From NCBI RefSeq assembly GCF_022539665.2, contig NC_081331.1, positions 10,199,534-10,263,533 on the forward strand: a DNA stretch of 64,000 nucleotides, read 5' to 3'. Numbering within the stretch: position 1 is the stretch's first letter; every line of letters begins with the position of its first letter. This stretch comes from Daphnia carinata (lineage: Eukaryota > Arthropoda > Branchiopoda > Diplostraca > Daphniidae). Position numbers and translations under genes: made by a program. The notes under the pieces are model-generated. The model was given only the letters and a program-made list of their open reading frames with translations. It had not been told where the DNA came from and made no database searches. Below are positions 1-64,000 of this stretch, piece by piece.

Positions 1-36
1 CTCAGGTGTTGAATCACGCATCAACGTGTGATTTAC

Positions 37-441
37 CTGATTGTTGACTTGAATGTACGTCGTCGAATTATTTTTGGAGGCCGGAGTGGCTGGAACAGGT
101 GATGTGACGCTTCCGCGTTGTTCGGCCAAAACCTTTTGGAAATGCAGTTGCAAATGTTCCATGGTTGGTTCATCCACTGCCGCGTCATCTTCTTCCTCGA
201 TGAGCGTCTTGTGGTTCTCGCTCGTGTGGCGGCGGAGATGTTGTTGCCGGAACAAGCTGTCGATTCTTTCCTTGTAGACGGAGCTGTCCAGAGTCGACGC
301 ACCACTGTGATCAGATATGAGAGTTCCGGTTGGGCTACCGCCGTTCACATCACCGTTGTTGCCGTTGCTGTTCACCAATCGGAATGTGTAGCCCCGTTCA
401 CCGGCTTCCGGGCGGTATCTCACCATTCCTTCTTCTTGTAC
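37..441 (-). CDS. Coding exon of an unrecognised protein (partial gene)
   Basis: On the minus strand the frame is open from 441 to the window edge, and an in-frame TAA (447-445) sits just outside a CAG acceptor at 444-442. A CAG|GTAAAT donor lies at 37/36, giving a 405-nt, phase-0 exon of 135 codons. If that donor is not used, the frame still stays open to base 1. The protein starts VQEEGMVRYRPEAGERGYTF and is polar and Ser/Thr/Asn-rich, with an acidic patch (IEEEDDAAVDEP) and a short helical stretch (EHLQLHFQKVLAEQR). An ATG lies at 426-424, so this could be a first coding exon after a 5' UTR intron or an internal exon. I do not recognise the family. Codon use and the tight fit of the open frame to the splice sites argue that it is real. 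The rest of the gene lies outside the window on the left and possibly also to the right. Confidence 0.6.
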
Positions 442-1520
442 CTGTTAAGAAAAATAAACAACGAAAATGAACCAATTGAAAAGGAATTTTCTTCATCAAT
501 TCCCAAGAACAAGACAGTTGAAAATAATGGCGAAACACTAAACAAAAAAAAAAAAAAAAAAAAACAGTTGAAGAAAGAAAGAAAAAAACAATTCCGGCTG
601 AGATGAAAGAGTGCGCGGGAAACGATCACAGCTGGCAGGCGGCCAAGACTTGCCGGGGGTCTTGAATAGAAATAATAATAAAATATCGTAGTGAGTTAGC
701 AAATATAGCACCTTTCCTTTTATCGTATAAGAAATCTAGATTCGAATATATGCGATTGGAGAACAACAGAATAGCATCTACGCAAAAAAGAATTAGTTGC
801 CCAATCCCAATAGCACAAACCATTTTGTTGTGTCAATAGTTTATGGCATTCCCATTTTAAGGTAACAAGTCATCTGGAAAGATCGCCTTGATAATGAAAA
901 CATAAGACCTGATAACCACCCATTTCAAAAAAATTTCCCATTTTGCTTCATTTTCACAGAACATTTTCTTTTCAAGGTCGATGGCTACTGCGAGTCCACT
1001 GAACTTCTTTCGTTTCTTTCTCTATTACACACTCGTTTGCCAGAAAAAAGTTTCTTCTTCTTCGGTGCCTATGGGATGTTGGCAGTGGGCACGGTGAGGC
1101 GGCAATCGGTGGCTGCCTCTTTAGTTCCAGACAACAGATGGTCTCTTACTTTTTCCTCGAGACCAATAGCCTTTCTCTACCCTCCCTCTCTGCACGCACT
1201 TACACTTTTTTTTCTTCCTGAGCCGAAATTCCCCCCACCAGGGCGCCTTCAGGGCGACATGTCTGAATAATTTGATCTAGTCTGCATTAACGTTTTTTCC
1301 TTTCTTTCTAGTATTTTCTGTTTCTTATAAAATATGGTATTTAAAAAGCAATCAGCTTCACACACACAAAAAAAGATACTTTCCGTACTTGAGTATACAT
1401 TCTCCCTCTTCTACCCTCAACTAGCACCTGCCCGCTTTGCTTTGATTAATAATTGCCCAACGGGACTAATCCATTACTATGAAATAGCCTTGCAGAGACG
1501 CATGTTTTGTTTTTTATTTT
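442..1520. other. Stretch with no supported gene
   Basis: AT-rich sequence with short homopolymer runs. Open frames here are short, cross low-complexity tracts and have no matching splice sites. It may be intron or upstream sequence of the 37-441 gene. I see no RNA gene or repeat family. Confidence 0.5.
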
Positions 1521-1521
1521 C

Positions 1522-2090
1522 TTAGCTTGTCGGCTTAAGGATACGTTCGATGGCTCCCAACTTCAGGGGAGGCATCATTTCGATGTCTTTGACCTTCACC
1601 CTACGTGTTGGGATCGTTTCAAATTGAGCGCCACCAGCACCTGCGCACTGCTCCCTATCACGTTACAAAATCTAGACGTTTATATTAAAAAGAGGCGACG
1701 ATCATCGCAATACCGCCTTTTTTATAACGTAATCGGCTACTCTTCGGTGTCACTCAGTGTCGTTGTAACGCATTGGGAGTGAGAGACGGAGCATTCGAGC
1801 GCGACACCGTGATAAATTTGAGTTGGGCGGGCATTGCTTGTCAGGAAAAATGGAAAGCGCTTGGCTGGTCAAGCGCATCCAAGAAGTTCTTCTTCTTCAA
1901 AACTGCCGCCCCAACTCATAGTACGGTTATGAATATTTGCACCGTATACGCAGAGAAAAATAAAAATAAATAACACAAAAGCAAACCATACGACAACGGA
2001 ATGAACAAATACCTTCATCCGCGCCACGGAACACTGGTCAACGCTACTGAAGCTCTCATAAGAAACTAAAAGCTTTCCATCGTTTGACAT
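1522..2090 (-). CDS. Possible small two-exon gene, unassigned
   Basis: A first exon is possible from ATG 2090-2088, MSNDGKLLVSYESFSSVDQC and six further residues, ending at a GTATTT donor near 2012. A terminal reading frame lies around 1650-1530. It includes FETIPTRRVKVKDIEMMPPL and KLGAIERILKPTS, then TAA, followed at once by AAAATAAAA, which could serve as a polyadenylation signal. An acceptor GGGAGCAG before TGCGCAGG would join the two in phase 0 and give about 67 residues, but its polypyrimidine tract is poor and a middle exon may be missing. No family is recognised. The terminal frame looks more protein-like than its surroundings, but this model is weak. Confidence 0.22.
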
Positions 2091-2099
2091 GGCAAATCA

Positions 2100-5000
2100 C
2101 CTTTTGTTTCTTCTTTTACTAACAAACCCGGAAGCCTTTTGGGAGGTGGTGAATAAAAAAAAAAGGCACCTGATTTTGTGTGATTCTTTTTCCTGCTTTC
2201 TTGAGTGCATACATGTTTCCGTCTTTCTCCGGACAGTAAAAAAAAAGTATGAAACAATAATAAATGAACTTGCAAACACAGCTGTCGTGTTCCCGAGCGG
2301 AATTCAACAAAAGGATGAAAAGAAAAAAACAAATCGTAATGACGAAAAAAAGCGCGACCAAGTTCGAAATGTGGTCTGACGCACACCAGCTGGTCGAACC
2401 GTGACCAACAAAAGAAAGAGGGAAAAAAAACGGCGATAGACTCACGAAATTCAAGAACGTTTTTCCTGTAAATCAGCTAAATTAGGAAGGAAGGTAAGAA
2501 CGGGGAAAAAAATCGGGAAAGTGTTGTGTAATCAAGCAGTTTCGTGCTGTGCTCTAATATGTTTACGTTACTTGCACCGAGGAAAATCGATAAAAATTGA
2601 TGGGCTGTGAGCTCGTAGAGTAATCGAAAAATGGTAACAACGAGAGAAGCTAAGAATTTATCGAGCACGAGAGTTGTTGCGCCGGCACGCTTCGCTGACC
2701 TCGTAAACGACCAGAAAAGAAGAACTAAAACTTGAATTTATCTTTCCCACCGTCAGGTTGAACGACAGCTACTTGTGTTCTCTTCACGTACGAACAATTT
2801 CCCGAAAGAGATACGACCGCCTAATCTTCGCCTTTTTATCTGCGCCACTTTGTTCTGACAATCGAATGTGTCAGTGACTTTGGCAACGCTTTAAAAAAAA
2901 ATCTGAGTGATCTAACTAACTAGCTTCGTTGCTAATTTCGCTTTAGGAACAACAACCGATTATGAAGAAAAACGACTTTACCTTTTAGAGATGACCCCCG
3001 TGTGTGCCTTGGATGTGAATGATGTTTGCAGACGAGAAACAACAAGAAGACGGATGAACACGGATCTTTGCTAAGAAATGGGCAGCGGGACATGCGACTT
3101 TGTAAGCGGTTCGAGAGGTACTACCAACTGGCTGCAGGGATGTTCCAGGCGGGCAGATTGCGTTTCCTCGGCAAGAAGCAAAAGAGTCACAGAGACGAAT
3201 CGGGTGGGAGGAGCTCTCAGTTGCTTGGTTCCTTCGGCTGACGGCTGCTGTTGTTTCGGCAAAACTTGCTGGTCGGTCAGTCAGTCGAAAATACGGGTAC
3301 ACTCACCTATACCAAAAGGCATGATGTTTTATTTTTCCTTGAATAAATCACGAGAGTTCCACCAACCGCTGTCGACCGTACAAACCTGCTGACATCAATA
3401 CAATGCATGCTGATTTTTTGTGAGATCCAATCAGTCCTCCAGGACAAAAAAAGACACGGTACCAAAAGGACAAGGCCCAGCTGTCGTCCAGGATATTCAC
3501 TTCCGTGGAATCTGGAAAACCGTTTACATTCTACAATTAACGAATTAAATTGCGGGAAAACACATACAATACGACCTTGAAAATGCAAGTTTTTTTTTCT
3601 TCTCCTCATTCCCTTGACTGATGAAGAATTTTTGCGATGCCAATGAGGAGGGGCTATTGTCCGTCTTTTTACGTGACAGCCTTTTTTGGATGGTGTAAGA
3701 TCCACCGAAGAATAAACCTAAGGAATGAAGAAGTAAATGACTGAGTTATAGGTAATGTGTCCTGAATCATCAGAGCGTCTTCTTTCTCAACATAGCTATT
3801 GAAATGAAAAATTCCAAGCTGGGCCAATTCTTCTTTTACGTTGTTATTCCCGTCTTCCGTCGTAAATCGCTCAGTCGTAAATTCGTAACACGACCCTCTT
3901 AAAAAAAAAAAGGCGAGATTCATCTGATCCGATCAATTCAAAAGCTACTTTTTCCTTGAGGGATGGGAAGCGTATCTACTACTAAACATGACTATTTGGA
4001 AAAGTCCACAATAAAAAAAAAAATGATACAAACCTTGTCCATCTCTTCCCCTTCTTTTATTTATTTACATTTTTTTTAAAGCCGATAAAACCAGTGACGC
4101 TCCAGGTGAAGTATCTCGTCATCTCGACTGGAACCTTGCGGTCAATACGAAGGTTGAGCAATCTCGTAAAGGTTCCCAGCCCCTGGTGTTTCCAAAGAGA
4201 GATTCACTGCTTATTACCGCTACTACAAATATGGAAAAGGATAAGAATGCCATGATGGATAAAAAAAGAAATCGATGAGGTTGTCGACACAAATCGGGTA
4301 CGCCTATTTTCACAAATCGGAAAAATTCCACGCTAAATCCTCTTCCTTTCCGGCCCAATTATTCGCTCCTAGAATCGGAAAAACATTTTTGCTTTTATCC
4401 ATCCCATCCGGATGAGGAAGAATCTAAAAAGAATCAATATCCTTGTGGGAAAAGAAGAATGGCGACGGTATGTCGTATAATTACTTGTCCGATCTTGTGC
4501 CAATTGGCGTTGAGAATTGTAGAGGACCATCCAGACCGGAAAGGCTTTTAATAGAAACAAACGTCCATAAGAGATAAATCACTTATTGTAGGTTAGATAA
4601 CAGCAATGGAAATTTATATCTTTACATGTGAAAGAATGGCAGAATTGGTCGAGGCCGGCAAGGATGAGGAAATATTAACGGGCATTGATTACTAGAGTGG
4701 GAAAAAAAGCGGTATACACTTGTATAAAAATGTCGTTTCACTGAAGAGATGCACATTTCTTTTGTTTTTCTCTGACTTTTTTCTGACCGTTTGTGGCTTT
4801 TTTCTCCATGCGGACGTCAGCCGGTTCTTTTCTTCTTAGACGGGCAAAAACGTTATTCGCAGAAAAAATGTGAAGAAAATGCATTTTATATTTCTTGGGA
4901 CGTAAGTACAGTAGAGGCTGGTTTTTTTCAAACATCCTGCTGGCCCCAGTGTTGAGAAATCACATAACTAGACCCATTGACGTTCGGGAAACTTCTACGA

Positions 5001-5640
5001 CTGAACAAATTCTATTATCTGTTACGTCTAAGTTTTGAAGCAAAGATGGTTGTAAAACGCAACGAACCAGAGACGACGACGAAGGAAGTAAAATAACGGT
5101 GCAACGTCCGCTATCAACATCCATCTTGCTTTAGACCTAGTCTTTGAAGACATTTATTGAAAGCAATCATCGATCGTAGTAATGTTCGGTGATTTAGCAA
5201 AATCCTAACTCAATAGCTGTGACTTCGATTGGTACAAGTTTGGGCGTATAACCACATCAAACGATGGTTTTCCTGGTATTCGAAACTTTTTTTTTAACAC
5301 AAGTTTAAAGCAATCGAAGTATTTTTAATCAAAAACGCGCAGCGAAACCTAATAATAACAACGGACTATCTTTACAACGTTGATGCTCCACCGGTTATCC
5401 ATAGACATTGTATGCGTGGCGACAAGGGACGTCTTCGTTTCCCAAGTCGGAAACACCTGAATCGCACACTCAACGCACACAGAATCCCATAGCGAAATTG
5501 TAAGCTCACCTGAAGCGTTTCCAATTCCCACCATCACCCGATGTCGGTGACGAAAAGCAACAGCGGAAAGAGGGGGACAACAAACGTATCCTAAGCTTTT
5601 TCGTCGTTTCCCTATACGATCAGATTTAATACATACTATG
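2100..5640. other. Stretch with no supported gene
   Basis: No exon set with consistent phases could be built on either strand. A more GC-balanced block at about 2980-3300 ends on the minus strand in AAAAG|GTAAAG near 2981 and could be a 5' UTR exon of a leftward gene, but nothing ties it to one. A minus-strand frame at about 4245-4120 starts with a hydrophobic, signal-peptide-like stretch but has no downstream support. Confidence 0.4.
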
Positions 5641-5657
5641 ATGTACATAAACATTTG

Positions 5658-5663
5658 TTTATT
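5658..5663 (-). promoter_or_regulatory. Polyadenylation signal AATAAA for the selenoprotein H gene
   Basis: AATAAA on the minus strand, about 395 nt past the TAA stop at 6059-6057 and downstream of the candidate SECIS. It would give a 3' UTR long enough to contain the SECIS. Inferred from position only. Confidence 0.45.
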
Positions 5664-5824
5664 TTCTTTGTACTTTTTACTTAACAAATTTTTTAGTGAT
5701 TTATACGGGATTAGAACGCAACACTCGGGAGAGCTCAGCGATGTTTTAGTGTGTAACAAAACAAAAATAAAAAGAAAGCTTAATCTGAGTTTTGAGACTT
5801 TTCTATCACATGATAAAAAAAAAG

Positions 5825-5910
5825 CGGACGAAAAAGGCAAAAACATCAGGACATGGAAGATTTGTTAATTAAAAAATTTTTACTCTCACGCCTTCATAAA
5901 CCTTTTACTC
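5825..5910 (-). promoter_or_regulatory. Candidate SECIS element in the 3' UTR
   Basis: SECIS elements recruit SBP2 and the Sec-specific elongation factor so that UGA is read as selenocysteine. The element lies about 150 nt past the stop codon and has the expected parts in order on the minus strand. Helix I is AAAAGG (5906-5901) with CCTTTT (5837-5832). An internal loop follows. The non-Watson-Crick quartet is ATGA (5897-5894) opposite TGAT (5848-5845). Helix II is GGCGTG (5892-5887) with CATG-T-CC (one bulged T), and a few weaker pairs extend it. An unpaired AAAAA begins 12 nt after the ATGA, where family elements carry their conserved apical A residues. The apical loop is AT-rich and longer than usual. 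Pairing was done by eye. Confidence 0.65.
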
Positions 5911-6056
5911 AGGCCTCTTTCTTTTCTCAAGTGGTAGATATGCTCTCTTCAACTGAATCTTGTACATTGGACGATCAGTGCAAGTGAAAGTGCAATAAAA
6001 TTAACGAACGCGAACAATGAAGACAAAAAATCTAAACCTATGCGAATTAACGACTC

Positions 6057-8676
6057 TTAAGCTAGGGCTTCCTTTAAGCCAGCAATCAAAGAATTAGGAT
6101 CCGGAAATTTGAGACGTCGTGGCGGACCACGCTTAATTCCGCTCCATAATATAGTCTCTGAAAAACAAGATCAAATATAGGTATGTGACCTTTTGGGCAA
6201 CCCCAGCTAATCTAAACGAAAATTGCCATACCGACACCATGGGAATTGGTCACTATGATTTCGAACGCCCCCCTACGCGGAGCCGAAACATTCATTTCCA
6301 CCACCAGGTCAGCGCAATGTTGGAGGAACAGCTCTTGAATTTCAAGAGCCTTCCTCTTGAATACGGATCAGGATTTGCTATGCCATAACCACACTATCAC
6401 GGACAACCTTTCATGCAAACGAAAGTAAGGTATGGTGGCACTTACCAATGTTCCATTGCGACCCGCGATGAAGCGCGAGGCTTCTTCATGTTGCCATTGT
6501 CATTATTTTCTCCTTCAGAATCCTACGGAAACGAAGGTTCAATATTAATTTTTATACTAAACGTGGAAACTGGAAAACAAACTGACCCGTTTTTTTGCAC
6601 GCGCCCATCTCGTCGATGCCCCTTTTTTACCAGCAGCTGACAGTTTCTCGTGTGTGCTTGGTTCGTCTTCCTCCGATTCACCCGCGGAATTCTTTATACC
6701 AATAACCAATTTAAAAAAACAGACCGACATATAGACTCCTTAACTAAAAAACTTGCTTGTTGTTGCTGAGCGTGTGCCTTTCGTGTCGCTGCTGCCTTTC
6801 TCCCCGCCTCGACCCTAATTTTATGCAATCGGGCAGCTTTTTCATCTTCATTCTCGTCACCCTCTTCTTCTTCAGCCGAACCCTTGGAAGAAAAATTTAA
6901 TGAAAGATGGCTCATTATCTGTGAATTACCATACGATGTTATACCTCGCCCTTTTCGCGAGCCCATCGGGCTGAGGCTCCTTTTTTGCCGATTGCCGACA
7001 ATTGTTCGTGTAAAACCGCATCGGCCTCTTCGTCCGACTGCACTCCAGGATCCTATTGAGAAATAATCTTCCATTAGAATGTACTTCTCAACTGGATACA
7101 TGATATTTAAAAATAAACCTGCTCCTTCAGCCGTTGCTTACGTGTCGCCATTGATTTCTTTCCTGCTTGTACTCTGATCTCATGCATCCGGGCTTCCTTC
7201 TCGTCTTCGTCTTCTTCTTGTTCTTCACCCTCACCCTGATCGCCGCCCTTAACATAAAGATACGGAATTAGGCATACATTACTCGATACAATGATATCGC
7301 CATTGATTTCGCAAATTAGACGCTGACTAATTAACGTCAATATTTACACCGTCATGCTTACTTGTCCTTTGTCGTACGACCATCTCGCTGCTGCGCCTTT
7401 CTTACCGATGGCTGACAACTGGTCGTGCAGGACTGCGTCAGCCTCTTCATCCGACTGTATTCCAGGATCCTTAAAAAAAAAAAATGTTTTCTGTTTAAGC
7501 AAACCTATTGGATTTGAATCTTCCAAGTTGGTAACCTGTTCTCTGATATGTTGTTTTCTTGTTGCAATTGCTTTCTTCCCTGCTTCTACTCTGATATTGT
7601 GCAACCGTGCTTCTTTATCCTCTTCTCCTTGATTCTCTTCCTCCCCCCCATTGTCCTTTTCAAGTAAAAAAAAAATGGTAAGTAAGAACTGGTACAGTAT
7701 GCTCCCATGATTGTTTTCGAAAGTGAAAGACCAAAGGAGGGAGGATACTGCGATGGTCAACCTACCTCATCGTTGTCCCGCGACCATCTAGCTGAAGCTC
7801 CTTTTTTACCGATGGCTGATAACTGATCGTGTAAGACAGTGTCTGCGTCTTTGTCTGATTTGACGTTAGGATCCTACCAAAAGTAAGATTATGGAATTAT
7901 AAGTCCAACCTTCTGCTATAAATACTATACAAACCTGTTCTTTAATGTGAGCCTTTCTTGTTGCAATTGCTTTCTTCCCTGCTTCCACTCTTATTTTATG
8001 CATCCGATCTTCTTTATTTTCTCCTTCTCCTTCCTCTTCTCCTTCCTCTTCAAAATTTTCTTCTTCTTCCACAGGTTCCTCTTGAAATTCCTCTTTATAC
8101 GCTTCTTTGTCATCTTCATTTTCTTCGTTCATTTCATAGTCTGGATCAGGACCCTTGCAAAGAATACCAACATTACCAATAAGCACAAAATTACAAGCAA
8201 TTGGTAAATCCAATGCTGAACTCACTCCTTCTTGTTCTTGTCTTTCTTTTGACCACCTCACTGAGGCACCCTTCTTGCCAGCTGACGCAAGTTTTTTGTG
8301 AGTGCTAGGTTCTACATGTTTCCCTCCTGATTCCTGCTATAGAACAAAACATTGCAATTGTTGGTAGTAATAAATGAAGGTCACCATTTCTACTAACCTT
8401 TTTGCTTTTATCAAACTTCATTGTTTTCTCTTTTTCTTCTTCATCAGCCATTTCTTCAAGTTGTTTCACCTTTGTGTCCTTTCCTTTTGGTTTAGCAGCA
8501 ACCAATTTAGCTTTTGCCGCAGCCCCAGCAAGGGGTGGTTTTCCGTTTGAAGATTTTGATTGTTCGGAATTCCAGGATTTCGATTCTGGGATAACATCTT
8601 CAATTATATCATCTGCTCGGATGGCATCCGCAGCTTTCTTCTCTGCAACTTCTGCAGCACGTCTTCGCTGGGACAT
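6057..8676 (-). CDS. Selenoprotein H family protein with nine-module N-terminal repeat array; Sec encoded by in-frame TGA
   Basis: Thirteen exons: 8676-8398, 8336-8226, 8153-7935, 7873-7766, 7655-7536, 7469-7362, 7247-7119, 7052-6945, 6882-6757, 6691-6587, 6522-6446, 6377-6232 and 6157-6057, giving 578 residues. Exons 11-13 (residues 472-578) match selenoprotein H (BthD in flies). EHCKSUSVFKRKA carries the CxxU redox motif with Sec at residue 500 (TGA 6370-6368). It is followed by PRRGAFEIIV and LWSGIKRGPPRRLKFPDP. The last two match human SelH without gaps if the donor at 6232/6231 is used. SelH is a thioredoxin-fold, nucleolar, DNA-binding redox protein of about 120-250 residues in the forms I know, so this one is far longer. 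Exon 1 (residues 1-93) is basic and Ala/Lys-rich, and residues 94-471 are the repeat array. An upstream in-frame ATG at 8703 would add nine residues; 8676 has the better context. Ordinary gene prediction would stop at the TGA or skip this exon. Confidence 0.88.
6587..8336 (-). repeat. Array of alternating A and B protein modules, one per exon
   Basis: Nine consecutive phase-0 exons encode two related modules in strict alternation A-B-A-B-A-B-A-B-A. A modules (exons 2, 4, 6, 8, 10; 35-37 residues) share H-x2-L-x-A-x-GKKGA-x2-RW; a typical core is LHDQLSAIGKKGASARWS. B modules (exons 3, 5, 7, 9; 40-73 residues) have an acidic Glu/Asp-rich lead and then a core like RMHKIRVEAGKKAIATRK. Both reduce to H-x(2-3)-[LI]-[RS]-x2-G-[KR]-K-[GAS]-x2-[AT]-R-[WK], so A and B probably descend from one module. 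The GKKG core resembles bacterial and plant KGG stress-repeat motifs, but I cannot assign a family. Confidence 0.85.
6692..6756 (-). other. Non-canonical GC-AG intron
   Basis: Intron 9 of the selenoprotein H gene begins GCAAGT rather than GTAAGT and ends AAAG. Using it makes exon 9 exactly 126 nt and phase 0 like its sister exons. The nearest GT (6752-6751) would break phase. GC donors with otherwise perfect consensus are the known minor class of U2 introns. Confidence 0.75.
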
Positions 8677-8703
8677 CTTAGTTCCTTTAATTGCTAGTAA
8701 CAA

Positions 8704-9160
8704 CTTAGCTAACCAATAGTGATACTAACTGATCAAAAATATTGCACGTGTTCTCCGTCTAGACTCTCAACGTGGTTTGAATTTTCTGCCCGCCCTACCT
8801 GCAGATCATACCTTAAGTCGCAAATGAGCGCCGAAATAGTGAAATAGTCGTACGGCTTACGACGTTGCCTTTCTTGGATTTTTAGAAACCAACGTTTAGC
8901 TGATCGAATTTCACGGTCGTCAATCGATCGAACTGAAATACCAATGAAAATTGACGTTATCAGTTCGTTAGATCAAGGTGTGCGTATTAATAGGACAAAA
9001 TAAAAATAAAAATAATTCAGGGAAAATAAACGTTGTTGCTTGCGTTTGATGGTTATTATGATACATGAACTAAATTAGCGATGATACGTAATGGGCATTT
9101 TATGGTTTCAAGCTGATGGACTATTACATTCATTTTTTATGGTAATCCGTTTTACCCCCC
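8704..9160. other. Intergenic and upstream region of the selenoprotein H gene
   Basis: Holds the presumed 5' UTR and promoter of the leftward gene. TTGTTACTAG just upstream of the start could be a 5' UTR intron acceptor. No gene seen. Confidence 0.4.
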
Positions 9161-9239
9161 AAAAAAAAAAAATATTGTTATTTTTTCAGTTTTATACTAT
9201 CGCCATCTACCGATCAGATTTCTAGCTAATTCTCTACAT

Positions 9240-10070
9240 ACACTTACCGAATATTTATGCTGCATCGCGCTGGCGCTGTAGCGTACTGGCGCTTGGGCTT
9301 TTTGTACATACACTGACCGAAAAAAATTTTAAGCCCGACTAAATAAGGCCGACTTTTTGTTTTTTACGGTTAATTCAAAAAGCAGAAGCCTGATACAAAA
9401 ATATACCCCATTTTCGTGATCAGCGATCAATTCAAATCGGAATAATGTATTTAAAAAAAATCAAGGATTTGAAGAAAATTGGAAAAATGAGAAGGCCTTC
9501 TCACTTTTTCAATTTTGGCAAAATTTTAGATTTCGCTTTAAATACATAGCTTCGATGCAGAATTGAACGGGCAACACGAATATGAGGATTTTTTTCTCGT
9601 GGGACTCATTGCTTTTGAATAAATCGTAATAAAAGGTTAAAGTTGGATTAAAAAATAAGCCCGACTTTACCTTTCGGGCTTAAAAATCGTTCCTATTAAA
9701 AAATAATATCATTAAATCTCGTTAACTATACAGGATTATCATTCAAAATTAACCAAGGAACACGAAAATGGAATTTGTTTTCACGTAGAGTATATACCTT
9801 TGGAATAATCTAAAATATAATTTTAAGTGTGTGTGCGAAACGAAACCATTACTAGCGCGCCAGTACGCCACAGCACTAGCGTGACACATCAAACTTCTTT
9901 GATTATTCAAAAACCATAAACTCTACGTGAAATCAAATTTCATTTTCGACTTCCTTGTTAAATTTTGAATCAGAATCATATATAGTTATGTAGATTTAAT
10001 GATATTATTTTTTAATAGGGAAAAATTTTAAGCCCGACAATATAAACCCGACTTTCTGCTGTATCGCGAG
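9240..10070. mobile_element. Foldback or MITE-like non-autonomous element
   Basis: Two imperfect inverted arms, 9693-9810 and 9901-10018 (118 nt each, roughly 80-85% identical by eye), flank a spacer of about 90 bp. Similarity continues outward for about 45 bp through a repeated TTTTAAGCCCGAC motif (near 9330, 9650, 9675, 10030). GC-rich blocks near 9265-9295 and 9855-9885 carry GCGCCAGTACGC-type sequence that recurs at 14730-14760, 19700-19725, 19935-19960 and 20145-20180. No transposase frame is visible. Boundaries and any target-site duplication are not resolved. Confidence 0.55.
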
Positions 10071-10253
10071 AACGGATTGCCATATTGCCATAATTTTTCA
10101 CGTTACTTACATTAGCGCGTTGAATTTTTACAATTTGAATTTGTATCTTGCGCCATCTCGAGGCTGCCTCATAAGCCTTACCAAATTTTCCATGCCACTG
10201 CAGACTATCCAAGCAGATGTTTATGGCTTGTGCACGTGCAGTTGATTCAAAAA

Positions 10254-10997
10254 ATGGTTAGATTCAAGAACCGGTAAAATATTTGTATTCAACAATATTA
10301 ACCTTAATAATTTTAACTATTTCCGTCTCTTTAAAATGGATAAATATTGAGCAATGTAAATGAAGATTCATTTGAAGAGAAGTTTATCGTTTGGGTCTCT
10401 GATGTATGTTCTACTTGCTCATTTGATTTTTACAATTTTATCAGGTATTTTACTACAGAGATCACACCCCTGGATGATGGACATACTGCGCAACCTCTAA
10501 ATTTAAAAACGTACGATATCCTGAAATCGGTTCTTGCTGCAACTGAACAAATACATGGAGAGTTTGGGGCTGCAGCAATTAAGAATGGATTAGAGGGTAT
10601 ATTTTGTTTTTCTTGGCTATCGTAAAAGCAGAAATTAGAAAATATTTGCAATCTCTAGTCAAATATTCCAATGAAAGTACCCAAATAGCAATAATCCGAT
10701 GTAGACATGGCCCACATAGGCTTTTAGCCTCATCTCTTCCTTTCTTGTCCAGTATTGGAAAAAGGAAAGTTCAGCTTCAAAGTATGTATACAGGGGCAAC
10801 TTTGGTAAAATGCTATAAATTCTTAAAGGTTAGTATGATACAAGAGTTGTTTAGGTAAAGAATTCTTTTCTATAAGTTTTGTTTCTTTGTAGAAATTTCA
10901 TCAGGAAAAAATTAATGAAGCTTTGAAAACGTGCAGAACAGAACAAGAAAAAAAGAAAGTTTTGGAAATTATGTCCAAGACAAAGTATGGATTGTGA
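10254..10997 (+). CDS. POP5: Ribonuclease P/MRP protein subunit POP5
   Basis: POP5 is a protein subunit of RNase P (tRNA 5' leader removal) and RNase MRP (rRNA processing). Four exons, 10254-10273, 10445-10596, 10629-10828 and 10893-10997, close in phase (2, 1, 0) and give 158 residues; the human protein has 163. The tiny first exon encodes MVRFKNR, matching the conserved POP5 start MVRFK. Then come IHGEFGAAA (family: VHG-FGAAA), IAIIRCRHGPHRLLASSLPF (family: IVRCRK...LVWSALPF) and YTGATLVKCYKFL (family: GGTIRTCQKFL). The C-terminus is short, charged and Lys-rich and lacks the acidic tail of vertebrate POP5. The stop lies 51 bp from the convergent TIMM22 stop. Confidence 0.93.
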
Positions 10998-11048
10998 AAC
11001 TTCTGAAAATGGCCAATACACTTTATTTTCAATTATATTTCTATATTA

Positions 11049-11790
11049 TTAGTGCCTCATATAGTAGTCTATTGCAGTAGAGAATGCTGCAAATCCTAAT
11101 GCTCCTACAATTCCTGGTTTAAGTCCAGCTCTGAGACCAATCAGTCCACCAGTGATTCCACCAGCCTACAATTAAAGAATTTTTATTTAAAAGTATGTTG
11201 TAGGTTATTTCAGAAATACATACATAAGTTCCATTTTTCCAATCTCCTTTTCCTCTATACTATAAACAAAATAATGCATTATGCAAACAATGGTATTTAC
11301 AGCAACATAAACTGTACTCACAGATTCAATGGTGCACTCTACTGCTGAAAACATAAGACCAACAACAGCAAAGTTTTTGGCATAGCTAAGGGTAGAGAAT
11401 TTTAAATCCCTGAAGATTTCTCTTGCTGACTGTTGGGGTGCATCAGGTGCTGTGATATTTGGACTGACACTGGCACTGAACAAACCCAATGCAGCTCCCA
11501 AACCGTACCCTGCAAAATTCATTAAAAAGCTGCAAGATGTGGAGCTTGTTTCTAAATAAGAGTAATTATGAATTACCCATGACACTTGCAACGAGTGACT
11601 TGAAAGCACATGATTCAAAAACTGCTTCTACTCGTTTCTCATCAACACTTTTTATGTGAATTGGACCAACTGTTCTGGGGATGATAATTTGTTCACGATA
11701 TTTGCAGTTGTTTCCGACGAAGTATTTCATTAAGGAATCCATCTCCTTCGGCGAAAAACCAACGGAAGAATCTGTTTTCGATTCCTCCAT
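11049..11790 (-). CDS. TIMM22: Mitochondrial import inner membrane translocase subunit Tim22
   Basis: Tim22 is the channel subunit of the carrier translocase that inserts multi-pass carrier proteins into the mitochondrial inner membrane. Four exons, 11790-11577, 11509-11322, 11259-11224 and 11165-11049, close in phase (1, 0, 0) and give 184 residues; the human protein has 194. Landmarks are [70 protein letters not shown] and [12 protein letters not shown]. Both cysteines that form the intramembrane disulfide in the family (in ESC and VEC) are present. The Gly-rich segments are the usual Tim17/22/23 membrane helices. Exon 3 is only 36 nt and easily missed. An AATAAA on the minus strand at 11027-11022 can end the transcript inside the convergent POP5 3' region. 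Confidence 0.95.
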
Positions 11791-11929
11791 GTTCCGTCAA
11801 AAAAGTAATCAGTTTCGATATGTAGTTACTGACACACAACCACTTTTAGACAATTCCTACGGCAGCGCTAACGTCAGTTATTTAAAAAATCGTTACTATT
11901 ACAAACTAGATAAGTTAGAATGCCCGTAG

Positions 11930-12340
11930 AAATGGGCACCAAAGATGAGTTCTACGAAGAGCAACACAGGATTCGGAGTGTAGTAATATCGTCTGCTGTT
12001 TGGCCCAGCATTGCCCATCACAGATAAAAATTTCAAGCTAACCAATCCAATCGTAACGTTACAATAGTCTGCTGCTGCAATATAGTATATTTACGGAAAT
12101 AAGAAACCCCCAAAAAATGAAAGAAAAGACAAGAAATGAAGGAGAAAGAACCTTGAATTAAGACTCTTCCCGATTCAATGGAACGTAGAACCACGGAATG
12201 TTAAAAACACATTTCGATCACCAAATAAAGTTTCTTGATTAATATAACTGAATAGAAAATTATGACGCCTACATTTACCAACTGAATAATGACAAATATA
12301 TTTACGCCCAAGGAAACCCAGAACGAACTTGGAATTTTGC
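11930..12340. other. Gap between TIMM22 and transaldolase
   Basis: Holds the TIMM22 promoter side and the transaldolase 3' UTR. No additional gene is seen. The frame at about 12175-12408 on the minus strand is mostly transaldolase 3' UTR plus part of its last exon in another frame. Confidence 0.5.
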
Positions 12341-12358
12341 CTTCCCTTAAGAGAAGAA

Positions 12359-13865
12359 TTAGGCATTGAGTTTCTCGTTGATGAAGGTTTCCAACTTGAC
12401 TGCGTCAACTGCGAATTTGCGGATGCTAAAATTTGTAGACGTATTAGTTATTTTCTTTAAATGACTAAATGTTAGCTATCCTAGAAACCAAATTACCCAT
12501 CACTGAGTTTGTCAGTAGCCATCTGATCTTCATTTAACATCCATCGGAAAGCCTTCTCGTCCAAAGAAATGCGTTCGAGATCGTAAGATTTGGCTTGTTC
12601 TGCATCTAATTTTCTAGCGACTGTTGTCGTACTAGCATCTAGTTCTTCCAGCAACTTCGGGCTAATCGTTAAAAGATCGCATCCTGCAAGAGCAATTACC
12701 TCGCCTACGAATCGATATAATGGGTTACCTCTATTCACAAATTTACATAGCGTTTGGGTATACCAGTGTTTCGGAAGGATGCTCCCATCACAACAGTTTT
12801 ATAGCCAAATTTTTTATAGTAATTATAGATCTGGGTGACCGACTTTACTCCAGGATCATCTTCCGGAGCATAAGATTTGGTGGAAGTGTTGCTAACATAC
12901 CTGATGACGAGAATTTAAAACTTTGTTACCCATTTGTACATCTCAATTGTTTTTTACCAATCCAAAATGCGACCAACGAATGGGGATATCAGCGTAACAC
13001 CGGCCTCGGCACATGCAACCGCTTGACAGAAACTGAACAAGAGCGTTAAGTTGCAGTGAACATCGTGCTTTTCCTCCAGTTCCCTGCGTGATAGCATTTG
13101 TTAAAACAAATTAATAAATAAAGGAAACACAAGATGTTACATTGTATAATATAGATAATAACTTTGATTACTTTGCTGCCTGAATTCCTTCCCAGGTCGA
13201 GGCCAATTTAATAAGAACTCTTTCTTTGTCGATACCCTCTTCGGCGTACAGCTCGATAAGCTTGAGAGCTTTCTTCACGCTTCCTTCTTGGTCAAAAGAA
13301 AGTCTGTGGACGAGAAAACGAAAGTTAAGGGACATAATTCAGTATTCACCATCCACATGGTGGTAAACCACCTTGCATCCACTTCGGTAGAAACGCGACC
13401 AGGAACAATTTTCAATATTTCAACCCCAAACAAGACAAACAGCTTATCCATCGTTGCAGCCAACTTTGCAGCATTGTCTCTAACACAAGCAGACATCAGA
13501 ATTAATTTGAATACTTAAGACTGATGCTTCAATGCATTGGTTGACATCGCAATTGTGTTTTTTAGAATACCCATCCTGCTTTTTGCCATAATCAACAGCT
13601 TTCTGAACAAGATGTTGATATTGAGGCAGGGTGGCAGCAGCTAACAGTAAAGATGGATTGGTGGTTGCATCAGTAGGTTTGTACTTGATCATGGCTGTAA
13701 TCAAAAAATGTGTTTACTAAAAGTGATTTGCCAACTGATTGTCAAGAATTCCAGGCAGTTAAAAATGACAATAAAAAAGATTTTAATAACAAGGGCTCAT
13801 TTACTTTCAAAATCTCCTGTGTCAGCCACCACTACTGTCATGGTCTTTAGTTGTTCCAATGCCAT
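12359..13865 (-). CDS. TALDO1: Transaldolase
   Basis: Transaldolase moves a dihydroxyacetone unit from sedoheptulose-7-phosphate to glyceraldehyde-3-phosphate in the cytosolic non-oxidative pentose phosphate pathway. Eight exons, 13865-13805, 13694-13571, 13479-13372, 13303-13172, 13083-12958, 12900-12764, 12704-12497 and 12425-12359, close in every phase and give 320 residues; the human enzyme has 337. VVADTGDF carries the catalytic Asp (D15), [10 protein letters not shown] is the conserved strand-loop, and [10 protein letters not shown] holds the Schiff-base lysine (K130). [22 protein letters not shown] and [14 protein letters not shown] complete the barrel. The N-terminus lacks the vertebrate extension. 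A non-coding 5' exon is likely: a GTAAGT donor at 14012/14011 and a pyrimidine-rich acceptor before 13877. Confidence 0.96.
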
Positions 13866-14049
13866 TTTTGAAGAAATCTAAAGAAAACAGAAATGAGTTA
13901 ATAACTTTTGAATAACTGGCAAATTTGCAAAAGAACCAACAGCTTTCTTCTTTGATCCAAACAATTCAACACAGCCACAAAACATGAGGATGATTGAAGA
14001 GGAACGACTTACCGAATTGACTATAGAGCAGAGAATGTTATAGAGATAG

Positions 14050-14495
14050 CCGGCAGAGAAACTTCACCTAAACGCGGTGAGAGGAACGTCCGTTCAACGT
14101 GAGTAGTGAAGCTTAAAAGGCGACCAGAAACCGATTCTTTGCTCCGAAGTAAATTTTTTTAAATATCAAACGAAACACTACAGACCGCAGCCAGTGGTTA
14201 AGAGATTATTAGAGCAAAAGAGAAATTGAAGTACACACATCGACTAGACCTTCACCCATTAAGTTTGACTAGAAACCCGTTATTGAAGTTGATTGGTTAA
14301 CTTGTTTCCCTTTTCCCCTAACCAGTTTGACAGCATTCTGCCATCTGGCGACAATTGCAGTTTCCCTATAGGGATATTATTTAGATGAGACGCCACAACG
14401 AACGACCTGTTTTTTGTATGATATTTCTCGCAACAGATGACGTTAGCTATGAATAGGGATCCACACACGTTTCGGGGGTTTCAAGAAATGTTTTA
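14050..14495. other. Intergenic, transaldolase upstream region
   Basis: Contains the likely first non-coding exon boundary of transaldolase at its left edge and otherwise AT-rich sequence up to the outer end of the giant inverted repeat. No gene seen. Confidence 0.4.
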
Positions 14496-14897
14496 CACGT
14501 TTTGTTTATTGCCGATTGTACTTGTTTGTGTGTTTAGTTTGTTTATTGTCAGTTGATGGCTCATAAACCGGTGTTGCTGTGCAAAATTACGCTTCCGTTT
14601 TTTAACCATCTTAATTAGGGAAAATGCAGCAATAAAGGCTAATGTTAGCTTTGCCTATTGTTCATGGCCATCGCTAGATGGCGACGATGTGAATACTTTG
14701 TATTTATTGCCGAATATTTGATGCAATGTTAGCGCACCAGTACGCTACTATGGCAATCCGTTTTACATAAAAAAAAAAAATCGCACTTTTTTCTTTTTTT
14801 CCGACACGTAGCCATCTACCGCTCAGACTCGTTATTACTGGCGTAGGCAATTTCAGTCCATTGGATGCCATTCGCAGTTAGTTCAGTAGCGTGGATG

Positions 14898-15970
14898 GAG
14901 AATAACGCGTGGCTGGAGGAACAATTGAAAAATGGATAAGATAATACAATAAAAGGATGGTAAGTATAAAATTTATTATATTGGTTTTCAATTATTAATT
15001 ATTTTTTATTAGATCAAATTATGAAGCTGCAGGCCCAATTATTGGAACAACACAAAATATTAGATAACAGCAAAGCTAAGGATGGTAAGGCCTAATACGT
15101 AATGATTCTATTTATTTGCTTTTATTCATTTGTGTTTTGTAGCTCAAATTTTGAGTCTACAAGCTCAGCTAGGGGAAAATAACAAATTGGAACGGAACAG
15201 TTTCCAAACAGTGAAGGAGGTTTTTCAAAACTCTTCCCTAACTGAACGTGAGGATGAGTTGGCATTAGGCGAACACAGTCAGGTACCTAAACTTTTCAAA
15301 TAAGAATTCAAAATAAGTATGGAATTTTAACAAACAATTATTTATTGTTTTGTTATTCAGTCCACCACCTGACAGTGTGTTAAAGTTAAATTCTGTTAGT
15401 GCTGCACTAAAAGAATCGTTAGTAATAAGTCCATGCAGTGAAGGAAGTGAACAATTGTGGGATCGTATTTGGGCCGAAAATGGGTGTGGTACGGAAACCG
15501 AGATATGGCACGAGTTCAACATAAAGCATGGATTAGGTACTTTTCGGTTTTTTGTCTATCGAAAAAGTATTTTTAATGCTATTATTTTGCATTCACAGAA
15601 TTTTAGCAGGGGATCAAGTCAAGTCTGGAAGTGTTACAAGATGGAAGAGTCAGCCTACAGTTGAAAAAACACTGAGAGTGGATTACCATTAAGGTATGAG
15701 GTAAAGTAATTGTGAGAGATGAGTATGCACATTGTCTAATGAGAAGTACTATCTTGTGTGAATGAATCCTGTATAACAGCAATCCTTTATAGTTCTGTCA
15801 CAGCTAGAAGCCTCAAATAATTCTGCTTCCCTTGCTAAAGAACAACTTGTCCTTTACGCTCAGAGTGTTGGTGAAGCTGGGTACTTAAATGGCCCTAAAG
15901 ATGTTTCACTTCACTGGCATTGCAGCGATGAACATCATACATGGACTCTTTAGGTATGAAAGGAATTTTC
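14898..15970 (+). pseudogene. Remnant of an unknown spliced gene (left-arm copy)
   Basis: Several pieces look like exons with good splice sites: 15013-15084 (phase 1 to 1; QIMKLQAQLLEQHKIL), 15143-15282 (QILSLQAQLGENNKLERNSF), about 15361-15536 (SVSAALKESLVISPCSEGSE, EQLWDRIWAENGCGTETE) and about 15794-15957 (SQLEASNNSASLAKEQLVLY ending HHTWTL, stop). The first two share the motif Q-I-x-x-LQAQL, so they probably arose by exon duplication and read as a coiled coil. The upstream frame starting MENNAWLEEQLKNG runs into TAA, and the phase from 15282 (0) does not fit the frame after 15361, so I score it as broken. The identical pieces occur mirrored in the right arm. The protein is not recognised. 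Confidence 0.5.
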
Positions 15971-16486
15971 TTGAAAATTTTTTGAATTTATGATGAAGTT
16001 TTTCTCCTCTTTTTTGCCAACCATGTCTAAACTACAAAAAAAAATTTATCCAATAGGAAAGGATTTTCAGCATACTGGGAACACAACTATCAACAATGCT
16101 ACATTCTAGGGGTGCTATTTTATCATTCAAGAGCCTTATACAATGATTTTCATCTACAATTTGTATGGCCTTTCCCAAGCTTCTGTCAGAAGTTGAATCT
16201 ATGAGTCATGTAAGTCACATGAGCAACAATTGAGATGCTTAATGGTGTTGTTTTTCTTTTCTCAGTGTAGGTTAATAGTAACATTGGATCTGAAAAAATT
16301 CTTGGTTGGGGCATGACACTGAATAAATTGTAATGATTGGATGGATGACATGATATTTCTATACTTCATTCGGATTCCCGAGACGGTATTTTATATTCAA
16401 AAAATTGAAGTGCATATCTGGGCTCCCTTCCTTTCCGTAGCCCCGTTTCCCCTCGACTCGTAATAAGCCCGTAGGGGGTCATGCCC

Positions 16487-16790
16487 CTACTGTACGGTAT
16501 ATATAAAAATAACATATACCGAGGTTTGGAGGGCTCTGGCCGGAAAGGGGACGTGGGGGTCCGCGTAGTCCGATGATGTGTTCACGGAGGGCGACGTGGC
16601 TACCCGCAAATCCGAACTAAAGGTTAATCGCTCCAGTAAAAATGTTCCAAATCTTCGGCTCTTCTTCCGGCTTCTCTTAGCCAATCACCGGGTAATCTCC
16701 CCGGTGGGTCAACAAGGCAGTGTCTCCCCCTGCCTGGGTTGACGGCAACTTTTGAAAGGGCTATTGTGCCTTTTTAAAGTTGCAAAATCA
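16487..16790. other. Hairpin-rich GC block (left copy)
   Basis: Three strong stems can be read: CGGTATAT/ATATACCG (about 16494-16522), ACCGGG/CCCGGT (about 16687-16706) and GTCAAC plus AGGCAG paired with CTGCCT plus GTTGAC (about 16708-16742). Base composition differs sharply from the AT-rich flanks. It repeats in inverse orientation at 17705-18010. A 65-codon open frame spans it, but reading it as protein has no support. Confidence 0.5.
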
Positions 16791-16990
16791 TTTATATGTG
16801 CAGAGTAATGTCAATACAATTTATTTTTTTAAACAATAAAAGCAAAACTTGTGTTTTCAACTTTATTCTTACTGTGCGCTTGTTTTTCCTTGCATTTTTT
16901 TTTCCACACATATAACCACAATTATGAGTTATCTCTAGTTGTTGATACATACCTGAGAGCCTTATTTGTTTTGATTGAGCTTTCAATTTT

Positions 16991-17060
16991 GACTCATTGG
17001 GGAATCGAACCTTGGATGTTCGGCATACCGCGTCGATGGTCTACCAATGAGCCATGAATC
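16991..17060 (-). tRNA. tRNA-like sequence, probably a pseudogene
   Basis: The minus strand has a perfect B box GGTTCGATTCC (17011-17001) and an A-box-like TGGCTCATTGGTAGA. A 7-bp acceptor stem GATTCAT/ATGAGTC has one wobble pair. The D stem is degenerate, the anticodon stem has a mismatch, and position 33 reads C instead of T; the loop GCGGTAT would give GGT. No CCA-side terminator was assessed. Most likely a decayed tRNA or tRNA-derived element. Confidence 0.5.
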
Positions 17061-17179
17061 ATATGATATAAAGTTGGCTTTTTTCTTGTAACTTACGGAC
17101 TTACATTTACACTTAGAATAAAATTGATATGTAATGCTGCAATTTTCTTTTCTATAATTATTCTGCTTCATTTTTTATA

Positions 17180-17250
17180 CATCAACTGTGGTTTGAACCC
17201 AGGGAAACAAATATCGCAACTAAACGCTCTACCACAGAGCTATAGTCCTT
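17180..17250 (-). tRNA. tRNA-like sequence, degenerate
   Basis: The minus strand reads TAGCTCTGTGGTAGAGCG (A box with a perfect GCTC/GAGC D stem) and GGTTCAAACC (B box) at typical spacing. Acceptor and anticodon stems do not pair well, so no isotype is offered. Confidence 0.4.
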
Positions 17251-17344
17251 ATGAAACAAAAAGACAGATAAACATATAGTTGTGAAAGACTGCATAAACA
17301 TCCTAGACGATAACATTTGATATGCGATAATAAAACAATTAGAT

Positions 17345-17416
17345 ATATCTCGTGGCTCAATGACAGAGCATCGGCGTTGCACGCTGAATGTCAGGGGATC
17401 GGTTCCCATGCGAGTA
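17345..17416 (+). tRNA. tRNA-Ala(TGC)-like sequence, probably a pseudogene
   Basis: D arm GCTC/GAGC is perfect. Anticodon stem TCGGC/GCTGA with loop GTTGCAC gives anticodon TGC and has T at position 33. The T arm AGGGG-ATCGGTT-CCCAT has one mismatch and a poor B box. The acceptor pairs only at its inner CTCG/CGAG part. Third tRNA-like sequence in the spacer of the inverted repeat. Confidence 0.45.
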
Positions 17417-17629
17417 AAATAAAATACAAAATTACTTCAGAAAATATTCACAAGTTGTTCCTTGAGTATAAGTTGATGAATACAAAAAGTGTAATGAATA
17501 AAAATTAAATGCTTAAAGATAAACAATTAACCACTGGAAACAATGCTTACCATCAAAGGTGGCAAAAACAATAAAGGTGAATTGAGCAAGCTGTGTGAAA
17601 ACAGCGAATACAGACAAAGAAAGAAACAA

Positions 17630-19931
17630 ATTTTGCAAAAAATTTTTTACAAAAAAAATTTTATTGACAATTCTCTGCACATTAGAATTATTTTTGCAAC
17701 TTTAAAAAGGCACAATAGCCCTTTCAAAAGTTGCCGTCAACCCAGGCAGGGGGAGACACTGCCTTGTTGACCCACCGGGGAGATTACCCGGTGATTGGCT
17801 AAGAGAAGCCGGAAGAAGAGCCGAAGATTTGGAACATTTTTACTGGAGCGATTAACCTTTAGTTCGGATTTGCGGGTAGCCACGTCGCCCTCCGTGAACA
17901 CATCATCGGACTACGCGGACCCCCACGTCCCCTTTCCGGCCAGAGCCCTCCAAACCTCGGTATATGTTATTTTTATATATACCGTACAGTAGGGGCATGA
18001 CCCCCTACGGGCTTATTACGAGTCGAGGGGAAACGGGGCTACGGAAAGGAAGGGAGCCCAGATATGCACTTCAATTTTTTGAATATAAAATACCGTCTCG
18101 GGAATCCGAATGAAGTATAGAAATATCATGTCATCCATCCAATCATTACAATTTATTCAGTGTCATGCCCCAACCAAGAATTTTTTCAGATCCAATGTTA
18201 CTATTAACCTACACTGAGAAAAGAAAAACAACACCATTAAGCATCTCAATTGTTGCTCATGTGACTTACATGACTCATAGATTCAACTTCTGACAGAAGC
18301 TTGGGAAAGGCCATACAAATTGTAGATGAAAATCATTGTATAAGGCTCTTGAATGATAAAATAGCACCCCTAGAATGTAGCATTGTTGATAGTTGTGTTC
18401 CCAGTATGCTGAAAATCCTTTCCTATTGGATAAATTTTTTTTGTAGTTTAGACATGGTTGGCAAAAAAGAGGAGAAAAGCTTCATCATAAATTCAAAAAA
18501 TTTTCAAGAAAATTCCTTTCATACCTAAAGAGTCCATGTATGATGTTCATCGCTGCAATGCCAGTGAAGTGAAACATCTTTAGGGCCATTTAAGTACCCA
18601 GCTTCACCAACACTCTGAGCGTAAAGGACAAGTTGTTCTTTAGCAAGGGAAGCAGAATTATTTGAGGCTTCTAGCTGTGACAGAACTATAAAGGATTGCT
18701 GTTATACAGGATTCATTCACACAAGATAGTACTTCTCATTAGACAATGTGCATACTCATCTCTCACAATTACTTTACCTCATACCTTAATGGTAATCCAC
18801 TCTCAGTGTTTTTTCAACTGTAGGCTGACTCTTCCATCTTGTAACACTTCCAGACTTGACTTGATCCCCTGCTAAAATTCTGTGAATGCAAAATAATAGC
18901 ATTAAAAATACTTTTTCGATAGACAAAAAACCGAAAAGTACCTAATCCATGCTTTATGTTGAACTCGTGCCATATCTCGGTTTCCGTACCACACCCATTT
19001 TCGGCCCAAATACGGTCCCACAATTGTTCACTTCCTTCGCTGCATGGACTTATTACTAACGATTCTTTTAGTGCAGCACTAACAGAATTTAACTTTAACA
19101 CACTGTCAGGTGGTGGACTGAATAACAAAACAATAAATAATTGTTTGTTAAAATTCCATACTTATTTTGAATTCTTATTTGAAAAGTTTAGGTACCTGAC
19201 TGTGTTCGCCTAATGTCAACTCATCCTCACGTTCAGTTAGGGAAGAGTTTTGAAAAACCTCCTTCACTGTTTGGAAACTGTTCCGTTCCAATTTGTTATT
19301 TTCCCCTAGCTGAGCTTGTAGACTCAAAATTTGAGCTACAAAACACAAATGAATAAAAGCAAATAAATAGAATCATTACGTATTAGGCCTTACCATCCTT
19401 AGCTTTGCTGTTATCTAAAATTTTGTGTTGTTCCAATAATTGGGCCTGCAGCTTCATAATTTGATCTAATAAAAAATAATTAATAATTGAAAACCAATAT
19501 AATAAATTTTATACTTACCATCCTTTTATTGCATTATCTTATCCATTTTTCAATTGTTCCTCCAGCCACGCGTTATTCTCCATCCACGCTACTGAACTAA
19601 CTGCGAATGGCATCCAATGGACTGAAATTGCCTACGCCAGTAATAACGAGTCTGAGCGGTAGATGGCTACGTGTCGGAAAAAAAGAAAAAAGTGCGAAGT
19701 AAAAAAAGTAGCGTACTGGTGCGCTAACATTGCATCAAATATTCGGCAATAAATTTTTTTTCCATGAACAATAGGCAAAGCTAACATTAGCCTTTATTGC
19801 TGCATTTTTCCTAATTAAGATGGTTAAAAAACGGAAGCGTAATTTTGCACAGCAACACCGGTTTATGAGCCATCAACTGACAATAAACAAACTAAACACA
19901 CAAACAAGTACAATCGGCAATAAACAAAACG
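17630..19931 (-). repeat. Right arm of the giant inverted repeat
   Basis: Reverse complement of 14498-16850. The sequence outside the two arm ends (before 14498, after 19931) does not match except for the short CGTTTTG edge. The inner flank 17630-17700 resembles 16790-16850 only imperfectly, so the true inner junction is blurred. Confidence 0.92.
18514..19590 (-). pseudogene. Remnant of the unknown spliced gene (right-arm copy)
   Basis: Mirror of the left-arm copy: the same exon-like pieces, the same phase break and the same 104- and 85-codon frames on the opposite strand (18814-19128 and 18956-19213). Small differences such as GTTGGCATTAGG versus GTTGACATTAGG show that the arms are not base-for-base identical. 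Confidence 0.5.
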
Positions 19932-20230
19932 GATTGCCATACGCTACAGCGCTAGCGCGATGCAGCAGAAAGTCGGGCTTATTTATCAGTAGGGCTTAAA
20001 ATTTTTTTCTGCAAAAACTGACACTCATCGGAATTGGTTGAGCATCACAGGATATACTCAAGATTGAATACTGATTCCGGGGAAATTGCTATTTTTTTCA
20101 TTAAGTTAATCGTTTTTGAAATACACCGAATATTTAGCACAGTGCTAGCGCGCCAGTACGCTACAGCACTAGTGCGATGCAGCAGAAATATTCAGCCATC
20201 TACACCATCCTACGGTTAATTCCCTCCCTT
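19932..20230. mobile_element. Fragment related to the 9.2-10.1 kb element
   Basis: Contains GGATTGCCATACGCTACAGC, GCGATGCAGCAGAAAGTCGG, GGGCTTAAAATTTTTTTCTG and, at 20145-20190, GCGCCAGTACGCTACAGCAC. The same blocks appear at 9240-9350 and 10020-10080 in other orders and orientations. It abuts the outer end of the inverted repeat. Confidence 0.5.
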
Positions 20231-20403
20231 CAAAATTGGCAGACGAATTCCCTGCAACCAAAAGAGTGTGCTAGGCGGCTGATTCGAATTTTGGGCAAGG
20301 AATGATAATACAACACCTTGTATACATTATAAACAATTATTAAAGCACTCTGGAGGGCCAAAAACAAACAAGGTGAGACATTATGGCATGAATGATTGCC
20401 TTC

Positions 20404-20508
20404 TATCCCTAATTTATTAATACGCTTACCAACAGGGCCTCCGTGCAGCGCAACGCCGCATAAAAGTTCACACATGCATCCGCTTCCAATGCGCGTCACC
20501 ATTAGCTG
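20404..20508 (-). other. Isolated exon-like stretch, unassigned
   Basis: Minus strand: an acceptor CACTGCACAG, then an open frame reading LMVTRIGSGCMCELLCGVAL and HGGPV, then a strong GTTG|GTAAGCG donor. It is more GC-rich than its flanks. No partner exon fits convincingly; GGTTGCAG near 20258 is a possible next acceptor. Family unknown. Confidence 0.22.
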
Positions 20509-20599
20509 TGCAGTGGCGTATTTAATCGGGGTCAGAACAATAGAATCGGAATAATCGGAATCGGCGTTGCAATAACCGATAATTTCAGTGCGATAGCAG

Positions 20600-21254
20600 A
20601 ACGCTCCTTTCTGAATGAGTCGATGAAAGAGTAGGTCAAACGACGTTCAAGTATCTTGAAGATTTTTGCTTATGCATTCAAGATCAATCAAGATGACTTA
20701 CTCGTGAAATGAATATATATCTGTATATTGGCGTTGATGATAGGGATGTAATATAGACACACACGCACATTAATTCACAGCACGACATATATAAACATTT
20801 ATACTCTTCTATTTTTTGTTTTGTTTCTTTCTCTCTTATTTTTATGCTGTTTTTGCTTTTTATTGTTTTATTAATAACGGTGGCTTTGCATATTTATATA
20901 GACCTGTCATGACTTATTGATCGGCTTCAGCCAATCGGATTTTGTAACTCTTCCACATGCGAATAAATCAGAAAAAAAATCAACATGATTTGGGCGCTAG
21001 GATGCACATCGAATAACATATAGTTGCAGGGTGTGTGTTGCATAATCAATTAGCAAAAAAAAAAAAACGTGCCGGTTAGCTATAAACATCTTTGAGATTA
21101 TGGTTGTGTTTTGTCAGCAAACATTGACTTGAGTATTGGTAGAATCATGCGATATCCAATATAATATGTACATATACACCGACACATATAAAGCTAGAAT
21201 TTCCTTTTTTTCCCATTCTGTCTGTTGCTTCTTCTAATTTCTCATGATATTTCT
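20600..21254 (-). other. Presumed 3' UTR of the RA-domain gene
   Basis: AT-rich, no exon. Two AATAAA signals on the minus strand lie at 20872-20859, about 385 nt past the stop codon of the RA-domain gene, and could mark its transcript end. Confidence 0.4.
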
Positions 21255-24200
21255 TTAGATGTAGAAATAGTTTTCGTAGTCGTGGTAAGATGAGGAGCGT
21301 GGAATGAGTGCCGTTTCCGATCCGTCTGACGTCGAACTGGCCGACGAGGAACTCTCGCTGGTCGAGATATCCAGACTCTTGCTCCATGGCAGCTAAATTC
21401 GAATGAAAAAGAAATAACAACTCGTTCACGATTTGCAGCCAAAATTGAACTGCTAGTTTAAAGTAGAGTATCAAATTACCCTTCGTCTGGCCATTTGGGC
21501 GCTGTTGTCGGGATTGCGTTTTAGCACGAAGGAGAAGTAGGATTGTGGGCTGGTGGCCATGGTGGCGTTTGGTGCTGCCGTTGTGCCAGTGCTGCTATTG
21601 GCGCTGTTCCCGCAATCGAAACGCGTCTTCCATGCCGTCTGAATATTGAGCGGCAGATCGTCTGGATGTAATTTCCGTTCGTGCTCGTAGCCAGGGATAT
21701 TGCAAACCTGCAGACAAAAATATCGACATGTTAGGTTTCAAGTCAAAATGTGAAACGAATTGATCTCGACAAGAGGATAAAAAAAAAATACGTACCTCGT
21801 AGATGGAGAAGCGCTCAATGCGTTCGTTGTTGCTATGGCAACGCAGCAACAATTCAATCAGATCGTCGATGGTGGTCCGTTCCGAAATGAGTAGACTCTT
21901 GTACTGAGACTGCATAAAATCAATCACTATTATTAAAACCATCGCTCTTGAAAAAAAATACAAAAACATTTCGAGCGTGTTACGTTGGGCATGAGGACGC
22001 TGTCGTGGACGCGGACCAGTCCGCCGCGTCTCATTTGGATGGAGAATCTCGATCCGCCTCGCGGATAGCAAGCTTGCAATTCAGCCGGGCAAGCATCATC
22101 ATCCAGTACCAATAGGGTCCTAACTGGAGCTCCTGAATTACAAACCAAAACGAAACATTAGGAATAGTGAAATCAAAAACTCTTCATCAGCATCTAGAGC
22201 TACGCAAGACCAAGGCTGGCCTTATTCTTTTTCCCGACATCGTTATCTAGCACGACCGTTTCTTCGAAATAAACACATCGCACTCCTCGACACATTTACT
22301 CATCTTGCCTCTCCTCTCTCTCTCTCCCCCTTTCTTTTGCTCCTTTCGAACCGTATAATGTTTCTCGATGTTGGCCGCGCTTGTCGGTAAAGCTTCCCAG
22401 GGTATCGAAATTCAATTGATAGCCGAGGCGGATGAGATAAATGGCCGTCACGGACATATGCATCTGGCCGGCCGAAGGCATCATCACGAGATATAGAACC
22501 TTGGCTAATGTCGGAACCAGAGAGGAGTGGTTCACGCAAACTGACCCCGGCCGTCCAGTGCGGCAAATAATATGCGCCAAAAAAAAAAAAAAAAAAAAAG
22601 TTTATGACGAATTTCGGATGTATGCCTTGCAGCTCTCGGCGCAAACAAAAGTTGTTTTATTTTTTTTTGTTTCAACAGGCATGTCAAAATCAATTTTTTT
22701 TTAATGAAGGGAGATTTCGTTTCTTTTTTCCCGTGACGTGATCGTTTTCTTGGCTATTTGACCAAAGTGTTTTTTGTTTTTTTTCGTTTCGTTTTCTCTT
22801 CTTTTTGTTGTCTTTTTTTTTTCCATCGTTCTCATTGTCTCTTGCCATCATCATCATGACGGGACGCGTGACTCTATCCCAACGACGGCGTCGCAAACAT
22901 TCGGATGAAGAACGACGCGTTTCGACGCTAAATCTCTCGAGGCGATGTTTCAAACAGCGCATTGTATGTTAATCTCCTTCACGCAAAGTGAACGACCGAA
23001 GGAGTGAACGTGCAACAAGGAGTTATTCAAATAAGTGTATATTCAGACTGTAATCAGTTCGCTCCAGGGGCCAGCCATACGTCAGACACCTATGGCTCGT
23101 GTGAGAAACTTCGCTTCTGCTGTCCGGTTGCATCAACGTGCATTTCAGTAGAACTTGCGTAATCTTTTACTTTTTATTTTCACGGCCGAATTTAATTACT
23201 TTCCGAGAATCGCCATCTGTCCGAATCATTGAACTTGAAAATTGTGGGGTGCGAGTCACTTTGATTCGAAGAACAACTCGGGTGTTGACACGAGGCCGCC
23301 AGGTGAATAGGAACTAGAACTAAAACCGCAAAACCCAGTAGATTGAGCAGCGGCTACTCATTTCATTGCGCCCAGCGCCAACGTGTTTCGTTAAACCAGC
23401 AGTAATCAAACATCTGGAATCATTGATTTATTGGTTTCCTTTGCGGCCGAGCGAATAGCCAAACGGCAAAGGTTTTCCAATCATCTTGGCCACCCATACA
23501 GCACCCACAAATTAACACCGATAAATCATAGTCTTTTTATGTTTGCTTCTTTTTTTTTTTTTTTTTTTTCCTTTCCTTTTCGGCGGTCTTTCCATCCCAA
23601 TTTGCATACGTCGTTTTCGATGCTGCCGCTTTGATAAAGGACGACTGTTCAGCCTTCCCGTTTTACCTCCCACCTGCACGCCCAGTTCACGCACGACGAG
23701 TACCGAATTTCTGTTATTGACAGGACACGACGCCAGTTGAATAAAGTAATATCAAATTATCATTTTTTTTCTCTCTCTCTCTCTCTCTTTCTCCCCTAAA
23801 CTCCTAGGGAGGTGCAGACCATAATGTTCAAACATCACGACAGCGATGTCGTGACTGGATTCCTTGAAACGATACAAAAGATTCTGTAACCGCCCGATGT
23901 ACATAGCGCACAGGCAAATTAGTGAAAATAGAAAAATGTAACGCCGAGGTGGAGTTGTTAGTCGGAGGAAGTTTGTGTTTTCTCAGCCACTTAACGCGCC
24001 ATAGACGCCACAGATGCCAACCGTCTACTTTAACGAACACGGCGAAAATGCAAAGAGAGAGCGAGAAATATTCAATTTTTGACATGCCGCATTGGAGAGA
24101 AAAGACTCGCGTATTACTCCACCCATGAATAATTCTTTGAAGTATTTTTTTAAAAACCCGACCTAACATATCTGTTGGGCTAAATATATGCAAGTGACTC

Positions 24201-27200
24201 AACAGAAATTGCTAGATCATTTTCGAAAACATCGAAAACGAAGCTGGAGGGTCACTTCTAGAATTCTTTTGCCACACACACAACATTGAAAGATTTGGAA
24301 GGAAACAAAACAAGAAAAAAAAAATGAGTTGTGTCTATGTACCTGATTTGCGTACGCCGACCTCCATGGTGAGGTAAAAGAGTTTGGGGTCGCGGTGCTT
24401 CATCTTGGCCTTGTTGAGCAGCATCATGATCAGCTCCTTGCAGCTCGTCTGGTAGTTGATGACCAGCGTCTTGTACTCGATGTCGGGCCGGAGGCATCGA
24501 CAGTAGATTTTCACCGTTGTCTGTAAAAAACACAGAGAAAACGAAAAATAAACAATGAGATATTACAATGAGAGAAAGCGCAACATTTTTTTTTTTTTTT
24601 TTAACAGCAGATTTCTAACATGTCCGGGGATCGACTCCATATATTAGAGAGGCTCACACATCCAGCGAGAGAGAGAGAGCTAGTCGATAATAAGAAAACA
24701 ACTAGAGAAGATACAAGGTCCTATATAAGTGTGCCTAACTGCCGTGTGATGTCTATAAAGAACTGAGCGCACATATATAAATAAGCAGGGGAAAATAACA
24801 ATTCCGATTCATGTATGTGTGTGTGTGACCCCGTCGGGGGTTCAAACTCCGCTCCCATCAAAAATAGAAGTCTCACACGTTCAGGCGTCTGTATAAAGAA
24901 AGCTATAGGCTTGTTGGTAGGCTACAGGTTATATAGTGCACGGCACCATTTGGCTTAGATATATAGACCACCCGGAGTGCGCGACTCCGGTTTTCTATTA
25001 TTATTTTTCTTTTTTTTTTCCAGGTGCGTACAACATTTCTCACAGTAGCTGAGAGGGCTACACGCCTTTAGAGGATATAGCCCTACTCGATACTGTTCCG
25101 AGTCTCACATGGCGGCGAAATACATAAGGTACAATCAAAGGAAGAAAAAAAAAAAAACTATCAGCATCTTGGAGAGGTCGTACACAAGTTCATGCTTTCA
25201 TCCGAGAAAAAAAAAGTCGGCATACAAAGTGAAAAAAAAAAAAATAAATAATTGATAGAATTAAATATTTTGAACAATTTCACAGTTGGTGATAAGGCGA
25301 CAATAAGCTACGATATGGGATTATTCGTAGATTTATTATCCATTGGATTTTTTTTTCAAGTCAACAATATAATGCGATTTGTTATGCAGCCGTTAGCAAA
25401 GGTAACTGAGAAAAGAGAGGGGAAGAAAATGATAGAAGTCAACGGCCAAACAAAAACAGCCGCATCGTCGACCCGGAAATTTCAAAACTGGCAAACGACA
25501 CTGACCGACCGGATGGCTCTTGTTGTCAAAGTCAATCCTAGCGTGAACTAGATTTATTTTTGTGTATCTTCTTTCTTCTCCTTTTCGACTAGCCTATTCT
25601 AATTCCAGCTGAAAGGGACTTCACACAGAAATAAAAATAAAAATAAAAGTTAATAATAATAGACTTTGCCGGTGGGAAATGCGACTTTGTTTTCGTTCAA
25701 AAAATTCTTTCTTCCATTATCTTCGTTATCTTCTGTTTGCTTTTCTCCATTCGTCGAATTCATTCACAGATGAGCGGGAGACATTTCCGGACAATACTGG
25801 CATTCCCGCTATTTATTCATCGTCTTCGTCGTTTTTTTTTTTTTTTTTTTTAAATAATACGAGAGACAGTCGCGACCTGAATTGGCTGTGCCTTTGCGCA
25901 TAAAATCGTTGTACGCTATACAAGAGATTTCAAACAACAACATGGGAACCATCGCGATGAACTCTTCCGACCACACCTTCGGTAGCTCCTGGTTCGCTAC
26001 ACTCAACAGGAAATGGCGTAGGCAGAGACGCAAAATAATAAGAAGAAAAAAAAAAAAAAAAAAAAAAAAAAAGATGATATGGCTGATGATTCTCCTTTGT
26101 TTCTATCCTAGTTGTCTTGATGTTAGTATCACTAGGTAAACATGTGCGTGCGTGTTTGTAGGCCACCGGTACGTTTCGTTCGTTCAAAAGGTTTGTGGGT
26201 CAAATCAAAAGCGGACGGAAATATATTTTTTTGTCGTCCCCAGTGCCCTATAGCTGCAAACTTTGTTAGGCATTGTTTGTGCGCCATCAAAATAAAAAAA
26301 AAAAAAAAAAAAAAAAAAAGGAAAATGCGGTTTTCATTTCTCTGGCCTATTGCGCGTTTTAACTTCGCGTGTCACACGATTGCAGTGTCTTTTCTCAAGA
26401 ACGTTTTCCAACCATTCGCATATATCAGAGACTGCAACTGGTGCATATCCGGCCTGATGAATTTCCATACGAGATTATGATCGTGTCACTTTTTTTTTTT
26501 TTTTATTCCGCGGAAGATCGGAGAAAAAAAAAATTTTATTCAAAAAAGAAAGTTTTTGTTTAGTTTTAAGAGATAGCGCGCATTTTTTTTTTTTTTTTTT
26601 CGAAAGGTATCCAATTTCTAATGTGGATAAATATGGCGGAATTTATTGGATGGAGAACTTGTATCGAGTGACTTTGACGAGTGAACAAACAAAGGCTTCA
26701 CAACAGTGTCGGTTACATCTCACCATCAGCAAGGCGGTAGTTGTCGGCACCTTAATAAAAGAGGAAAGGTCCGAAAAAGAAAGAAGAAAAAAAAAAGGTG
26801 GAAGCCTTTCAAATCACGTTGCGAGTTTTAGAGCATGAAAAATGCCGATTATTTATAGGTGAAAGGAAAGAACGGAGGAAGAAAGTTTTTGATAAGGCAA
26901 TCCTATGGTAAATAAACTCCCCCCCCCAAAAAAAAAAAAAATCGAAACACACGTTAGAAGAAATTTCATCTTCTTGCCTTGTACGGCGTGTGCAAAGAGA
27001 AAGAAGAAATGAATCAATTGAATAGGAGAAGGTATATAATCTAAAAGGGCTCATCCCAACAGTCAACGGTAAATATTTCTTTTGAGGGGCTGTTGCAGAC
27101 AGCTCCGTTGGATGGGAACACGAAAAGGTATAATCGTTACGGCGGGATAATAATAATCAAAAAAGAAAAAAAAAAAACTCATCGGACGCTTGCCGCTCAG

Positions 27201-30200
27201 CACGATACGCTTGTGCACGAAATTATGATCACAAAAGGCGTATTGCAGCGCGTCCGACCTGCAAAAAAACAAAACAAATCCGGAACGGCAGCAAGCGCAA
27301 TCTATTAAAATGCTGATATTAGCCGTTATTTTATTTTATTTTTTATTTTTTTCATCTTTTTTAGTTTATGTTTACCCATTCTTCAAGTCTGAAATGTTTC
27401 GCCCATTCGTCAAGGAGCCATCGCAATAATAGTAAATAATAATAACTGGGCCAATGAGAAACTCGTGTTTCACCCGCTAGGTATATATATATATATACCC
27501 GATGTAAATTGTTCTTCCTAACTCTTAAGTTTTCTTTTTGTTCTCTCGCTTTGTTACATCGAAATCAACGCAGAAATGCAACATAAATACACGCAAAAGA
27601 TAACAACAATGTTCACTTAGCGAAAATCATCTTTGCGTGTTGAAACTGTCAAAACGGGATTCTTCACGTCAAACATTTCAACCGTCAAGACACACACACA
27701 AAAATACCGACGTTCATTAACCCATTCGCTTGTACAGCGCACGACCAGACAACAAAAAATTGAGTAGCTAAGCCAAAAAAAAAAAAAAAAAAGAAGAGCT
27801 CGATGACCTCTAGCCCCTCCACGACCTTACCGTATTTTCCACGCTCATCGGGAGCGTGTGATGTGTGCTATTGTTTTTGTTTTATTTTCCCCGGAAAATA
27901 AAAAAAAAGGAAAAGAGATATTTGAGAAGAAGGCGACAGATCTCGCTTCCTATATTCCCCGGCATTGTTTTATTGCCCGTGAGTATCGAGAGCTGCACGC
28001 AATTCGAACGAAATCGGGTCGGCATGAAAAAAAAAAAAACAAAAAAACATTCGTAGATCCGTTCACTAGGCCGAGATGAGCCGACCCCAAGACAATAATC
28101 TCGCCCTCAATTTGTCGCTGTAAAAGAAGAGCTATTCGCAAAGAGAAATAAGAATCGAGTTTCACCGCATTAGCTCGTAAACTCATCTGCCATTTTTTAC
28201 TCGTCATCAAACGACCGTCGGAAATGCAATCGTTAATATTTTCTTATTAGTTTTCTTTTCTTTCCTCTTTCTCACAATAGATTTTCTATTGTCTCATTTC
28301 TTTTTTTTTTTTTTTTTTTTTTTTCTATTTGGCCCCTGTCGTTTTTGTGGTGATGCTCGTCAAATTTTTGTTATTTCCTTTTCACCAATAAAAAGAGCGA
28401 GGGGGAAACGAGAGAAAAAGAAAAATGACGTGAAAGAATTCCAAATGAATTATGGGCCGTTGGTATTCGATAACCAATAGGCTCGTTACAATTGACGTGC
28501 AATTGTTGTGTGTCGATTGTGTGTGTACAGATGACGGAACAGGATGATAAAATAAAAAAAAAATAGAGGGGGAAAAAAGCGGTCCGATTTTCCGCCAGGT
28601 TGCCGCAACAGCAGGCGGTATCAGGCTCCTCTACACAATAAAATGGAGGGGAACTCGACAAAAACCTTAAGTTTAACAATACAAAAAAAAAAAAAAAAAA
28701 AAAAGAATGTAAAAAAAAAAAAAAAAAGAAGATGCCCTTATTCACCAGCCCGATGGTGTGTCTTTGAATTCCAGAAAAGAAAAAGAGACCTATAGTCAAG
28801 TGAAGAAGAGGTGGGAGGGCAGATGAAAGTCAATTTTTCAAGACTGGAAATAGCTCGCGCGAGCCAGAAGAGGAGAAGCAGCGGTGTTTTCGGAGAACCG
28901 ACTCTTCTTCTTCTTCTTCTTCTTCTTCTTCTTCTTCTTTATTATTATTGTATTGGATTCCGACACACATACACACACACGCGGAGAGAGAGGAGAAGAA
29001 GCACCAGGAAATGGGATCCTTGTTAGTAAGCACAAAATATACAAGTTCTTCCCTTTTTTTTCTTTTTTTTTTAAGGTGAAGAGGGGGGCAAAGAAAAAAA
29101 AAGGCTAGCAGACGGAGGCAAGCTTGACGAGCAGCTGCTCAAACGGCCCACAACAAAATAAATATCATAAATCGACGTCTTTTTTTTTTTTTTTCTACCC
29201 TTACATACATAACCGGAGTATCTACGAAAAAAAGAGCACGTGCCCCGAATTTCCTGCCTGGTGTTCTTTTAGCAAGAAAATGTGTTCCCTTATCCGTGTA
29301 CGTATATTTATATATAGAGACAGAGTCAACAAAAGATATGTGCGTACCAAATATAATCAACTGGAGGAAGAAGAAGAAGAAGAAATTGAAAGAATCTCGA
29401 GACATACACAAACACAGACGTCCTTCTTATCTCCCATGTCTACTCTTCTTAATAACCATCATTTCTCTTCAGCTCAGTAGACAAGAGTGACGTAGAGAGA
29501 GAGAGAGAGCTCAAGATCTTAATTTATTATCGTTGCTGCAGTTTGTTGTTGTTGGGCTCTCAGAATTGTGGGGGGGGGGGGGAGTTTAAACTGGACTAGT
29601 TAATTGTGTTCTTTTTTTTTTTCCTCATTCTCTTCCTCCTCTAGTTTCCCAGAAGTGAAATGGAAGAAGTTCGATAAGACAAGGTCGTTAACTTTTATTG
29701 TGTCACTTGCGATCTAAAATGTACAACAAAAAAAAAAAAACAACAAGAAATTCCTCACGAGGACGTGCATACGGTTGGGGCGTTGTCTTCCTCAATAAAA
29801 CCGAGGAAAAAAAAAATTAAAATTGGCTTGTCCTTGTTCATTTCCCTTGTAATTGTTGCTAGTTTTAAAGTTGATGTAGTAAAAAAACATTGCGGTTAAA
29901 TTGTAGCATTAAACTACTTCTGGTTTCAAAACAACCTTTCCATTTTTTTTTTTTTTTTTTTTTTTGCCTTCTCAAATTTCCCGCGTCTCGCTATAATCTT
30001 GTAAAAAGACGTAAACGGACGAGCGACTCGTAAACGAAAATACATACACAGAGCGTTCCGTCTGACGTTTAACGTCGTTCGCCAAACAGCCGTCAAGAGA
30101 GAAACTGCGCCGCTTTCTCCTGTTTCGGTAAAGATACACGCACGCAGATTGTAAACGGAGAAAGACGGAAAACAAAAAATAAAAAAAATAAAAACTATTT

Positions 30201-33200
30201 AAAAATGGAATGTTATTCTATAACCCGTGCAAAAGAACGTCGTGTGACTAGAGACGGGAAAAAATGAGGCCAGCTATGTTGCGCACTTTTAGATAAACAT
30301 GGTGTATGTCTTTTCATTGTCGGGATGTCTCTCCCTCTGACATCCGAATGAACACACGCTCGGTAAATCATGTTCACGAAGGTTACGACGCAAATTCAAA
30401 GAGAAAAAAAAAAAAAAAAAATGGCATTTGATGTGTAAATGTAAATCAATTGAAATGCCGGAGCTTTGAGACAGGCGAAGAAAGTGCATCCGAGATATGA
30501 TAACCCAATTTAATGAGCGTAAAGAAAAAGCAAAATACAAGAAAACGGAATTTCCAAAAAAGCAAACGCAATTTAAGTTGAAAAAATGTAAATCATTTCG
30601 AAAGAACTTTCACCCGAGAAAAAGTTCTGCAGCTATTATCAACCGCCAAACACTCAATTCAATAAACCGTTCGTTTTAATTGCGCTCGTTGGATAATACA
30701 AACGATAAGGGCCACGGTCCAATCATGCAAGAAAATAAAGAATCCCTTCAGGCAGAAAAGTAGATTCCAGTACGCAAATCATTTTTCCGGAAATAAAATA
30801 AAATAAAAAAAAAAAAAAAAAAAATGGGTGGACTGTGGGGTGTTTGATAGATTCGACCGGTTCTTCTTTCTCCTTTTCCTTTTGTCACCCGCTTTCTTTT
30901 CTTTCATGTCGCTCGAGACGTAATGAAGCGGAAAAACGCCTGACATAGTTACGCACTATTTACCTCGCATCTTCTTTGAAGAGACTCCCTCCCCCCTTTA
31001 CAAAAAAAAAAAAAAAAAAAATGTTTGACAATAGTTCGGACCCATCTAAGTGTTTGTAATACGAGCAGAATTCTTCGTTGGTTGTTATACAATTGAATTC
31101 CAACACCTGGCCCCAGTAGCAGAAGGAGTAATAATGCTCTGCAAATATTTGCCCTTTTTTTTTTATTCATGGGCGTGTTATTGGGAGGGAATTATAATAA
31201 TAATAATAATAAATAAAAAGACGCATCCAAGGCATCCGATTTCTTTTTCCAATTGTCCCGTCAGTCGTTATGTCCCCCCTCCTTTTTTGAATAAATAATA
31301 GCTCCAGTTATGCGCAAACACACAACTGGGCACAGGACATCTTTGTTGAAATGAAGGGAAATTATTTAAAAGAAAAAAAAAAAAAAAAAAAAGGGAAGGA
31401 TGAAAAGTGGTGGCTATTACACAGAGCTGGAACGCGCAACCGTCTTTCTCGGAGAGAGAGAGAGTCGTTACGGCCCGCGGCTTCAACTGGAGAACTTGGC
31501 GGTTTTTGAAAAAAAAAATAAAATAAAATAAAATAAAATAAAATGATTTTCCTTCCAACGCAAACGAAATTAGTGGACGGAATGTTTTCGCTATGACGGA
31601 CGTGATCCCTCCAAAAAAAAAAATTAAACAATGAGACAAAAGGTCCGTGAATCTTGTCAAAAAAACAATTTTTGGCCGTCATCAACGCTAAGCAAAAGTG
31701 TAATTCAATGTGGCAAGAGTGGTCAAAAATTACATCATTTCGGCTGTCTTGTACGTATCCACTTTGTATTGGGACCGTGAAAAGCATTCGACAGTCGACT
31801 GATGTTCACTTGAACTTGGTTTTTTTTTTTTTAGAACCTTACAGGCCCGAGGGGTCTTCATTTACTTGAGAATTTCCTTCTTTCCTTCCTAGTTTTTTTG
31901 TTTTTTTTTACCACGTCCGACAAAAGGTAAAAAGAAGAAAGACAACTACAACAACTAGAAGAATCGGGGCCTTTTTTTCTTGTGTGCCATCAAATTGTTC
32001 CCTGGAACTGCTTGAATAAAAAGAGACAAAAAGAAAGAAAAAGTACAAAAAAAAAAGGGACATTCCTCTTGATTTTTATTCTTTTTCAAACTACCGTCCA
32101 CTGTGGTTGCACAGCGCTGCTCTTTTATTGTCCACGACTCTCCCATAATAATCCATTCAAATGTTTGTTTTTTTTTTCTTTCAGTTTCCCAGAACGAAAC
32201 ATGAATTTTAAGTGAGAAAAGGAAAGGGAGACATGAACAAGAATTTTGCACTAATTTTATAATCCCCTTCAAAAAAATAAGAATCTACTCCTCCTTTTTT
32301 TACTAATTAGAGCCAATGACATTCAACGTCTTGTTAGTTCTTACCCCCTGCAGATCAGCAAAGTAAAAAAAAAAAAAAACTCTTTTTTAAACTCCCCTTC
32401 GAGGAAGCAGCGTCCGAACATCCGTCAACCTCCCAAACGCACCAGTTGATCCATGGCTTTCAAAAGAAAAAATATTTTCAGAGGAAACAAAGTTTTTTTT
32501 TTTGTTTTTTTTTTTCCTCTCCTATTTCAAACGAGGTTGCGTGTGTAAAAAAAGACGGGCTCTTTATTCTTAATAAATACCACCGGGATAAAGATTCTTT
32601 TTTTTTTTTTTTTTTTCCTCCCTCCCTGAATGTTTATTTGATGTAATGAAAAGAAACGAGAGATCCAAAATAAAACGCCGGAGGTAAAAAAAAAAAAAAG
32701 AAGGCAAGACAGGAAGGCGTGCAAGAAAGGGAATGTTGGTAGCAGTCTAACTCTACCCAATGATACAACATGATATTTAAAAAAAAAATAAAAATATCTT
32801 CTATACAATACTCACCCCCCCCCCCCCCCTCCCGTCCTCTGTCCCGGCCGAAGAAAAAAAAAAAGATGCGCTTGACCAGCCAAGTGAACAGCCCCCCGGA
32901 ATACCTGCCCTTGTTTTTCTTTCTAACCCTTGAGAATCCTATTGGTTGGATACCCACCGGCCGAGAATTTATTTTCGTGTTTATTTATTAGGACAGTTGA
33001 GAAAAAAATCGTAAAGCATTTTACTTAAAAAGAGAGAAAAAAAAAAAAAAAAAAGGAATAGCTTCTTTACCAGAAGGTAAAAAAAACCTAACTATAAATT
33101 CATCCGACGGATTAAATGGTTATACAAGAGATAGGGTTGTTACGTAAATCGCGCACGGTGAAGGATGACGGTAATTATTTTTATTTAAAACAAAAAAAAA

Positions 33201-33855
33201 AAAAAAAAAAAAAAGAAAGGGGAATTTAAACTGGGGTGTTGTTTGTGGCCTCGCGTACGTATCGACGGGGACGAGGCGTGTCCTTGAATTTGAACGCGCG
33301 TGTCACGCCGAAAAAGATTCTCTCCGTTCGCAACTTCCAGCACCGGGTCAGTGGCGTGCCACTAGGGTCACTCACGACCGAGCTATCAACTTCTTGAAAT
33401 AAAAAAAAAAAAAAAAAGATCTAATAATAAAAAAAAAAAAAAGGTTTTTGAATGCCAAACGAAATACGGCGTCGACGTGCCATGACTTTTCATCGGTAGC
33501 CAAACGGCGTCGGCGCCTTGAAGGCGGCATTAAACTTTTATTTTATTAAACTTTTTTTTTTTTTTTTTTTTTTTTCATTTCTTTCGCCGTTGGTTGTCAA
33601 AGGCGTAACTTTCGCTCTTCGAACTTGACAGTTTAAGGGCAAAAAGTAATAAATTATAAACGCGCGCGGAGTTCAAATGAAAATAGCGAGAACAGAATGA
33701 AGAAGAGAGTCATAATCAGCGACCTCTGCAGAGCGCCAGAACCATGAACCTTTTTTTTTTTTTCTTTTTTTTTATTGCATTTCTATTTTCGTGTAATAGC
33801 GGCCGATCGGTTTGTCTCTTAAGAAGAAAAAGGAAAACAAATGAACCATCAGAAT

Positions 33856-33886
<31 letters not shown>

Positions 33887-35169
33887 AGGCTCTGCCCTTT
33901 CGCTAAAACTTCACGGGGGACTCAAATTGAGCTATTAACTGGCAGTTGATGACGATCGAGTCGCGTTCGTGATTTGTTAGCGAATTCGTTTTATTGTTCA
34001 GCCTTGATGTAAGAGACCCCCTATCATCACTTTCGCCATTGTGTTTTTTTTTGTTGTTTTTTTTTTTTTGCGCGAGCCATTCAAAGCAAGGACGTCGCCA
34101 CGATTTTCAAATGCTTTTTTTTTTTTTTTTTTTTTTTTATCGTGAACAGGTTTTACCGCTTCATTTTCTCTCCTTCGTTGGGGTTTTTGAGGGTGCGTGA
34201 GGAATAAAAGCAAATTTTTTTGGCCGGCTAGCAGCTGGCCACAGTTGATGACGTCAAATGTCGAAACGGAACACACGCTTCCCCGTAGCCAATAAATGCA
34301 GAAATAGCGACAGACTTCAAGGCAAAAATTCGTAACGTACGCGCTCGGCATTTCCACGTTTTGAGAAAAAGGTTTCAAATACGCAGTTGATTTAATCAAG
34401 AGCTCGTGATTAGGCGAGCTACCTTTCTACACATTTCCCCCTCTTATACGATTGCTCCTTTTTTTTTTTTTACGACTTCAAAAAGGAGGCCAATGAAATC
34501 ATTCGTTTAAAAAGAAAAAAAAAAGCCAAACACAAATCTCTTTCAAAGAAATAAAAAAAAAAGGGGCCTACAAAATCATTTTTTAGAGTGTCTCGACTCT
34601 ACGGGGGGGGGGGGGGGTTGCGACGAAGCAGACGAATTGATTAGGTTTACCTTCGCACAAGAACAAGAAGGGCGACCCTCAAAAAGAAGAGGAGAGAAAT
34701 AAGGTTGCTCCATAATTACCTGCCGAGTTATTTTTCAACTGGTTTTAATGAAGGGAATAATGGTTTTTATAAACTAATGGGGACGGACTCGAAGAAAAAG
34801 GAGACCAGTTTTTTTTTTTTTTTTTTTTTTTTATGACGACTCTAGTGGGAGCTACCATAATCATGGCAGGCAGCAGAAGGCAGATATAGCCACTCAATAA
34901 AAATTGAAAGAATGTTGGCGTTTGTATTCACTTACCATTGGCGACGGTGGGTGCTGCTGATGCAAATGGTGGGACGACTCGTTCAAACTGGTGTAGGACG
35001 AAGAACGGCTGGAGAGCGGATCCTGGTTGCTCAACGAGCTGCAGCTCATCGTCGAATTGAGGCTGAGCGTGTCGCTTCGGCCTCCTGCGCTACCTCCTCC
35101 ACCGACACCTACTCCGTGATGGCTCATCATCGAGCTCCGGTAGGGGCTCAGGTGAACGTGCTTCAACAT
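21255..35169 (-). CDS. Two-RA-domain Ras/Rap effector protein, Rau-like, with C-terminal PDZ ligand
   Basis: Exons 35169-34936, 24520-24343, 22132-21984, 21909-21796, 21707-21480 and 21392-21255 close in phase (0, 1, 0, 0, 0) and give 346 residues. Residues 1-78 are Ser/Gly/His-rich. RA domain 1 (about 79-187) starts TTVKIYCRCLRPDIEYKTLV and contains YLTMEVGVRKSGAPVRTLLV, then the VRVHDSVLMPN end. RA domain 2 (about 188-301) has YKSLLISERTTIDDLIELLL, FSIYEVCNIPGYEHERKL and FSFVLKRNPDNSAQMARRR. The tail is Ser-rich and ends ENYFYI, a hydrophobic-x-hydrophobic class II PDZ ligand. This architecture is what I recall for Drosophila Rau, a feedback regulator of receptor tyrosine kinase signalling in glia. 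The ATG lies exactly at an acceptor, so extra 5' exons, coding or not, must exist. Intron 1 is 10.4 kb. Confidence 0.8.
22296..22580 (-). other. Unexplained open, GC-rich stretch inside an intron
   Basis: Lies between two RA-gene exons whose phases already match without it. Two overlapping frames stay open for more than 90 codons, one of them reading VTAIYLIRLGYQLNFDTLGS. No good splice pair was found that preserves phase. It could be a skipped exon, a relic, or chance. Confidence 0.2.
24530..34930 (-). other. Large low-complexity intron of the RA-domain gene
   Basis: Ten kilobases with A or T runs of 10-30 bases every one to two hundred bases, an ATT/CTT trinucleotide tract (28902-28938) and small GA and GC tracts. 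Short GC-richer islands break it up, but no coding exon, RNA gene or full-length transposon is recognised. Confidence 0.55.
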
Positions 35170-35696
35170 CTGCACGTACCAAGAAAAAAAAAAAAAAATA
35201 GCACACACGCATTAGTTATCATGCCACCAATTTGCTGTTGTCTATTATGTTGGGCACAGAGAAAAGATGTTGATTGAGCGTCGGACTGTTGGATACATAT
35301 GGCAGCGTTGGAAAGAGGAACACACACACAAAAAAAAAGAAAAAAAATATGAAAATTGAGTAAATATATAATGCGCCTTTCATGCGTTTGGTGTTGTTGT
35401 CGAGTGGAGGGAGAAAAAAAAAAAGGAACGTGATGGCGTCCGACCCCGTGACACCAAGCCAACTGTGTTCCATCCTTAACCTTTGACCGGTAGCGTCAAG
35501 TAAAAAAAAAAAAAAAAAAAAAAGAACTCTCTGCTGCAAGAGGATGTACGTATAGCCGCTAGTGGATCTTGACGCTATGATTGCGCTCAACGCCTCGAGC
35601 CATTTTTGATTATGACCAAAACAAAAAAAAAAAAAAAAATATAAAATACAAGCGATGTGTATGTATGTTAGGTAACCAGCCAAGTCAAACTTACTT

Positions 35697-35760
35697 GCGC
35701 GACCGAGAGGCCGCTTTTGTTTCTACACACGCACTACTGAACACTGGTGGGGGTGGACTT
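35697..35760 (-). other. Possible 5' UTR exon of the RA-domain gene
   Basis: On the minus strand, a pyrimidine-rich acceptor CCACCCCCACCAG is followed by about 50 nt and a perfect AA|GTAAGT donor near 35697. It lies 0.5 kb upstream of the exon that begins with ATG, on the same strand. It could supply the missing leader. No direct proof. Confidence 0.3.
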
Positions 35761-35899
35761 CCGGTCCAGGGGGGCGATTTCGATGTGTCGGAGGGACGCC
35801 GTGTGGAGGAATCACGAGCAAAACCACAAAAGAAAAAGACCTTGCTCCTCTCTTTGCTGCCATTTAAGTAGTTGTTAACTATCACGCTTGCGCTTCAAG

Positions 35900-38800
35900 C
35901 CATCCCCCTTTACACACATCTCTTGTAAACCCAACTAATTGGAAGCCCAGATGATGACCTTTTCCTTTTTACATTCAAGGTTTTTTTTTTTTCTTTGTTT
36001 TTAAAGTTTCGTTTCAAAATCCCCCCGCACACAAAAAATTGGGAGTTGAAAATGAGATGAGGGGGGGGGGGGAGAACCGTGCCGAGACTACTGACGCTTG
36101 TTAAAATCAGTTCGTTCTTATAGTGGAACAACACGGTTTTCGAAAGTGTTTCGGATGCAGCAGCACATAAAACTTTTTGCCTATCCATCGTTTCCCTCCT
36201 TATACTAAACAACTAATTATCGCCTTCACGGCTGCATATTACAAGGCAGCCCCTTTTTTTTTTTCTCTCTCTAAATCGAGAGACAAAGAATCGGTCTGGA
36301 AAAAACAAACAAAAAAAACTCGTGTTCTAATTGGATTCGCTGTTTGTTGACATCCCGAAGAAAGTTTTCTTCTTTTCTTCAGTTCGTTATTCAGATTTTG
36401 TGATGCTTGTTTTGGGTGGGGGTGGAGGACAGGCAGAATACACAATACAAGCGGGAGTTTGACAATTGAGACACGACAATAATAGCAATGATTGTTTGGC
36501 CTCTTGTTCTACCTCAGACATTTTTACATTGTTTGGACAAAGTTTTGACATGCTTGTTTGTTTCCTTTTCTCATGTCACAAAAAAAGAAATAAATAAGTT
36601 GTATTATAAAGGAAGGAAGAACGTGAGGATTGTGCTGTCCGAAAAAACAAGCAAACGGCTGTTGTTCTCCTCCCCCCCCCCTCTTCGTGACACACATCAC
36701 TCATCAACTATATAGCCACCCACTTCCTTTTTTCGACTAAAGTTGAAGGCATAATCTTTTCCATGATGTACCAATAAAGGCCCGACCTTCAGATATCAAC
36801 CATCACAAATAGACAATCGGAGGAAGATTGCGTTCAAGTCGCAAACAAGAAGAAGAAAAAAAAAAAAAATGAAACGTCCTTCAAGAATTGTTTGCCTGTT
36901 TTTATCATTCTCAATTTTTTTTTTTTTTCTTCTGTTGTCGTTCATCCTGTCGGTTGTTCTTATCCAGCCAACAGATCCCCACCCCTCTTCTCCGGATGCG
37001 GGTCCTCCTCCATGCCGATGGCTTCGAAAGGGATGGGCGCACCCCATGTGCCACGGAGAGATGCAAAGCTTTATCGGACAGGAACATGTGTTAGGCGTTA
37101 ACACGGCGGCGTTGAAAAAAAAAAAAAACTGACATCCAAGACCTTCCGGTTTGACATTTTTAAGGGACCCTTCTTCGCGACAGTTCCTTCGCCGTTTTTT
37201 TTGTGCGTCTTTAATAGACGGGAAACCCACGTGCACGATTTTGTACCGTTGTGTTTTTTTGTTTTTTTTTTCTTTTAAAAGGGGATGACAATCTGTTCAG
37301 ATCAACTTACGAGCCGATGAACGTGCCGTCAAAGATTTAAAAGAATAGAAAGCTGCGTCTGTTATGGTAGGTCTTTTAAAAACATTAAAAAAAAAAACAG
37401 GATGTTTTGTTGTCTGGGTAGGCCCCACGAACGTCGGGACCGTTCAGACTGTGACACAATCAATTTATCTGTTCAAACTCGCTCTAACTATGGGTGTTCG
37501 CTTTAAATTTCTCTCACCCCAATAGACCCCACCCACGTTTTTGTGTTATTGCTTTGGTTTTGTTATTGTTCAAAACTTTTCGTTAACTTTCCCTCGTTCT
37601 TCAAAACACGTGAGTGACGTACGAGCTTTATACCCTTGCCAATCGTTCACTCTCACTTTTCGCATAGGTAAAAACACGATGACAAACGTGAAACAACTAT
37701 CCTACATCTTTTTTTCATAAAAATTGTTCATAAAAAATTATGAAATAGTAGGGCTTTCATTTTTTTCTTTGTTTACTCCATTTTTTTTTTTTTTTGCCTT
37801 CATTTGTTAACGAAAGAGAGAGTTTTTAAAAAATTTGAAATTTTTTTTGCTAAAAACCAAGTCACGTTTTTTTTTTCTTCTCCCCTCTTTTGTTTTCAAG
37901 TTTAGTTTTTTTTTTTTTTCCAGCCCCACCGTATGTTTTTTCTACACTATTGCGATCAAGGGTAGTAGGTCCGAGTAACCCAAACCCGACCCTATTGAAA
38001 CCTCTTCGTGATTACCAACAGCTGACCAGCGACCAGTTCGTTACAAGAACATGTCTAAAGTTTGGGCAGGGGAGACTCAAATTGCAGCCCCAGAGGGTGG
38101 CAAAAGAGAGGGGTACCTTACTTCTTTGTTGATTGTGATGTAACAATGTCCACTCGAGATAATTTTGTTATCCCAAGTTTAAATGACCCCCTCGAGAAAT
38201 GACCTTTAAAAAAAAAGATGATTTTGAACAACAGCAACAACAACAACAAAAAAAAAAGAAAATCACAAAGAATAAAAGCTGAAGGGCGAATCGTTTCCGC
38301 ATTGTTTTCAACGCATCCGAGACAGACCTTGCACTCGATTGCAAACGCATTAAAAACAAGTGTACATCTAACAATAAGGTATCAGCTTAACGGGCGTGAG
38401 ACGCTAACCACCAAGAAAACCTCAAACTCGCGTTCCATTTCTCACGCGAAATCTCGCGGTTTTTTTTTTTTTTTCAAAATTCAGAGTCACAGCTTTTGGC
38501 GTGTGATGGTCACTTTTGCTTCGTGTTATTTTTCAATTTCGGTCGGTGTGACTTTGGGGTTGGAAGACGAGCAGGAGGATCTTCTTTCAAAAACCGCATT
38601 CACTCTCTTCTATGTCAATGTCACTACATTTTTTTTTTTTTCCTATTTATTCATTCAAAAAAAAAAAGTGGTTGTAGTGGTGGGTGGCAGTCGAAATAGA
38701 GAGGGGGACTCTGTGACCGAGTTTGTCGCGGTTCCGCTGAGATGATTCCGAAAAGGGACCCATTTCGGGAAAATGGGGAGAAAAAAAAAGGGACTTTATG

Positions 38801-41800
38801 TAGTCGGTGGGGGCGAAGTTTCTCATGATGAGGAACATCATGACATATGCATAGACACACCCCCCGAAACATGTGCTGCACCCCCGTTTTACTTTCCCCC
38901 CTCAAACTAACCAGCTTATAACACGCATTAAAAAAAAAAAAAAGACAAAAGGAAAGAAGAAAAAAAAAAAAAAGAATGGTAGGTTATAGCCTATAATGTG
39001 TGACGAGGACATCTATTCCCACGGAGCAGGTTCCGACAACCTGTGTTACGTTATTGGTTCGCCACCACCCAAAAAGCCCCCTCGATCAAAGCATTTTTTT
39101 TTTTTTGTTCATGTTTCTTTTCAAGACCCACTCACGCGTTTCTGAACGATTGTGATCAAACAAGACAAAGGGATTTGAAAAAAAAAAAACAAAGTAAACA
39201 TCTGTTTAACAGGTTATTGGGTATGTTCGATTCCACCCATAACAGTATGGCAACGTCAATATTTTTCGATATCTTCACGGCCAGAATAAATGGCCACTAA
39301 CTAAAAAACATGAACTCTTAGGATCCCAGATGGTCCGGAAGGAGGTACACGGATGGATGATTTTTTTTTTTTTTTTTTTTAACTTTTTGCCGTACCAATC
39401 CCCCCTCAAAAAAAAAGGGAGAATCCAACAGCGCAAGTACGAAGAAAAAGAAAAGAGTTTTCGGCTCTACGATGTGAACGGAAGTTAAATGGCTGAGCAA
39501 GGAAATGGAACGATCCCACGGACGAAAAACAAGATGAGTTTCCCTCTTTTTTTTTTTTTTTTTTTTTCTTTTCTCACTACATGGGGCGAAACGATGTGAC
39601 GTAGAAACCGGACCTTCAACGAGGCACTTCTCTTTCAACAATAATAAAACACCACACGCCGCAGTGGTTTTCTTTTTTTTTTTCTTTTTTTTTTTCCTGT
39701 TAAAAATCTCATAAACGAGGTGGATAGTATAAGAAAAAAAAAAAATATGAACGAAAAGAAAGAAAAACGAACTCGACTAAAATGAGACAAGGACAATTTT
39801 TTTTTTTTTGTTTCTTTCCAGAGATGCGTGATACCCACCACCATCGGTCACGGCGAGCTCGTACGAATTACACACACGTGTATGTATCATGACGATTTGT
39901 AATTATCCAATCGGAATTTAATAGCTCACATCCTCGAAAAAGAGGGACTCATTTAACATGATGAAACACAGAGAAAACCTTTGATCCATCATTGCTCGCA
40001 GTAGTTGGCCCCATCGTCTTAGTTATGCAAGGAAACTAGTAGAGATGAACGCATCGTCAATTTGGCACGAGTACAAACGGGGAAAACGAAAAAAAAAAAA
40101 AAAAAAATAGACGTCCAACATCGACAAGGTCGTTCACAGCGCGAAAAAAAAAAAAAAGAGAAAAAACTTTCATCATTTTTTTTTTTTTTTTCCTGACCGG
40201 TTTTGAATAAAAAAAAAAAAAAATTCTTTTTGGGGTCGAAGAAATTTCTGAACGCACGAGCCACGAACGGGAGAAAAAAAAAACGAGATTCTAATTTTAT
40301 CAGGTTTTGACGACTTTACGGGACCGTATATTCAAATAGCCTGTCGATAATGGCGCAATATTCGACGTAACTTGTGAGACGGGTCATTTTGACCCACAAA
40401 AAAAAAAAACAAAAAAAACGTGCGAGCAAAAATAATAATAAAAAAAGATAACTTGATGAATCCTTAATTCTTGTTGAAATCCGCTGGCAATTAAAAAAAA
40501 AAGAAATTGAGTATCTAACACTGCGATTGGATGACGTTTCGTCTGACTCAAAGGTGTGCATGTTGTGCAACATTGGCTCACGATAGGCGCGTGGGAGTCC
40601 ACTAAAAATGAAGATCCTCTTTTAAAGGCACCAGGAAACGACTGAGACGACGCCGACGCCGGTGACGACTCACGCGGGACACTTAAAGAAAAAAAACCCC
40701 TACGCCTTTTTTTTTTTTTTTTTTTTTTTTTCCCTCAATTGCCATCGATGACGAATTCAACCGCATTTTAATAGAACGTAAAAACAGCCGGAAATCAAAA
40801 GGAAAAAAAATCGCTAAGTGACTCACCTTAAATATTGAATTTCAATCCAAATCCACAAAGAGTAAAGATCAATCAAATATTCAAATTTTGACGAAAAATG
40901 TCGATGATTGCAAGAAAATGCAAGTAAAAACTTTTTGCACTTTTGGTCGCACTATTTAAATTTTTAACGGAACTTATTTGTCTATTCAAATTTGCCAGGT
41001 TCGGGAGTGTCGAGTAGCGTACAGAAAATTCGATACGCTTTTCGAATGGAAACGGGAAAGAAGCAGCAGCAACAACAACAAAAAAAAAAAACAACAACAG
41101 GGAAACGTTATTTTAAATAGCAAAACGAGCGTGAGATTGGGAGAACCTTTCGGTAGCGTGGCTTGCCAGCGACTGACTAGTGAACGGAAAGGAAACGGGT
41201 CCTATTCACTGTTCCAATGCCCGACCCCATGACAAAAGTGGGTGTGCGTAGTTCCAGCACCCTTAACTTCTTTTTTTTTTTTTTTTTTTTTTTTAAAGGG
41301 CTCCTGTGCCCAGTCGGTGTAGTAATGTTTAGCCTGGAGCATCATTTCTCACAAAAAAAAAAAAGTATGTAGTTATTCTTTTGTTTGTTGAATTTGCTCT
41401 CCCCCCCTTCCCGTTTTTTAAATGTACGGGGGCCCAGCGCGTATATCTTTCTACATGCACCATATTTTACACGTATCTACCTGTTTACTGGAACTACTGG
41501 AGAACCTATGACGTCTATTTCCGACAGAAGACAACATGAAAAATAACAAAAAAAAACAAAAAAGGGGAGCATTTCGAAGAAGAGCTCGACGCCTAAGGAA
41601 AAACAAAGTCATTTGAAAAGAAACAAAAATTAAAATACGGTCGAAGCCGTCCAGCACACATCTTCATTATGCAAATGGACTAACAACTCAATAAAAAAAA
41701 AAAATGGTAGCAGCTTGGCCCTTTTTTTTTTTTCTTTTTAAATGAAAATCCCTCCACAGTTTCACCACTGTAAAACAAACTTAATTGAAAACAACCATTC

Positions 41801-44800
41801 TCTTTTTGGCAAAACAATTCAATAATGGGCGCGCGGCTCTTCTTCCATGTCCATGGTCGCAGAATCCTCGTTTTTTAATGTCTTAACAACCCGAAAAACA
41901 GAAAGATCAGGCAGCAATCGCAATCACACATTCTTGTCATTTTGTAGACATTCAAATTCCAAAGACACCCTGTCGACTCGACTCACAAAAGTTCGTGTGA
42001 AAAAACACAACTGCACGTGATGATGATTGCGTGGTGACGCTTTTTATAGACCTTATAGTTTACATAGTCGTATATACCCATAGAGGGGCTCTGGGAATGA
42101 GAGAGAGAGAGAGAGAGAGAGAGAAGACTTTGGGTGTGGTGAGGAATGCGGCAATGAGGTCGGAAAGGTGAGTGATTATTACAATAATGACACGACGCGA
42201 CCGAATAGGGCGACGAACGATGCGACTCCCTCGCGCGCTAGCACGGGACGGTATCTATCTCGTATGTGCGTGTAAAAGGATTTTTTTCTTTTTTCTTCTT
42301 TTTGTTTCTATTTCGTTTGGGTTTTAGGGCGGCTTCGGCACCTGTATACGCTCCATTTGATTGCCGACTTTTTATACGACCACGGGCTATGAAACACTCT
42401 CGATGGCTCTGACAGCAGCAAAACAGGAAAAGGAAGGTTAAAAGAAAAAAAAAAAAAGGGACCGACTTCTCTTGGGGGAGGGTTTGAAATTTAGGTACTT
42501 GAATGTTGATTTTCTTAGTACCTTTAAAGAAAAAAAATGGCCTCGAGGTTTTTTTTTGTAGGGGAAAAAAAAATAAAAGAAAAACATAATCAACCATTGG
42601 TTTTTGTTCAAAAATAACGCAGTGGCTCATGTAAGGTGACAAAAGTATTGGCTGACGAAAGTATTGAAATGGGCGACTCGTTTATGCAAATATTACGCGC
42701 TGCCAAGTCGCTTACGTCAGCGAGAACACGGAACCAAAGCATTTGGGGAAAACATAAGTTTTGTCCGGGTTTTTACCATTTTCGTTAGTGTCGAAGAAAG
42801 TAAAATGAATTCGGTGTGAGGCGATGGACATCCTGGAAAGCCATTCAATTCACATTCAATCACTGCTACAACCAGTTAGTCATCAATCCTTGACGGATAC
42901 AACAAAAAAAGACTAAAAAAAAAAAAAAAAAGTACTACGAGAAAAAAAAACAAAAAAACATGTAAATCTTAACAGGGTATACACGTATATACTGAATCGA
43001 TTAGTGGTTATCCTCCCTCATGGTTTTTGCCTTGTCTGTACAGATACCTTTGATTGACTGCGGCTTTTTATTTTCTACGTTTCCTGTTCTTTTCTCAATC
43101 CTTGCTTTTTTTTTTTTCTTCGTCTGGTTGTTATTCTCTTACAGTCCGCAGTGTACCGTATCCCGTTATGCAAATCAGATTGCATGTTGGTAAGCTGTTC
43201 TCTATACCTCTTTTCCTACCAAAAAAAAAAAAAAATAAACCATAGGCTACGAAACCCCAAGAAAACCATTCCAAGCAAAAAAAAAAAAAAAAAAATTAAA
43301 ATAAAAGTATTTACCGAGCTGGCAGTACAACATCAACAGCGAAAGTGATTCGAACGTCGCTCGTTCATCACGAGAAAAAACATCAAAATATATTACTACT
43401 GCTATTTGTTAAATCTCAAGAAAATGTACAAGTAATAGAATTTTTCTTTAAAAAAAAAATATCCCTCAAAAACATTCATAAGAACTGTGTACGTTATGAT
43501 GTATGCAATGTTTCATAAACACAAACTCGTTGGGTTTTTCTTTTTTTTTTATTTCAAGTGCTGCAACTCTCCGAATACAAGAGATAGACGTATAGAGTAA
43601 ATATAGCAATAGAAGCCTTCAAGTTACCACTAGCGTCTTTCTCAGTGGGTTGTGTTTTGGGTAAAGACATCGGCTAGAAGATCACAATGTTGATGTGCCT
43701 CAAGAGCGAAGGACAATTTTCTTCGTGAAAAAAATGCGTAACAAAAAAGGGTCCACAACTATTACAAAAGCCCTAATCCTTTAATTTACGTTCGAACGTG
43801 TCACGCAACGTGTGTTGAATTTTAATTTATTACGTATTATGCTATAGAAATATTAGCCCTACCCCATAGGATTGCGTCAAGAAGACTTAGAAGGGTAAAA
43901 AAAAAAAAAAAAAAGGAAATCCACCTAATTCTTACTGTATACTACAAACTGGTTTCTATAAAAGATAATCGGCTTATCAATTTTTTTTTTTCGAAACTCA
44001 CCTCACTCAAGAGGGGAAAAAAAAGCTGTTGAAAGTACATTTTCCCCCCATACATTTATTGATTCTACGTAAGCAAAACTCGAACATAAGACTTAATATC
44101 CATAAGAATTGTTGGCTATGAAAAAAATGTAGACATTGTTCAGGGGGAATTGAATTCAAAATACAGTTAAGCAGTAGATAATTTAATGCCCTGAAGATAC
44201 TCTATGTATGTAGCACGTGGTTAAAAAAAAGACCATCCGTAAACGAAGGGGACGTCGAGAGGAAACGAAGGCAGTTGAAAAATAGGGAGAAATAAAACCA
44301 ATTATGAATAAGACAGGACAAGAGCAGTCTTGCGTAATAGACAAGGATGTAGACAAGTAGCACGCACTTCTTTTCTTCAAAAAAACCAAAATTCGAGTTC
44401 ATCCGGAGGTCACGACGCACGCTAAAGCACACGAGACGAGTATATATATATATATATAGATGACCGTTCATTATTTACCATTCTACGACATCCGGAGTGT
44501 GTGTGTGTTTGAGGGGGAGGCCGAGCTTTTGTGCGCTCACGTGCCCGCAAGTTGACCAAAAAAAAGATTTTTACCGAAAGAAAAAGGAAAACAAATCGGC
44601 CAAGAAACGAAGGCGAACAGGAAACGAAATTAACCGAGAAATACGGGCCACTATGTCGGTTGAGATCGGCCAACAGAAAACCCTCCTTCTCTCGAAAAAA
44701 AAAAAAAAAAAAGGAAAAACTATGAAAAAGTAAACGTACAAGTAATGAAGCGATTCCGGTCCCGACCAAAGACAAATATAAATCAAAAGGTATTTTCAGG

Positions 44801-47800
44801 ACGGCGAACGAAGTGAAAGACTTTGCATGAAAAAACTGTCAGCTAACCCGTACGACTCGTTCTACCACATAGACCCCTTTTTAACACGACTTACTAACAA
44901 ATAAAAATGGAGGGCGTATGTGATACAAGAAAATGATATTAGAAACCAATGAAACGTACCGGAATGACGACACGAGGACCCAGTCTGGATGTCGTTGGTT
45001 CAACGCGCCGACAGTAGATTCGTTTCGTAGATTACGCCAACCGCCTTTCTACACTGCACTTTGAATGGGGAGCACTAACAAATGCGTGGATATCATTCAA
45101 GCGACTAATAACGACTACACAATGGCAAAAGTGTTTCGAAACTGAGCAAATATTGAACCTTTTTCTTCATTCCCTTCTGTCTGAAAAACCAGAGGTGAGG
45201 GTTTTGAAAAAAAAAAAAATTAAAAGAGTGGGGGCACGAAAGCGAAAGAAGAAAAAAAAAAAGGTGTTTCGACGGTCGATGATCGCACACCTTGATGCCT
45301 ATCCGGCACGTCCGCCGAAGGCATCGTCTGTTTTGTCAAATACGTCGCTCTTCCTCTTCTCTTTTTTACCTTTCGTTCTCCACTACTTTTCCTTTTCTTT
45401 TTTCTTTCACCTATTTACTTTACGTTTTTTTTTTTTATAAAGGAAGAGGAAGAGTCTATACTTTTGCTGTCTATGTGTTTCTTTTTTTTTTCAATAGATT
45501 CTCGGTCTGGTGAGCCGTAAAAATAGCAATTTCATAGGGCCCCCCCCCGACGGCTGGAAACAGGATTTATTGCTGCCTGTTTAACATCAATGCTTTAGAG
45601 CTACTGCCCACATTCCTCTCGTTCAACACTCAACAATCACACATGCGGTTAGCAAGCACAATGACCACACTAATCTATCGATACATACACGTGAAAGTCG
45701 ATTGATTTTTATGCCATCGAAACTTCTAAACATTAGTTCAGGGTAAAAAAAAAAAAAAAACATCGATCTGGGACGGTTCCAATCTGATTGGATCGGGTTG
45801 AATAATTAATGATGACGAGAGTCGGATGTATTGATTGCGATAAACAGCTGGAGATGAAGGACAGATTTTCTATCCCTATTTTTTTCTGTTTAGCTTATTG
45901 TGGCGCTCCCTTGCGGGGGGAGACAAAGCGAAGGAAAAGGATTGTTTGATGCCAATGGACCTTCAGTCAAACTAATTGATTTCCTGACTCTGTTTATAGG
46001 AGCTCCGGCTGGCCGTGGAGTTAACCGCACGCCTTGAATCGACAGGAAGCACGCAGAGCCCATTCAGAATTTTTCTTCATTTTTTTTTTTTTTTTTTTTT
46101 CTCAAGATTTTTCTGTCCGTGTGTCCTGCCTCCTTTTCCCAACCTCGCCCAGTTCCGCCAATCACCGTAGCCTTTTAGCGCGGTAATCGATTTAGCCGTT
46201 TGATCCATGGAGAACACGACTGTGTAGTACGAAAGGAGACCGCGGAAGAGACGAATTTCTCGCTATAAATCACCATGAATTGAAGTGGCGCATTCAGATG
46301 TCAAGAGTCTGCTTATCATCATAAAAGGCCGCACTGTATTTATGAGCTGTTCCCAGTGCCAATAAACAGATTGAACATTAAACGATAAGATAACACTAGA
46401 GCATAGATTGAGAAGAACTTCGCAGAATCTTGGGTCGCCAATTAGCGCGTTTGGCCTCAATATTGGCTAAAGCGTTCAAGGAGAACAACAATGCCTAGTT
46501 GAAATGGGATCGTTTCCTTACCAAAGATAATATTGCAGTTAAACGATAACTAAAAAAAAAAAGTACTCCGCCAGTTTGTTGTGGCTTAAATCCAGGTCAA
46601 CATGTGCGTTTTTCATGTTGTGTAAACATTCAGCTTTACCGGAAGTCAATTGCAAATCGCATTAAAAAAAAAAAAACGGAATGCAATTTGAAATGAGCAG
46701 ATATGAAGGTCGGTTGATGGCCGATGGTTAATGAACCGAGATCATTATGGGTTCTGGGTGGGTGATGACGTATGCAAAATTATTCCTACAGACATTCGCG
46801 CAAAACAAAAAACAAAAGGGCACATCTGCTGAAAATGCGCTGTATAGATAGGAACGGATGGGAATAACGGAGCGGAAATGCTGAGCGCGTATGCAAATAA
46901 GACGGAAAAAGACAATCAGATATACAGTGGGAAATAAACAACAAAAAAAAAAAAAAAGAGGGTTGGGTCTTCTATATGTGAGCTATTGTTGGCTTTCTGT
47001 TGAAGCCTTACATTATTCGTTTCCAATAGATTTTTTGTTTTGTTTTTTCCATTTTTTTTGTTTTGTTTTTGTTTCCCATCTGTTTTCTCTGTGGGAGCGT
47101 GCTGGAAAAATTGTTAGGATTTGACGCCCCTTCCATCGGCTTCCTCGGTCGCTTATCGCTCCGCTTTTTTTTTTTTTCTTTTTCACTGGAGAATATGAAA
47201 CCTTTTATTGCGTTGAAAACAAAAAGCAAAACAACCCGAAATTCACGATACAGCTTGTTCCATTTTTTTTTTTTTTTTTTTTCCAGACTATGTAAAACTC
47301 GACGACGTCTGTCATTTGAGACGTACACAGAAACCAAATGACAGGGGGTCTACACTTCTGTGGCCAACAGGGGAAACCAAAAAGGAATGAACGATTTTGA
47401 CAAATTGTCATGTCCTATCGGAAATTAGGAATTGACTTTGAGTGGAGCAAGAGCTTCCTCGTGCAGCCGACCAGAAATGAGGAGGGGGGAGCGACGAATG
47501 GTGTGGGAGGAAGAAGAATATTATTTCTATCACCGAGCGGACGCACCACACCCATCGTCACGTGACCGGTAGATAAACTTGAAAATGACTCATCCAATTC
47601 GCGTACTACTACCAAGTGCTACGCCCTTTTTTTTTTTTAAATAAATTGTTTGAAATAAAGTTTTTTTTTTACGCTATCGAAAAAAAATATGTGGCAATGT
47701 TGATTACATGCGACATCGCCGGAATGCGGCCGTGGTATCGAAGGCCGCGGCACGCCAATCAAAAAAATGCCGCCTGATCGTACACTATGTAACGTATATT

Positions 47801-49102
47801 GTACTGTTATAGATGCAAAAGGTTAAACAAGTGCGTCAGGGTCATTTCATGGTCGTTTTTCGACCTTTTATAAAGGTCATCCGAGTCTCTCGAAACGTTC
47901 GGTGCCCTTTTCTACATATCAGAATTTTCTAGCCAGCGGCTGTATGTTTTAAAATGCAGATAAAAATGCAAGAACCAAAGGGGGAAAATGAACAAAAATA
48001 AAACAACAACAAATTTAATGAATATTAGCTTTGTTTGACTCTTGTTCCTGCTGTTGTTATTGCCAATCTGGCCGGAAGAAGGGGCTCCCCCTTGTGTGTG
48101 TGTAAATCGATTATAACATCTTACGAACGAGAGATCCGTGTGCAGGAATAAATGCAGTGCCCCCAAACACCCTTCGTTCTACTACCCTGGAAAACAAAAA
48201 AGAAAAACACTTGACGGAGTGCATCCCGCAGAGAGAGTGCACCTTATGGGCCGGATGAAAATGCACTTGCAGGTTAAAAGCAAGAAAGCGCACATAGGCA
48301 CGTAAGGTCGATGCAGAAAAATCAAGGGGGAAAATCTTGTTTGGCGAAAAAAAAAAGAGGAAACAACAACAAATACGGTTACAACTCGAGAGAAAGAGAG
48401 TCTCGGTTCATGATACCCTGCGACCTTTTGCTTTTTGCCGACAATCAATCCGCTCCCCCTCCCCAAATATCTAACCCTCCCCCCTCACTTGCTTCTCAAT
48501 CACTAACTAATAGGCCTTACAAGTTACACGTCCAATTTATTTACCTGTTTTTTCTTTTTCTTTTTGTCCTTCCGCCAGTAGGGAAAACACTAACACAAGT
48601 TTTAAAAAGAAAGAAAAAAAAAGAAAAAAAACTATACGACATGACGTGTAGATTCTGTAGAGAGGAGCGGACGTTAAGTGCTGCGCCGTACGAATGGGCA
48701 CGCCGCTGCACCTGTTTTCATGCCATTAGCATCGCACTTTATTTATTTATTTTTTTCTTGCCGATATTCGATAGTTTATATCGAAGAGAGGATTGGTTCG
48801 AAAGAGGAAAGTGGGGCCAAATCGATTTTGGCGTCGGTTTTAAATCGATTCCGGTTCCAGCAGCCGTTCCCTCCACATCCGCACACACGCATTTTGTGTC
48901 CTCATCTTGTTTTCGCTGGTTTGTAATGAAGTTTTTTTCTTTTTAAATTTTCTCCACTGCTAGAAGAATAAAAAGGAAGGGAAAAAAAAAAATAGATACA
49001 CAGAAGAGGCTGTATACCAGGAAGAAGGGAGGATAATAATCGTAAATGACTGACGATAAAAATTTCATTATCTGTATTTACAATGCAAGAAAGAGATAAA
49101 AG

Positions 49103-49155
<53 letters not shown>

Positions 49156-51160
49156 CAGAAATAAATAAAAGAAGAAAGAGAACGAGATTGTGAGGATATC
49201 TTTTTTGCTCGTTTTCGTCTTTGGGCATTCACCCATTTTTAGTGACAAATTCTTTTTTTTTTTTTGTTTTGTTGAAATATATATCGGACCAGTTGTTTTT
49301 ACTGTCGTCAATATTCTGCATGACAGTTTGCATGGATCTATAAATTTTTAGATTTGTTCAAAGTCACGAGGGAGGGGGGAATCGGGAGGGACAAATCAAA
49401 TACACTCACACATACACTCAAAACATTCAGACGTACGCACGAGGAGGAAAATGTGTTTCCAAAAATCAGGGCCCAAATAAATAAGAATGAAATCGATGAG
49501 GAAAAAAATTAGGATTCAATTAAAATAAAATAGAAATGAATATAGCTATACATTTAATTGTAGCCATTTTTTTTAAATTTAAAACTTTAAATTTCAATTG
49601 CGATTGTATTTATATATAAAGGGCAGGACTGCCGGAGTCTACGGTCGTCACATTTTTTTATGTATAAATCTTTATACAGCAATGTTTTTTATCATTGTTT
49701 TTTCTTCTCTCTTCTCCTTCACAATACCATTCATAGATGGCATCCACGAGCGAGACCCGATAAAGCGGCGGGGAATTTGAAAACTCTTAAATAAACCGAA
49801 CCAATGAAGCAGCTTCTATTTAAATGAAAAAAAGGGTGGGGGGGAGTGCAAAAAGTACCATTTCAAAATATAGAATAAGGGAAAACTACGGAACTTGACA
49901 AGAAAACGATCGATTGAAAAAGGCCGAACGCAGCGGGGAAACGAAATCGAACGATATGTACCTATCCAAATGTTTTGCGTCATTTTAGGCGGTTTACAAA
50001 GCCAACGACGAAAGTGCCGTGAAAAGAAGATCAAATCAAATAAGTAGAGAAAGAGAGGATTTCAATCAATAATGCGACTCCTTTGCAAAAATTGTTCAGA
50101 AAAAGGGAAAGCGGCTGCATTCAGAGAAGCTTCTGAAAAGCAAAAAGACGGACACTAGACTTGAAAAAAAAAAGGTTTGATTTTTGGTTGTTTCGAAATT
50201 GTTTGAATAATACAAATAGCGAGCACGACTGCACCAAAACATCTTCTGTTGCCAAAAATTATTTGTGGGGCAATTTCAAATGACTGTTGTGTTAGACGCA
50301 TAAACGCAGATGCCAAAAATTCTCACTGCACATTCGCATTTTCGCGCTTGACTTTGTCAAGGCAAACGAATTCAACTACACAATGTGTAGACACAACTAG
50401 TTCAATATTTCAAAGTCGAAAAATGGTCGATGACTTCCCTATCAACAAATACCATTGAAAAAAAAAAGATAATAATAATAATAATAATAATAGAAAATAA
50501 ATCAAAGAAAAATGCAGGAAAAAGTTGGTCGCTGATCTAATGACTAGAGTTTCATCAAAGGATCAAATCAAGGTGGGAGTGGTCAGTGTCGGTGTGTGGT
50601 GTGTAAGGCTGCGTACGTGAAAGACGTTTACACGGGATTAAGAAGAGGGAGAAGGGACGAACGGATATCAATCAATTTAAAAAAAAAAACGGGGAAATGG
50701 CGACAAAATAAAGGAGGGAAACCCAAAATTCAACGCTTTTTTTCCCATCCCAAAACGCCGCACTATAAAATATGTTTTACGCCGACATAAAAAAAAAAAT
50801 GCCGAGCGTCGGAAAACCAAAGCGGGAACGTCGACCGCACCAAATAAATACGAATATTTTGGGGGGAAAGAAAAAGAATTGAAGAAAATAATAACAACAA
50901 TTATCTCATTGTTATTTGTATCTTTTGTGTTCGGTATATACTTGCTATGTTTTCCTCTTCGTTTTTCTTTTCACGAAATAAGTCAAGTGAGAATCCGTTC
51001 AGCACCAGACGACGAGAAAAAAAAAAAACGGAGAGACCTTTTTTTTTTTAAAATATAGATGCGGCGTTGCCATGGGATTCACTGAAGCGAGAGACCAATA
51101 GAAAAAAAAAAAGTTAGACGTAAGCACGTGAAAAAAAAAAAAATCGTTAAACTATTTTTT
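35900..51160. other. Intergenic stretch with no supported gene
   Basis: Between the calcium-channel gene 3' end and the RA-domain gene 5' end. Very rich in A/T homopolymers, with (GA)n at 42100-42124 and 49105-49149. Long frames here are driven by poly-Lys and poly-Phe tracts. A GC-richer block at 36957-37110 could be an upstream exon but has no coding signature. Probably holds regulatory sequence and 5' exons of the RA-domain gene and the 3' UTR of the channel gene. Confidence 0.5.
49105..49149. repeat. (GA)n microsatellite
   Basis: About 45 bp of almost pure GA dinucleotide with a short imperfect tail. Confidence 0.95.
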
Positions 51161-51169
51161 TTTTTTTTT

Positions 51170-57449
<6,280 letters not shown>

Positions 57450-60400
57450 ATGTGACGGCTCTCACCACCTCTGCAGCATCAGCCATCAAAGGAGAAAGGA
57501 AAGCACAGATGAAGAGATAAAAGAGAGACAGCATCACAGATAAGACACATATAAGAACACTACTCGTGAACATGGCAAACGATCGTCTCGCTCATACATT
57601 AGTCTCCGACCAAAAGATCTATTCTCCTTTTTTTCCCCCTACAAATGTTCCTTACCCTGACAACGTTTTCACTCTGTGCTAATGATCAGACTTGTGCGGC
57701 ATCATCAGTGACTATAAGAAGGAAAATATAAAGTACACACAAATAATTTACATCTATCAAAATCAAGAAAGAGAAAAGGAGGAACAAACTAGTCGAGTTC
57801 TGTCCAATTAGCAAAGTCGGCCACTGGCGGCGACTAGCTGCACTGGGATTGAGAAGGAGAGAGGAAGATTCAAGAGGTCCCGAACGAAAAACGAAAACAA
57901 AATTTAGAAATTGGGCTGGCAATGGAACGGTCAAACAGCTTGACAAGACTCGAGACAACTGTGACTCAATTTTCGTTACCACTCGCTGTCGCACGTATAG
58001 AGACATAAAGAAGGTATGGCTGTTTTGCTGGGAAAGGCGTAAATCTTGTTATACAAAAAGCCAATCGATGCTGCTGAATGCATCCACCGGGGGGGAGGGG
58101 GATGTGGGGAGGTAGGCATTTTCTTGTCTTTTTTTTTCACCTATGCAAAACATTTTTCGACCCTTTGGTTTTTCTTCCGGCTCTGCTCAGACTCAACGCT
58201 CTTGGGGTTTCCAAACAAAAAAAAAAATAAAGCCGAATGACGTCAATAACTGAGGCTAGCGTTTATGCGCTGGCAAACAACGGCACGCGGGTCCAGCTGG
58301 GCCAACATTGCCTACAGGATTGAATGACGGAATCAATAGACTGAACGAGAGGGAGGTAGAGAAACCGCTCACGGGAAAAAAAAGGAGAGGGTAGTGGAAA
58401 CGAAACAAAACAAAAAAAAAAAAACAATCCAATAAAAATCAAGTAAAGATAGCGACTTAGGAAAGACTCCTCAACGACAACTCGAACGGAGTTGGGGAGG
58501 GGTTTGTCCGGATGTGTGTATTGCCTGTGCATGGCACAGGGCGCGATGGATGGGGATCGGGATTTGCAAGCCAAAGCTGATCGATACTCGATCGGCCACT
58601 TTGTCAACTGATGGCGGAACGCGCTCTGCTATACGTACTACCAGCAATTCCGACCATTCATCTTCTTTCGCCCTCCTTTTTTATTTTTTATTTTTTTTAG
58701 TTCGAACCTTCCGAGGTCGTTGTCGACTTTTTTTTTTTTTGCTCGCGTGAGTGAGCTGTTTTGCTCCCTTTCCTCATTTAGGTTTATTCTCTCTCTTCTT
58801 TTACTGGATTCTAGGCTTTGATCCAAGAAAGCTCAGCGAAAATATCAGGGAGAATAGGGGGGCACAACGGGGAAAAAAGAAACTGAGTATAAAAACCATC
58901 AAAGAGACAGGCCTGGGTCGTTTCTTGGCCGATATGCCACAGATCAATCCAAGAGGTTCTCACCCAATTCTGTCAAAGCTTCTCATCAGCACGAGACAAA
59001 AAAAAAGGAATTGCAGAGGAAGATGATGACACAAACAGTCAAGTTTTCCTTCATCTAGGGAATGAACAAAGGCAGGAGGCCCTTGGCCAGAAGAAGCTTT
59101 CGTCTAAACAAGAGCAGGTGCAGAAGTTGATTCTGCTTGTTGTTTTGCAACAAATACACAGGGTGAGATCCTGTTATGCTCCCAAATGAATCAAAACATA
59201 CAAGTCTATGAGCTACTTTCAAGAGAAAGATAAAAAAAAGCATCAACAGTCCAGACGTACCTAAAAGCAAACAATGTGACATGAGCACGGGTGCAGCTAA
59301 TGCATGTAGGTTATACCTGAGTGAACAACTTATTGTAGCCCTGGTTGTATCCCATCGCTATTGGTCACCAACCAGAACAACATAGTTCGTTCCTGGTCTG
59401 ATCAGTGGAACGGCATCAGTCAGAAGGTGCAGCAGAGTACTTTGTGAAAAATCTTTCGTGGTGTGGTGCAGTGTGGTTTCGAAACCACACTATCCTTGCA
59501 GTGCAGTGTTTTCACAGGATGTCAAATCACTCAATTGCTTTTCAAAAACCATTTATCACGAACCCTCTTGGGCGATATGTATGTTGCTATAACGGAAATC
59601 AATGAAAATGGCACGGCGTGACCCGGTAGGCCAAAGTTTCAAATGCAAACTCGTGTCTACACGCAAACCGTAGAAAACTGGGCCGGTGTAATGAAAGAGG
59701 GAGAACAATTTGGACACATACACACACAAGGAGAAGAGGAATTGCCAGCAGGGACGTGCCGAAAAACGTCAAAGGGAAAACCTCAGAAATACTTGCAAAA
59801 AAAAGAAAAAAAAGGGGGGAGGGGGGAGTTGGTTCTCAACGACAACGAGAAAAGAGAAACAGAAACTCCTTTTCTGAGATAGAAGTGGGAAAGGATCTGA
59901 ATCTCTCACACACGAAAAACCCAGAGGGAAGATCAATAACGTCGACTGCAGACAGCAAAAGACACTGTTGCCATTTCGTCATTTTATCTCGGTATCCATT
60001 AGCATCCAGCAGCAATCCAGCATCAAGTCAACATACTTCTCGTCATAATAGAGACACCTAATTGACACAGGAAATTTTTCTTTTTTGTTTGTGTAAGCGC
60101 CCTCATTGGTAATAATTCATTTCATTTATAGGAGTACCAAAAACATTTGATCAACACGCGATCGAAATTTGGTTTCGTTCCGGTTCATTCGTCTGCTAGT
60201 CATAGAGACCAGGAGAATCGATCGCCATTGAACAGTTTTAATTCTTTTGCTATTTTCTCCACGTTCAGCGTAAATTACAACTTCAAAAAATAACATATCA
60301 CTAGCTAGTGAAAATCGGACCCGCCACAAACATTAACCGAAAATGTATGGCAGGGAGCCTCCTAACTCTTTTGGCTGGCAGCAGCAAAAGCGAACGTGGA

Positions 60401-62160
60401 ATGAGGCAACGGGAATGAAAGGGGCCATCCAGTAAGGAAAAAGACAAGAAAACGTCCCACGATTTTTAGGAGCGAAGGAAGAAGCGAGAATGAATGGGGC
60501 TTCCGTCGCTCTAGCTTGTTCCCACTCGTTTTCTTTCCTTCCTTCCTTTTTTGGTTGGCTGTGTGAGTGTATTTTACTAGCCACTGTTGTGTGTATGTGT
60601 GTCTAGTAGTAGCGTATAGTATACGTATGTATTATGTGGGCTGTTATTGTTGGGGTTGCCGAGTGCATGGACAAGACGACAAGTTACGTCATCAAATTGA
60701 ATAGGGTAGAAGAGGCCGAGGCGAGCGACCGTGGCTCGGAAATCATTGCAGACATTTCTATATACTTGGCTTATTTACTGATTCGTACGTCTAAGTTGAT
60801 TTCTCGTTGCTTTTTCCGCTTCCTTTTTAGCTTGAAGGCCCCTGTTTCTTTTCACTTCACGCTCCTTTTATTTAATTTTTTTTTAAACCAGCATGCGGCA
60901 CCGTCCACTTTACGAGGGACAAAACAACCCTCAACGCCATCTGTTGGAGTCCAGGAATTCCCTACGGGTGAACGCCGCCGACCCGTCACCACAACAATAA
61001 TTCGATTTCAACAATATTATTCTGCTATGGTAGAGACGAGCTTCGTTTTCCGGTCATTTATGTAAGACCGAACGACATCAACAACAACATCAAAATAAAA
61101 TGACGCAATTCAGGAAGCAGACGTTCGTTTCTTGGTGAACGTGAACGTCTGAGACAATGCAAAATTACGTAGCACTATAGACCGATTCTAAATAGGTCGA
61201 ACTTGTTTCAAGTGGCTGGGACAAGAGTGTAGCAGTAGACTAGATGGCTCAGGCTATATTTGTACTTCCCGCCATACGTACACCAACCCAGGGACATCGG
61301 GGAAGAAAGAGCCAAAAAGCCCCAAGACGAAGCCGTGCAACTATTTCCCGAAAAATGCCGTGACGAACCCAACAACGCTCGTACGATGTCACTGAAAAGT
61401 TTCTAGCGCTTACGAGCAACTTCGTTTTTAGTCTTCACCACACAAATTAGGGTTATGTAGTAAACGTACTACACACCGCGATCCAACTAATGTTCATACT
61501 TTGGACACACGTCAAATAAATCAATAGCGGCTGATCGATGAGCACCGCCAACGGACCAAAAAAGCCGAATTTCAAATGATGAACGAATGATTGCAAAACA
61601 ATCGGGAAATGATGCACGGATACGCCGAAACTACTGCAATAAAAGCCAGCCGATAGCTGGCGATCGGATGTGGAGTGCACACGAACCCCAGGACAAAGAT
61701 GTGTACCATTTCTTCTGTCTCTCTTGATACTTCAATTAAATAATAAGCTAAAAACACAAATATGGCTCGTTGCTGCACAGTTGTACATAACGTTCATAAT
61801 CGTTCGTCATGTGTGTTTGTTGTTGTCTTTGTCGACATGCTCATGTTTCTCTATACGCCCGGCATGACTTTAAAAAAAAATTAGTACCTAATAGGGAGAT
61901 GCAACGGACTTGAATAAACATAGTGGTACGGAAGGTTAACTGTAGTCTGAGCTTATGGCAGGGTGGAATGTGTACGAAAAGTTATGTCTTGCTCATAAAG
62001 TTGCATAGGCAAAAAATAAACCCAAAACAGACAAAAACTTTAAAGCTACAGTACACGTATATCTACGACGTGTGATGGAATAGTTTTCGATTCGAGGGTA
62101 ATTGAATGCGAGGGATAGTTGGTGCCTTGTGGTATATATATAGTATACAGCAACATCAAT
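57450..62160 (-). other. Intron between alternative first exons of the channel gene
   Basis: No coding exon recognised. Contains a 22-bp perfect palindrome at 59470-59491. A plus-strand frame at 60634-61065 (143 codons) has no splice support or family features. Confidence 0.45.
59470..59491. repeat. 22-bp perfect palindrome
   Basis: AGTGTGGTTT followed by CGAAACCACACT is its own reverse complement. Each half holds TGTGGTT, the known Runx-binding core, in opposite orientations separated by TCGA. Confidence 0.95.
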
Positions 62161-62162
62161 AC

Positions 62163-62225
62163 CTTCCGTTTGAATCCCAAGGGTGAGTAGGGTTCCCGGC
62201 GGAGCACGCTCCGCCTCATGCTCAT
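62163..62225 (-). CDS. Ca-beta: Alternative first coding exon of the calcium channel beta gene
   Basis: ATG at 62225 opens a 21-codon frame, MSMRRSVLRREPYSPLGFKR-K, ending in phase 0 at an AAG|GTATTG donor. Phase 0 is what the GSADS exon (56276) requires. Spliced there it would replace MSKYTPL with an Arg-rich N-terminus and give 621 residues. Alternative N-termini are typical of this family and control membrane targeting and inactivation. Isoform use is inferred. Confidence 0.6.
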
Positions 62226-62229
62226 GGCG

Positions 62230-62520
62230 AGGGGTTTTTTTTTCGATTAATTTTTTTTTTGTTTTCCTCTTGTTGTTGTTGTTGTTGTTTTGTTTTTCTC
62301 TTTCTCACTGTCTCCTGCGCTTGCACACTCACTTATTTCCTTCGGCCTGATGTAATAATATACCGAGCGTAAATATATTATTATTTTTTGAAGGGGGCAG
62401 GGAGATTTTGATATAAAAAGAAAGGCAATTTTGCGCACAGTTTACGCAGTGGACGAAGCTAGTGGCTTGCAGCGATGGAAGAAAAAAAAATACACACACA
62501 CACACACATACATGTACACA

Positions 62521-62560
<40 letters not shown>

Positions 62561-63057
62561 GAACCACACGCACAACTGCTGCAATGCGGAATAATGTTTC
62601 TAATGCATCCACCAGGCAGAACGAACCATTTAAGCTCCGATACACACACACATACACACAACCGGTAGATAAAAACAAAACAAAACAATATACATGTAAG
62701 TTGAATGTCAAAGAAAAAAAGTTAACTTGATTCTCTCAAGGATATGGGAAGGGACTGTTAGATCATGATGTTGCACTTTGTTCCCGTAAGGGCCACTCGA
62801 AATATCAAAAAGAAGCAAAACAAAGCAAGAATTCAATTTCAAGGATCGTTCCGGTTGGATCTCTCTGATCTAGAGAGTGAACGAGGAAATCCAATAAAAT
62901 AACAACACTTTTTCTTTTTTTTTTCTCCTGCCCTTTTGTTTCTTTCCTTGTTCTGTTTGTTGTCCCCCCTCGTAGCCCAAACCAGCCGGGGGAGAACTTT
63001 CCACAGACGTGGAAAAAATACGCGGAAAATGGAAGTAAAAGTCAACGGGCACAAATG

Positions 63058-63090
<33 letters not shown>

Positions 63091-64000
63091 GTTCCCTTCG
63101 TAGGGACTGACTGACTGATCACTCGAATTGGACCACTACGCAAGAACCGTCGACTGCTCCGTGAGCTACAGCAGCCCCTTGCAGCGGGATAGAACGTGAA
63201 CTAAAAGAATGCAAAGCATTTCAAAAAAAAAAAAATTTTGTTTCTTTCCTTTTCGTAGACACACAAACAAAAAAGCAGAAAATGTGCTATTCAATTTCAT
63301 TGGGGAACATGTTGAACCATTTGTTTTATTTTCGTGTTTGCGAATGAGAGAAAGAGAGACGAGAGGTAACGCAGTACGGCAGGGCTCTGCGGTTTTTCAC
63401 TTTTATAGTTCTACCCTACGACCGACAGGCGGTGCACTGGCCGGAATTTGTGGACAAGGCTCCGGGAGCTTCTCATCCGCAAGTCTTATACGGGTCGAAG
63501 CGAGAGAACGGTTGAATCGTTATATTGGAAGCTCATTGTTTTATTGTCTTGTTATGGTTGAGCACCCACTAATGAAACTATTTGTCTCTTCATTGTGTGT
63601 CGTATCGTCTAAGGCGAATTAATGAACTGTGTACACTCACAAAAGAATAGGAACAGACTGCGTCCGTATTTCATATCATAAACAACAAGTCTTTTATACG
63701 CATAGTGTCGTGACTGGGTCAGCAGCCAAGGAGGGTACAGCACAGGCAGCTAGTGGAGTGGGTGGGACGTTTGGCTAAGAATAGTCTTTCCATCAAAAAG
63801 CGACCCAAACGAAAAAGTATGTAACGATGGAGAGTGGGACGTTGAAAAAAAAAGGAAGGGGGAAACATCAGATGTCCCAAAACGTATATATATATAAGAG
63901 GCAGCAACGTTGCCGTGTTTTAGAGAGGGTCCCGTCAGTTATCGACCCTTGTTGGACCATCAGCTCGGGAATCCAATAACTACACACACACACGCATACA
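62230..64000. other. Upstream region of the channel gene
   Basis: Contains (GA)n at 62524-62558, (CA)n at about 62490-62510 and (GT)n at 63057-63086. No further exon is supported. The plus-strand frame at 63209-63622 lacks coding features. Promoter or more distant first exons may lie here or beyond the window. Confidence 0.45.

Follow-up and report, generated by a model that had tools for sequence, protein, structure and literature searches.

Does a locus in which a selenoprotein H (SelH) domain follows a long array of repeated modules encode one selenoprotein or two neighboring products, and what could such an array do for a redox domain? We addressed these questions in Daphnia carinata, within a 64-kb stretch of contig C1 (10199534-10263533), hereafter called the window. 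On its minus strand, 13 exons join into a single spliced frame running from the ATG at 8676 to the TAA at 6057. In order, the frame encodes a charged leader, nine modules that each occupy one exon and alternate between two types, and a C-terminal SelH domain. The product consists of 577 or 578 residues (about 64 kDa for 577 residues), depending on the choice of one acceptor at exon 2. The acceptor three bases upstream (ATAG/CAG, the slash marking the splice site) adds one glutamine, giving 578 residues with 471 before the SelH part; these are the lengths given in a preliminary description of this DNA. Eleven of the 12 introns are of the GT-AG type, and the exon-9 donor is of the GC-AG type (CAA/GCAAGT). 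The intron phases are consistent, the first ten being 0 and the last two 2 and 1. Since introns 1-10 are all in phase 0, exons 2-10 are all symmetric cassettes. The sole in-frame stop before the TAA is a TGA at 6368-6370. A protein search with the translated gene identified LOC130692579 isoform X2 from D. carinata (P0001, 496 amino acids, 100% identity) and the hypothetical protein GHT06_009482 from Daphnia sinensis (P0002, 501 amino acids, 88% identity by BLASTP). The features of the locus are as follows.

8398..8676, minus strand: exon 1, opening with the start codon and encoding a charged leader of 93 residues (net +4); identical in P0001
8226..8333, minus strand: exon 2, type A module 1, core THKKLASAGKKGASVRW; P0001 fits an exon from 8336 (acceptor 3 nt upstream)
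7935..8153, minus strand: exon 3, type B module 1 (MHKIRVEAGKKAIATRKAHIK) and a long acidic stretch
7766..7873, minus strand: exon 4, type A module 2
7536..7655, minus strand: exon 5, type B module 2
7362..7469, minus strand: exon 6, type A module 3
7119..7247, minus strand: exon 7, type B module 3
6945..7052, minus strand: exon 8, type A module 4
6757..6882, minus strand: exon 9 with a GC donor, type B module 4; same splice in P0001 and P0002 (QQQQ/NSAGE)
6587..6691, minus strand: exon 10, type A module 5
6446..6522, minus strand: exon 11, junction exon shared by P0001 and P0002; it encodes the acidic linker DSEGENNDNGN followed by MKKPRASSRVAMEH and ends two bases into the cysteine codon of CxxU
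6232..6377, minus strand: exon 12, the Sec exon, CKSU and the first part of the SelH domain
6368..6370, minus strand: Sec codon TGA; the corresponding residue is where the D. sinensis model stops
6057..6157, minus strand: exon 13, end of the SelH domain (WSGIKRGPPRRLKFPDP) and TAA stop
5833..5905, minus strand: 3'-UTR element resembling a SECIS, with AUGA, UGAU and an apical AAA; 20.1 bits against an Rfam gathering threshold of 35
5658..5663, minus strand: poly(A) signal AATAAA, 394 nt past the stop; the previous AATAAA on the strand lies inside exon 3 (8018)

The C-terminal domain had been described as SelH with a CKSU motif encoded through TGA, and the profile searches bear this out. The whole protein matched the Pfam family Rdx (PF10262) with 30.3 bits (cut-off 22.6) and the NCBIfam family SelT/W/H (TIGR02174) with 45.1 bits (cut-off 34.2), and the TGA lies in frame. 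Both profiles cover SelT, SelW, and SelH alike, and the domain is presumably SelH by its nearest relatives and by the SelH signature. The active site, EHC-K-S-U, is built from exons 11 and 12. Searching the genome with the SelH domain (E ≤ 10) gave two matches, both of them exons of this gene, which leaves one SelH in the genome. The Rdx profile matched two other places in the whole genome, on contigs C5 (over the cut-off) and C6 (under it), and missed the present locus because the domain is split across exons. A protein search with the SelH domain returned 21 relatives, 17 of which we inspected. Among the relatives, the D. pulex fragment DAPPUDRAFT_52874 (P0003) starts two residues after the Sec position, and a metagenomic sequence (P0008) is an open frame of 116 amino acids with its own methionine and no modules. 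The predicted structure of P0008 (mean pLDDT of 68.2 from 13 sequences) has the order β-α-β-β-β-α and places the CxxU where the first helix begins. Compared with the PDB, this model had no match at E 0.001 (best 3.7e-3); titles in 13 of the best 22 rows were SelW-related or selenium-binding, and mouse SelW ranked 36th. The SelH sequence itself found one weak match among the sequences of solved structures (E 0.24).

The domain thus shares with SELENOH (SelH/BthD in Drosophila) of the Rdx family the thioredoxin-like Rdx domain, the CxxU motif, a UGA at the Sec position, and a 3' SECIS-like element. Whereas SELENOH is given as a 14 kDa protein in the accessible part of its description (PMC10650576), the domain here terminates a 577-residue protein with a nine-module array. 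The long product therefore lacks the small size typical of SELENOH (~14 kDa), which only an additional short form would have. Ahead of the CxxU lies a basic stretch, KKPRASSR, which differs from RKRK. No AT-hook was reported at E ≤ 10, in a scan that drops most matches above ~0.1 and for a motif that is short.

Why has the SelH domain been missing from the public gene models? P0001 agrees letter for letter with the 578-residue version over all its 496 residues, and both P0001 and P0002 extend from the leader through the complete set of nine modules into the junction exon 11. P0002 ends with MEHCKS, precisely where D. carinata has the Sec TGA in a comparison at the protein level. P0001 ends with MEH: splicing of exon 11 to exon 13 gives TG/AG, an immediate TGA. 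This end matches skipping of the Sec exon (6232-6377) with removal of SelH, so at least one predicted isoform lacks the domain. Both entries are without SelH because their models stop at the Sec position or shortly ahead of it. The gene is apparently a well-formed but misannotated selenoprotein gene.

The ends of both database proteins, at or before the TGA position, could also be taken at face value, with the TGA as a true stop, the SelH exons as a decayed remnant, and the module array alone as the protein. We consider this reading extremely improbable. The residues downstream of the TGA are intact, with 75% identity to D. pulex P0003, the frame contains no further internal stop, and both a SECIS-like element and a tRNA-Sec gene are present.

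The SECIS-like element lies 388 nt downstream of the TGA in the message, as calculated from the coordinates, and matched the SECIS_1 model (RF00031) with a canonical AUGA/AAA/UGAU core at 20.1 bits, below the Rfam gathering threshold. When three stretches (29 kb) were searched to E 10, this match alone was listed, on the correct strand, with the score corresponding to an E of ~5 to 6 in that search. A crude SECIS pattern run over both strands of the window found five sites that were equal or better, this one included; at that density, one site in the 457-nt UTR is a ~2% event. The element is no more stable in folding than shuffled sequences on its strand (z of -0.43), and its minimum-energy structure has two helices flanking the core. 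Over the whole genome, SECIS_1 gave no match at E ≤ 10 with 133 of 1946 candidates scored, the search being too wide for such a short model. The genome carries a tRNA-Sec gene, scoring 63.8 bits (cut-off 47), at C9:5510145-5510247 (L021). Together, these observations support Sec insertion via a 3'-UTR SECIS, short of proof.

The tRNA-Sec gene is 103 nt long compared with the 91 positions of the model and has extra bases after the TCA anticodon, which suggests an intron. The available portion of a report on D. pulex also describes a tRNA-Sec gene with an intron (PMC5330540). The tRNA-Sec model had 34 matches in total, of which 25 share a score of 40.2 bits, under the cut-off, and are all located on contig C2 (247603-275436, 365021-365101, and 402682-425669). 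Many of them are ~1.1 kb apart, so they apparently form a tandem tRNA array.

We next consider whether the array and SelH belong to one gene. Fusion of SelH to a nine-module exon-encoded array had been proposed from the DNA alone; the proposal agrees with the 13 exons in one frame and with the models of two species that reach exon 11. We are confident, if not certain, that the array and SelH form one fused gene product, and a single transcript across both is supported without being proven. Between exon 10 and the SelH exons there is neither an AATAAA nor an ATTAAA; the array itself contains the ATTAAA variant, at 7946 and 6901.

The junction also holds elements that a separate SelH gene could use. 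The 64-nt intron 10 (6523-6586) contains TATAAAAA, starting 34 nt upstream of exon 11, and the in-frame ATG at 6489 is preceded by AAC, with an A at position -3. Two transcription units, partly merged by gene prediction, could accordingly be imagined: one for the modules, spanning exons 1-10 or 1-11, and one for a short SelH that begins at ATG 6489 and is driven by a separate promoter within exon 10 or intron 10. The module-free P0008 with its own methionine is in line with such a short gene, although this open frame is possibly not the whole gene. We regard two units as distinctly unlikely, as both database models pass the junction in frame, no poly(A) signal of either kind separates the two parts, and D. 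sinensis retains, at the protein level, the acidic linker that lies upstream of ATG 6489. Furthermore, a transcript starting near exon 11 would meet two out-of-frame ATGs (6503 and 6497) ahead of 6489. The intron-10 element and the in-frame ATG nevertheless suggest that a short SelH may also be made besides the fused product.

The fusion layout is found in two Daphnia species, of which D. sinensis belongs to the D. similis group, and the exon-11 linker differs between them by a one-residue in-frame indel. Two array-based protein searches, covering proteins of 0.55-1.75 times the query length, found no species beyond D. carinata and D. sinensis; one of them scored the 7991 candidates sharing most words. 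In the open-access literature available to us, which excludes subscription papers and bioRxiv, we found no SelH fusion in Daphnia or elsewhere. The accessible part of a study on algae describes fusions of SELENOM and of GST with MSRA (PMC7539508).

The nine modules fall into two alternating types, type A in exons 2, 4, 6, 8, and 10 and type B in exons 3, 5, 7, and 9. Type A has the core H(D/E/K)(Q/K)L(S/A)(A/S)(I/A)GKKGAxxRW and type B the core (M/L)HxIRVxAG(K/R)KxxATRK. The repeats can also be traced in the DNA, where a 117-nt unit and a 108-nt unit each occur three times; agreement with the reference copy is 72-73% for the former and 72-80% for the latter. Both types seem to be confined to this gene: a type A and type B pair searched against the whole genome (108 Mb, 106 contigs; E ≤ 0.001) gave seven matches and the full protein 13, all at this locus. 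The copies differ mostly at silent sites, synonymous differences being near saturation with few amino-acid changes. The pooled pS and pN are 0.76 and 0.14 for the whole exons 4, 6, and 8, 0.81 and 0.15 for the type A cores, and 0.74 and 0.19 for the type B cores, which fits old duplicates under purifying selection. With the GKK columns held fixed, the remaining columns of A and B outscore all but ~1% of 20000 column permutations, and a common ancestor of both types is likely on this comparison, if not firm.

The modules had been called basic with acidic linkers. This holds at the level of the parts: with each core delimited at eight residues N-terminal and 12 residues C-terminal of the G in GKK/GRK, the cores carry a net charge of +2 to +6 in nine of nine modules, and the preceding linkers one of -1 to -23, again in nine of nine. 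It does not hold for the array as a whole, as residues 1-471 are acidic overall (pI 5.19), the cores being their only basic part. The array is also very hydrophilic, with a GRAVY of -1.47. The 577 residues contain nine S/TxxD/E sites, e.g., SDEE in exons 6 and 8, and no serine clusters.

We modeled the array with AlphaFold2 from two sequences only. The mean pLDDT was 56.5, with 162 of 496 residues at 70 or above and 227 below 50. The model places one long helix in each type B exon and, in the type A exons 4, 6, and 8, two helices parted near the GKK. Taken in blocks of ten across exons 3-8, pLDDT is ~71-87 for the long helix and for the first of the two type A helices, and ~53-62 or less for the second, which is weak; the type A exons 2 and 10 are low. 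A helical nature of several modules is hence supported by the model, but not proven. The fold search of this model against solved structures gave no match at E < 0.001, the best of 13 matches at E ≤ 10 having an E of 2.7.

The array is without an accepted Pfam family or family name, in line with the preliminary description, which knew no name for this architecture, and no DNA-binding family was reported in the Pfam scan of the protein. Matches to the array below the Pfam cut-offs included DUF6732, RPC5, KGG, and DUF3027. The only one over its cut-off was TIM21 (PF08294), with 27.9 bits in the whole protein against 24.1; TIM21 is also the precomputed domain of P0001 and P0002. We rejected this assignment, short of proof, for two reasons. 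The match covers only positions 50-120 of the 145 in the profile, three times over the modules, and one module alone reached 13.8 bits and a 113-residue piece 20.5 bits, both under the cut-off. Our reading is that a resemblance has been multiplied by repetition. A reversed version of the 113-residue piece had no TIM21 match, so that composition alone is an insufficient explanation.

Daphnia make drought-resistant eggs. The modules could then be stress hydrophilins like LEA group 1 or KGG proteins, and the fusion an antioxidant of the desiccation stage instead of a nuclear scaffold. The GKKG motif recurs in the array, its hydrophilicity is of the expected kind, and a weak KGG match (14.6 bits over 11 residues) appeared in one of the four module pieces scanned. 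The group 1 motif in the accessible text of PMC8946055 also contains QL and GRK. The families have in common a GKKG/GRKG core in short hydrophilic repeats (KGG, PF10685; LEA group 1, PF00477), whereas the Daphnia units have a greater length, alternate between two types, and are each encoded by an exon. The 14.6 bits, however, are below the KGG cut-off of 20.4, and a reversed control produced a chance match of similar strength (PGA2, 15 bits). The KGG profile had no match in the whole genome, and PF00477 (LEA_5) was not reported in the Pfam scans of the protein and of the module pieces. We therefore consider a stress-hydrophilin origin very unlikely.

A prokaryotic or viral origin of the modules was also tried and rejected. 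A pattern scan of genome contigs confirmed no relative among 154 pattern matches, most of which came from patterns in the linkers, and viral scans with SelH and with the P0001/P0002 alignment confirmed none either. Comparing the exon 10-11 piece of P0002 with viral contigs pointed to two related phage contigs (L032:4650-5096 and L033:4650-5072), which encode a protein (148 amino acids in L032) whose C-terminal part includes EARKEAGKKGASARW, a stretch similar to the type A core. These contigs were picked through the pattern KKGASARW itself, and the match spans only 24-28 residues. The phage protein had no Pfam match at E ≤ 1, and its EARKEAGKKGASARW stretch is probably a convergent basic tail.

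What might the array do for SelH? From the charge pattern and the published data on SelH, we infer that the modules may bind nucleic acid or chromatin. The accessible parts of two reports describe SELENOH as a nucleolar, DNA-binding protein with an AT-hook (PMC10650576) and SELH deficiency as lowering Pol I occupancy on rDNA (PMC8985259). The closest parallel for the array is offered by treacle (TCOF1) and Nopp140 (NOLC1), nucleolar proteins with alternating acidic and basic regions according to the available sections of PMC7957619 and PMC7197718. For treacle, PMC7957619 gives 11 repeats, encoded by exons 6A-16, with an alternation of basic and acidic regions and with CK2 sites. In common with the Daphnia protein, as far as those sections go, is a central alternating acidic/basic array over consecutive exons with some CK2-type sites. 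Unlike them, the Daphnia protein has no SRP40_C, LisH, or Treacle match (Pfam, E ≤ 10), its array lacks serine clusters, and its modules are predicted to be partly helical. On this comparison, the Daphnia protein stands outside the treacle/Nopp140 family and may work like one of its members. The genome has its own Nopp140 candidate in a separate gene, with an SRP40_C domain of 77.4 bits at C4:9000956-9001102 (L029).

We propose the following model. One gene would give one long selenoprotein, whose CKSU active site would be produced by reading the TGA as Sec under the control of the 3'-UTR SECIS. The leader and nine modules, with basic cores and acidic linkers on one phase-0 exon each, would serve as a multivalent scaffold. 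The array would make repeated contacts with histones, nucleic acid, or charged partners and so anchor the redox domain on a chromatin or nucleolar surface, much as treacle and Nopp140 are thought to do. The C-terminal thioredoxin-like SelH would then protect or redox-regulate whatever the array binds. The nuclear or nucleolar location, the multivalent binding, and the substrate are deduced from these likenesses. Taken as a whole, mechanism included, this proposal is tentative, and we put its chances a little short of even.

The UGA might in addition act as a selenium-gated switch. With selenium, the scaffold would carry its redox domain; without it, through termination at the UGA, or through skipping of the Sec exon, the complete scaffold would be made alone. 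We find such a switch rather unlikely. If it were true, the selenium supply would set the redox-active fraction of a nucleolar/chromatin scaffold.

SelH is a poorly understood nucleolar redox selenoprotein, and its natural fusion to a scaffold hints at the site where the domain acts. The Daphnia fusion would provide a tractable animal system for testing that site of action. The locus also illustrates how the catalytic portion of a protein can be concealed by gene models in which UGA is treated as a stop: the public entries of two species present an uncharacterized or hypothetical protein without its most recognizable domain.
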